Shown piece after piece: positions 1 to 46,025 of a stretch of DNA of 46,025 bases. The stretch is from Spirochaetota bacterium (GTDB taxonomy: Bacteria > Spirochaetota > Spirochaetia > Treponematales > UBA12059), in the NCBI GenBank assembly GCA_026398615.1, contig JAPLSN010000026.1, positions 1 to 46,025 on the forward strand, in the 5' to 3' direction. The position numbers and the translations under genes are program-made. Position 1 is the stretch's first letter. The number at the start of each line of letters is the position of its first letter. The notes beneath the pieces are model-generated. The model made no database searches. It had not been told where the DNA came from and saw only the letters and a list, made by a program, of their open reading frames with translations.

Positions 1-67
1 GTGCCGTCTTCCCGCTTGCGCGATACCGCGCCACGATCCGTACCCATTCTCCCTGTGTTCTCCGCAT
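1..67 (-). CDS. IS66-family accessory protein TnpA, N-terminal fragment
   Basis: Reading leftwards from an ATG at 67 with a strong GGAGG seven bases upstream (75-79), the first 22 codons give MRRTQGEWVRIVARYRAS-GKTA. The pattern W..IV..YR.SG.T is typical of the small TnpA/OrfA accessory proteins of IS66 elements, which have a helix-turn-helix and accompany TnpB and the TnpC transposase. The gene is cut by the window edge. With only 22 residues visible the family call rests on this pattern plus the GTAA-type tip upstream. Confidence 0.6.
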   Translation of the reverse strand, partial: MRRTQGEWVRIVARYRASGKTA

Positions 68-139
68 GGTGATACCTCCGGGTATCTACCATCGCCATGC
101 CGGGGCCCGCGAGCGAGATGTGGTTGTATTGACGTTTAC
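1..139 (-). mobile_element. IS66-family element, terminal part
   Basis: The left edge of the window lies inside an insertion sequence that runs off the window. The start of a TnpA-like gene is visible on the minus strand. About 70 bp upstream of it the minus strand reads GTAAACGTCAATACAACCA from position 139, matching the GTAA start and CGTCAAT-type tip usual for IS66 elements. I therefore place the element end at 139. The other end is outside the window, so terminal repeats and the 8-bp target duplication cannot be checked. Confidence 0.55.
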
Positions 140-270
140 GACACTCAGAACCAATCGAGGCATGACAAGCGCTTGAACCCGACTCGCGCTGCAAAGGCGC
201 TCTCAGGTAGCGTATGTCGGAACATCGTAAGCCCTGCTTATCCCCCTCCCCCGCGAACGGCCGCCCGGGT

Positions 271-1518
271 TCAGCGGATCACGCCGAGGTCCTTCCCCAC
301 CTTCGCGAACGCCGCGACCGCCTTGTCCACCTGCTCCGGCGTATGGGCGGCGGAAATCTGCACGCGGATCCGGGCCTTGCCCTTGGGCACCACCGGGAAA
401 CTGAACCCTATCACGTAGATGCCCTCGTCGAGGAGCCTCTCGGCGAAGGCGTGGGCCAGCTTTTCGTCGTAGAGCATGACGGGGCAGATCGGGTGGACGC
501 CCGGCCTGATGTCGAAACCTGCCTTGGCCATGCCCTCGCGGAAGCGCTTCGTGCTGGCTTCGAGCCGGTCGCGGAGCTCGGTGCTCGCGCTCAGCATCTC
601 GATGGCCTTGAGCGTGCCGGCGACGATGGCCGGCGGGACGGTGTTGGAAAAGAGGTAGGGGCGGGCTTTCTGGCGCAGGTACTCCACGATCTCCTTTCGG
701 CCGGAGACGCAGCCGCCCGACGCTCCGCCCAGGGCCTTGCCGAAGGTGGTGGTGATGATGTCCACGCGGCCGGCGACGCCGCAGTGCTCCCAGGTGCCGC
801 GGCCGGTCCTGCCCATGAAGCCGGTCGCGTGGCTGTCGTCCACGAGCACGAGCGCGTCGTATTTTTCGGCCAGGTCGCAGATTCCGGCGAGCTTGACGAT
901 GTCGCCGTCCATGCTGAAGACTCCGTCCGTGGCGATCATGCGGAACGTGCAGGCCTCGGCTTCCCTGAGGCAGCGTTCCAGGCCCTTGGCCGCCTTTCCG
1001 GTATCGGGATCGGTTTCCTCCACGTCGCGCATGTCGCCGTGCTTGTAGATCCAGCGCTGGGCCTTGCAGAGACGGATCCCGTCGATGATGGACGCGTGGT
1101 TGAGGCTGTCGGTGATGACGGCGGAGTCCTCCCCGAGCAGGGGTTCGAAGACGCCGCCGTTGGCGTCGAAGCACGAGGAGAAGAGTATCGTGTCGTCCAT
1201 GCCCAGGAACTCGCTCATCTTGCGCTCCAGGAGCTTGTGCGGTTCCTGCGTGCCGCAGATGAAGCGGACGCTGGACAATCCGTAGCCCCATTCCTCGAGG
1301 CCCTTCCCGGCCGCCTCGCGGATGGCGGGATGGTTCCCGAGGCCGAGGTAGTTGTTGGCGCAGAAGTTGACGACTTCCCTGCCGTCCTTCGCGCCCGCAG
1401 GCGCGACCCGGATGACCGCTCCCTGGGGTGTCGCGATGACGCGCTCGTTCTTGTAGAGACCGTCGGCCTTGATCGCGTCGATCTGGGCGCGCAGGTGGTT
1501 CTTCATCTTTCCGTACAC
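271..1518 (-). CDS. kbl: Glycine C-acetyltransferase (2-amino-3-ketobutyrate CoA ligase)
   Basis: A 415-residue PLP enzyme of the alpha-oxoamine synthase family. It cleaves 2-amino-3-oxobutyrate with CoA to glycine and acetyl-CoA in threonine breakdown. Visible landmarks are [10 protein letters not shown] near the N terminus, [13 protein letters not shown], the aspartate of [10 protein letters not shown], and the Schiff-base lysine in [10 protein letters not shown]. Length matches Kbl (about 398) rather than the longer ALA synthases. I chose the GTG at 1518 because AAGGAG sits six bases before it; an ATG four codons later (1506) is the alternative. No threonine dehydrogenase gene is next to it, so the partner must be elsewhere. 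An AT-rich stretch at 1540-1560 containing TATAAA may hold its promoter. The 140-270 stretch downstream holds nothing I recognise. Confidence 0.9.
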
Positions 1519-1624
1519 GGGTATCTCCTTGTGCAAGAATCCTGATAATTTTATATTGATTCCCCGTTTTTGGGTAGCGAAAAGCGTGCAGGCGGATCGG
1601 TCAGGAGCTCGGCGCCGGAGGGCG

Positions 1625-1891
1625 TCAGCGCTTAGACGCCCCGGTGGCGTTGGCATTCATGATGGCGCCCAGGTCGCGGTCCAGGGTGTCGAGATCGGCG
1701 AGGAGCCGGTCGACTTTCGGCACCTTGAATTCATCGTCGTTCTTCTCCGTCGGCGCTTCGAGCCGGTCCATCCCACGGGACACGATGTCGCCGAATGCCG
1801 TGCCGTCGAGGGCATCCGACCCGCAGTAGGGGCAGAACGAGAACGTCGCCAGGATCATCCGCCCGCACGAAGGACAGAACCGTATCTTCAT
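1625..1891 (-). CDS. Small zinc-ribbon protein
   Basis: An 88-residue protein with two CxxC pairs close to the N terminus (CPSC at 6-9 and CPYC at 21-24), enough to bind one zinc in a ribbon. The rest is charged and probably helical ([19 protein letters not shown]), with no signal peptide or membrane segment. It starts 16 bp after the PhoH gene with GGGAGG upstream, so the two are probably co-transcribed. The specific function is unknown; such ribbons often mediate protein or nucleic-acid contacts. Confidence 0.75.
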
Positions 1892-1907
1892 GGCGTCCGG
1901 CCTCCCG

Positions 1908-3209
1908 TCAGAGCAGGCTCGCGGCGAGTTCCGCGAGTTCGCTCCGCTCGCTCTTCTGCATGGTGACGTGGCCGAAGAGCTTCTGTCCCTTGAAGGACTC
2001 GACGAGGTAGGACAGGCCGTTGGAATTGGCGTCGAGGTACATGTTGTCGATCTGGTAAGGGTCGCCGGTCAGCACGACCTTCGTCCCTTCCCCCGCGCGC
2101 GACACGATGGTCTTGATCTCGTGCGGCGTCAGGTTCTGGGCTTCGTCGATGATGATGTACAGGTTGGGCAGGCTTCGCCCGCGGATGAAGGAGAGCGCCT
2201 CCACCTCGATGAGCTTGTCCTTGAGCAGCTGGTCCATGCTCTTGATGTTGGTTCGCTTGTGGACGGACAGGATATATTCGAGGTTGTCGAAGAGCGGCTG
2301 CATCCAGTTGGACATCTTCGCCTGCTTCTCCCCGGGGAGATAGCCGATGTCCTTGCCGACTGGCACCACGGGGCGGGACACGAGCATGCGTGTGTACTTC
2401 TTCTCGTCGAAGACCTTGCGCAGCCCGGCAGCTATCGCGAGCAGGGTCTTGCCCGTGCCGGCTTTCCCGACCAGCGTGACGAGCGGCACGGAATCGTCGA
2501 GCAGAAGCTCGAAGGCGATCCGCTGCCGGTCGTTGAGCGAACTGATGCCCGACACCGCGCCCAGCTGCGGTTCGATGGCGGTGAGGGTCGCCGTGCCGGG
2601 GTGGTAGCGCGTGATGATGCCTTTTCCCTGGGTCTTGTCGCGCAGCACGACGAATTCGTTCGGCGCGAGCTTTTCCTTCCATTCGATCTCGCCACGGACC
2701 GCGATCTCGCGCAGCGTCGATTCCGAGGCGTCGGTTTCCCTGCAGCCCTGGTAGAGCGTCGTGATGTCGACTTTCTGCTTTTCGTAGTCGACGGCCTTGA
2801 TGCCGAGCGCCACGGCCTTCACGCGCGCGTTGATGTCCTTCGACACGAAGAACACCCGCTTGCCCTTCTTCTGTATCCCGTAGGCACAGAGGATGATGCG
2901 GTTGTCCGTCTTCCCGAGATCGATCCCCTCGGGCAGGTCGCAAGGCAGTTCGAGCGACACGCGAAGCATGGAACCGTTCTCCATCTTCACGCCTTCGTTG
3001 AGGTTGCCTTTCCTGGCGTAGGTGTCCAGGAATCGGATGGCGTCGCGCGCGCTCTTTCCGCGCTGGTCGGAATAGGTCTTGAGATTGTCGAGCTCTTCGA
3101 GGACCCAGAGCGGCAGGACGATTTCAACGTCCCTGAACGACAGGAGGGAATCGGGACTGTGGATGAGCACGTTCGTGTCCACGACGAAGGTCTTCTGGCT
3201 CTCGTTCAT
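1908..3209 (-). CDS. PIN domain-PhoH family ATPase (YlaK/PhoH2 type)
   Basis: A 433-residue protein with an N-terminal PIN nuclease domain (VVDTNVLIH at about 10, further acidic residues near 100-120) fused to a C-terminal PhoH helicase-like ATPase. The Walker A is GKAGTGKTLL, the Walker B is IIIDEAQN, and LTGDPYQID follows as a sensor motif. PhoH2-type proteins are RNA helicase/RNases; the cellular substrate here is not known. The ATG at 3209 has GGAGG five bases upstream. A good promoter lies about 80 bp ahead (3289-3317). The zinc-ribbon gene follows directly. Confidence 0.9.
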   Translation of the reverse strand: MNESQKTFVVDTNVLIHSPDSLLSFRDVEIVLPLWVLEELDNLKTYSDQRGKSARDAIRFLDTYARKGNLNEGVKMENGSMLRVSLELPCDLPEGIDLGKTDNRIILCAYGIQKKGKRVFFVSKDINARVKAVALGIKAVDYEKQKVDITTLYQGCRETDASESTLREIAVRGEIEWKEKLAPNEFVVLRDKTQGKGIITRYHPGTATLTAIEPQLGAVSGISSLNDRQRIAFELLLDDSVPLVTLVGKAGTGKTLLAIAAGLRKVFDEKKYTRMLVSRPVVPVGKDIGYLPGEKQAKMSNWMQPLFDNLEYILSVHKRTNIKSMDQLLKDKLIEVEALSFIRGRSLPNLYIIIDEAQNLTPHEIKTIVSRAGEGTKVVLTGDPYQIDNMYLDANSNGLSYLVESFKGQKLFGHVTMQKSERSELAELAASLL

Positions 3210-3288
3210 GGTTCCTCCGGTCGTCGCGCGGGTTCGCGGTAGCCGAGGATCCTCCACGCTTCATGCCTGCCCCGTCCGCCCGCGTTCA

Positions 3289-3317
3289 ATTATAGTCCGT
3301 CCGGGCCGCGGAATCAA
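3289..3317 (-). promoter_or_regulatory. Sigma70-type promoter of the PIN-PhoH gene
   Basis: On the minus strand TTGATT (3317-3312) is followed after 17 bp by a perfect TATAAT (3294-3289). The predicted transcription start lies near 3282, giving a leader of about 70 nt before the ATG at 3209. Confidence 0.7.
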
Positions 3318-3351
3318 ATCGCCGGCACGGAATCGGAAAGGCGGCGCGGTT

Positions 3352-3912
3352 TCAGCGCCTGGACGGTTTGAGGAAGCCGAAGAGGCTCCCGCAGAGCCCT
3401 CCGATGATGTGCGCGAATTCGGAGACGGAGTTGTTCTGGAAGGAGGAGAGCACTTCCCTGCCGAGATAGAGGACCATCACCAGGATGAAGGTCAGGGGTA
3501 TTTCGCCCTTGCCGAAATTGGTGAACGAGGCCAGGAGGATCATCATGAACACGATGCCGCTCGCTCCCAGGAGGCCGCTCGGAAAGAGCAGGATATTGAG
3601 GACGCCTGTCACGAAGGCCGTCACGACGGTCATGAGGAGGATGGGGACGGAGCCGTAGGACGCCTCGAGGATCGGTCCGATGAGGAGGATGAAGGCGAAA
3701 TTCGAGAGGAAGTGGTTCAGGTCGGCATGGCCGATGACGTGGGTGAAAAGGCGGATGTACTGGGTGGCGTCGGCCGCCCGGAACCCGCCGCGGCCGGGCA
3801 CCGAAAACCAGTCCGCCGAGAGCCCCGGCAGGACGAAGGCATTCAAGGCCAGCACGATGACGCAGATCCCGGTGAAGGTGAGGGTCATCGGGGCGTTGTA
3901 CTTGATTTTCAT
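3352..3912 (-). CDS. Rhomboid family intramembrane serine protease
   Basis: A 186-residue polytopic membrane protein. The rhomboid catalytic pair is visible: serine 118 in GASG inside a membrane segment and histidine 168 in EFAHIIGGLCG. The HADLNHFLSNFAF stretch (62-74) fits the conserved HxxxxHxxxN of the second segment. It has about six membrane helices, the minimal bacterial form. It follows xth immediately. The ATG at 3918 would overlap the xth stop as ATGA, but GAGGAG lies seven bases before the ATG at 3912, so I prefer the latter. Confidence 0.85.
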   Translation of the reverse strand: MKIKYNAPMTLTFTGICVIVLALNAFVLPGLSADWFSVPGRGGFRAADATQYIRLFTHVIGHADLNHFLSNFAFILLIGPILEASYGSVPILLMTVVTAFVTGVLNILLFPSGLLGASGIVFMMILLASFTNFGKGEIPLTFILVMVLYLGREVLSSFQNNSVSEFAHIIGGLCGSLFGFLKPSRR

Positions 3913-3914
3913 GG

Positions 3915-4718
3915 TCATGCTCCTCTACGGGCATGGACGGGTTCCAGCTCGAGGTCTACCGCCACGGGGCAATGATCCGAACCGGTCACGTCCTTCAATA
4001 TCGAAGCGGAGGCCAGCGAATCCCGCAAGCCCGAGTCGACGCAATGGTAATCGATGCGCCAGCCGACGTCCTTCGCTCTCGCCTTCATGCGGTAGGACCA
4101 CCAGCTGTAATGGCCGGGATCCGGGCAGAAGCGGCGGAAGCTGTCGATGTAACCTGCACCCGTGAACTCGTCCATCCACGCGCGCTCTTCGGGCAGGTAG
4201 CCGGGATTGCCCTCGTTCGCCTTGGGATGGGCCAGGTCGATGGGCCTGTGCGCGATGTTGTAGTCGCCTGAAAGGAGGACGTGGGCGCCCGAGCGCACGA
4301 CGTCGTCGCAGAAACGCAGGATGGCCGCGCAGAAGCCGAGCTTGTACCCGAGGCGCGCGCCCGAGTCCTGGCTGTTCGGGAAGTACGCGGACACCACGAC
4401 GACGGGGCCGAAATCGGCTGCGATCACCCTTCCCTCGTCGTCGAATTCCGGAACGCCGAGCGTGAGCACCGAGGCAGGCTCCGTCTTCGAGTACAGGGCT
4501 ACGCCCGAGTAACCGCGGCGCTTCGCGCTCGACCACCAGGAGCGGTACTCCCGTCCGGTTCCGTCGACCGGCGCCAGGAATTCCTTGGCGAGGATCTCGG
4601 GACTGGCTTTCGTTTCCTGGAGGCAGAGTACGTCGGGAGACTCGGCGGCCATCCATTCGAACAGGCCCTTCGAGGCGGCGGACCTGATCCCGTTCACGTT
4701 CCAGGATACTATGCGCAT
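3915..4718 (-). CDS. xth: Exodeoxyribonuclease III
   Basis: A 267-residue endonuclease/exonuclease/phosphatase family enzyme acting at abasic sites and 3' blocks in base-excision repair. The motifs appear in family order: WNVNGIRS, LQETKAS, VSAYFPNS, SGDYNIAHR, YSWWSYR, GWRIDYH and the final SDHCPVAV with the catalytic Asp-His. Length is usual for ExoIII. The start is the ATG at 4718, where homology begins; the ribosome site is weak. It lies 52 bp after the PEGA protein and abuts the rhomboid gene. Confidence 0.92.
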   Translation of the reverse strand: MRIVSWNVNGIRSAASKGLFEWMAAESPDVLCLQETKASPEILAKEFLAPVDGTGREYRSWWSSAKRRGYSGVALYSKTEPASVLTLGVPEFDDEGRVIAADFGPVVVVSAYFPNSQDSGARLGYKLGFCAAILRFCDDVVRSGAHVLLSGDYNIAHRPIDLAHPKANEGNPGYLPEERAWMDEFTGAGYIDSFRRFCPDPGHYSWWSYRMKARAKDVGWRIDYHCVDSGLRDSLASASILKDVTGSDHCPVAVDLELEPVHARRGA

Positions 4719-4770
4719 GCTCGCTTTTCTCGCCTGGCCAGCCCGTTCCCGCGTAGGACGCCGGGCGGGG

Positions 4771-5769
4771 TCACTGGCTTTCCTGGACCGACAGGTCCAC
4801 GGACAGGACGATCCGGTAGGTCTTGCCCCGGTACGCGGTGAATTTGCGCGTGATCGTGTAGTCACCGATCCTGCAGACGACCGTGTGCTCGCCCGGTTCC
4901 ATGAAGATCTTCGGCTCGTGGACCAGGTCCACCGCGACGCCGTCGAGATGGATGAGCGCGTTCGCGGGGGCTTCGAAAACCGCGGTGGGCTTCGTGTCCT
5001 GGAGGACGACGGCCAGGTCGAGTATCCTGGCCGGCTCCGTCACGACCGTCCGCATCTCGTCCCTGAACCCCGGGGCCTTGACCTGGACGGAATGGCTGCC
5101 CTTCCTGAGGAAAACGGGTTCGTACCAGCGCTCACAGCGCTTTTCGTCGATGAAGACCTCGATGTCGTCCGGTGCAGGCTCGGGTTCGGGCCCGGTCACG
5201 GAAAGCCTGAGGATACCCTCGTCGATCAGGAGCGGCCGTATGCGCAGCTTGAAACCGGAGAGCTCGAGCTCGGGGGGAATGCCCTTGGATACGGGCGTGA
5301 GCTTGAAGACGATCGGAAAATCGCGGGCCTTGATGACGGTCGGGAGGACGGTCGCGTAGGGCCCCGACTTGAGGGCGTGGCGCTCGCTGACGGGAACCTG
5401 GAGCACCATCGATACTCTGTCCGGGAGGGGCTGGGACAGGAGCGCATCGCCTTCGAACGCGACCCGGTCGGTTTTCGGCGCGGGTTTGACCGCCTTGTAC
5501 AGGGTCCAGACCACGGAAGACGGCGACATGCGCGGGATGCGGACTTCTATTTCGATGCCCTGTATGAACAGGGAATCCTCGGAAAACTGTATGGCTATGG
5601 CGTCGGCGGCGCCGATGGACAGCTGTTCGCCGTCGGGTTTGGCGGCGCTCAGCGTGATCACGGCGGCCACGTTCGTGCGGAACGGTTCCGCGGGGACGGG
5701 ATGCCCGGGCAGGAGACAGGCGAGGAGGACGAGGGATATCGCGGTCGGGCGCGGAAGTCGTGGCATCAT
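4771..5769 (-). CDS. Secreted PEGA-domain protein
   Basis: A 332-residue protein with an N-terminal signal peptide (hydrophobic LVLLACLLPG, cleavage probably after PVPA). The C-terminal half shows two PEGA-like beta modules: IEVFIDEKRCERWYEP followed by GSHSVQVKAPG, and ANALIHLDGVAVDLVHEP followed by PGEHTVVCRIG. The N-terminal half is beta-rich and unassigned. PEGA domains are surface or periplasmic modules frequent in spirochaetes. Its ATG overlaps the stop of the M23 peptidase (ATGA, with no clear Shine-Dalgarno), so it is translated by coupling and probably acts at the cell envelope. No enzymatic motif is seen. Confidence 0.75.
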   Translation of the reverse strand: MMPRLPRPTAISLVLLACLLPGHPVPAEPFRTNVAAVITLSAAKPDGEQLSIGAADAIAIQFSEDSLFIQGIEIEVRIPRMSPSSVVWTLYKAVKPAPKTDRVAFEGDALLSQPLPDRVSMVLQVPVSERHALKSGPYATVLPTVIKARDFPIVFKLTPVSKGIPPELELSGFKLRIRPLLIDEGILRLSVTGPEPEPAPDDIEVFIDEKRCERWYEPVFLRKGSHSVQVKAPGFRDEMRTVVTEPARILDLAVVLQDTKPTAVFEAPANALIHLDGVAVDLVHEPKIFMEPGEHTVVCRIGDYTITRKFTAYRGKTYRIVLSVDLSVQESQ

Positions 5770-6683
5770 GGTCGCATCCGGGGTAAGACGGTTGCCGGAT
5801 CGCGAGGCGCCCCTTTCAGGCGCACTTCGAAATGAAGATGCGGCCCCGTCGAAACCCCGGTCGATCCGACCTTGCCGATCATCATACCGCTTTTCACGTT
5901 TTCCTTCAACCGTACGGACACCGAAGAAAGGTGCCCATACACGGTTTCCCACCCTCCCTCGTGGGAGATGACGACGTGGTTTCCGAGCAGGTCGCTGAAA
6001 CCCACGTAGGAAACCGTGCCTGAACGCGCCGCGCAGACTTCCGTACCGGCGGGAGCGGCCAGGTCGATGCCCTGGTGCATCTGGGATTGGCCGTCGACCG
6101 GGCTTGGCCTGACCCCGAACCCGCTCGTCATGCGGCCCTTGGGCAGGGGGAAACGGAACAGCGCGCTCAGGAAGAACGCCCGTTCGGCGGGATGGAAGTA
6201 GGAACCGGGAAACAGCCTGAACCGGACGCTTTTCCCTCCGACGACGGCCGTGAGCGGAATGCCGGACGCTGCTTCCGGCCGCCGCCATGAATCCATGAGG
6301 TACTCGAGATCGCCCGAGGGTTCGTCCGGAAGGTAGACGCCGATCACGGAAGGGAGGAGAAGGACTTCCCCCTTGCGGAGGGGACGGACGGAACCGATCC
6401 GGTTCAGGGTGACGATGGTTTCGTACGGGCAGTTGAGCCGCGCGGCGATGTCCACGATCTCCGCATCCTCAGGCATCTTGTAGCTGAAGATCACGAGGTC
6501 CGGGTACTGGCCGCCGGTCTGCCGCGCCGCGAGACTCTGGGCGACAAGGTCGGAAAGCTGGCGGTAGAGGAGATCCGAGGAATCGAGCCTGGCTATCGGG
6601 GGGTAGACGTCGTGTGCCGGTTCGGCGGCGGTTCCCGACAAGGCCAGCGCGATCGCCGCTATCGCGGCGACGCGCGCTTTCAT
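5766..6683 (-). CDS. LysM-M23 family metallopeptidase
   Basis: A 305-residue exported protein. A signal peptide is followed by a LysM-like segment (AEIVDIAARLNCPYETIV, then LRKGEVLLLP) and a C-terminal M23 domain. The zinc ligands and catalytic His are present: HQGIDLAAP, YGHL, and HLHFEVR near the end. It should be a peptidoglycan DD-endopeptidase or an activator of cell-wall hydrolases. The start at 6683 overlaps the stop of the upstream membrane protein, and its own stop overlaps the PEGA gene. Confidence 0.88.
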   Translation of the reverse strand: MKARVAAIAAIALALSGTAAEPAHDVYPPIARLDSSDLLYRQLSDLVAQSLAARQTGGQYPDLVIFSYKMPEDAEIVDIAARLNCPYETIVTLNRIGSVRPLRKGEVLLLPSVIGVYLPDEPSGDLEYLMDSWRRPEAASGIPLTAVVGGKSVRFRLFPGSYFHPAERAFFLSALFRFPLPKGRMTSGFGVRPSPVDGQSQMHQGIDLAAPAGTEVCAARSGTVSYVGFSDLLGNHVVISHEGGWETVYGHLSSVSVRLKENVKSGMMIGKVGSTGVSTGPHLHFEVRLKGAPRDPATVLPRMRP

Positions 6684-7096
6684 CGCCCGTTCCGTCGTGG
6701 GTTCTTCGGCATGCGGATCATGACGACGATGCCAATAGCGGTCGCCGCCGCGACCAATATGCCCGGCAAAAGCGAACGCCGTACCACGATCACGCTGCCG
6801 ATGATCCCGGCGATCGCCCCCGCGAGCTTCAATGCTCGCAGGCCCGCGACCCGCAGGCGTCCGGGAAAACCCGGGTCCCTGAGCGCGCGGCTGACGATCG
6901 GCGGCACGATGAGGCCGAGCGCGGCAAGAGCGAGGACGAGGGCATACACGCCGCGATGGCGTGTCGCGAGGTACCAGATCGGCCACACGAGGAGTACCGA
7001 CACAAGGACGGCCCCGGTCGCCAGCCCCAGGACCCTCGCGATCGTTCCGAGGCTCCGCGAGCGGCCAAAGGGGAGGCGGTGACCGTTCACCTTCAT
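6680..7096 (-). CDS. Small integral membrane protein, unknown
   Basis: A 138-residue protein with three to four hydrophobic segments (about 19-42, 49-65, 85-102, 108-128) and basic termini, not matched to a family. The ATG at 7096 has AGGGGTGA upstream. It sits four bases after the 932-residue protein and overlaps the M23 gene by ATGA, so it belongs to the same envelope operon. Confidence 0.7.
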   Translation of the reverse strand: MKVNGHRLPFGRSRSLGTIARVLGLATGAVLVSVLLVWPIWYLATRHRGVYALVLALAALGLIVPPIVSRALRDPGFPGRLRVAGLRALKLAGAIAGIIGSVIVVRRSLLPGILVAAATAIGIVVMIRMPKNPRRNGR

Positions 7097-7100
7097 TTTT

Positions 7101-9899
7101 TCACCCCTGTCCGCCGTCGACGCCCGCACCGAGCACGCTGTCCGCGAGCGCCTTGAAGCTCTTGTCGTATTTTTCCGCTCCGTTGCCGGCGCTCCCGTCA
7201 ATCTGGTAGACGCCGTCGCGGAACACGATGAGCTCGTCGTCCGCCGGCCCCGGTTCATCGCCGAGAGGTATCGCGTCCTGGATCGAGTCCTCTCCGTCAT
7301 CGTCGAAGGCCACCAGGTCCTCGACGGGAGCGAGCCAGGCCGGGCTCCTCCTCCTGTCGAACGGGATGTAGGCTCCGACGACCTCGGAGGAATCCGCCAG
7401 GCCGACCATCTCGATGAGGCCTCCCTCGTCGACCGGGGCGAACGGCAGTTCCTCGATGTAGTCGATGATGCTCGGCGACAGGAGCACGATTGGGCCCGAG
7501 TCGTCGTCGGCGCGCTCGGGCGTCGCGCTCTCGGCCGGACTCGGCTCGGAGGCGAAGGAATGCGCCAACGCGGCGACGGCCGTCATGGCGTCGGCGATGC
7601 CCTGGTCCTGGTCGAACCCCGCGAGTTCCGACAGGTCCAGCGCACCCAGCACGATTTCGAATTCCACTTCGTCGAGCAGGTCGGTGAACTCCGAAGGGTA
7701 TCGCTCCGTCGGGCGGGTGAACACCCCGCGGAACTCGTCGTCCACAAAGGGAATCTCGCGTCTCGAACGGTCATCCGAGCCGTCCAGGAGCTCGTCCTTC
7801 ATGTCGGGCGCGCCATATTCGGGGAGTTCCTCGAGCGGGGCGAAATCCTCGCACGAGCCTGGGGATGGTTCGTCTTCAGCCGCGGCCAATTCCGGAATCC
7901 CCTCGACATCGTCGAAGGCGGGTTCCATATCCCCGAACTCCGACGACGCGTCGTCGAAAGCCTCCGCGGAATCGCCGGCTTCCATGGCCCCGGGGATATC
8001 CTCGATCCCCGCATCATCGGGAATCGCCATTCCGCCTTCGTCCATACCTGCCAGGCCGACCAGGTTCGGGTCCAGGATGCCTTCTTCCAAAGACAATCTG
8101 TACAAGTCGGCATTATCCAGGTCGTCGCCTTCCTCCCCGTCGGGACCATCCGGACCCTGTCCGTTGAGGACTTCGGTAAAGGGAAGGTCCTGGAGGGTGT
8201 TGTACTCAAGGAGCTCCTCGTCCCCGGACGGTTCGCGGGTTCCGGTCGTCGATTTGAATGATTCTTCGGAAAGATACGAAGCGATGTCGAGCGAACCCGT
8301 GAAGAGATCCCCGGACGCGTCCTCCAGGGCTTCCGCGGCGACCGGCGCTTCGTGCCCCGGTTCGGACCTTTCAACGGTAGTCATGACGTGTTCTTGTGCC
8401 ACGACTTCGGCCACTTCCTCCGCTTCGGTGATTTCCTCGACTTCGGCAGCTTCCTCCGCTTCGGTGATTTCCTCGACCTCGGCGACTTCTTCCGCCTCAG
8501 CCACTTCCTCCGCTTCGGCGACTTCCCCGACCTCGGTCAGTTCCTCAGCCTCGTCCACGGTTCCTGGCACCGTGAGGGCAGCGGCCGTTCCGGGAACCGG
8601 CTGGCGGTAGTCCGGCGCCGCTATGACAAGACCGCTCGCGAGGGCGCGCTTGAGCATGTCCTCGATGCGGGAAAGGTCGCCCTCCGCCGGAGCGACCCTG
8701 GCGCCGAGGATCCTGATGATCTCGTCCCAGCTCCTGTCGATGAGTTCGTCGATATCGCGTTCCCGGGTCTTCCTGACTTTACCGAGGCTCGCGCGGATTT
8801 CCTTCCGCACGTCCGCCTTCCTGGCGTCGAGTTCCGCCTTCCAGCGCACGAAATCGATATCGGACTTGCGGTCCAGGTACTGTTCGAGGACCGCGATCTG
8901 GAAACGCTTGATCCGTTCCGACACCACGGCCATCCCGTCCTGCCTGAGGTTGAGGAGCAGGAAGGTTATCAGGAAGGCCGTGATGAAGAAGGTGCCGAGG
9001 AGCACGTAGCGCATGACGGGAGGAAATTCGAACAGGGCCGATGGTTTCATGAGACCGACCGTCCCGATCGCGGCCTTCGCCGAGAAAAGTTCGAAGGTTC
9101 CGGACGCATCCGTTCCCCCGATCGACGTCGGACCGGATGCCGTTCCTTGTGCCCACGCGGCTTCGATCCCCCCGCCGATCGCCTTCAGGAGCGCGGGATC
9201 CTTCATCGCGAATACGGGAACGCCGAAAACCAGGCCGCGTCGATCCACCGGCAGGACGGTGTCCCCGACGATGACGACGCCGGAGCGGGTCAGGTGATCC
9301 CAGAGACCGGAGATGGAAAGGTAAAAAATCGCGGTACCGCGGGTATTCCCGCCGTCGTCCTCGAAGGGCAGGCGGACCAGGAGGGCTTCCCGGGTCAGGG
9401 AAACGTCCACGGCAGCGGTACCCGCCTTCCCCCGGGCTTCGATACCCGCGTACGCTTCGTCGCCGGGTTCGCCGTAGTTCCGGTAGACGATGCGGAGCGG
9501 CTCGCGGACGGCTATGTCGGAATCGAAGGTGCTGTAATGGATTCGCTTGCCGTCCGTGTCGACGATCCTGACGCCGGCCAGCCCGAACGTGGCCTGCTTC
9601 AGGAGTCCGAACGCTTCCTCGCGGGCATTGATCGTCTGCGAACTGTTGTTGGCGTTGAGGGCTTCGTGGACATAGGGCCGCGAGAGGATTCCGGAAAACC
9701 GGGAGGCGAGTACGGAAACCCAGGAATCGACTTCCTGGCCGATCGCCGACAGGGACGTTTCGGTGTTGGACACGATCCGCGGACGGAAAAACCTGGTTTC
9801 GATCACGTCGAACAGGCCCGAATACGCGAACGCGGCAAACCCGGCGAACAGGAGGACGCTGAGGAGGAGGCTCAAGGACGCTTTCTGTCCGGTCGTCAT
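7101..9899 (-). CDS. Large two-segment membrane protein with acidic repeat region
   Basis: A 932-residue protein with membrane segments at about 9-30 and 295-318. Between them lies a roughly 260-residue extracytoplasmic region resembling a Cache-type sensor (ETSLSAIGQEVDSWVSVLAS, then a repetitive beta/alpha pattern); the Cache call is tentative. After the second segment a basic helical stretch (about 325-400) leads into a very acidic, low-complexity cytoplasmic tail, including seven near-repeats of EVAEAE-type hexapeptides (about 455-500). There is no kinase, GGDEF or methyl-accepting motif. It heads the operon with the membrane protein, M23 and PEGA genes. GGAG lies 12 bases before the ATG. 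Confidence 0.75.
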   Translation of the reverse strand: MTTGQKASLSLLLSVLLFAGFAAFAYSGLFDVIETRFFRPRIVSNTETSLSAIGQEVDSWVSVLASRFSGILSRPYVHEALNANNSSQTINAREEAFGLLKQATFGLAGVRIVDTDGKRIHYSTFDSDIAVREPLRIVYRNYGEPGDEAYAGIEARGKAGTAAVDVSLTREALLVRLPFEDDGGNTRGTAIFYLSISGLWDHLTRSGVVIVGDTVLPVDRRGLVFGVPVFAMKDPALLKAIGGGIEAAWAQGTASGPTSIGGTDASGTFELFSAKAAIGTVGLMKPSALFEFPPVMRYVLLGTFFITAFLITFLLLNLRQDGMAVVSERIKRFQIAVLEQYLDRKSDIDFVRWKAELDARKADVRKEIRASLGKVRKTRERDIDELIDRSWDEIIRILGARVAPAEGDLSRIEDMLKRALASGLVIAAPDYRQPVPGTAAALTVPGTVDEAEELTEVGEVAEAEEVAEAEEVAEVEEITEAEEAAEVEEITEAEEVAEVVAQEHVMTTVERSEPGHEAPVAAEALEDASGDLFTGSLDIASYLSEESFKSTTGTREPSGDEELLEYNTLQDLPFTEVLNGQGPDGPDGEEGDDLDNADLYRLSLEEGILDPNLVGLAGMDEGGMAIPDDAGIEDIPGAMEAGDSAEAFDDASSEFGDMEPAFDDVEGIPELAAAEDEPSPGSCEDFAPLEELPEYGAPDMKDELLDGSDDRSRREIPFVDDEFRGVFTRPTERYPSEFTDLLDEVEFEIVLGALDLSELAGFDQDQGIADAMTAVAALAHSFASEPSPAESATPERADDDSGPIVLLSPSIIDYIEELPFAPVDEGGLIEMVGLADSSEVVGAYIPFDRRRSPAWLAPVEDLVAFDDDGEDSIQDAIPLGDEPGPADDELIVFRDGVYQIDGSAGNGAEKYDKSFKALADSVLGAGVDGGQG
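8405..8535 (-). repeat. 18-bp coding tandem repeat (acidic hexapeptides)
   Basis: About seven degenerate 18-bp units in the large membrane protein gene encode hexapeptides of the form E-V/I-A/T-E-A/V-E. Units differ mainly at third positions and by Val/Ile and Ala/Thr swaps. Copy number may vary between strains. Confidence 0.75.
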
Positions 9900-10018
9900 C
9901 GTTCTATGTTTCTCCAGTCCGCGGCGCGGAACACGCCTTATTGCATTATCGGCGCCCTCCCGGGGCGAATTGAGGCTGGGCAGCCGGGAAATACGCTTCC
10001 TGGCGCCCGTTCCCGGGA

Positions 10019-10048
10019 TTTACTATTCCTTCCGTCTGCCACTATACT
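10019..10048 (+). promoter_or_regulatory. Putative promoter of the purine nucleoside phosphorylase gene
   Basis: TTTACT (10019-10024), an 18-bp spacer and TATACT (10043-10048), about 80 bp before the ATG at 10129. Confidence 0.4.
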
Positions 10049-10068
10049 CTATTCCGGCCGCTTGGCAA
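10041..10068 (-). promoter_or_regulatory. Putative divergent promoter of the envelope operon
   Basis: On the minus strand TTGCCA (10068-10063), a 16-bp spacer and TATAGT (10046-10041). It overlaps the opposite-strand -10 element, so the two divergent units may compete for polymerase. The leader to the ATG at 9899 would be about 135 nt. Confidence 0.4.
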
Positions 10069-10128
10069 AACCGGCCGACCGAGGCGATGCCCGCATCCGA
10101 CACGACGGGCTGTCAGGGGGATACGAAC

Positions 10129-10956
10129 ATGAAAACCGGTTTCGCAGATCGAGTCAAGAAAGCGGCCGCCGCGATCCCGACCGGTTTCAGGCCGGAAACG
10201 GCCGTCATTCTCGGTTCGGGCTTGTCCGGGATCGTCGATGGCTTGGGATACCATGAAATTTCCTACGCCCAGATCCCCGAGTTCCCCAAACCCACCGTGG
10301 CCGGCCACAAGGGCGTGCTCTGCCTCTCCGGGAAAAATGCCATCATGGCGGGCCGTTTCCATTATTACGAAGGCTTTTCGATGGACGACGTGGTGCTTCC
10401 CGTCTTCGTGCTCAGGGAACTCGGCGTGAAGAACCTCATCCTCACCAATGCGGCGGGCGGAATCAATCCCCGTTTCAACCCGGGCGATCTCGTCCTCATC
10501 GTGGACCACATCAACATGCTCGGCACCAATCCCTTCATCGGGCCCAATCCGGCGGGGGCTGACGGTCTCCCCCTGGGCGACCGCTTCTTCGACATGAGCG
10601 ACGTATACTCGAGGGACTTGCGCGCCATAGCCTGGTCCTGCGCCAAGGTCCCGCCGAAGGAAGGCGTTTACGCGGCCATGACCGGCCCCTCCTACGAAAC
10701 CCCGGCCGAGGTCCGGATGCTCAAGGCGATGGGAGCCGACCTCGTCGGGATGTCCACGGTACCGGAAGCCATCACGGCCCGCTACCTCGGGATGCGGGTG
10801 CTCGGCATTTCCTGCGTCACCAACATGGCCGCCGGCATCGGCACAACCCCGCTCGACCATGCGGAAGTCGTGGGCGTGGGCAAGAGGGTGGAAACCGAGC
10901 TCAAGCAGCTCATTTTCGGCGTGCTCTCCCGGCTGGAAATCCAGGGCGGAGCCTGA
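10129..10956 (+). CDS. punA: Purine nucleoside phosphorylase
   Basis: A 275-residue enzyme of the trimeric PNP-I family that splits purine (deoxy)nucleosides with phosphate in purine salvage. The signature is intact: ILGSGLSG (phosphate loop), GRFHYYEG, LTNAAGGIN, MTGPSYETPAEVRM, MSTVPEA and the base-binding VTNMAAG. Length is normal. The ATG at 10129 follows AGGGGG with about ten bases spacing. The helicase gene starts 73 bp downstream. The family could also include MTAP-like enzymes, but MSTVPE and VTN fit PNP. Confidence 0.9.
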   Translation: MKTGFADRVKKAAAAIPTGFRPETAVILGSGLSGIVDGLGYHEISYAQIPEFPKPTVAGHKGVLCLSGKNAIMAGRFHYYEGFSMDDVVLPVFVLRELGVKNLILTNAAGGINPRFNPGDLVLIVDHINMLGTNPFIGPNPAGADGLPLGDRFFDMSDVYSRDLRAIAWSCAKVPPKEGVYAAMTGPSYETPAEVRMLKAMGADLVGMSTVPEAITARYLGMRVLGISCVTNMAAGIGTTPLDHAEVVGVGKRVETELKQLIFGVLSRLEIQGGA

Positions 10957-11029
10957 ACGGCCGCGTTCGCAACCCGGCGATTCCCCATCGTTCCATGAAA
11001 CCCCGCAGACCCGAACGGAAGCCATCCTC

Positions 11030-13531
11030 ATGAGGGCTTCCGCGCGATTTACGCCCGAAGCGGCGGAAACGTACCGCCGCGCCATCGCCGACGCCCGAGG
11101 CAACGAAGTCTTCGCCTCGGGCAAGCTCGACGAAGAAGGCCTCGTTTCGGAAATCGTCGTGGCCGCCCGGGGCCACCGTTCCGCGGTGCCCGCCCTGGCC
11201 TCGTACGTCGACCGCGGTGACGTCCTCATCCACAACCACCCCTCCGGTTCCCTCGAACCGAGCGACGCCGACCTAGGGGTCGCGTCTCTGGCCGGCGACA
11301 AGGGCGCGGGCAGCTACATCGTCGACAACGAGGTCCGCGAAGTCTATGTCGTCGCGGAGCCGGCACGCAGGAAGGCGCTGCGGGCACTGGACGCGGACGA
11401 GATCGCAGGGGTCCTCGAAACCGGCGGCAAGCTCGCCTCGAGGCTTCCGGATTACGAACCCAGGGCCAGCCAGATCGACCTGACGCGCCGCATCGCCGTG
11501 GCGTTCAACGAGGGCTTCGTGCTGGCCGCGGAAGCGGGCACGGGGGTCGGCAAATCCTTCGCCTACCTCCTGCCCGCCTTCGCCTGGGCCGCGAGGAACA
11601 AGGAACGGGTGGTCGTATCCACCGCGACGATCAATCTCCAGCGCCAGCTCGTCGACAAGGACATCCCGGTCGTCGCCGCCCTCTTCAGGAATCCGCCGAA
11701 GGCCGTGCTCGTGAAGGGTCGCGGCAACTACCTGTGCTGGACGCGCATGACCGAAGCCCTCGACGAGGAAGGGCTGTTCGCCACGGAGGACCACCCGCTC
11801 AGGCGCATCGCGTCCTGGGCGGAAAAGAGTTCCTCCGGGGACCGCGCCGACCTCTCCTTCTGGCCGGAGGACGGAGCCTGGGGAAGGGTCTGCTCCGAGG
11901 CCGACGCCTGCCTCGGCCTGCGTTGCGCGTACCGCGAACGATGTTTCGTCCTCAGGATGAAGCGCGAAGCCTCCGACGCGGACCTCATCGTCGCCAACCA
12001 CCACATCCTGTTCTCGGACCTGGCCGCGAGGATGGATGGGGCCGGCTACGAGGGCACCGCGGTCCTCCCTCCCTTCACATCCCTCATCTTCGACGAAGCC
12101 CATTCCATCGAGGCGAGCGCCACCGATTTCTTCTCCCGCGAACTCACCCGCTTCCAGGTGCTCAAGCAGCTTTCAAGCCTCTACCGCACCCGCAGGGACC
12201 GCACGTTCGGCCTCCTGCCGCGGCTGCAGAACGTCTCGGGCATACCGGGCGAACTCTGGAGCAAGATCCCCGGTGCCATCGCGGCGGCGCGCGACGCCGT
12301 CGAGCTCTTGGACGTCCGCGCCCTCCCGCTGTTCGGCAGGGAGAGCGGGATCAGGGTGACGGAGCGGACCGGCGCCCTGGATGCCGGGGTCTTCGAACCG
12401 CTCGCGGCCATTGAAAAAGCCCTCGTAACCCTAGTCCAGATCCTCAAGGACGCCCTGGAGGGCATGCCCGACGGCGCGCAGGAAGACCCGACCGTCTACG
12501 AAGCCAGGCTCGCCCTCAGGCGGCTCGCCGATTCTGGCGGCGTCTGCGCGTCCTTCCGCGGCTTTTCCGACGACCCCGACCGCGTCTACTGGATCGAGCG
12601 GGGTCGGACTTCGTCAGGCGACCAGTTCGTCCGCGTGGTCATCACGCCCCTCGACATTTCCGGGCTCATGCACGAATCGGTATTCGGGCGTTTCAGGACC
12701 GTCGTCTGCGTTTCCGCCACCCTCGCCGTCGCGGGCGGTTTCGGTTTCTGGAAAAATCGCGTGGGCCTAGGCTTCACCGGGATCGACGCGCCAAGGGACG
12801 ATGACGGACCCGGCGCGTTCGCGGACGGCACGGGCGACGGGCTGCGGGTGGAAACGGGCATCTACCCCTCGCCCTTCCCCTATGACAGGAACGTGCTCCT
12901 CGCCCTGGCATCCGACGCGCCCTTCCCCGATTCCCCGGACTGGCAGGATTACATCAACGGCTCGGTTCAGGCGACGCTCCGGGCGTCGAAGGGCCACGCC
13001 CTCGTCCTGTTCACCTCGTACGACTCGCTCAGGAAGGCCTTCGACGCCGCCAAACCCGGCCTCGACGCGATGGGCATCACGGCGCTCCGGCAAGGCGACA
13101 ACGAACGCTCGAAGCTCCTCGACGCATTCAAGACGGACAGCGCGAGCGTCCTTTTCGCCACGGATTCCTTCTGGGAGGGCGTCGACGCCCCCGGCGACAC
13201 CCTCCAGGTCGTGATCATCTGCAAGCTGCCCTTCCGCGTGCCCACCGACCCGGTCCAGAAAGCCAGGGCCGAGGCCGTCGAGCGTCGCGGCGGCAACGCG
13301 TTCATGGACCTCTCGCTGCCCGAAGCCGTCATCCGGTTCAAGCAGGGATTCGGCCGCCTCATCCGGCACTCCGAGGACCGGGGCGCCGTGGTCGTGCTGG
13401 ACGGCAGGATCCTCAGGAAACAGTATGGCCGGCTATTCATCTCGTCCCTGCCCGAGTGCGGAACCATGCAGGGCGGGACGGCCGAGATCGCGGAAGCGGT
13501 CGGGAACTTCCTCGGTCGAAGCGGGGCGTGA
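11030..13531 (+). CDS. JAB/RadC-like domain fused to a DinG/XPD-type helicase
   Basis: An 833-residue protein. Residues about 1-110 form a JAB (Mov34/RadC-like) domain with the metal motif H68-x-H70-P-S-G and D81 at the expected HxHx10D spacing. From about 145 follows an XPD/DinG superfamily-2 helicase: Walker A EAGTGVGKS (168-176), iron-sulphur cysteines probably C236, C294, C299 and C305 (C288 also nearby), the DEAH box at 355-358, VCVSATLA, SFWEGVDAPG, and QGFGRLIR as motif VI. The helicase should be a 5'-3' DNA helicase acting on damaged or structured DNA. The JAB domain could be a peptidase or a non-catalytic module. GGAAG lies about ten bases before the ATG. Confidence 0.87.
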   Translation: MRASARFTPEAAETYRRAIADARGNEVFASGKLDEEGLVSEIVVAARGHRSAVPALASYVDRGDVLIHNHPSGSLEPSDADLGVASLAGDKGAGSYIVDNEVREVYVVAEPARRKALRALDADEIAGVLETGGKLASRLPDYEPRASQIDLTRRIAVAFNEGFVLAAEAGTGVGKSFAYLLPAFAWAARNKERVVVSTATINLQRQLVDKDIPVVAALFRNPPKAVLVKGRGNYLCWTRMTEALDEEGLFATEDHPLRRIASWAEKSSSGDRADLSFWPEDGAWGRVCSEADACLGLRCAYRERCFVLRMKREASDADLIVANHHILFSDLAARMDGAGYEGTAVLPPFTSLIFDEAHSIEASATDFFSRELTRFQVLKQLSSLYRTRRDRTFGLLPRLQNVSGIPGELWSKIPGAIAAARDAVELLDVRALPLFGRESGIRVTERTGALDAGVFEPLAAIEKALVTLVQILKDALEGMPDGAQEDPTVYEARLALRRLADSGGVCASFRGFSDDPDRVYWIERGRTSSGDQFVRVVITPLDISGLMHESVFGRFRTVVCVSATLAVAGGFGFWKNRVGLGFTGIDAPRDDDGPGAFADGTGDGLRVETGIYPSPFPYDRNVLLALASDAPFPDSPDWQDYINGSVQATLRASKGHALVLFTSYDSLRKAFDAAKPGLDAMGITALRQGDNERSKLLDAFKTDSASVLFATDSFWEGVDAPGDTLQVVIICKLPFRVPTDPVQKARAEAVERRGGNAFMDLSLPEAVIRFKQGFGRLIRHSEDRGAVVVLDGRILRKQYGRLFISSLPECGTMQGGTAEIAEAVGNFLGRSGA

Positions 13532-13561
13532 TCCGGCTTCCCCAGGGACTCACGTCCCGTG

Positions 13562-13567
13562 TATACT
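13562..13567 (+). promoter_or_regulatory. -10 element immediately before the manA remnant
   Basis: TATACT ends seven bases before the ATG at 13575 and there is no Shine-Dalgarno, suggesting a leaderless transcript. The -35 region is poor. Confidence 0.4.
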
Positions 13568-13574
13568 CGCGCCG

Positions 13575-14086
13575 ATGCGGGTATATCCTCTCGGAAACGT
13601 CATGAAGCACTGTCCCTGGGGGGGTGCGGAAGCGATTCTTTCCCTCCTCGGCTTGTCCAATCCCGGGCGAAAGCCCTTCGCCGAACTGTGGCTGGGCGCC
13701 CGCCGGAATTCGCCGAGCCTCATGACGGTCTGCGGCGGGCGCATGCGCCTAGACGAGCACGCGGCCGCCGATCCTTCGGGTGTGCTGGGGAACCTGCCCC
13801 CGGCGAAATGGCGGTCGCCATGGACCGTCTCGAACTCCCGTGCGGATTCAGTCCGATCGAGCGGATCATCGACAACATGAAAGCCGTCCTCCCCGAGGGA
13901 TGTCTTTCGCATCTCGCGCGCCTCGAACGCCTGCGGGACAGGGCTGAACTCGCCGCCCCGGACGGCCGAATCGCGCTGCCCAAGGGAGTTTCGGTCTTCG
14001 TCGACGCCGTCGCCGTCGCCGGACCATATTCCATCGGAGGGAGCGCGGTCCTCTGCCGCGCGGGACCGGGGTACGGCGCGGCATGA
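13575..14086 (+). pseudogene. manA: Mannose-6-phosphate isomerase remnant (frameshifted, internally deleted)
   Basis: The first 70 or so codons read as the start of a type I phosphomannose isomerase: VYPLGNVMKHCPWGG, then AELWLGARRNSPS and LDEHAAADPSGVLG. The frame then fails near 13790 and runs to a stop at 13880. A second frame carries a plausible tail up to 14086, including GVSVFVDAVAVAGPYSIGGS and LCRAGPG, which resembles the cupin end of these enzymes. Intact enzymes are about 300-400 residues; the zinc-binding middle is absent. Its final stop overlaps the YaiI-family start. I consider it dead. Confidence 0.65.
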
Positions 14087-14556
14087 CCGTCTGGGCGGAC
14101 GCCGATTCGCTGCCGAGGGGCGTCAGGGACAGGATCGCGCGGCGCGTGGCTCGCGAACGGGAACGGCGGCAGGATGGCTCCATCCACGCCGTGTTCGCGT
14201 CCAACCGTCCGATCCCCTTCGACGCGTTCGACGGCTCCACGGGCGTCGTCGTGGAAGCGCCGTCGACCGCGGACGACCTTATCGCGGAGCGTGCCGTTCC
14301 CGGCGACCTCGTCGTCACGCGCGACATCCCGCTCGCGGAGCGGGTCATCGCGCGGGGCGTCGCCGCCATCAACGACCGCGGGGATTCATGGACCCCGGAT
14401 ACCGTGCGCGAACGCAGATCGCTCCGGGATTTCATGGAAAAAGCCCGCGCGCTCGGCACGGCCGCGCCCGTCGGCAACAGGAGCTACGGCCCGGCGGAAG
14501 AACGCGCCTTCGCCAACGCCTTCGACCGGGTCTTATCCCGTCTCCTCGGCGCCTGA
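14083..14556 (+). CDS. YaiI/YqxD family protein (UPF0178, DUF188)
   Basis: A 157-residue protein with the family landmarks: ADADSLP near the N terminus, ADDLIAERAVPGDLVVTRDIPLAERVI in the centre (the D-D-P pattern of a PIN-like fold) and FMEKARALG near the end. The biochemical function of the family is not established. The start overlaps the last stop of the manA remnant (ATGA). Confidence 0.85.
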   Translation: MTVWADADSLPRGVRDRIARRVARERERRQDGSIHAVFASNRPIPFDAFDGSTGVVVEAPSTADDLIAERAVPGDLVVTRDIPLAERVIARGVAAINDRGDSWTPDTVRERRSLRDFMEKARALGTAAPVGNRSYGPAEERAFANAFDRVLSRLLGA

Positions 14557-14561
14557 AGCGA

Positions 14562-16061
14562 TCACGGATCCGCGGCCGTCTCGGAATCGGACGCCACGCA
14601 CCAGACGACGGGCGCTCCTTTCACGAATTCCGAAACCACCCTCGAAACGTCCGCGGCCGAGGCGGCCCGTATCGCGTCGAGCCGCCTGAACCAGCGGAGC
14701 CTGTCCTCCGGCTCCCGCAGGGCAAGGGCGAACGCGATGGACGCCGGGCTCCGACCTTCCTCCCAGTATCCGGTCGACAGGCGCGAGCGGTATGCCTCGA
14801 GAACCCCGGCAAGCGGCCCGTACCGTGAATCGGACGAAGGCGCACCCGGAGAGCCAAGGGCTTTTCCCGAAGCGAGCAGGTCGATGGCTTCCCCGACGGC
14901 CGCCCGGACGGCCACGGGATCAGGGGCGCCGGTCACGGCGATGCCCGCGTGGCTGCCCGGTTCGTACTCGACCCGTATGGAATAGCAGAGTCCGGACCGG
15001 GAACGGACGAGGTCGAAGAGCAGGTCGTCGAGTACGGAAAGCGCCAGTTCGAACACCGCCGAATCCACCGTGTCGGCCGGCGGAGCCTGGATGGCCGCAT
15101 ACAGGCACGAGAGGCCTGAGGAATCGCCGGGCACGGAGACGGTCGCGGAAGCGAAAGCCACTGCATCCGGGGATGCGTCGACCGCGGCGCGACCCGAGGC
15201 CGGCAGTTTGCCGACGGTTTCCGAAAGCGCCGCGGCCACGGCCACGGGATCGACATCCCCCGCAACGGTCAGCACGAGCCTGTCGGCCGTCATGCGCCCG
15301 GCATGGTACGCCCTGGTTCCGGCGGGGCCGGCTTCCAGAATCACGGCAGCCACGGCGCGCGGGTCGCCGAGGATGGCATGCCGCCTTCCCGTCGTTCCGG
15401 TGCCGAAGGCTGCTGACAGCGCCGCGGATCTTGCCCGGCCGAGGGGCGTCCCCGCTGCTTCGCCGAAGCGTGCGGCGACCGAAGCCCCGGCCCGACGGAA
15501 GGTTTCCGCGTCAAAAGCGGGAGCAGCCAACGCATTCCCGAAAATCCCGAGAAGGGCGGGCAGGTTCTTCGAAGGCGCCTTGAGCTCGAGGGCGGCAGAG
15601 AAAGGTTGCAACGACCACCCAAGGCTCGCCGAGGCGCCATGGAGGGTGGACCTGACGACGGAGTCGGGGAAAGCCGACGAGGCTATCGAGGCGGAACAGA
15701 GGACGAGCGCGTCGAGAACCGGGTCGGATTCCCGATCCGCGAGGAATGTCGCCCGGACGCAGACCGTCGTCGAACCCGGCATCTTCATGACGACGAGGGG
15801 TACGCCGTTGGGGAACATGGTTTCGCTCAGATTCGCGAGCCGCGCCGACGTGTAGGAGCCCGGAGCGACGGACGACAGTAGCTTCGGGACGGACACCGTT
15901 TCAGGAACGCCCGCGACCGCCTGGGCAGTCCCGGCGGTTCCCGCAGCGGGAGCGGAATCGGCTTCGGTTTGACCGACCCGCCGGGCGGAAGGCATCGACG
16001 GACAGGCCATGAATACGGACGAAGCGATCGCGAGGAACAGGACCGGGACGGCATGCTTCAT
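14562..16061 (-). CDS. M16-like lipoprotein lacking the zinc motif
   Basis: A 499-residue protein with a lipoprotein signal (hydrophobic stretch ending FMAC, lipobox cysteine about 20) and a Ser/Ala/Pro-rich linker. The body follows the M16 fold: VPLVVMKMPGSTTVCVRATFLA, LTVAGDVDPVAVAAAL, and the C-terminal RSRSGLCYSI pattern that positions substrate. No HxxEH is present, so it should be the non-catalytic half of a two-subunit M16 peptidase. The catalytic half is the gene 21 bp upstream in the same operon. GGGGGT precedes the ATG. Confidence 0.8.
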   Translation of the reverse strand: MKHAVPVLFLAIASSVFMACPSMPSARRVGQTEADSAPAAGTAGTAQAVAGVPETVSVPKLLSSVAPGSYTSARLANLSETMFPNGVPLVVMKMPGSTTVCVRATFLADRESDPVLDALVLCSASIASSAFPDSVVRSTLHGASASLGWSLQPFSAALELKAPSKNLPALLGIFGNALAAPAFDAETFRRAGASVAARFGEAAGTPLGRARSAALSAAFGTGTTGRRHAILGDPRAVAAVILEAGPAGTRAYHAGRMTADRLVLTVAGDVDPVAVAAALSETVGKLPASGRAAVDASPDAVAFASATVSVPGDSSGLSCLYAAIQAPPADTVDSAVFELALSVLDDLLFDLVRSRSGLCYSIRVEYEPGSHAGIAVTGAPDPVAVRAAVGEAIDLLASGKALGSPGAPSSDSRYGPLAGVLEAYRSRLSTGYWEEGRSPASIAFALALREPEDRLRWFRRLDAIRAASAADVSRVVSEFVKGAPVVWCVASDSETAADP

Positions 16062-16082
16062 CTCATCGACCCCCGTGGCCGA

Positions 16083-17543
16083 TCATTTCTTCTTCCACCA
16101 GAATGCGGTTTCCGGCGTGATGAGCTCGAAACCTGACTGGGCGAGTACCTTGGCGTCACGTTCATAGTCGACGGGATTGACGCGCAGCGCCGTGATCTCC
16201 AGGTTCTGCATGAAAAAGCGCCTTACGAAGGCCTGCAGGTCGGCCGCGCCGAGTTTCTTCGTGTCGTCGGGCAGGGTCAGCCAGAAATCGGCCGACGCGG
16301 CAGCCCACCACGACGAGAGTCCGGCTCCGAGCGACTCCGGCGTCTCCAGCGCGAGTTCGCGGGCGTCGGCGATACGGCGCCATGCCGTTTCGTATTCCGC
16401 TTTCGAAAAATACGCGGCTTCCCTCGTCAGCTGGAACAGTTCGGCGCCCCTCACCTGCTCCTTGAAGTATCGCTGCGCGATCTCGGACACGGTCGTCCCG
16501 TTGGGGATGGCGAAATCGAGGATGAAGGAGGTCGAGGCGCCGTCGCGGCGGGCGCGATAGAACGAGCGCAGGTCGTCCGGCGAAACGGCGCCCGGAACGG
16601 ACTTCATGATGGATTTCGAAAACCGGCCATCGGGGGACGAGAGCAGGGTCATGAGGAGTTCGGCCGCCCTCGCGGCGGCGGGTTCGGCCGCGGCGTCCGG
16701 GCCGCGGTACCTGAGTTCCACGCGCCCGGTCCCGGCCGGGATCCCCGGGTCGGGATAGACGATCCAGAGCGGCCGCGTGACCCCGGGAACGGCTTGCCGC
16801 GGCAGGGGCGTCTTCCAGGGATCCTCGGCGGCTTTCCAGGAACCGAATGCCTTCCAGGCGACGGCGAACGCGGCTTCCGGATCGATATCCCCGCCTATGA
16901 AGAGCATCGCGTTGTTTGGCACGAAGTATTTCGCGTGGAGCGCGCCAAGGCCCGCGGCGTCGAGCTGGTCAAGGGCGCCCGGATTGCCGTAGACATCCGC
17001 CCGCCACGGGTACAGTCTGAGCAGGCGCTTGTCTACCGCTGCTTCGTACACGAGGTCCGGATTCGCGAGCGCCGCGGCGATCTCGGAGGCGATGACCTTC
17101 TTCTCCCCCGCCAGTTCGGCATCGTCGAAAGCCGGAGCCGCGACGGCGGCCGCCCACAGCCTCAGTGCAGCATCCAGCTCGCCTGAAGGCACGGAGAAGG
17201 CGATGGAAACACCGTCCTCGCCCGAGCCGCCTTCGAGCCCCGATGCACCGACGGCGGCCAGACCGGCGGAGAACGCGCTTTCGCCGGGGGTCAGCCCGTT
17301 CCCCGTGAACAGCATGTGCTCGAGAAGATGGAAGGAGCCCGCCGTCACGGCGGTCTGCGCGTACGCCCCGCAGCGGAAACTGAGTCTGACATGGACGGTC
17401 GGCGCTTCGTGGCGTTCCAGGACGAAGAGCTCGAGTCCGTTTTCCAGCGCGAAACGGTGCAAGCCGGGAACGGAGGTCGGCTCGGCGGACAGGGCGGCCG
17501 CCGCCAGCAGGAAGGAAATCGTCCATGACAGGCGACGAATCAT
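16083..17543 (-). CDS. M16 family zinc peptidase (catalytic subunit), exported
   Basis: A 486-residue protein with a signal peptide (cleavage probably after ALSA, residue 20). The inverted zinc motif HLLEH (H72, E75, H76) and a downstream glutamate in GEKKVIASEI complete the M16 active site. GDIDPEAAF and the terminal ETAFWWKKK are shared with its paralogue at 19072. The ATG at 17543 has GGAGG seven bases upstream. It is probably paired with the lipoprotein partner at 14562-16061 and acts on peptides in the periplasm. Confidence 0.9.
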   Translation of the reverse strand: MIRRLSWTISFLLAAAALSAEPTSVPGLHRFALENGLELFVLERHEAPTVHVRLSFRCGAYAQTAVTAGSFHLLEHMLFTGNGLTPGESAFSAGLAAVGASGLEGGSGEDGVSIAFSVPSGELDAALRLWAAAVAAPAFDDAELAGEKKVIASEIAAALANPDLVYEAAVDKRLLRLYPWRADVYGNPGALDQLDAAGLGALHAKYFVPNNAMLFIGGDIDPEAAFAVAWKAFGSWKAAEDPWKTPLPRQAVPGVTRPLWIVYPDPGIPAGTGRVELRYRGPDAAAEPAAARAAELLMTLLSSPDGRFSKSIMKSVPGAVSPDDLRSFYRARRDGASTSFILDFAIPNGTTVSEIAQRYFKEQVRGAELFQLTREAAYFSKAEYETAWRRIADARELALETPESLGAGLSSWWAAASADFWLTLPDDTKKLGAADLQAFVRRFFMQNLEITALRVNPVDYERDAKVLAQSGFELITPETAFWWKKK

Positions 17544-17612
17544 CAAGATACCTCCGCGGTCGGGGGGCAGGGTATGCAAACTTCGGACGGGTCATCCTGG
17601 AAGTACGGGTAT

Positions 17613-17634
17613 TTCAGTCCCGAGCGGGACTGAA
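17613..17634. promoter_or_regulatory. Perfect 22-bp palindrome in the M16 leader
   Basis: TTCAGTCCCG, AG, CGGGACTGAA: ten-base arms around a two-base centre, inside the predicted 5' leader of the M16 gene at 17543. There is no T-run on either side, so a repressor or activator site, or an mRNA hairpin, fits better than a terminator. Confidence 0.5.
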
Positions 17635-17659
17635 GGATATGCCCGCAAGGTCGCGGCCG

Positions 17660-17688
17660 AGTATAGTAGGCCGCGCGCCGATCGTCAA
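17660..17688 (-). promoter_or_regulatory. Promoter of the minus-strand M16 operon
   Basis: On the minus strand TTGACG (17688-17683), a 17-bp spacer and TATACT (17665-17660). The predicted leader is about 110 nt and contains the palindrome at 17613-17634. Confidence 0.65.
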
Positions 17689-17762
17689 AGGGTGCCTTCC
17701 CCCGCGCGAATGCAGGAAAAATGACGGCCTGTGATCGGGCTCGCACCCGTGGATCGATCATG

Positions 17763-17792
17763 TTGCCGTCGGAGCCGGTATCGTGCTAGGCT
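17763..17792 (+). promoter_or_regulatory. Putative promoter of mtgA
   Basis: TTGCCG (17763-17768), an 18-bp spacer and TAGGCT (17787-17792), about 30 bp before the first ATG. Confidence 0.4.
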
Positions 17793-17822
17793 ACCCCCGT
17801 CGGCGCCTGCCGGCACCCACTG

Positions 17823-18641
17823 ATGAAGGACCTTCCGTTCATGCCGATCGCAGTCCGCGAGATCGATCGCTCCCTCTCCAGATCGCTCTACTCGGGAATC
17901 CGTTCGGGACGCATACAGCTTCCTCGCCACCTCGCCCCGGACGTGGCTCCGCACGCCGGGAAACCCCGCGTCGCCCGACGCATCCTCGGCGCGGCGCTCC
18001 GATGGATCGCCCTCGCCCATGCCTTCTATATCCTCGCGACCTCGTTCCTCATCGTCATCTACTCCCGCGTGGACCCGCCCGTCACGGTACTTTACAGCTA
18101 TCGCAAGCTGGTCGACGGATGGAAGATGGACAAGCCGCGGCCGGTGAGGCTGGCCGGCGTGAGTCCGCTCCTCAGGCGCATGGTCGTGGCCGTGGAAGAC
18201 GGTAGATTCTACTCGCACTGGGGCCTGGATTTCGAAGCCTTCGAGCGCGCCATCGCGATCAACAAGCGGATCGGGTCGCCCATGTACGGCGGCTCCACCC
18301 TTACCATGCAGACCGCGCGCACCCTTTTCCTCGTCCCCTTCAAGAGCTACCTCCGCAAGTACCTGGAGGTCATCGTCACCCTCGAGCTCGAACTCATCCT
18401 TCCGAAAGACCGCATACTCGAGCTCTACCTCTCGTGGGCGGAATGGGGCAAGGGCGTGTTCGGGGCGGACGCTGCCGCCCGCCGCTACTACGGTATTCCA
18501 GCGAGCCGGCTCGATTTCGACCAGTCGGCCCGCATCGCAGCCCTCCTCTCGTCCCCGATACGTTTCACCCCGGCTACCGTGGAAAGAAGCGGCATCCTGC
18601 ATGCGCGCTACAACTACCTCGTCGAAGCATTCTTTAGATAG
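17823..18641 (+). CDS. mtgA: Monofunctional peptidoglycan glycosyltransferase (GT51)
   Basis: A 272-residue membrane-anchored glycan polymerase using lipid II. One membrane helix lies at about 60-80, then the GT51 domain: VAVEDGRFYSHWG (catalytic E125), GGSTLTMQ, KYLEVIVTLELE and ILELYLSWAEWGKGVFGADAAARRYYG. There is no transpeptidase domain, as usual for MtgA. The first ATG has no ribosome site; AAGGA lies ten bases before a second in-frame ATG at 17841, which may be the true start. It is divergent from one M16 operon and upstream of the other. Confidence 0.88.
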   Translation: MKDLPFMPIAVREIDRSLSRSLYSGIRSGRIQLPRHLAPDVAPHAGKPRVARRILGAALRWIALAHAFYILATSFLIVIYSRVDPPVTVLYSYRKLVDGWKMDKPRPVRLAGVSPLLRRMVVAVEDGRFYSHWGLDFEAFERAIAINKRIGSPMYGGSTLTMQTARTLFLVPFKSYLRKYLEVIVTLELELILPKDRILELYLSWAEWGKGVFGADAAARRYYGIPASRLDFDQSARIAALLSSPIRFTPATVERSGILHARYNYLVEAFFR

Positions 18642-18740
18642 GGAACCGTTACGTAAGGCGGGGAACTCCCACGCCGTGTCGACGCATGCGGCGATCTCAC
18701 GTGAACCAGCCCGGACGGGTCCTGGCCGAGGAAAACCAGG

Positions 18741-18761
18741 GCCGGCAGGCCGGTTTTTTTC
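18741..18761 (+). terminator. Putative terminator after mtgA
   Basis: A short GC stem CCGG-cagg-CCGG, extendable by two G-T pairs, directly followed by seven T. The stem is short, so termination may be weak. Confidence 0.4.
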
Positions 18762-19014
18762 CGCATTGCTCCGAGAGCTTGCAGGTGGCGTCAGCTGGGT
18801 TTTTTCCGTTTTGGCCGCGCTCGTTCCGAAATGCCGTTGCATCGAATTCCGGCGATCTTCCTTACTTTCCGCGTTACTCGAATATCGTTTCATTGCGCCG
18901 TTTCCTTCATCCTCTGCGTCTCCGCATCTCCGCGCTGGTCAGTAGCCCTCTTTTTCCTCCGTGACCTTCACTTCCTTCGTGACCTTCGTGGTCCACCTTT
19001 TTGCCGGGACGCGC

Positions 19015-19041
19015 TTGACAGCGTTCGGGCGTCCGTATCAG
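19015..19041 (+). promoter_or_regulatory. Putative promoter of the plus-strand M16 operon
   Basis: A perfect TTGACA at 19015-19020. The best -10 is TATCAG at 19036-19041 with a short 15-bp spacer, so the downstream half is weak. Confidence 0.4.
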
Positions 19042-19071
19042 GATGGCCGATCAATCATCCGGAGGCGATCA

Positions 19072-20538
19072 ATGAAACGTTTCGTCACCCTCGCCGCGTC
19101 GCTGGCGCTCGCGCTTGCACTCGCGGCGCCCGTCTTCGCCGAGACGACTCCGATCCCCGGGCTCCAGCGCTTCATGCTGGACAACGGGCTCGAGCTCTTC
19201 GTGCTGGAAAACCACTCGAGTCCCCTCGTCTACGTGGAGATCGCCTTCCGCTGCGGCGCCTACGCCCAGACGCCGGACACGGCGGGTCTTTTCCATTTCT
19301 ACGAGCACATGATGTTCAAGGGGAACAAGAAGTTCCGGACCCAGGCCGAGGTCATCAAGGCCTACCTCGATCTCGGCGTCTCGTCGTGGAACGGCTCGAC
19401 CTCCGCGGAATACGTCAACTACTACTTCACGGTCCCGGCGGACAAGGCCGGACAGGGGCTCGAATTCTGGTCCCAGGCGGTGCGCGAACCGCTCCTCGAT
19501 TCCGGGGAACTCGAGAGCGAAAAGGGCGTCGTGACGAGCGAAATCCAGGGCAGCCTCTCCGACCCGAAGGAGATACTCAGCTCTTCCGTCGACAGGCGGC
19601 TCTTCCCCGATTTCCCCTGGCGCCGCGATCCGGGCGGTTCCGTCGACGTCCTGCAGTCCTGCACGGTCGAGAAGCTCAAGGCCATCAAGGACGCCTACTA
19701 CATCCCCAACAACGCCGCGCTCTTCGTAGGCGGCGACATCAAGCCCGGGCAGGCGCTCGCTCTCGTGAAAAAGTACTACGGCTCGTGGAAGCGCGGACCC
19801 GACCCATGGAAGGGCGGACAGCAGGCCCAGCGCTTCCCCGCCACGGACAAGAGCCTCTTCCTGGTCTACCCGGATCCCAACGTCAGCCCGAACTACGGCA
19901 TCGTCTACACCTACCAGCGCGGGCCGGACGTCAGCAGGAGCCCGGCGCCCACCTACGCCGCGGACGTGTTCGGCTACCTCATGGAGGATCCGTCGGGCGC
20001 ATACAAGTCTACGGTCTTCGGGATGAAGGATCTCGCCATCCCCAACCCGAATTACATGGGCGGCTTCTACTGGACCCAGCGCGACGGCGGCCAGATCCAG
20101 AACTACGCCTACTTGATGACGAAGGCCGTTCTCCCCTTCGCCGAGCGCGGCCGCCTCTTCGCGGAGGCCGTGACCTCGACCCTGCCAGCCCGGATCATCG
20201 CGGCGCCCGACTACTACTCGGGCGAGGATTACGAGACGGTCAAGACCATCATCGAGGATGAGCAGATCCTCGGTCTCGAGACCGTCGACGGATTCCTCGG
20301 GAACCTCCGGTTCTGGTGGGCATCGGCTTCGACGGACTATTACTTCGGCTATGTTCCCAACATGAAGAAGGCGGGGCACGCGGAGATCGCGAAATACCTG
20401 GAGGATTACCTCGTCGGCAACCCGCCGATCGTCGTCGTTCGGGTCAATCCCCAGGTGTACGAACAGCAGAAGGCTTCCTTCGACAAGCTCGGCTACGAGC
20501 TCATCGACGCCGAGACCGCCTTCTGGTGGAAGAAATAA
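19072..20538 (+). CDS. M16 family zinc peptidase (catalytic subunit), exported
   Basis: A 488-residue protein with a signal peptide (cleavage after VFA, residue 23) and the zinc motif HFYEH (H75, E78, H79) plus SEKGVVTSEI. It is clearly paralogous to the minus-strand copy at 16083-17543: both share NGLELFVLE, FRCGAYAQT and the terminal ETAFWWKK. GGAGG lies seven bases before the ATG. The partner subunit starts 15 bp downstream. Confidence 0.92.
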   Translation: MKRFVTLAASLALALALAAPVFAETTPIPGLQRFMLDNGLELFVLENHSSPLVYVEIAFRCGAYAQTPDTAGLFHFYEHMMFKGNKKFRTQAEVIKAYLDLGVSSWNGSTSAEYVNYYFTVPADKAGQGLEFWSQAVREPLLDSGELESEKGVVTSEIQGSLSDPKEILSSSVDRRLFPDFPWRRDPGGSVDVLQSCTVEKLKAIKDAYYIPNNAALFVGGDIKPGQALALVKKYYGSWKRGPDPWKGGQQAQRFPATDKSLFLVYPDPNVSPNYGIVYTYQRGPDVSRSPAPTYAADVFGYLMEDPSGAYKSTVFGMKDLAIPNPNYMGGFYWTQRDGGQIQNYAYLMTKAVLPFAERGRLFAEAVTSTLPARIIAAPDYYSGEDYETVKTIIEDEQILGLETVDGFLGNLRFWWASASTDYYFGYVPNMKKAGHAEIAKYLEDYLVGNPPIVVVRVNPQVYEQQKASFDKLGYELIDAETAFWWKK

Positions 20539-20553
20539 GGCAAGGGGGAAGAC

Positions 20554-21990
20554 ATGAAACACCGAACACTGGCCGTAGCGTTCCTCCCGATCGCCCTCGC
20601 CGCCTCGCTCGCCGCCTCGTGCGCGACGACGGGCGGGGCGTCGGGGCCGAATGCGTCCTTCTACGACGCCAACGCGAAAACATTCACCGTCAAGACCCTC
20701 GATAACGGCGTCAAGCTCGTCGTCAAGAAGAACGAGCTCAACCGGGTACTCAACCTCAAACTGGTGATCTCCGGCGGTTCCGCGGCGATCCCCGCGGCCA
20801 GGGCCGGCATCGAGGCCGTCGGGCTCGCCATGCTCTCGCACGGATCCGGCACGTACTCCTACGACGACATCCAGTCGATGCTCTACCGCAAGAGCGCCGC
20901 GATCGGCAGCTCGGGCGGCTACGATTACGCGACCTACGACCTCAACTGCATCGACAAGTACTTCCCCGAACTCTTCGAGGTCTTCATCGACGGCGCGATG
21001 GCGCCCCTCTTCGACGAAGGCGAATTCGAAAACGTACTGAACGACGCGATGCAGGGCGCGGAGGAGCGTTTCGGCGATCCCGACGAGTACGCGCGCTGGC
21101 TCGGCACGCAAGCCATCTTCGCGGGGCACCCCTACGCATCGGATCCGAACGGTTCGCCTGAAAGCCTGCAGTCCATCACCCTCGATGACGTGAAAGAGTG
21201 GTACGCCCAGGCCCTCGACGCCGACCGGCTTTCGATCGTGGCCGTCGGCAACTTCGACGCGGAGGAATTGTACGGGAAGCTCAACGCCACCATCGGCACG
21301 ATCGCGAGGAAAGGGGGCAAGCTCCCCGCCGTCCCCGCCCTCGCGACGAAGCAGGATGTCGTCGCTGACGTCCACGAAGCCGCCGAGGGCACCGCCTTCG
21401 TGCAGGGCTACTTCACGATCCCGGGCCGCGCCGATCCCGACTACGTGCCCTTCGCTCTCGCCGCCGACATGCTCGATGACGTCTTCTTCAACGTGGTGCG
21501 CGAAAAGTACGGCGCCTGCTATTCGATCCAGACGATCTTCCGCCCGGCGAAAGCCTCGTACGGGATAGTGTGGGTCTACCAGGTTTCCAAGCCCGCCGAG
21601 GTCAAGGGCTACGTCGACGAAGCGGTGTCCATCATGGCCGACGGCAAGCTCATCATGATGAAGGACCCAGCCACGGGCGACTACGTCTACTCGACCATCG
21701 CGGAGCGGCTCGAGGCGTACAAGAACAAGTACGTCAACATCGTCTACGCCCAGCAACGCACGAACGCCGACGTGGGCGGCAGCGTGGTCCGGTCCATGGT
21801 CTACCTCGGCGACCACGGCGAGTATCTCAGGATAGTGGACAAGATCCGCGCCGTGACCGCCGCCGACGTCGAGAACGCCTTCCGGAAGTACATCCTTGGG
21901 GGAAACTTCACCTGGGTGACCGTCAGTGACGAGGCCGGCCTCGCGGAGATCGACGAAGCCGACTACCAAAGTATCGGGCTACGCAAGTAA
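20554..21990 (+). CDS. M16-like lipoprotein, non-catalytic partner
   Basis: A 478-residue protein with a lipobox (LAASC, cysteine about 23) and an M16 fold without HxxEH. The C-terminal domain keeps VVREKYGACYSI, the Arg/Tyr pattern that binds substrate in M16 partners. Together with the preceding gene it should form a heterodimeric periplasmic peptidase. The last codons and stop lie inside the first copy of a tandem 30-bp hairpin repeat. AAGGGGGAAG precedes the ATG. Confidence 0.85.
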   Translation: MKHRTLAVAFLPIALAASLAASCATTGGASGPNASFYDANAKTFTVKTLDNGVKLVVKKNELNRVLNLKLVISGGSAAIPAARAGIEAVGLAMLSHGSGTYSYDDIQSMLYRKSAAIGSSGGYDYATYDLNCIDKYFPELFEVFIDGAMAPLFDEGEFENVLNDAMQGAEERFGDPDEYARWLGTQAIFAGHPYASDPNGSPESLQSITLDDVKEWYAQALDADRLSIVAVGNFDAEELYGKLNATIGTIARKGGKLPAVPALATKQDVVADVHEAAEGTAFVQGYFTIPGRADPDYVPFALAADMLDDVFFNVVREKYGACYSIQTIFRPAKASYGIVWVYQVSKPAEVKGYVDEAVSIMADGKLIMMKDPATGDYVYSTIAERLEAYKNKYVNIVYAQQRTNADVGGSVVRSMVYLGDHGEYLRIVDKIRAVTAADVENAFRKYILGGNFTWVTVSDEAGLAEIDEADYQSIGLRK

Positions 21991-22036
21991 CCGATACTGA
22001 GTATCGGGCTACGCAAGTAACCGATACTCAGTATCG
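21970..22036 (+). repeat. Tandem 30-bp hairpin repeat overlapping a stop codon
   Basis: The unit AGTATCGGGCTACGCAAGTA-ACCGATACT plus one base occurs at 21970-21999 and 22000-22029, identical except for the last base, followed by a partial third copy (22030-22036). Each unit has perfect 8-base arms AGTATCGG and CCGATACT around a 13-base loop, and neighbouring arms can also pair across units. The first copy encodes the end of the M16 partner, including its stop. Confidence 0.9.
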
Positions 22037-22100
22037 TCATGACCGTCATCTGGTCCTGCTTCCTCTCCCGTTTTTTGCCTTCTCTATTGACCTTTTTTCA

Positions 22101-22132
22101 TCTGCTCCGTGCCACCGTGGTTCTTGTTGACC
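22101..22132 (+). repeat. Degenerate CTCCGTG-type repeat
   Basis: CTGCTCCGTGCCACCGTGG followed by TTCTTGTTGACC, in the gap between the M16 partner and the antiporter. It resembles the copies near 18958, 23408 and 31744. Confidence 0.5.
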
Positions 22133-22189
22133 ATCTGGCTTGAATTCCGCGGGCACGGTACTACAGTTTCGGGAAGGGGGGAAGACGCC

Positions 22190-23146
22190 ATGCTCATCAA
22201 CCTTGCGCTTTTCGTCGTGGGTATCGCGCTCCTGTGGCTCTCCTCGGAAGTGGTCACCCGCAAGATCACCCCCATCGCGCAATACTTCGGCGTGAACGAG
22301 CTCGTCGTGACGGTCCTCGGCGTCAGCGTCCTTTCGTCGCTTCCCGAGCTGACGATCTCGGGCTTCGCGATAGCGGCGGGGCATTCGGACATTTCGGTGG
22401 GCAACGTCATAGGCTCCAATTTCGTCACGCTCACCTTCGTCACGGCGGTCTGCGCGTTCATCCGTCCCATCGACATCCACGAGCAGATCCGGGAGCGGGA
22501 ATCCAGCTGGATGATCCTCTCAGCCTCCCTCGTGATGATCCTGTCCATGGACGGCCTCTTGAGCCGTTCGGACGGCCTCATCCTGATCCTCGCGTATGTC
22601 CCCTACATCGTCACGGTGGTGCGAAAGGCCATGCTGGAGAAGGATGAACACCGGGAAAAGCCGGAAGGGAAAATCTGGCTCCACGCGCTCTTGGCCGTCC
22701 TGGCCGTCTTGGGCATCATCGTCAGCGCCAAACTGGCGCTGGACAACGGCGAAAGGCTGGGACTGGCGCTGGGAATCCCGGCCGTGGCGCTCGGCGTCAT
22801 CCTCTTCGCCTTCGGCACGAGCCTCCCGGAGCTGGCAATAAGCCTGGCAGCCACATTCAGGAAGAAAGCGGACGTGACCATTTCGGAAGTCTACGCTTCC
22901 AACATCTTCACCCAGCTCGTCGTGCTGGGCATCTGCGCCCTCATCCGCCCGATCGCGATATCGGCGGGGATACTCGGCTTCGCCATGCCTTTCCTGATCC
23001 TGGCCGCCGTCGTGATCCAGATATTCATCACATCGGGAAGGATCTTGAGCCGCCGGGAGGCAGTCATCCTCATGCTGATGTACGGCATCTTCGCCGTCAG
23101 CAATTTCGTTCCCCTGCCGAGCCTGACGAAAATCATCGGCTGGTAA
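22190..23146 (+). CDS. Calcium/sodium antiporter, CaCA family (YrbG-like)
   Basis: A 318-residue membrane protein with about ten hydrophobic helices arranged as two inverted halves. Each half carries an alpha-repeat: SSLPELTISG with SVGNVIGSNF, and GTSLPELAIS with SEVYASNIFT. The acidic residues in SLPEL are the cation ligands of the family. It should exchange Ca2+ or a similar cation for Na+ or H+ at the inner membrane. AAGGGGGG precedes the ATG. It stands alone between repeat-bearing gaps. Confidence 0.88.
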   Translation: MLINLALFVVGIALLWLSSEVVTRKITPIAQYFGVNELVVTVLGVSVLSSLPELTISGFAIAAGHSDISVGNVIGSNFVTLTFVTAVCAFIRPIDIHEQIRERESSWMILSASLVMILSMDGLLSRSDGLILILAYVPYIVTVVRKAMLEKDEHREKPEGKIWLHALLAVLAVLGIIVSAKLALDNGERLGLALGIPAVALGVILFAFGTSLPELAISLAATFRKKADVTISEVYASNIFTQLVVLGICALIRPIAISAGILGFAMPFLILAAVVIQIFITSGRILSRREAVILMLMYGIFAVSNFVPLPSLTKIIGW

Positions 23147-23453
23147 GCCCTACGTAAAATAGCGCCACGGAGGCACGGAGTAAGAATTTTCATGGAGCTT
23201 TGGTTGATTTTCCTGCTTTTCTTCTCCACGCCGTGATCGACGCGCTCATCGCTCACCGAAGTTCGCTGCGTTATTCTTGCTCCCGTCCTTCCCTTCCCTT
23301 CGCGGTCCAGCTCCCAATTCCTCTTCCTTCTTCTCAACCCCCTCCCCTTCCATATCATCCCTTCATGTCCTTCGGGGTTCAGCTTCGTTCGCTTCATGGT
23401 AACTCTTTATTCTCAGTGTCTCTGTGTCTCCGTGGCAAAACCGAAACGGCGCC
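23147..23453. other. 307-bp intergenic region with inverted degenerate repeats
   Basis: No gene seen. GCCACGGAGGCACGGAGTAA at 23164-23183 faces CTCAGTGTCTCTGTGTCTCC ending GTGGC at 23436, forming an imperfect inverted pair about 273 bp apart. The plus strand between them is strongly pyrimidine-rich, with a further CCTTCATGTCCTTCGGGG copy near 23361. The antiporter and rel genes converge on this region. Confidence 0.65.
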
Positions 23454-25496
23454 TTACCTTATCGCCTGCACCCTGAGAATGCTCGGGATTGCGCGGATGT
23501 TCCGTTCCACGCGCCGGGCATCCTCGGCCTTTTCCATCTCGAGCGTGAAGTACCCGATCACGCGGACCCCGGAGTCGTCGAGCCGGCCTTCCGCGAGGAC
23601 GCCGCCCATCTTCTTGACCGCCCCCTCGATCTCGGAAAAGAGGTCGAAGGTCCGGTTGGCCTCGATGCGGAATTTGCGCGTGCAATCGCCCCGGCGCGAC
23701 TCCCAGGCCACGTCGATGGCGCGCTCGGCGAACTCTGTGATGGCGGGCAGGTTCGGGCAGTCTCGCCGGTGAACGATGATCCCCCGGCCGCGCGAGACGT
23801 AGCCGACGATGGGGTCCCCCGTGGCCGGCCTGCAGCAGCCGGCGAAACGGATGACAAGCCCGCCCCCGCCCTCGATGAAGATGCCCGCCCGTTCGCCGGA
23901 GGTCTCGCCCTTGGGTACGTAACGGTGGACTTCGCCCGGAGCGGCCTTGGCAGGCTCGGCGCGCTCCGGCATTTCCTTCTTCTTGTCTCCGTGGTGGCGC
24001 TCCGCCTGGTGTCCGGCTTCGTCCTGTTTCCGCCTGGCCACGACGTTCCGCTCGATCACGAGCGCTTGGCCGTTCGCGACGAGCCATTGCCTGATCTTCG
24101 CGCGCGCGCCCGAGGTCCTCACCGAGCGCAGCCAGTTGACGTTCGGCCGTGCCGAGTTGGACGTGATGATCTCGACGAGCTGGGTATTCCGGAGCTCGGA
24201 GGACAACGGCACGATGACGCCGTCCGCCTTGGCTGCGTAGCAGCGGTTGCCGATGTCGGTATGCACGAGGTAGGCGAAATCGAGCGGCGTCGCGCCAGCG
24301 GGCAGCTCGAGGACGTCGCCCCTGGGCGTGAATACAAAGATGGAATCCTTCAGCAGCTCGCGCTTGATCTCATCGAGGAACTCCGCGCCGTTCGAGAGCA
24401 TCCCGCTCCAGTCCTTGAGCTTGTTGACGATCCCGATGTCCTCGGGCCGGACGTGTTCGGCGGTCGAACCCTTCTTGTAGAGCCAGTGCGACGCGACGCC
24501 GAATTCGGCCACGCGGTGCATTTCGCGCGTGCGGATCTGGATCTCGAGAAGCCGGCCGTCGTAGCACATGACGGTGGTGTGGAGGCTGCGGTAGCCGTTC
24601 GCCTTCGGCATGGCGACGTAGTCCTTGAACCGCCCCTCGATGGGCTTCCAGAGCTTGTGGACGATGCCCAGGAGCGCATAGCAGTCGTTCTCGGTCCCGC
24701 AGATGAGCCGGACGCCGAGCAGGTCGAAGAGTTCCTCGACGCCCTTCGCCCGCTTGCGCATTTTCAGGTAGATCGAGTAGAAGTGCTTGGCCCGCGACGA
24801 GAGCTCGACCCCGATGCCGTCCTTCGACGCGGCGTCGACGATGTCGCGCTCGACGCGCGAGAGGAAGAGGTCGCGCTCCCCCTTCTTCTCGGCGACGATG
24901 CGCTTGATCTGGTCATAGGCTTCGCGGTTCAGCTCCTTGAGCGCGAGATCCTCCAGTTCGTCCTTCATCCAGCTGATGCCGAGCCGGTCGGCGAGGGGAG
25001 CGAAGATATCCACGCATTCGGTGGCGATCCGCTTCCGCTCGAGGTCGGGGAGCCATTTGAGGGTGCGCATGTTGTCGAGCTTGTCGGCCAGTTTCACGAT
25101 GATGACGCGGATGTCGCGGGTCATGGCGAACAGCATCTTGCGGATCGTCTCCGCGGCCTGGATCGTCTTGTTCTTCGCCTTCAGCGCCGCTATCCTCGTG
25201 GTCTCTTCCACGAGATTCGCCACCGCTTCGCCGGAACGGGCAGCCATCGCGTCGCGCGCCGAGCCGCCCTCCTCGAACGCGTGGTGGAGGGCTCCGGCCG
25301 CGACGGAATCCGCGTCCAGCCCCATGTCGGCGAGGATGCGCGCCACCCGCAGGGGATGCGTCACGGCCGGTTCCCCGGATGCCCGGAGCTTGCCCTCGTG
25401 CATAGCCGCGGCCCACGCGCACGCGTCCTTCACGCGCGCGATGTCGGATTTCGGCCAGCCGTCGAGCGCCGTCATGAGTTCGTCGAGTTCCGTCAC
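23454..25496 (-). CDS. rel: RelA/SpoT-family (p)ppGpp synthetase with degenerate HD site
   Basis: A 680-residue long RSH protein: HD-like domain (about 25-190), synthetase (about 230-350), TGS (FVFTPRGDVLELPAGATPLD) and a C-terminal ACT-like region. The synthetase is intact (KHFYSIYLKM, GRFKDYVAMPK, GYRSLHTTV, EIQIRTREMH) and of the RFKD type. In the hydrolase the usual HD is HH (71-72, ALHHAFEEGG in place of LLHDVVEDT), and a later conserved His is Asp (KLADKLDNM). Hydrolysis of (p)ppGpp may be lost. The GTG at 25496 has GGGGAGG upstream and overlaps the prmC stop as GTGA. Confidence 0.9.
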   Translation of the reverse strand: MTELDELMTALDGWPKSDIARVKDACAWAAAMHEGKLRASGEPAVTHPLRVARILADMGLDADSVAAGALHHAFEEGGSARDAMAARSGEAVANLVEETTRIAALKAKNKTIQAAETIRKMLFAMTRDIRVIIVKLADKLDNMRTLKWLPDLERKRIATECVDIFAPLADRLGISWMKDELEDLALKELNREAYDQIKRIVAEKKGERDLFLSRVERDIVDAASKDGIGVELSSRAKHFYSIYLKMRKRAKGVEELFDLLGVRLICGTENDCYALLGIVHKLWKPIEGRFKDYVAMPKANGYRSLHTTVMCYDGRLLEIQIRTREMHRVAEFGVASHWLYKKGSTAEHVRPEDIGIVNKLKDWSGMLSNGAEFLDEIKRELLKDSIFVFTPRGDVLELPAGATPLDFAYLVHTDIGNRCYAAKADGVIVPLSSELRNTQLVEIITSNSARPNVNWLRSVRTSGARAKIRQWLVANGQALVIERNVVARRKQDEAGHQAERHHGDKKKEMPERAEPAKAAPGEVHRYVPKGETSGERAGIFIEGGGGLVIRFAGCCRPATGDPIVGYVSRGRGIIVHRRDCPNLPAITEFAERAIDVAWESRRGDCTRKFRIEANRTFDLFSEIEGAVKKMGGVLAEGRLDDSGVRVIGYFTLEMEKAEDARRVERNIRAIPSILRVQAIR

Positions 25497-26344
25497 GGCA
25501 TCCTCCCCAGGACGACGCGCTCGCTGCCCGCGAGGTCGTTCCATATCGATGTTTCCGAAAATCCCGACGCTTTCATCAGGCCGGAAACCGCGGCGCCCTG
25601 TTCTTCCCCGATCTCCACGACGAGGGCGCCTCCGGGTGCCAGGCGTCCCGCGGCCTGCGGCACGAGCCGCCTGAACAGCCCGAGCCCGTCCGCGCCGCCG
25701 TCCAGGGCCAGATAAGGATCGCGGACGCCGCACGCGGCCAGCGACGGGATGAGGGCGGACGCGACGTAGGGCGGGTTGGCCGTCACGAGATCGAAGGTTC
25801 CGGTGACGTCCGAGAGGAGATCGCCTGGAAAGACGGGGACTGATCGTCCGAGAATGAGTTCGGCGTTGCGGCGCGCGACCCCGATCGCGGCGGGGGACAG
25901 GTCGGAGAGCGAGAGCTCGCAGCCCGGGCGCTCGGCGGCCAGGGTCAGCCCGACGCAGCCCGAACCCGTGCAGGCGTCGTGGACGCGCACGGCTCCCGGC
26001 CGCGACGCTCCGATGCGGTCGATCTCTCGCAAGCCTTCCGCCACGAGGGTCTCCGTATCGGGCCGCGGGACCAGGACGTCGCGCGTGACGAGAAAATCGC
26101 GACCGTAGAATTCCTTCCGCCCGAGGATGACCGCGACGCTCTCGCCGGAAGCGCGGCGGGCAAGCGAGTCACGGTACGCTCCAAGCCATGCCGGATCCAG
26201 GTCGCGCAGATGGTCGGAAAGGATGGAAGTCGAATCGACGCCCGCGGCGGCCGCGAGGAGAAGCGAGGCATCGAGGAAGGGCGACCCCGATATCCCGCGT
26301 CGCAGGACGGTGACCCCCTCGCTCAAGGCCTCGCGGACCGTCAT
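25493..26344 (-). CDS. prmC: Peptide chain release factor N5-glutamine methyltransferase
   Basis: A 283-residue SAM-dependent methyltransferase that modifies the glutamine of the GGQ loop in release factors. The family features are [35 protein letters not shown] (SAM loop) and the catalytic NPPY in LVTANPPYV. It overlaps prfA, its substrate gene, by ATGA, and the rel start by GTGA. Confidence 0.93.
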
Positions 26345-27411
26345 CCGCGCCCGGCCCCGAGGGCCGCCTCCCTGGCCTGAAGCTTGAGGGCGTCCACGAT
26401 CTCATGGAGGTCGCCCTGCATCACGAGATCGAGCTTGTAGAGCGTGAGACCGACGCGGTGGTCGGTCACGCGGTTCTGCGGGAAGTTGTAGGTGCGGATG
26501 CGCTCGGAACGGTCGCCTGAACCCACCTGGCTGCGCCGCTCGGCGGCCCGTTCGGCCTGCTTCTTCGACTCCTCGAGCTCGAAGAGCCTCGCGCGCAGCA
26601 CGCGCATCGCCTTGGCCTTGTTCTTGATCTGGCTCTTCTCGTCCTGCTGGATGACGACGAGTCCGGTCGGAAGGTGGGTGAGCCTGACCGCCGAGTCCGT
26701 GGTGTTGACGCACTGGCCGCCGGGGCCGCCCGCGCGCATCACGTCGACGCGCAGGTCTTCCGCCCGTATCTCGATCTCCGTCTCTTCCATCTCGGGCAGG
26801 ACGGCCACGGTCACGGCGCTCGTGTGGATGCGCCCGGAACCCTCCGTCGCCGGAACGCGCTGTACCCGGTGGACGCCCGATTCCCAGCGCAGGTTTTCGT
26901 ACACGGCGTCGCCCGAGACCGAGAACACCACTTCCTTGTAGCCGCCGAGTTCGGTCCCGCTGGCGTCGATGACCTCGATCTTCCACGTGCGCGCGTCGGA
27001 AAAGCGGGTGTACATGCGGAACAGGTCCGCGACGAAGAGCGCGGCTTCCTCGCCGCCCGTGCCGGCCCGGATCTCCATGATGATGTTCTTGTCGTCGAGC
27101 GGATCACGCGGGACGATGAGCTCCCGGATCCTGGTTTCGAGCGCTTCCTTCCTCGCCTCGAGGCCGTGCGCCTCCCCGCGGGCCATCTCGCGGAATTCGG
27201 CGTCGGCTTCGTCGCGGAACATGGCCCTGGCGTCCTCGAGCTGGGCGATGACGGAGAGGTATTCGTCCCGGGCTTCCATGATGACGGAAAGCCGCGCTTG
27301 CTCCTTGCGGGTTTCGCGGTACCGGTTCTGGTCCTTCGCGAACGACGGATCGGCGATGAGCGTTTCCAGTTCCCGGAACCGGGAGGAGAAGGAGTCGAGC
27401 CTGTCGATCAC
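26341..27411 (-). CDS. prfA: Peptide chain release factor 1
   Basis: A 356-residue class I release factor recognising UAA and UAG. The GGQ loop reads [16 protein letters not shown], and the codon-recognition site has the RF1-type P-A-T tripeptide ([14 protein letters not shown]). Length is normal. The start is a GTG at 27411 where homology begins; the ribosome site is weak. It is preceded by a small cysteine protein and followed by prmC with ATGA overlap. Confidence 0.94.
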
Positions 27412-27417
27412 GGGATA

Positions 27418-27594
27418 CTACGCCTTTTCCACGAAAAAGGGACACAGGTAGATGACGATCTCCATGTCCGAGTCCCGTTCGGTGGAAAGGAAATCCGCGT
27501 TCTTGAGGAGCTGTTTCTGGATGCGGCAATCGCCGCGCTCGAGCGCGCACAGCGGGCAGGCGCCGTTGCCGCGGGCGTTGAATTCGATCTTCAT
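27418..27594 (-). CDS. 58-residue cysteine-containing protein upstream of prfA
   Basis: A short reading frame from an ATG at 27594 to a TAG seven bases before prfA. The product begins MKIEFNARGNGACPLC and has cysteines at 13, 16, 23 and 51 (CPLC, DCRIQ, YLCPF), enough for one metal site. The antisense frames show no better candidate and spacing to prfA suggests co-transcription. The function is unknown. The ribosome site is not obvious. Confidence 0.6.
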   Translation of the reverse strand: MKIEFNARGNGACPLCALERGDCRIQKQLLKNADFLSTERDSDMEIVIYLCPFFVEKA

Positions 27595-27689
27595 GCTGCT
27601 ACGGTATCAAAAACCGGGCCATAACGCAAGGAGCGGCATCCTCACGGGCGGTTTCCCGTCCGCCGACTCCCCGAGGCTCCCCTTTCCCC

Positions 27690-27718
27690 TTGCCGGCAGC
27701 GGCAAAACCGGCTAGTAT
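27690..27718 (+). promoter_or_regulatory. Promoter of serS, probably leaderless
   Basis: TTGCCG (27690-27695), a 17-bp spacer and TAGTAT (27713-27718). The -10 ends eight bases before the ATG and no Shine-Dalgarno is present, so transcription probably starts at or next to the start codon. Confidence 0.55.
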
Positions 27719-27726
27719 TGGCCATC

Positions 27727-29001
27727 ATGCTGGATTACCGATTCATCAAGGAAAACCTGGACGCGGTCAGGAAAAACATAGCCGACCGCAACATGAAGGC
27801 CGACGCCGACCTCGTCGTGAATCTCTTCGACAAACGCAACGAGCTCCTGCGCGGGCTCGAGGACAAGCGCAGGCGCCGCAACGAAGTCGCCGATTCGATG
27901 AAGCAGAAGCTCTCCCCCGAAGGGCGCCAGAAGCTCATCGACGAAGGCAAGGCGCTCAAGGACGAAATCGCCGCGCTCGAACGCGATTTCGAAGCCGCGG
28001 AAGCCGACCTGGCCCGCGAAGGCTCGCGCATCCCGAACATGGCCCATCCCTCCGCCCCCGTCGGCAAGGAAGACAAGGACAACCTCGAAGTCAAGCGCGT
28101 CGGCGAGCCGACGAAATTCGGCTTCCCGCCGAAAGACCACGTCCAGCTCGGCCAGGAACTCGACATACTCGACTTCGACACCGCCACCCGAGTGTCCGGC
28201 ACGAAATTCTACTACCTCAAGAACGAAGGCGTCATCCTCGAGCTCGCGCTCGTCCGTTACGCCCTCGACATCCTCATGAAGAAGAGATTCACCCCCTTTA
28301 TCACCCCCGACGTCGCCAAGACCGAGATCCTCGAGGGCATCGGCTTCAACCCGCGCGGCGCGGAGTCCAACGTCTACACCGTGGAAGGCGAAGGCACCTG
28401 CCTCATCGGGACGGCCGAGATCACCCTGGGCGGCTACTACTCCGGCCAGGTCCTCGACAAGGCGAGCCTTCCGCTCAGGCTCGCCGGCGTGTCGCACTGC
28501 TTCCGCCGCGAGGCCGGCGCCGCCGGCCAGTTTTCCAAGGGCCTGTACCGCGTCCACCAGTTCACCAAGGTGGAGATGTTCGCCTACACGACCCCGGAAA
28601 CCTCCGACGCCGTCCACGAAGAGTTGCGCGCCATTGAAGAGGAAATCTTCTCGGGCCTGGGCATCCCCTTCCGCGTCGTGGACACCTGCACGGGCGACCT
28701 GGGCGCCCCGGCGTATCGCAAGTGGGACCTGGAAGCCTGGATGCCCGGCCGCAACGGCGGCGAATGGGGCGAGGTAACCTCCACGTCCAACTGTACCGAT
28801 TTCCAGTCACGCCGCCTCAACGTCCGCTTCAAGGACGACGACGGCAGGAACAAGTACGCCCACATGCTCAATGGCACCGCCGTCGCCTGCTCGCGCGGCA
28901 TCATCGCCATCCTGGAGAACTTCCAGCGGGCGGACGGAACCGTCGCCATCCCAGAAGCGCTGGTGCCGTATTGCGGGTTCAGCGAGATCAAGCGAAAGTA
29001 G
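27727..29001 (+). CDS. serS: Serine-tRNA ligase
   Basis: A 424-residue class II aminoacyl-tRNA synthetase charging tRNA-Ser. The N-terminal coiled-coil arm (about 28-100, highly charged) is followed by the catalytic core: FTPFITPDV, FNPRGAESNVY, GTAEITLGG, FRREAGAAG (motif 2), EVTSTSNCTDFQSRRLNVR and a terminal motif 3 (LNGTAVACSRGIIAILENFQ). Length is normal. The ATG at 27727 is chosen over the TTG nine bases upstream because the MLDYRFIKEN start matches the family. Confidence 0.95.
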   Translation: MLDYRFIKENLDAVRKNIADRNMKADADLVVNLFDKRNELLRGLEDKRRRRNEVADSMKQKLSPEGRQKLIDEGKALKDEIAALERDFEAAEADLAREGSRIPNMAHPSAPVGKEDKDNLEVKRVGEPTKFGFPPKDHVQLGQELDILDFDTATRVSGTKFYYLKNEGVILELALVRYALDILMKKRFTPFITPDVAKTEILEGIGFNPRGAESNVYTVEGEGTCLIGTAEITLGGYYSGQVLDKASLPLRLAGVSHCFRREAGAAGQFSKGLYRVHQFTKVEMFAYTTPETSDAVHEELRAIEEEIFSGLGIPFRVVDTCTGDLGAPAYRKWDLEAWMPGRNGGEWGEVTSTSNCTDFQSRRLNVRFKDDDGRNKYAHMLNGTAVACSRGIIAILENFQRADGTVAIPEALVPYCGFSEIKRK

Positions 29002-29071
29002 CTTCCGGGGATCCCGGCAATCGACGACGTGTCCGCGTTTCGCCGCTCCCTCGTTTTTCGAAGGAAAACCT

Positions 29072-29102
29072 CGACGGCCGGATCGATTCCGGTCGGCCGT
29101 CG
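29072..29102. terminator. Hairpin between converging serS and metacaspase remnant
   Basis: Perfect arms CGACGGCC and GGCCGTCG separated by 15 bases that can pair further (CCGG inside). There is no long T-run; a TTTT lies about ten bases beyond. It may act as a bidirectional terminator. Confidence 0.4.
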
Positions 29103-29128
29103 GGAAACGCCACGTTTTCCGCGACCCG

Positions 29129-30931
29129 CTAGAAGGATCGGACCGGTCGCAGGTAGTAGTTGTTGTAGTCGTCGTTTCGGTAGGGAATCCCGTCGAGCTG
29201 GACCCCGTCCCCGAAATTCAGCTTGGACGCGCCGGTCGACGACAGGTACCAGCCATCCGTGAATCCCCCGCCGACGCCGGCCTTCGCGAGGTTCCGGTAC
29301 AAGGCCGCAAGCTCGTCCTTGGAAGGAAGGAACCAGTCGGCGTATCCGCCGGCGGAGTAGCCGCGGCATCGCTTCGCGGCGATGACGTCCACCGGATACA
29401 CGCCGTTGATCATCCGCGCGCGGCTTCGAGGAACCGCCAGCCGCCGCCTGCGTTCCCTTTGTCTAGGAAGATCACGCCACCCGCGAGTCCGGTGTCGCCG
29501 ATCTTCCAGGCCGTCCTGGCCGCCTCGATGGTCGTCGTCCTGCCCGGTTCGATCGATACCTTCCAGGACAGGGGCTTCGCGTAAGGATCGGCCCAGGTCA
29601 ACCGCAGGCCGTAGGTGCCTTCGGCCAGCTTCATCGAAACGGGCGCGTTGCCCGCCTTCCGGTCGTCGATCCAGACCTCGGCCGCCGCATCCGGGACTCG
29701 ACGACCATCGCGCCGGTCGTCAGGTCGAGGACGCGGACGGCGAGAGCGTCGACGCGGTAGCGGTTCCTGGCCGCGTCCCGCGTGATGCCCCAGTCGATCT
29801 CCCCCGCCAGCGCAGCCGCGCTCCCCCGCAGGGTCCAGACCTTCGTCTGCGGGGTGACCAGCGTCTCGTCGTACTGCTTCCTTATGCTCGCGGTCTGCTT
29901 GACACGCTGGGATTCGGCGTTGGAACGCAATGTGACAAGCTCGGCCTGGCGCCTGGCTTCCCTGGCCAGGTTGTCGGCTTCCAGCTTCTTGGCGGCCTGC
30001 AGGGCTTGCTGGCGCTGCTGCTCCACTTCCAGGGCCTGCCGGGCGGACGCGTCCTGCGTCGACCGGATCTTCGCCTGCCGCTCGGAGAGCTGGCATTCCA
30101 GCTCGGCCAGCTCCGCCTTGCTCGTGGCCAGGGCGGCGTCGGCGCGGGCGGCCAGGTCCTCGGGGCTGACGAAGAAGAAATTCTCCTTCATGCCGTCGTC
30201 GACCCGGGGATTCTGCCTGTTGCCCGTCACGGCGGACACCTCCGCCTTGACGTTCTTCATCATCTGGGCCAGTTCCAGCCCCGGGTTCCGCAGCTGCCTG
30301 ACCACGGCCCCGGAGAACACGCCGTTCCGCCCCGTGCCGTCCTGCGCCACATCGCCCGGACTGGTCGCGTACGCGATCATCGAGTTCACCGTCTTGGGCG
30401 TCGCCACGACCGCCAGGCCACGCATCCCCGAACGGGAAGCGCCGGGAAAGGGATTGTCGCGGCAGGAATCCAGGAACACGAGGGCCGTCCGGACGCCGGT
30501 GGCTTCCATCCTGCCCACGACCGCGTCCACGCTGACCGCCTTGGAGCGCACGGACGCCGCGTCGTCTATGCGCGGGCTGACCGGGATCAGGTAGTTCATC
30601 CCGTCGATGGCCACGCCGTGGCCGGCGTAGTAGAACTGCCCCGTGTCGGCCCCCTTCAGCCTGGCGAAAAAGTCGTTCACGGCCTTTTCCATGGCTTCCA
30701 GGCTCGCGTCCTTCACCAGGGTCACATCGAAGCCCGACTCCCGAGCGCGGCCGCCACGTCCTCCGCGTCGTTCGGCGGGTTCTTCAGGGCGTTGGCCTGG
30801 TAGGCCCCGTTCCCGATGACCAGCGCGACACGGCGCTTTGTCTGAGCCGCGGGCTGCCCGAAAACCGACGCGGCGGCAAGGGACAGGATGGCCAGGACGG
30901 CTAGGAATCAAAGGCAGGATCGGTGGATCAT
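29129..30931 (-). pseudogene. Caspase-like (C14) protein with PEGA and Lcl/DUF1566 tail, frameshifted
   Basis: Read across frames from an ATG at 30931, this is one secreted multidomain protein: signal peptide (LAVLAILSLAAASVFG), caspase domain start (RRVALVIGNGAYQANALKNP), catalytic His in FYYAGHGV and Cys in FLDSCRDNP, a coiled coil (ELECQLSERQAKI onwards), a PEGA module (AEVWIDDRKAGNAP) and a C-terminal Lcl/DUF1566 region (GGVIFLDKGNAGGG, YADWFLPSKDELAALY, YYLRPVRSF). The frame changes in the signal peptide (about 30915), near 30735 and near 29690, and a stop splits the tail at 29410. Surrounding genes are intact, so I read it as real decay rather than poor sequence. Confidence 0.75.
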
Positions 30932-31033
30932 GGTAGGCCTCGGTTATTGCAGATGATGGGGAAGCATAGGGTCATTTCAGGATGCCGTCAACGAACCGGC
31001 ATCCTCCGCGCGAGAGAATCTTCAGGAAGGGCT

Positions 31034-31071
31034 CACGCAGAGCCGCAAGGACACGGAGAGGAGGAATCAAG
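31034..31071 (+). repeat. Degenerate CACGGAG-type repeat, left of the ATPase remnant
   Basis: CACGCAGAGCCGCAAGGACA followed by CGGAGAGGAGGAATCAAG. It is the reverse orientation of the copy at 31744-31774. Confidence 0.5.
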
Positions 31072-31100
31072 ACATTGCGAACTAGTGAGATTGAGTTTTC

Positions 31101-31136
31101 CAATACAACTGTCGACCATGGCCGACGGTTGTATTG
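31101..31136. repeat. 36-bp near-perfect palindrome
   Basis: CAATACAACTGTCG and CGACGGTTGTATTG are inverted copies with one mismatch, around ACCATGGC. It lies exactly where the ATPase remnant's P-loop begins. Confidence 0.8.
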
Positions 31137-31812
31137 TTGGCGCTGCGGAAAGAGCACCCTTCTTGCCATGCTCAGGGACAGGCTCGTCCGGGAGGGCATG
31201 CAGGGGGAACGGATCCTCTTCCTCAACATGGAATCGCTCGAATACAACGCCTACCGCGAATATCGGAGCATGTACCGGCTCGTCAATGAACGGCTCCCGG
31301 CGGGCGGTTGGCTGCTCCTCGACGAAGCGCAGGAAGTGACTGGATGGGAGGGCGTCGCGGCAGCGCTCCTGGCGGATGGCGGTATCCAGTGCGTCGTGAC
31401 CGGATCGAACGTATCGATACTCCGTTCCGAGCTCGGCACCATGCTGACTGGCCGGTACCGGGAGATCCCGGTGTCCACTCTCTCCTTCCTGAGAATTCCT
31501 CCGTTTCACCGACCGGGGGTAAAGCGGGGGCGCGACGAGTCGCTCGCGGAATACCTTCGGTGGGGCGGATTCCCGGCCATCCACAGCTTTCTGGACGGCG
31601 ACCAATCGGCGCGGTCATGCCTTTCGACCTTGCTGGACAGCATCCTGATGCGGGACGTCGCCTCCCGGCACGCCATACGCGATCCCGATGCGCTCCGCCG
31701 CATCCTCGTGTTCGCGTTCGACAACAAAAGAAACCTGCGTGCACTTCATCACCTTCGTGCTCTTCGTGGCAAGGCTCTTCGCCAAAATCATACCCGCTCG
31801 AAATCCAGGTAG
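31118..31812 (+). pseudogene. AAA ATPase (AAA_14/DUF4143-type) fragment
   Basis: The frame carries CGKSTLLAML, LLLDEAQEVTGWE, CVVTGSN and GRYREIPV, the P-loop, Walker B and following motifs of the AAA_14/DUF4143 family. The roughly 35 residues that normally precede the P-loop are missing: the usual VTG-RRCGKS is replaced by LYCWRCGKS at a 36-bp palindrome. After about 31735 the frame runs into a degenerate repeat and then overlaps the converging RNB gene, so the C-terminal half typical of the family is lost. No credible start codon is seen. I regard it as a fragment. Confidence 0.7.
31744..31774 (+). repeat. Degenerate CTTCGTG-type repeat, right of the ATPase remnant
   Basis: CTTCATCACCTTCGTGCTCT followed by TCGTGGCAAGG. 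It truncates the ATPase reading frame and is the inverted partner of the copy at 31034-31071. Confidence 0.5.
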
Positions 31813-33254
31813 CCGCGTTCGACGTCGGCAGCCAGGAGACGTACGCGCACGCGGTCGCCGACATCGATCCTCTCGTGGCCGCGCACGATGCGGCCCTCTG
31901 CCGGCGGATCGGCGATGCGCACCCAGGTACCCTTCTCCGCGGCTCCGGTGACGAGGCCGTCGAAGGCGTCGCCGATCCTGGATTCGAGGAGGAGGGCGAC
32001 GGCCGACTTGCCCACCTGCCGCTCCACCTTGTTCACGGCGTCCTCGCGTTCCGAGCACTGCCTTCCGATGGCGGCCAACTCGTCGCGTCCGTAGGGCGAA
32101 GGCCGCCCCTCGAGCGCGGCCTTGATCAGTCGATGGACGACCAGGTCGGGATAGCGGCGGTTGGGCGCGGTCGAATGGGCGTAGTCCTTTACCGCGAGTC
32201 CGAAATGCCCCTCGGATTCCTCCCCGGGGAACTGCGCGACATACTCGCCCGGGCCGAGCAGCTTGATGACCGAAAGCGAGAGGTCGGCGAAGCGTTCCGG
32301 GTCGGCTTGCCTGGCGCCGTCGAGGAAAGCGGCCAGGGCTTTCGGGTCGGGCTCGGCGGGGAGAGGCACGCCGCGTTCGGCCGCGATGGCGACGATGCGG
32401 TCCCAGCGTTTCGGGGTGCGAACGACGCGCGCGAGGGTCGGAAGGCCGCGTCCCTCGAGGAAGCGCGCCACGACGCCGTTGGCCGCCACCATGAAGTTCT
32501 CGATGGCTTCTTTCGCGCGGTTCTTGCGGTTCGCTTCCATTCGCGCGATCGAATTCCCCGAAAAGACCGGCCGGGTTTCGCGCGATTCGAAGTCCAGGGC
32601 GCCGCGCGCGCGGCGGCCTTCCTTCATCGCCAGCGCCGCCCCGTCCTGGAGCCGGAGGTTGTCCGCGAGCCCCGGCACGGTCGCGATGCCGTCGGGCTCC
32701 GGTCCGTTTCCCTCGAGCCATGCGGCGAGGGCATCGTACGAGAGCCTGGCATGATTGCGCACGAGTGCGCGGTACACCTCCGACGAGGCGAGCGTGCCAT
32801 CGGGCGCGAGGGTCAGATCCATCACGATGGCCGGGCGATCCTCCCCGAAGTTGAGCGAGCTCAGGTCGGTGGAGAGCCGCTCGGGAAGCATGGAGAAGAC
32901 CTTGGCGGCGGTGTACACCGAGCTCGTGTTGTGGCGGGCGTGGCCGTCGATGGCGGTGGCGGGATGGACGAGGGCGTCCACGTCGGCGATCGCGACGAGG
33001 ATGCCGACGGCGCCGTCATCCCCCTTCCTGGCCACGGTGAGCTGGTCCAGGTCCCTGGAATCGTCGTTGTCGATGGAGCACCAGGGCAGGCCGCGCAGGT
33101 CGCGCGCGGACGTGAGGGAAGGAGCAGGCTCCAGGACTGCCAGTTCGGCGAGAGCTTCCGGCGAAAAATCCGGCAGGAGGCCGCGCTCGACCATGACGCG
33201 GCGGGCAATACGCTCAAGGGCGGCGCGGTGATCCTCGTGGACGATATCGTTCAT
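31788..33254 (-). CDS. RNB-domain exoribonuclease (RNase II/R family)
   Basis: A 488-residue 3'-5' exoribonuclease. The RNB catalytic block is visible: IDNDDSRDLDQLTVA with its magnesium-binding aspartates, LVAIADVDALVHP, FSMLPERLSTDLSSL, and YAHSTAPNRRYPDLVVHR. It lacks the N-terminal cold-shock domains of RNase R and has one short S1-like barrel at the end, so it is a compact form. The ATG at 33254 has no ribosome site but a TATACT seven bases upstream, suggesting leaderless expression. Its last 25 bases overlap the converging ATPase remnant. Confidence 0.88.
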   Translation of the reverse strand: MNDIVHEDHRAALERIARRVMVERGLLPDFSPEALAELAVLEPAPSLTSARDLRGLPWCSIDNDDSRDLDQLTVARKGDDGAVGILVAIADVDALVHPATAIDGHARHNTSSVYTAAKVFSMLPERLSTDLSSLNFGEDRPAIVMDLTLAPDGTLASSEVYRALVRNHARLSYDALAAWLEGNGPEPDGIATVPGLADNLRLQDGAALAMKEGRRARGALDFESRETRPVFSGNSIARMEANRKNRAKEAIENFMVAANGVVARFLEGRGLPTLARVVRTPKRWDRIVAIAAERGVPLPAEPDPKALAAFLDGARQADPERFADLSLSVIKLLGPGEYVAQFPGEESEGHFGLAVKDYAHSTAPNRRYPDLVVHRLIKAALEGRPSPYGRDELAAIGRQCSEREDAVNKVERQVGKSAVALLLESRIGDAFDGLVTGAAEKGTWVRIADPPAEGRIVRGHERIDVGDRVRVRLLAADVERGYLDFERV

Positions 33255-33261
33255 GCCGACG

Positions 33262-33267
33262 AGTATA
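33262..33267 (-). promoter_or_regulatory. -10 element of the RNB gene
   Basis: TATACT on the minus strand, separated by seven bases from the ATG at 33254, with no Shine-Dalgarno in between. A weak TGGCGA lies 17 bp upstream. Confidence 0.45.
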
Positions 33268-33357
33268 ATGCCGCAGGCTGACGTTCGCCAGTGCGGTGGA
33301 TCCCGACGGCAATGGGCGATGCCGCTCGCGACGAATCATCCCGGACGAAGCGCAGCC

Positions 33358-33885
33358 TCACGTTCCCAGGAGCGTCGTCACCGCCCCGACCAGGCGACCG
33401 AACGGTTCGGGTGGTTCGTCGTAGCCGGGATTGCTGCGGTAGAGCACGGTTTTCGAGCGTTCGCCAATCTGGATCGTCAGCGAGTAGGGATAGTAGCGCT
33501 GCCCCGCAGGCGCGCCGTACCAGTCGTTCATGGCGAAAAACGCATCCGCGTCGGCCATGACCGCCTTCCTGAGCGCAGCTGCCTGCGATCCGTCGAGCGC
33601 GACGATGAAGTCCTCGTTACGCTGTCCCGACGGCGTGTCGGCGATGGGCGAATCGTACGAATAGATGATATGCGTCACGTCCATCCCGCGTCCGCCCGAC
33701 CAGAAAATGCGGATCTCGGGCGCGGCGTACTCGAGGGACATCGGCTCGTCCGACACGGCGGCCGGTTCCGTACGCGGTTCGGCTGGCCGAGCCGCCCCCG
33801 CGCAGCCCAGCGCCAGGGCGAGCGCGAAGACCGTGCCGACGAGCGCGGCCCTGGCGGGTCGCAATGAACATGTTCGTGGTTCCAT
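33358..33885 (-). CDS. Lipoprotein of unknown function
   Basis: A 175-residue protein with a lipoprotein signal (hydrophobic LVGTVFALALALGC, lipobox cysteine about 28) and a beta-rich mature part containing IRIFWSGGRGMDVTHIIYS and YYPYSLTIQIGERSKTVLY. I do not recognise the family. The ATG at 33885 lacks a ribosome site and has a promoter directly upstream. Confidence 0.75.
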   Translation of the reverse strand: MEPRTCSLRPARAALVGTVFALALALGCAGAARPAEPRTEPAAVSDEPMSLEYAAPEIRIFWSGGRGMDVTHIIYSYDSPIADTPSGQRNEDFIVALDGSQAAALRKAVMADADAFFAMNDWYGAPAGQRYYPYSLTIQIGERSKTVLYRSNPGYDEPPEPFGRLVGAVTTLLGT

Positions 33886-33891
33886 GCTTCA

Positions 33892-33920
33892 ACGATACTC
33901 CGCGCGGGATGCCGAAGCAA
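33892..33920 (-). promoter_or_regulatory. Promoter of the lipoprotein gene, probably leaderless
   Basis: On the minus strand TTGCTT (33920-33915), a 17-bp spacer and TATCGT (33897-33892). The -10 ends six bases before the ATG at 33885. Confidence 0.5.
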
Positions 33921-34092
33921 GGCCGCCCTTCCCCCCGGCATGCGGGCTGGAAACGAATGAAGCATAGGTAAAACAGTGTTACACCTGGATGGGGCCCGGA
34001 CTCGGCCTCCCCGCAGGACGGGCCATGGGAAGAAAGAGCATGAATACAGGCAGGATATCGAAACGTTCTTCGCGTTCAGGTCGCTCGCCCGC

Positions 34093-34938
34093 TCAACGCC
34101 CGCTCAGTGCCAGGCTCACCGCCATGATCGCCATGCCCGCGGCCAGTCCCGCCATCTCGAGGTGGTTCTCACCGTACTCGCGGGCGGATGGCAGGAGTTC
34201 GTCGAGGGAAATGTAGATCATGATTCCGGCGACGGCAGCGAGAATGAGGCCGAAGGTCGGTCCCCCGAGGAGGGGCCGGAGGAGGAGGTAGCCGATCACC
34301 GCCCCGAGGGGTTCGGATAGCCCTGAAGCGAAGGAATACCAGAAAGCCCGCCGCCGGGAACCCGTCGCGTAGTACACGGGTACCGAGATGGCTATTCCTT
34401 CGGGGATATTGTGGATGGCGATCGCGATGGCGATGGCCCCGCCGAGCCTGGGATCCTCAAGCGCCGCGAAAAGCGTGGCGACGCCCTCGGGCAGGTTGTG
34501 GAGCGCGATGACGAAGGCCGTGAGCATGCCGGTGCGGAGGAGCTTCGCGCCGCGCCGGTCATCCGGTCCGTCGTCGCAGGCGCGGGAATCCACTGCCTCG
34601 TGGGCGGCCGCTTCACGTGCCCGCGCCTCGTGGGGGTTCACGGCCGGCGGTACGAGGCGATCGATCGCGGCGATAAGGGCAAATCCCGCGAAGAATCCGA
34701 CGATGGCCCCCCAGTAACCGCCGCGTGTCCCCCACACCATGGCGAGATGGGTTCGCGCATCGTTGAAGAGTTCGACCAGGGAAACGAATACCATCACCCC
34801 CGCGGAGAAACCGAGGGAGAGCGACAGGAAGCGCGGCGTCGCCCGTTTCGACACGAGGGCGATCAGGCTGCCGATGCCGGTGGCGAGACCAGCGAGGACG
34901 GTGTAGAGGAGGGCGGTCAGGAAGGGGGATGCCGGCAT
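34093..34938 (-). CDS. zupT: ZIP family divalent metal transporter
   Basis: A 281-residue membrane protein with about eight helices. The two metal-site signatures are HNLPEG and HNIPEG in consecutive helices, as in ZupT-type ZIP transporters for zinc, iron or manganese uptake. A histidine-bearing cytoplasmic loop (NPHEARAREAAAHE) lies between helices 3 and 4. The ribosome site is weak. It is not obviously linked to its neighbours. Confidence 0.9.
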   Translation of the reverse strand: MPASPFLTALLYTVLAGLATGIGSLIALVSKRATPRFLSLSLGFSAGVMVFVSLVELFNDARTHLAMVWGTRGGYWGAIVGFFAGFALIAAIDRLVPPAVNPHEARAREAAAHEAVDSRACDDGPDDRRGAKLLRTGMLTAFVIALHNLPEGVATLFAALEDPRLGGAIAIAIAIHNIPEGIAISVPVYYATGSRRRAFWYSFASGLSEPLGAVIGYLLLRPLLGGPTFGLILAAVAGIMIYISLDELLPSAREYGENHLEMAGLAAGMAIMAVSLALSGR

Positions 34939-35001
34939 GAATGAGATACTCCACTGGCATTATGGCGGCTTTCCCGGAAAGGCGCCAGCCGGATCGCCCG
35001 T

Positions 35002-35436
35002 TCAGGCTTCGGGCGCGGCGGGCGCAACGCCCATGATCCCGAGCTCGGCGATCCGCGACGACATGCCGCGTCGCCATTCGCAGGGAAGGTCCTTGCGTTC
35101 GAAGGATATCTTGCGCTTGATGTCGAAGGTGGTCTCCGACTGGTCGCGGAATTCGACGACTGCGAAGTTGCCGGCGCCGATGTAGACGATCTTCTCGCGG
35201 GGTCCGAGCGCTTCGCGTTCGCCGACTTTCTGGAGGGCGCAGTCGAAGTGGAGCGGCGCCCCGTTCTCGGAACCGGCCAGAGCGGACGACAGGTCGAAGA
35301 TGGGCTTGCCGCAGGCGGTGCACTGCGCGGGAGGTTCCCGGGTCTTCCGTTCCTCGCGATTCTCGGTCCTGGATCCCTGGTTCCCGAAGCGCCGGTGGCC
35401 GAAGCGACGGTTATTATCTCGATTTGCGTCCGACAT
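35002..35436 (-). CDS. Zinc-finger-like conserved protein, unknown function
   Basis: A 144-residue soluble protein. A basic, Arg/Asn-rich head (RRFGHRRFGNQGS) is followed by CTACGKPI and, about 30 residues on, HFDC, a plausible zinc site. The rest contains KIVYIGAGNFAVVEF. Its start lies inside the end of the FlgM-like gene (23-bp overlap) with GGAG six bases upstream, so it closes the rpsP operon. The role is unknown; RNA binding is a guess from the basic head and the company of translation genes. Confidence 0.75.
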   Translation of the reverse strand: MSDANRDNNRRFGHRRFGNQGSRTENREERKTREPPAQCTACGKPIFDLSSALAGSENGAPLHFDCALQKVGEREALGPREKIVYIGAGNFAVVEFRDQSETTFDIKRKISFERKDLPCEWRRGMSSRIAELGIMGVAPAAPEA

Positions 35437-35599
35437 GGTCGACTCCGTACCCGTTCATGATCTCGGCGCTCAGGACCTGTGCGATTCGCTGGATCGCGCC
35501 GGAGATGTATGACTCATCATGCACTTTCCTGCGGAGTTCATCAAGGCGCTCGGGGGAATATCGCCTCCGCTCGGCGCGGGTACCGGACAGGGATCTCAT
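35414..35599 (-). CDS. Small FlgM-like protein
   Basis: A 61-residue protein whose RLDELRRKVHDESYISGAI resembles the sigma-binding C-terminal helices of the anti-sigma factor FlgM, which typically read VEELKRKI..G.Y....I. The likeness is short, so the call is tentative. The ATG at 35599 is preceded by GGAG at six bases and overlaps the yraN stop (ATGA); the longer frame starting at 35635 has no such support. Its neighbours include FliK-like and FlhB-like genes, which fits a flagellar role. Confidence 0.55.
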   Translation of the reverse strand: MRSLSGTRAERRRYSPERLDELRRKVHDESYISGAIQRIAQVLSAEIMNGYGVDHVGRKSR

Positions 35600-35988
35600 G
35601 TACGCTCCATGAAGGCTCGCTCGATGTGGACGCATTCGCTGCCCTCGCGGACCAGCACGACGTCGAAACGCATACTCATACCATCATATTGTCGATTGCG
35701 CGCAAGGAAGTATTGAGCCGTTTCGACGATTCTCGCGCGCTTCGTCCGCCCCACGGTCCTCTCCGCCGATTCGGGGCCGTATGCATCCACGGACTTGACC
35801 TCCACGAAGGCCAGCTCGCCCGCGCGGACCGCCACCGCGTCCAGTTCCCCGGTCCTCGTCCTCCAGTTGCGCGCCACGACGGACCATCCCCGGGCTTCGA
35901 GGAAGGCGCAGGCGGCGTCCTCCCCGAGCCTGCCCTTGGCCGTCCCGGAGAGCCCGCGGTCCCGCCTGGTAGGCCGGTCGGGGCTCAC
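35596..35988 (-). CDS. yraN: YraN family protein (UPF0102)
   Basis: A 130-residue restriction-endonuclease-like fold protein. The family core is present: GRLGEDAACAFLEARGW, NWRTRTGELDAVA and VEVKSV, the D..ExK nuclease pattern. The cellular function is not settled. The start is a GTG at 35988 overlapping the HD-GYP stop (GTGA), with GGAG eleven bases upstream. Confidence 0.88.
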   Translation of the reverse strand: MSPDRPTRRDRGLSGTAKGRLGEDAACAFLEARGWSVVARNWRTRTGELDAVAVRAGELAFVEVKSVDAYGPESAERTVGRTKRARIVETAQYFLARNRQYDGMSMRFDVVLVREGSECVHIERAFMERT

Positions 35989-37133
35989 GATCCGAGGAAC
36001 TCCTTGGGGTCGATGGCCCGGGCGATGAACAAGGTCTTTTCAGCCGCGAGATCCACCATGTCGCCGTCCTCGTCCTTGTAGTTCTTCCCGAACTCGTCGA
36101 CGATGATCCGGAGCTTGGGCCTGAGCGGCGACTCCGCGTGGGTTTCGAGGACGCGGGCGATGGCCGCGTTGTTGAGGAGGACGAGGGAACCGATCGGGTA
36201 GATGCCCATGCTCCGGATGAAAGCCTTGAGGATCTCCGGATCGAAACGCCGACCGTTGTCGGAGAGGAGGTTCTTCATGGCCTGGTAGCCGATGATGGAG
36301 TTGCGGTAGGGCTTTTCGCTCACCATGGCCTCGAAGGCGTCAGCCGTGGAGACTATCCTCGACAGCACGTCGATCTCCGGACCAGCGGTCCTGCGGGGGT
36401 AGCCTTCGCCATCCCAGCGCTCGTGGTGCTGGAGGCCGATGATCCCGACGTCCTCGGGGTAGAACAGTTCCTTCGTGATGATGCGGTAGGAGAGGAGCGG
36501 GTGGGCGTGGATCTTCTGGACTTCCTCGCCCGTGAGGTCGCCCTTCTTCCTCACGATGCTGTCCGGCAGGCGGAGCATTCCCGTATCGTGGAGCAGGGCG
36601 CCCGTGGCAAGATGGGAGAGCTTGTACGGCGGAAGCTTGAGCGAAAGCCCCATCACCACCGAGAGGATGGCCGAATTGATCCCGCCCCGCGCGCGTTCGT
36701 TGCTGCCCTGCACGTCGCCGAGCACGGCGGCCGTCACGATGGAGGATTTTTCCCGCACGATCTTGAGGATATCCTGCGCGATGTCGTCGACGTTGCGCGG
36801 CTCCACCGGTTCCTTCAGGATTATCTTCGCGAATACGGCCGTGAGCCTGTCGGACATGGTCATGTAGGATCGGTAGAGTTCGCGGTCGCCGCCGAAGGCG
36901 GGCGCGATCGCGCTCTTCACCTCGATATCCCTGAACCCCGCGTCGGGCAGGGTTTCGGCCACGGGTTCGCCCTCGGAGAAGATGTGCGTTATGCCCCATT
37001 TCTTCAGGGTCTCGATATCCTTCTGGCGGATGGCGATCTCCGCGGGTACGAGGAGGTTCTTGTCGTCGACCAGGACGTCGGCCGTGAATTTCATGCCGAC
37101 CCTGAGCTGCTCGATTGGAAATTTCTTTTTCAT
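35985..37133 (-). CDS. HD-GYP domain protein (putative cyclic-di-GMP phosphodiesterase)
   Basis: A 382-residue protein. A DUF3391-like head (LRVGMKFTADVLVDDKNLL, WGITHIFSEG) precedes an HD-GYP domain with ALLHDTGM and the diagnostic HHERWDGEGYP. The first metal-binding His usual before the second helix is not obvious: the region reads INSAILSVVMG. Activity may therefore be altered. It would hydrolyse cyclic di-GMP and influence motility. It is coupled to the FlhB-like gene by ATGA and to yraN by GTGA. Confidence 0.85.
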   Translation of the reverse strand: MKKKFPIEQLRVGMKFTADVLVDDKNLLVPAEIAIRQKDIETLKKWGITHIFSEGEPVAETLPDAGFRDIEVKSAIAPAFGGDRELYRSYMTMSDRLTAVFAKIILKEPVEPRNVDDIAQDILKIVREKSSIVTAAVLGDVQGSNERARGGINSAILSVVMGLSLKLPPYKLSHLATGALLHDTGMLRLPDSIVRKKGDLTGEEVQKIHAHPLLSYRIITKELFYPEDVGIIGLQHHERWDGEGYPRRTAGPEIDVLSRIVSTADAFEAMVSEKPYRNSIIGYQAMKNLLSDNGRRFDPEILKAFIRSMGIYPIGSLVLLNNAAIARVLETHAESPLRPKLRIIVDEFGKNYKDEDGDMVDLAAEKTLFIARAIDPKEFLGS

Positions 37134-37408
37134 CCTGCTTCCACTTCTCGTATTGCGATATAGATTGCCGCAAGCGCTTCCCAGAACGTTTCCGGAACGT
37201 AGTCCCCGATGTCGAAGGGGAACAGGAACCCGGCTGCGTCATCATCCCTTACGACGGGCACTCCCGCCTCCCGCGCGAGGCCGACGATCCGCTCGGCGGC
37301 ATCGCCCGCTCCCTTGGCGACAAGGAAGGGCGCCGGCAAAGCCGGATCATACTTGAGCGCGACGGCTTTCCGGACGCCCGCTCCAACCCTCGGCTTCCGC
37401 TTCGGCAT
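37130..37408 (-). CDS. FlhB C-terminal-domain-like protein (FlhX/YlqH type)
   Basis: A 92-residue soluble protein matching the cytoplasmic domain of the export-gate protein FlhB: AVALKYDPALPAPFLVAKG, AREAGVPVVRDDD and a final LAAIYIAIREVE. There are no membrane helices and no NPTH autocleavage site, since the protein starts downstream of it. Bacillus YlqH, also next to a FliK-like gene in a translation locus, is a comparable case. It may modulate flagellar export. The ATG at 37408 has only GGGA upstream. Confidence 0.8.
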   Translation of the reverse strand: MPKRKPRVGAGVRKAVALKYDPALPAPFLVAKGAGDAAERIVGLAREAGVPVVRDDDAAGFLFPFDIGDYVPETFWEALAAIYIAIREVEAG

Positions 37409-37421
37409 GGCGATCCCGTCC

Positions 37422-38732
37422 CTACACCCGGTCGTCGATAGGGCCGAACGAGCGCCCGCCGGGTTCGAGTCCCGCGATCCCCGCCTCCAGTCCCGCCATC
37501 CGCAGGACGCGGACAAGCACGGCATGGATCGCCGGAGAACCTGAGACATCCGCCCCGGGAGATCCTTCACCGCGGTTGTCGAAGACGATCGAAACCCGTC
37601 CGCCCGGGGCGGAACGCACGGAAAAAGCCCACGATCCGGCTTTATTCCCGGTTTCGGAAGCTGTTCCGCCCGACCGATCGACGGAGGCGTTCCCCGAGAT
37701 GAAATCGCAGCGCCCGGAGACCGCATTCACAAGTATATACAGGCAGCCCGAAAACGCAACCTCGTCGAGCCGGAAGCGGTAGGGGACATATATCCAGGAC
37801 CTGTCGCCGTTTCCGGCATGATTGAACAAACCGAGCGGCGTTTGCCCGCCTTGCCCCTCCTCCGCCCCGGAAACCCGCGTGGAGAGGAATTTGAGCAGGC
37901 GGGCCAACGCATGGACGCGCTCCTTCGTTCCCTCCTCCGCGGCCGTGCCCATGGCGGAGGAACTCCGTTCCGTCGACGCGTCGGTGGTTTCGATGCCATC
38001 CCGATCCAGGCCGCCGCCTTCGGACTCCCCGTCGCCGGGAGAATTCATCCATCCGGTGCGGGAATCCGGCTCGCGGCCCTGCTCGTCCCGACGTCCGCCC
38101 GAACGGGGGTCTCCCGGGCGGATGGCGCACAGTAAGGAGTCCAGGGTTTCATCGTTGGGATCCCAGCCGCGGGCGACGGCCCTGGCCACGGCATCGGCCT
38201 CGTCGTCGGACTGCCGGGCGCCGCGACCCCGGCGTTCCAGGAGGCGCCGAGCGGAGCCGAGGGCGCCCTGGTCGAGGACGAGCCCCTCGCGCATGAAAGC
38301 GCGCAGGGCGGCCAAACCCGCTGCATCGGCCTGGAGGCCGCTCGACATGAGGAATTCACGCAAGCGGGCAACTTCCGCCGGAGCTGGAAGCCGGGGGTCA
38401 TTCCCGATCCTCAAACGAAGGGAGAAATCGGATGAACGTTCCACGACGGCGCGGTAGCTCCGGCCGATGAGGAGGGGTTCGGATGAAAGGACCGGAAAAC
38501 GGCGGCCGCCGCTGACCGCGATCCATGCGCCATCGCCCGTGTTGCGTTCTACGGTGAAGATGACCGTGGACCCCGGGCGCAAACCGGAAGACCCACCCCG
38601 CGCGTCCCCTTCCCGTGCATCCGTCGCGCCGGGCGCGCATGCGCCGGGTGCGTCCGCGTTCCCGGGAATCCGCTGCGATGGTTCGCCGCGGACGACAAGG
38701 ACGGCGGCAGGTATCCGTTCGACCGGAGCCAT
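37422..38732 (-). CDS. FliK-like protein (YlqG type), putative
   Basis: A 436-residue protein with a long polar centre rich in Gly/Asp/Glu/Arg (about 195-290) between an N-terminal beta region (STVIFTVERNTGDGAWIAV, then YRAVVERSSDFSLRLRI) and a C-terminal region (WIYVPYRFRLDEVAFSGCLYI, PGGRVSIVFDNRG) resembling the hook-length control C-terminal domain. The call rests on layout and on the neighbouring FlhB-like gene rather than on a strong motif. GGGGGGA precedes the ATG. Confidence 0.6.
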   Translation of the reverse strand: MAPVERIPAAVLVVRGEPSQRIPGNADAPGACAPGATDAREGDARGGSSGLRPGSTVIFTVERNTGDGAWIAVSGGRRFPVLSSEPLLIGRSYRAVVERSSDFSLRLRIGNDPRLPAPAEVARLREFLMSSGLQADAAGLAALRAFMREGLVLDQGALGSARRLLERRGRGARQSDDEADAVARAVARGWDPNDETLDSLLCAIRPGDPRSGGRRDEQGREPDSRTGWMNSPGDGESEGGGLDRDGIETTDASTERSSSAMGTAAEEGTKERVHALARLLKFLSTRVSGAEEGQGGQTPLGLFNHAGNGDRSWIYVPYRFRLDEVAFSGCLYILVNAVSGRCDFISGNASVDRSGGTASETGNKAGSWAFSVRSAPGGRVSIVFDNRGEGSPGADVSGSPAIHAVLVRVLRMAGLEAGIAGLEPGGRSFGPIDDRV

Positions 38733-38750
38733 GCCGTGTCCCCCCGGGGG

Positions 38751-39155
38751 TCAGGCCTTTCCGGTGGTTACGGCCGCCGCGGCTGGCGTGACGGTCGTCG
38801 TGCGGGCCTTGCGGCCGCCGAGGAGTTCCCGGATCTTGGACTTCTTCCCGATCTTGGTGCGGATATAATAAAGCTTGGCGCGGCGTACGCGGCCCTGGCG
38901 GATGATCTCGATGCGGTCGATGCGCGGGCTGTTCATCGGGAACACGCGTTCGACGCCGACGCCGTAGGACAGCTTGCGCACCATGAAGGTGCGGCCGATG
39001 CCGGCGTTCTTCATCGCGATGACGAGGCCTTCGTAGATCTGGATGCGTTCGGTCTTGCCCTCGACGATCTTGAAGTGGACCTTGACCGTATCGCCAACCT
39101 TGAAATCGGGAACCTGGCGAATCTGGGCCGCCTCGATCTTCTTAATCAGGTTCAT
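38751..39155 (-). CDS. rplS: 50S ribosomal protein L19
   Basis: A 134-residue protein with the L19 core: [43 protein letters not shown] and [12 protein letters not shown]. The tail ([16 protein letters not shown]) is longer than in most L19 proteins. GGGGGAAG precedes the ATG, and the first 14 bases overlap the end of trmD. Confidence 0.96.
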
Positions 39156-39882
39156 CGCTTCCCCCTTCGGAAATGATCATGTTGATCAATCTTCGTATCT
39201 CGTCCGTGAGCACGTCGCCGGAAAGGAGTTCCGGCCGGTAGGCAAGCGTCTTTTCGACGCGCTTCCTGAGGCGCCAGCGGGCGATGTTCGCATGATGACC
39301 GGACGAAAGCACGTCCGGGACGCGGAGTGTATCATAAACCGCGGGCCGTGTATACTGCGGGTATTCGAGCAGCCCTCCCTCGAAGCTCTCGTCCTCGAGG
39401 GATTCCCCGGTGATGACCCCGTCGATGAGGCGATAGATGGCGTCCGTGAGCACGAGCGCGGCCACCTCGCCGCTCGAGATCACGTAGTCGCCGATGGTAA
39501 TCTCGTCGTCCACGTACTTGTCGATGACCCGCTGGTCGATGCCCTCGTAGCGGCCGCAGATCAGCACGAGTTCCGGCTCGCGCGCCAGGTCGCGGGCGTA
39601 GTCCTGGTTGAAGAGCCGCCCCCCCGGAGTCAGGTAGACGGTCCGCTTGCTTCGGGAACCGGCGGCGTCGAGGGCGCGGCCGAGAGGCTCCGTGAGCATG
39701 AGCATCCCTGGCCCACCGCCATATACTTCGTCGTCGCACTTGCGGTGCTTGTCGAGGGCATGGTTCCGGACGTCGACGAGCTCGTACGAGACGAGGCCGC
39801 GTTCGACCGCCCGCTTCATGATGGAATTTTCGAAAAAGCCCCTGAGGATTTCTGGAAAAAGGGTCAGGACGGTGATCTTCAA
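39142..39882 (-). CDS. trmD: tRNA (guanine-N1-)-methyltransferase
   Basis: A 246-residue SPOUT methyltransferase making m1G37 in tRNA. The motifs [40 protein letters not shown] and the RRPxLL-like YRPELLSGD with preceding SGHHANI are present. The start codon is TTG at 39882, directly abutting the rimM stop, with no clear ribosome site, so translation is probably coupled to rimM. Confidence 0.95.
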
Positions 39883-40452
39883 TCAGGCTTCGTCCATTTC
39901 GGCGCCGGGCTCGCCTGAGGTTTCGGCGCTGTCTTCGCGGTCGAGGATCCAGTCGACGAGGAGTTCCATCGTCCCGTCGTCCGTGTCCACGCGCCCGATG
40001 AATTCCTTGCGGAAAGGCACGAAGCGCTCGCGCCCGTCCGGCAGTCGGCAGGCCAGAAGCTGGCCGCCGCCGCCGTCGACGACGGCGGCCACCACCGCCG
40101 CGGGTCGGCCGTCGAACAGGAGGGAGGAACCCGCGAGGTCGGTGGCGTAGAATTCGTCGCGGCGCAGGGGACAGGCCTGCGCGCGGGGTGCGTACAGCTC
40201 GAAGCCGACGAGAGCGCGGGCGGCCTCGGGCGATTCGTAGCCCTCGAACCTGATCGCGACGCCCTTGCCGGCGTTCACGACCGAAACGACGCGCGCGGCC
40301 AGGGAACCGGGTTTCCTGTCATCGCCGCGCAGCGTCACGTCCTTCAGCTTGAGAATGTGCGCCGTTTCTCCCGAGTAGGAAACAAAACGCACGTGACCCT
40401 TGAGGCCGTGGGGGGCGCCCAGGCGGCCCAGGGCCAGTTCGTCGGACGGCAT
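39883..40452 (-). CDS. rimM: 16S rRNA processing protein RimM
   Basis: A 189-residue ribosome maturation factor: N-terminal barrel (LGRLGAPHGLKGHVRF, RFEGYESPEAARALVG) and a C-terminal PRC barrel (FYATDLAGSSLLF, FVPFRKEFIGRVD). It assists 30S head assembly with S19. The position between khpA and trmD is the conserved order. Confidence 0.93.
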   Translation of the reverse strand: MPSDELALGRLGAPHGLKGHVRFVSYSGETAHILKLKDVTLRGDDRKPGSLAARVVSVVNAGKGVAIRFEGYESPEAARALVGFELYAPRAQACPLRRDEFYATDLAGSSLLFDGRPAAVVAAVVDGGGGQLLACRLPDGRERFVPFRKEFIGRVDTDDGTMELLVDWILDREDSAETSGEPGAEMDEA

Positions 40453-40481
40453 GGCAGCGCTCGCTTCGATCCGGGGGCGGA

Positions 40482-40715
40482 TCAGTCCAGGATCTCGAGA
40501 TGGACTCGCTTGGAATCCTTGGTGGCGGCGGCGCTCAGGACGGTGCGGATGGCCTTGGCGATCCGTCCGTGTTTCCCGATGACCTTTCCGATGTCCTCGG
40601 AAGCCACCCGGAGTTCCAGGATGGTCGATTTCTCGCCCTCGATGACGTTCACCGACACGCCAGCGGGATCGTCCACGAGCGACTTGGCTATGTATTCCAC
40701 GAGATCGCGTTCCAC
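40482..40715 (-). CDS. khpA: KH-domain RNA-binding protein
   Basis: A 77-residue protein made of one KH domain with the RNA-contact loop GKHG in IGKVIGKHGRIAKAI. It is the usual companion of rpsP. The start is a GTG at 40715 with AAGGAG at the right distance. Confidence 0.93.
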   Translation of the reverse strand: MERDLVEYIAKSLVDDPAGVSVNVIEGEKSTILELRVASEDIGKVIGKHGRIAKAIRTVLSAAATKDSKRVHLEILD

Positions 40716-40917
40716 GATGCTCTCCTTATTCGCGACCGGCGGCGCACAGGCGCCGCGGGCGGCGTTGCAGCCGGTATGTGATCCCGACCCGACTCGGACG
40801 CGCCACCGGTCTTTCCGCCGCGAGGCGGTCGAAAGACGAAGCTCTGGCGCTGGATGGGATCGGGGGTGGGATCGACCGAATGCCCTCCGGACGCTTGCGG
40901 CGCCGGGAGGACCACGA

Positions 40918-41169
40918 TTATTTTACGTGGATGCCCTTCAGGTTGAAGAGGCCACGGACCGTATCGGACGCTTCGGCACCCTTGTCGAGCCAAGAGCGGG
41001 CCTTGGCTTCGTCGAGGATGAGCTGTTTGGCTTCCACTTCGATCGGATGATACAGGCCGAGTTCGTCGATCGTCTTGCCGTCGCGGGGCTGACGGGAATC
41101 CATGACGACGATGCGGAAATAAGGGCGTTTCTTCGCGCCGAATTTTTTGAGGCGGATCTTGACGCTCAC
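40918..41169 (-). CDS. rpsP: 30S ribosomal protein S16
   Basis: An 83-residue protein: VKIRLKKFGAKKRPYFRIVV, followed by ELGLYHP and ARSWLDKGAEASDTVRGLF, the full S16 signature. The GTG at 41169 has GGAGG six bases upstream. It is the first gene of the long minus-strand operon. A 202-bp gap with GC hairpins separates it from khpA. Confidence 0.95.
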   Translation of the reverse strand: MSVKIRLKKFGAKKRPYFRIVVMDSRQPRDGKTIDELGLYHPIEVEAKQLILDEAKARSWLDKGAEASDTVRGLFNLKGIHVK

Positions 41170-41253
41170 GGGGGTCCTCCTGTGATATGCGGCCTTCGTC
41201 GAATTTGATGATCCCCGTCCATGAAGGCCGGAAACGGGGTAAACGTGTCGTAC

Positions 41254-41282
41254 TCTATACCCCAAAACGCCGAAAGAGTCAA
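41254..41282 (-). promoter_or_regulatory. Promoter of the rpsP operon
   Basis: On the minus strand TTGACT (41282-41277), a 17-bp spacer and TATAGA (41259-41254). The leader to the GTG at 41169 is about 80 nt. Confidence 0.7.
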
Positions 41283-41297
41283 CGAAGCGCGGTCCGT

Positions 41298-41327
41298 CTG
41301 GCATCGTCGCGGGGAGTCCGCTATACT
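41298..41327 (+). promoter_or_regulatory. Putative promoter of the 41376 membrane protein gene
   Basis: CTGGCA (41298-41303), an 18-bp spacer and TATACT (41322-41327), divergent from the rpsP promoter. Confidence 0.45.
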
Positions 41328-41375
41328 CTCGCGCAGGACGAGCGGCCGCGAGAGGCGGCATCACGGAGCATGTGC

Positions 41376-42248
41376 ATGGAAAACGCCAACGAACTGATCC
41401 GGCGATCGATCGAATGGATCGACGGTTACTCCTTCCTGAAATCCCTTCCCTGGTGGGGCATCGCGGCCTATATCGCCGGCTTCGGCGTCCTGGGCACCCT
41501 TGGCCACGGGCTCCTGGCCAGAAACTTCAACGAAAAAACCCCGAAATTCCTGTCCGGCCTGTGGGGCGCGATCTGGGCGGTGATCTCCATGGCGGCGGGC
41601 ATGCCTGCGCTCCGCGAGATGATCCGCATGCTCGCTTCCGACCGGAACTGGCAGGATATCGGCCTGAAACTGCTCTCCCTGATCGGTGAAAAAAGCTGGA
41701 ACATCGCCTCCATGGCCACCTGGTTCATGATGGTCGTCATCCTCCTCGCCGCGTCGGCGAGCGCGGTGGCCGGGGCCCTGCTATCATCGCTGTTTGCCAG
41801 GATCTGGCTGCTCGGCAAGAAGGTGAAGCCCTTCGCCTGGAGCGGCCCCACGCTCGGCGTCCTCGGTGGCATCGGCTTCGGTTCCGTCTACGGGATCTCA
41901 TTGCTCGTCGGCAAGGTCGGCTTCATCGACTGGGTGCGGGCTTTCGACGGGAGCCTGCCGACCGCCTGGCCGTTCTGGTTCCCGTACGTCGGCTTCGGGC
42001 TCTTCCTGTTCTACGCGCTGGCCCTCCTCGTCCTCGGCGCCCTCGAAAACGGAGCCTGGGCCATCGCCCGGGCAGCGGTCAGCCTGACCGTCGGCGCGTG
42101 CTTCTTCGTCTTCATGATCGCGGCGGCCCCGCTCGCCGGGGTCATCTGCGCTGGCTACCTCGTCGTGGCCTGGCTCGGTTCCCTCGCTCGCAAGAAACCG
42201 ACCGGAAGCCAGGGCGCACCGGGTGGGAACCAGGTCCAGCCCCGGTAA
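41376..42248 (+). CDS. Polytopic membrane protein, unknown
   Basis: A 290-residue protein with six to eight hydrophobic helices (e.g. WWGIAAYIAGFGVLGTLG, ATWFMMVVILLAASASAVAG, FGLFLFYALALLVLGALE, MIAAAPLAGVICAGYLVVAW) and a polar tail. I do not recognise a family. The ATG at 41376 is chosen because GGAG lies seven bases before it; an ATG two codons upstream overlaps that site. It is followed after 42 bp by the CsgG/FlgO-like gene. Confidence 0.75.
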   Translation: MENANELIRRSIEWIDGYSFLKSLPWWGIAAYIAGFGVLGTLGHGLLARNFNEKTPKFLSGLWGAIWAVISMAAGMPALREMIRMLASDRNWQDIGLKLLSLIGEKSWNIASMATWFMMVVILLAASASAVAGALLSSLFARIWLLGKKVKPFAWSGPTLGVLGGIGFGSVYGISLLVGKVGFIDWVRAFDGSLPTAWPFWFPYVGFGLFLFYALALLVLGALENGAWAIARAAVSLTVGACFFVFMIAAAPLAGVICAGYLVVAWLGSLARKKPTGSQGAPGGNQVQPR

Positions 42249-42290
42249 TCCCGGTTCGACCCCGACACGTTTTCAATTGAAGGAGACGAC

Positions 42291-43466
42291 ATGGAAAAGA
42301 TACTGGCGATCACCCTGGCATGCATGACCGCGGCCGCGACCTGGGCCCAGGGCGGCACGTTCGAAGGCGAAATGCTCAAACTCGGCCGTCTCCTCGCCGA
42401 AGCGTACGCACCCGAATCAGGCGCTCTGTTCAAGGCTACCGTTTCCGTGGGCGACTTCGAAACCATCGGGCCGACCGCCGCGTCGCTGCGGATGGGCGAC
42501 ACGGTGCGGGAAGCCCTCATCACGGTACTCGGACGCTCCACGGTGTTCACGGTCGTGGACCGGCGGAACCTCGACGCGGTGCTGTCGGAAATGGAACTCC
42601 AGCTGTCCGGCATCACGGACCCCGAACAAGTTTCCGAAGCGGGCCTCCTGGCCGGCGCCGAAGCCATCGTCTACGGGAGCGTCACGGAGGAAGCCGACGC
42701 CTTCGTCGTGAACTGCCGCATCGTCAAGGTGGAAACCGGGATCGTGGAATCGGTGACGGCGTCCCTGCCCCGCGGGCTCTTCGTGAAGGCCGCGGAAGAC
42801 CGCCTGGACCGGCTCTACGTCCAGCCCATGGGTGTCGGGATCGCGGTATACGGCATGGGCATGACCCTCTCCGGGGACAAGGCCACCCCGGTCCCCTACC
42901 CCGGCCTCGACGCCACCTTCCTGCGAACCGAGGCCGGCGCCGAAGTCCGCTACCGCTTCACGAAAAACCTGATGGTGGGGCTTGGCGGCGAATGGCTGTA
43001 CGGCCAGGTTTGGTATGATCCGGACCTGGGTTGGGATTTGATCCCGGCAGGATGGCCAGTACCGGACGACGGCTCCGCTCCCTTCACCATCGTCGCCAAC
43101 GGCTTCGGCCTGCCCGTTTCGGTCTACGCCACCGTGAACCCCGTGCGCTGGCTGTCGCTCATCGCGCGGGTACAGGCCGAATATTGCCTACTGAACTTCG
43201 AAGGCTACTTCGACCCGTCCAACGGCAAGGGTTTCGGCATCAACGAGTTCGGTCCCCGGCTCAACGCCGAACTGTTCCTGTTCCAGTTCCAGGCCGGCGC
43301 CGAAGCCTTTGTGACGCCGCGGGCGTCCATCTGGCTCCTGACTGGCTATCGCCTGGGCTCCACCGAGCTGGAAACTTCCATGCTCCACCTCCCCGACTTG
43401 CCGCCGACCATCGACGTGGACCTCTCCGGCTTCAGCATGGGCGCAGGCGTCGCGGTATATTTCTGA
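42291..43466 (+). CDS. CsgG/FlgO-like protein with C-terminal outer-membrane beta-barrel
   Basis: A 391-residue protein with a signal peptide (cleavage after TWAQ, about 20). Residues about 45-170 look like the FlgO/CsgG fold: VREALITVLGRSTVFTVVDRRNLDAVL, GLLAGAEAIVYGSVTEE, FVVNCRIVKVETGIV. From about 180 alternating beta strands end in GAGVAVYF with the terminal Phe typical of outer-membrane barrels. This joins a lipoprotein-secretion-like module and a barrel in one chain. AAGGAGA precedes the ATG. Role inferred only: outer-membrane assembly or a surface protein. Confidence 0.75.
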   Translation: MEKILAITLACMTAAATWAQGGTFEGEMLKLGRLLAEAYAPESGALFKATVSVGDFETIGPTAASLRMGDTVREALITVLGRSTVFTVVDRRNLDAVLSEMELQLSGITDPEQVSEAGLLAGAEAIVYGSVTEEADAFVVNCRIVKVETGIVESVTASLPRGLFVKAAEDRLDRLYVQPMGVGIAVYGMGMTLSGDKATPVPYPGLDATFLRTEAGAEVRYRFTKNLMVGLGGEWLYGQVWYDPDLGWDLIPAGWPVPDDGSAPFTIVANGFGLPVSVYATVNPVRWLSLIARVQAEYCLLNFEGYFDPSNGKGFGINEFGPRLNAELFLFQFQAGAEAFVTPRASIWLLTGYRLGSTELETSMLHLPDLPPTIDVDLSGFSMGAGVAVYF

Positions 43467-43474
43467 AGAACCCG

Positions 43475-43513
43475 GAGGGACAGTGCTCACGATTCAATCA
43501 TGAAGGACCATCG
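43475..43513 (+). repeat. RAYT-associated repeat, copy 1
   Basis: GAGGGACAGTGCTCACGATT, then CAATCATGAAGGACCATCG. It matches 45273-45311 at about 35 of 39 positions. The first half can form a small hairpin (arms GAG and CTC). Confidence 0.75.
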
Positions 43514-43614
43514 ACGCCTCGGGCGTCCAGGCGCTCTGCGGGGAAGCCGCCGAGGCTTCGATCGAAGCGTTGTACGTTTGGCTGGAAAAGAAACCATAGA
43601 TCAAGGGAGCGTCC

Positions 43615-44496
43615 ATGAAACACGTGATCATCGCCAATCCACGTTCCGGCAAGGGGAAGGGGCGGAAGCGGCTCCCCCTGGTCGAGGCCAACCTCCGCTC
43701 GCGCTCGGTCCCCTTCGAGACGATGACAACCACGGGACCCGGCGACGCCACGGCGTTCGCGACCGCGGCCTGCGGTGCCGGCTGCGAGGTCATCGTGGTG
43801 CTCGGCGGCGACGGCACGCTCTTCGAGGTCGTCAATGGCATCATGGCGACGGAGCGTCGCCCGAAGGTCGCGCAGATCCCCGTGGGTACGGGAAACTCTT
43901 TCATCAAGGACCTGGGGATCGACACTTTCGAGCAGGGACTCGCGGCCCTGGATCGGGGCGTGACCAGGAAGGTCGACCTGGGCAAGGGCAGCTCGACCGG
44001 TCATGACTTCTGGTTCATCAACCTCACGGGAGCGGGCTTCGTCGCCCGGGCGGCGAGGACGGCGAGCTTCTTCAAGATGTTCGGCGACTTTTCCTACACG
44101 ATCGCCGTCCTCCTGGAACTCCCGGGGCTCAAGTCGCGAAGGCTCGACATCGTGGCCGACGGCGTCTCGACGTCGAGGGATGCCGTCTTCATCGAGATAT
44201 GCAACTCCCGGAAGACAGGCGGCGAAATGATCATGGCGCCGGGCGCGAAGGTGGACGACGGCCTGTTCGACGTCGTGATCGCGAAGGCCATGAACCGCCG
44301 CACGCTCCTTTCCCTCCTCCCGACCATCTTCACCGGCAAGCATGTGGGAAGCCCCTACGTCGAGATCTTCACCTGCAGGAAGATCGAGGCAAGGTTCGAC
44401 GGCGCGGAACCGGTGACCCCCGACGGCGAGCTCCTGGGGACGACGCCGCTCACGACCGAGGTCCACCCCGGCGCGATCGAGATCTTCGCGCTGTGA
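43615..44496 (+). CDS. Diacylglycerol/lipid kinase family protein
   Basis: A 293-residue protein of the DagK/YegS/LCB5 family. The start MKHVIIANPRSGKGKG and the ATP-binding VLGGDGTLFEVVNG are diagnostic; GTGNSFIKDLGI and the late DGE in VTPDGELLG complete the set. It should phosphorylate diacylglycerol or a related lipid at the membrane. GGGAG precedes the ATG. The end overlaps plsC by GTGA, so both act together in lipid synthesis. Confidence 0.88.
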   Translation: MKHVIIANPRSGKGKGRKRLPLVEANLRSRSVPFETMTTTGPGDATAFATAACGAGCEVIVVLGGDGTLFEVVNGIMATERRPKVAQIPVGTGNSFIKDLGIDTFEQGLAALDRGVTRKVDLGKGSSTGHDFWFINLTGAGFVARAARTASFFKMFGDFSYTIAVLLELPGLKSRRLDIVADGVSTSRDAVFIEICNSRKTGGEMIMAPGAKVDDGLFDVVIAKAMNRRTLLSLLPTIFTGKHVGSPYVEIFTCRKIEARFDGAEPVTPDGELLGTTPLTTEVHPGAIEIFAL

Positions 44497-45230
44497 GGCC
44501 GCTCAGGAGCGCCTGGGCCTGGGTTTCCGGGGTGGCGGTTTTCGCCCTCATGGCACTCTGCATGGTCTTCCTGCCCGTCTTCGCCCGGCCGCGCGCCTGG
44601 GATTCCATTGCCAAGGCCCTCTCGCGGCTTCTCGCATCCTGCTTCGGCATGAAGGTGCGCGTACGCGGCCTCGAAAACCTCGACTCCACGGACGGCATGG
44701 TACTCGTCTGCAACCACGTGAATTTGGTAGACCCTTTCCTGCTCTACGGCCATGTTCCCCTCTTCTTCCGCGGGCTCGAGCAGGCCGATCATTTTTCATG
44801 GCCGGTATGGGGCTGGCTCAGCCGGCGTTTCGACAACATCCCGCTCGACCGTTCGGGTGGAGGGAGTACGGCGGGAGCCCTGCGGGCGGCCGGCGCGGCC
44901 CTCGCCGCGGGCACGTCGATCCTCGTCTTCCCGGAAGGGCACCGGACCCGGGACGGGGGGTTCGGGGCGTTCCATCGTGGCGCCTTCAGGCTCGCGGCAC
45001 GGCAGGGCGCCACCCTCGTGCCGATCGTGCAGGCGGGGAGCTGGGAAGTGTTCAGGAAAGGCTCGCTCGGGATCCGACCGGGCCCGGTCGAGCTCACGGT
45101 ACTGCCGCCCTGGCCGCGCGAACGCTACGCGGGACTCGACGAATCCGCGTTCCTCAAGCTCGTACGGGAGGAAATGCTCGGTGCATGGGCGGAGTCGCGG
45201 GAAGGCATCGCACGATCACGCAGTGGATGA
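44493..45230 (+). CDS. plsC: 1-acyl-sn-glycerol-3-phosphate acyltransferase
   Basis: A 245-residue acyltransferase making phosphatidic acid. An N-terminal membrane helix (about 8-28) precedes the HX4D motif (H75 to D80 in NHVNLVD), FDNIPLDRSG, and VFPEGHRTRDG. The start is a GTG overlapping the lipid-kinase stop (GTGA), without a good ribosome site. A RAYT-type repeat begins directly behind the stop. Confidence 0.9.
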   Translation: MRPLRSAWAWVSGVAVFALMALCMVFLPVFARPRAWDSIAKALSRLLASCFGMKVRVRGLENLDSTDGMVLVCNHVNLVDPFLLYGHVPLFFRGLEQADHFSWPVWGWLSRRFDNIPLDRSGGGSTAGALRAAGAALAAGTSILVFPEGHRTRDGGFGAFHRGAFRLAARQGATLVPIVQAGSWEVFRKGSLGIRPGPVELTVLPPWPRERYAGLDESAFLKLVREEMLGAWAESREGIARSRSG

Positions 45231-45235
45231 CGAAC

Positions 45236-45311
45236 TTCTGAGGGACAGTGCTCAAACTCCTGAGCAAACTCCTGAGGGACAGTGCTCATGATTCAATCAG
45301 GAAGTGCCATC
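45236..45311 (+). repeat. RAYT-associated repeats, copies 2 and 3
   Basis: CTGAGGGACAGTGCTCAAAC (from 45239) is a partial copy. After CTCCTGAGCAAACTCCTG, a full copy GAGGGACAGTGCTCATGATT, CAATCAGGAAGTGCCATCG follows (45273-45311), just upstream of the RAYT gene. Confidence 0.75.
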
Positions 45312-45328
45312 GCGATAGTACTGGGGGT

Positions 45329-45847
45329 ATGAGAAAACCACGAGAGCTACAGGACGGTGCCCACTATCATGTTACAGCGCGTGCGAATCGCCAGGAAATG
45401 ATCCTCGACAATGGGCCGATGAAGGAGCTTTTCCTGTCGGTAGTGAAGCGGGCGAAGATAAAATACGATTTCCGGATCGAAAACTTCTGTATCATGGGCA
45501 ATCACTTCCACTTCATCATTCAACCTCGAAACGGGGAAAGTCTTTCCGCGATCATGCAGTGGATCATGAGCGTCTTCGCGATGTCGTACAACAGGATATC
45601 AGGCTTCACCGGGCACGTGTGGGGATGCCGGTTCTTTTCGCGGATCATCGCCGGTCTTCGGCAGTTCATGCAGGTATTCGAGTACATCGACGACAATCCG
45701 GTGGAGGCCAGCCAGGTGGCGGATCGCCGGCAGTGGCGGTACGGAGGCCTTGCCCATGATCGGGCGGGATGCCGGGAACTGCTCGATGAGATGCCGGAAT
45801 GGGTCAGGCTCCTGTTCCCGGAACACGCACTACCGGTACTTTGTTGA
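45329..45847 (+). CDS. REP-associated tyrosine transposase (RAYT, TnpA-REP, Y1 family)
   Basis: A 172-residue single-strand DNA endonuclease-type protein. It has GAHYHVTARANRQ near the start, the HUH motif as H59-F-H61 in MGNHFHFIIQP, and the catalytic tyrosine probably Y119 in FEYIDDNPVEA. RAYTs cut and rejoin REP-type palindromic repeats; fitting repeats flank the gene upstream (45236-45311 and 43475-43513). The ATG at 45329 is chosen because RAYT homology begins there; upstream codons are repeat sequence. The ribosome site (GGGGG, close to the ATG) is poor. Confidence 0.88.
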   Translation: MRKPRELQDGAHYHVTARANRQEMILDNGPMKELFLSVVKRAKIKYDFRIENFCIMGNHFHFIIQPRNGESLSAIMQWIMSVFAMSYNRISGFTGHVWGCRFFSRIIAGLRQFMQVFEYIDDNPVEASQVADRRQWRYGGLAHDRAGCRELLDEMPEWVRLLFPEHALPVLC

Positions 45848-45903
45848 CTGCTCGGATCCCCCGCCTTGCCGAAGACACCCACATGATCGCGCCTTTCCCT
45901 CCC

Positions 45904-46025
45904 TGAACCGCCCCGGGTTCTTCGGAGCCTTTTCTATTTGAGTCCAGCTCCCACGGCCAGACCTTCTTGGTGAGTATAATACATCTTCTCGAACTCCGCG
46001 GGTGGCACATTACCGATCGGCTCAA
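45904..46025 (-). mobile_element. IS3-family element, terminal part
   Basis: The plus strand reads TGAACCGCCCCGGGTTCTTC from 45904, an end typical of IS3-family (IS407/IS2-like) elements, followed inward by the end of the transposase gene. The element continues past the window, so the other repeat and the target duplication cannot be checked. Confidence 0.65.
45934..46025 (-). CDS. IS3-family transposase OrfB, C-terminal fragment
   Basis: The minus strand from 46023 to a TAG at 45936-45934 encodes 29 residues, starting EPIGNVPPAEFEKMYY and ending AVGAGLK. The P-I-G-N-x-P-P-A-E-F/Y-E-x-x-Y-Y pattern is the usual C-terminal end of IS3-family OrfB (DDE integrase) proteins. The rest lies outside the window. 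Confidence 0.8.
   Translation of the reverse strand, partial: EPIGNVPPAEFEKMYYTHQEGLAVGAGLK

Follow-up and report, generated by a model that had tools for sequence, protein, structure and literature searches.

The window, by which we mean the whole stretch of 46,025 nucleotides that was analysed (contig JAPLSN010000026.1 of the Spirochaetota bacterium assembly GCA_026398615.1), carries on its forward strand a single gene in which a domain of predicted JAMM fold, a putative metal hydrolase, is joined to the N-terminus of an Fe-S helicase of the YoaA/DinG type (Table 1). The reading frame starts with the ATG at 11030; an in-frame ATG further upstream, at 10859, falls inside the preceding ORF (end at 10956), and most relatives begin at the equivalent of 11030, so a misplaced start was rejected. 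No other Helicase_C_2 protein is encoded in the same genome, which also contains a separate, ordinary RadC on a different contig.

Table 1. Coordinates of the JAB-DinG gene and its parts within the window.
Feature	Position	Strand	Remarks
RadC-like DinG gene	11030..13531	+	833 aa plus stop
JAB/JAMM head, residues 1-112	11030..11365	+	Approximate boundary; fold matches cover ~4-110
E26, upstream Glu of the JAMM motif	11105..11107	+	Alignment and locus counts
HNHPSGSLEPSDAD = H68, H70, S78, D81 (HxHx7SxxD)	11231..11272	+	Profile match, alignment
Linker, residues 113-135	11366..11434	+	Conserved G132, G133, L135
DinG/YoaA-type helicase, residues 136-833	11435..13528	+	Profile and structure matches
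Helicase motifs: Walker A Lys 175, DEAH 355-358, motif VI Arg 776 and 779	within 11435..13528	+	
Fe-S region, C236, C294, C299, C305	11735..11944	+	Cys in 60, 60, 62 and 62 of 62 sequences

At the level of sequence and model the helicase is complete, Fe-S cysteines included. Its core is shared with E. coli YoaA: the YoaA profile NF053712 matched residues 128-813 with E 7e-156 and 520 bits, under the model cut-off of 680. The full-length model (pLDDT 88.9, pTM 0.84) had E. coli DinG with ssDNA (6fwr, E 1e-37) as its best match among solved structures, and it ends in a helix (817-832) that may or may not correspond to alpha7, the C-terminal helix of MD2 in YoaA. ExoDinG likewise has an additional enzyme domain N-terminal to a DinG helicase, but there the head is a DnaQ-type exonuclease, whereas in the window protein it is a JAB domain. 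A Pfam scan of the window protein at E 10 reported no exonuclease family, and the DnaQ-DinG models of NCBIfam matched under their cut-offs and aligned best to the C-terminal part, the helicase. The helicase part was also matched by the typeIV_DinG models of PADLOC, which we took as general DinG similarity and not as a sign of CRISPR type IV DinG.

The JAMM motif has the form E-xn-H-x-H-x7-S-x2-D, and the head fits it completely. The first-pass annotation of this DNA had proposed a JAB/RadC-like domain and a DinG/XPD-type Fe-S helicase on one chain, with H68, H70 and D81 as metal ligands and an upstream Glu still to be located. The domain identities and the three positions proved exact, and the missing Glu is E26. 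When the N-terminal 142 residues were scanned alone, the RadC profile PF04002 matched residues 65-84 above its cut-off (E 1.6e-5, 25.2 bits versus 22.1), so that the annotation survived its refuting condition of no JAB profile match, while in the whole protein the score was slightly under the cut-off (20.4 bits), because the alignment covers these residues only. The match aligned profile positions 68-87 of 121, short of a full-length RadC match. With the window protein and 80 relatives each scanned in this way, PF04002 was matched by all 81 N-termini at E ≤ 0.1 (best 6e-11) and Prok-JAB by 56 of the 81.

All five motif residues were invariant in an alignment of 81 sequences, where the count is biased for H68 and H70, because both His belonged to the search pattern behind 80 of the sequences, and where E26, S78 and D81 lay outside that pattern. 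E26 was also present in 29 of the 29 sequences that reach its position in a smaller alignment. Among 112 loci picked without the motif, H68 was found in 111 and H70, S78 and D81 each in 112; E26 was found in 110 of 111, a further locus being truncated where its contig stops. As nearly all of these loci were picked by a match to the window protein starting near the N-terminus, badly decayed heads may be under-counted. The ligands are not without variation, however: genome G181 (locus L180, included since its match starts at residue 55) has a decayed head, with Ser in place of the first His and no conserved Glu. At this locus (G181:C3:210900-214300) the head and a helicase still share one frame, and it may represent a natural dead-site variant. 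Conservation across phyla and the fold match rule out a chance motif.

An AlphaFold2 model of the head alone (pLDDT 92, pTM 0.81) has the JAMM fold, with strands at 27-33, 39-47 and 65-69, a helix at 79-90 and strands at 94-98 and 104-109. In this model strand 65-69 ends in HxH and the next helix opens with S78 and D81, an arrangement that bears out the metal site of the first-pass annotation at the level of prediction. The best solved structures in Foldseek were RadC (2qlc, 7e-5), an archaeal Rpn11 homologue (6fno, 2e-4), bacterial BubCD (9ea4, 2e-4) and CSN5. In VIA-align RadC (Z 8.3, rmsd 3.0, 98 aligned) ranked below the JAMM peptidases, which were led by BubCD (Z 10.7, rmsd 2.6, 108 aligned), CsRpn11 (10.2), yeast Rpn11 (9.8) and PfJAMM1 (9.7). 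By sequence RadC was closest (E 5e-8), followed by BubCD (0.16) and AfJAMM (0.67-0.8). The head resembles the JAMM/MPN+ metallopeptidases (PfJAMM1, CsRpn11, Rpn11, CSN5, BubCD) in fold (Z 9.6-10.7) and in the full ExnHxHx7SxxD motif, but its sequence similarity to them is weak (E 0.16 or worse) and it has no ubiquitin-like partner nearby. The Ser that JAMM peptidases conserve is present in the heads as well, as S78.

With RadC proper (PF04002; E. coli RadC; 2qlc) the head shares the HNHPSG signature, the order E/HxH/S/D and the JAB fold. RadC proper is, in contrast, a stand-alone protein with an HPREVF-type segment. This segment, written H[PS]RE[VI][FY] and lying between the Glu and HxH, was found in 22 of 23 RadC loci from the window's genome and its relatives (16 of 23 with the stricter pattern HPRE.F) and in 0 of the 81 JAB-DinG heads. 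In addition, the spacing between the Glu and the first of the two His was 50 in each of these 22 RadC loci versus 41-57 (median 42) in the 81 heads. By these sequence features the JAB-DinG head is not RadC proper but a JAB branch of its own, with the HNHPSG signature in common.

The fusion itself is already known: RadC-DinG fusions were mentioned in 2017 (PMC5512222, aravind group), and 'RadC-like DinG' was described in 2025 as one of ten DinG subgroups (Cheng 2025, PMC11981726, section 3.8). The window protein is almost certainly a member of this subgroup. Like the type from Desulfuromonas soudanensis, as characterised in that section, it has a RadC-like N-terminus with E, two H and D (the ligands named there, with Zn modelled), a YoaA-like helicase with Fe-S cysteines, the same domain order and a genome without HolC; in the points given there we saw no essential difference. 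The first-pass statement that DinG proteins usually either lack an extra domain or carry an exonuclease at the head is therefore outdated. The passages of PMC11981726 on RadC-like DinG state that there has been no research on it so far, and they do not discuss Spirochaetota by that name, head-less orthologues or a missing HPREVF segment. What is added here is the absence of that segment, the repeated gain or loss of the head and the intactness of the ligands where the head is present. In the literature searched, which included few subscription papers, we found no functional study of a RadC-DinG fusion (substrate or activity), and a search for RadC together with DNA-protein crosslinks gave nothing relevant.

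The architecture is widespread in Spirochaetota, the phylum for which a survey had first been suggested, and occurs in several other phyla. A scan of named genomes returned at least 344 related stretches, and in all of the best 80, which were kept, the JAB head stands in one frame with DinG as far as the contig reaches (73 complete frames, 7 cut by the contig). By their record titles many of these 80 are Spirochaetota, and the others include Halanaerobiales, Desulfuromonadales/Geobacteraceae, Fusobacteriaceae, Gemmatimonadota and Planctomycetota. Within the phylum the window protein was matched in 220 of 246 genomes; among the matches listed, some span the whole protein and some start at residue ~108-130. 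The head was confirmed in 20 of 20 headed loci chosen, while 20 loci chosen as head-less showed no head in any reading frame of the sequence retrieved, which in most of them extended ~1.3-1.5 kb upstream. The head-less orthologues start at about residue 110-130 of the window protein.

A tree built from the helicase part alone had 88 rows, of which 67 were headed, 19 were head-less and two were E. coli outgroups, YoaA and DinG; head-less locus L126 was omitted for want of a cleanly called frame. On this tree 13 changes are required to explain the headed label, and starred branches force at least 8 of these; the corresponding figures for the head-less label are 11 and 7. After removal of the outgroups and one long row, the label needed 10 changes on the remaining 85 rows, and an AU test rejected a single clade of the 19 head-less rows (p 0.00012). 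Because the trees were built quickly and include many rows of odd composition, the exact number of changes is uncertain, but not that headed and head-less states changed more than once. The helicase was kept throughout. E. coli YoaA and DinG failed as a root, as they had long branches and did not group with each other. We infer that the changes are most simply repeated losses of the head, since the headed form is broad, the head-less rows are nested, and the pairwise identities of JAB and helicase are correlated (r 0.79, 62 sequences), a correlation which also indicates that heads travel with their helicases. A natural comparison pair is provided by Treponema bryantii, which is headed (L098), and a head-less relative (G270, L124): their helicases are 87% identical over 699 residues, and the two loci have a common stretch just upstream that by eye resembles a tRNA gene.

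A detached JAB head elsewhere in the genome was not found in 23 head-less genomes by JAB-profile search, which gave weak matches only, most of them in frames that were short or of RadC size. The best E values there ranged from 1.2e-8 to 1.7e-4, with no match in G263, versus E ≤ 9.4e-47 in nine headed genomes. Two JAB matches from these searches (G185:C30:8333-8458 and G037:C4:64276-64377) lie in frames of 1992-1993 aa and are possibly RadC domains of polyvalent proteins of mobile elements. Genome G190 has four frames of 73-92 aa (contigs C45, C23, C35 and C18) with matches to the RadC-like HNHP region, which are possibly repeated RadC fragments.

The JAB-DinG gene is chromosomal. Its JAB domain had no match at E 1e-3 in 50,697 phage and 72,556 plasmid records and the neighbours resemble household genes, and a mobile or phage origin was rejected on these grounds. 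Gene blocks vary by clade, with no partner gene conserved across clades and no repair or ubiquitin-like neighbour recurring across the compared loci. In Treponema-like loci the gene is preceded by what is presumably an amidase-like protein and followed by what we take to be S20-like and HU-like proteins. In the closer relatives of the window (14 loci, window included) it is followed by a protein that we assume to be mannose-6-phosphate isomerase-like.

What might the head do? The reading that we tentatively prefer, although as a whole mechanism it falls somewhat short of probable, is a zinc hydrolase tethered to a helicase, probably an (iso)peptidase that acts on protein at ssDNA or stalled forks. 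At a fork that has stalled or has a gap, the helicase would load on ssDNA and translocate until it meets an obstacle; the zinc site tethered to it would then cut the protein encountered at an amide or (iso)peptide bond. The head would be an accessory activity that lineages can dispense with. Removal of a protein from DNA and targeting to stalled forks, both suggested in the first-pass annotation, may apply. The loss pattern, with ligands otherwise intact, fits such a catalytic but dispensable accessory activity and leads us to predict that the activity is real and optional. The (iso)peptidase reading is favoured by ligands that are intact in nearly all loci, by the lead of JAMM peptidases in the ranking of the modelled fold together with the conserved Ser, by the co-variation of heads with helicases, and by a head that, one decayed copy aside, is either kept with its site or lost. 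The DALI comparison of the RadC-like domain reported in PMC11981726 also counts for it, as metalloproteases were similar and nucleases were not. Counting against it are the decayed head of G181, the proximity of the head in sequence to RadC and not to peptidase JAMMs, and the lack of a recurring repair or ubiquitin-like neighbour across the compared loci. Two points from the literature also weigh against it: in its treatment of RadC-type JABs, PMC5512222 considers a groove for the ubiquitin tail unlikely and prefers nucleic-acid processing, and E. coli radC mutants cited in PMC11981726 have normal DNA-damage sensitivity.

Alternatively, and in our view rather unlikely, the head could serve chiefly for docking, recruiting the helicase to SSB, the clamp or the fork in bacteria without HolC, with the metal there for stability. 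MPN domains are often scaffolds, which favours docking, but the Glu, both His, the Ser and the Asp are kept in nearly every copy, as a scaffold need not do, and closely related helicases manage without a head. The case for docking lies also in HolC: E. coli YoaA, which has no head, works through HolC/chi (PMC4636137, PMC8378479), and HolC (PF04364) had no match in the window's genome (it was found in 2 of 14 control genomes, E. coli among them), in line with its absence from organisms with RadC-like DinG as given in PMC11981726.

It is unlikely that the head is instead a nuclease or nucleotide-processing metal enzyme which trims the strand exposed by the helicase, in the position of the ExoDinG exonuclease. 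The fold neighbours of solved function are JAMM peptidases, the known JAMM chemistry is amide hydrolysis, and these points argue against a nuclease even though RadC is closest by sequence. The nucleic-acid role proposed in PMC5512222 was, in the passages concerned, drawn from contexts that include DinG/RAD3 fusions, and the head is N-terminal like the nuclease heads that other DinG subgroups carry according to PMC11981726; the absence of nuclease similarity in the DALI results of the latter points the other way. Self-processing, suggested in the first-pass annotation, is very improbable: cleavage of the own chain by the head, to release or activate the helicase, would agree with a helicase that can stand alone in head-less orthologues, but these simply start near the helicase, the only conserved linker positions are small (the three in Table 1), and nothing points to actual cleavage.

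Returning to the (iso)peptidase reading, a more specific and doubtful form of it is drawn from animal DNA-protein crosslink repair, in which FANCJ, listed in PMC11981726 as a eukaryotic homologue, translocates into a crosslinked protein and unfolds it, whereupon SPRTN cuts (as described in PMC12279946), and this analogy counts in favour of a peptidase. By the same analogy, JAB-DinG might be a one-chain bacterial protease for the clearance of DNA-bound or crosslinked proteins, the translocase running into the adduct and unfolding it and the JAMM head cutting it. It would then be a repair module that can be lost from lineages. If so, the job done by FANCJ plus SPRTN would be carried out in a single chain. 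The likeness is of the works-like kind only, a helicase of the XPD/DinG family beside a metalloprotease; FANCJ and SPRTN are two separate proteins, SPRTN comes from another protease family, and a shared activity is not implied. RadC is widespread, yet the function of the RadC-type JAB is unsettled in the literature covered, and its natural fusion to a helicase restricts where it can act, namely at ssDNA and stalled forks.

Two further regions of the window were observed. The mannose-6-phosphate isomerase-like gene that is intact after JAB-DinG in relatives seems to be reduced to a remnant in the window: at 13482-13954 (+) there are ~100 residues of its N-terminal part, with 30-44% identity, and further on a short patch. 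On the other side of JAB-DinG, at 7101-9899 (-), lies a frame for a protein of 932 aa that has a hydrophobic segment at its N-terminus and contains a long stretch of acidic character, rich in repeats (EEVAEAEEVAEVEEI...), and related frames are present at four other loci.
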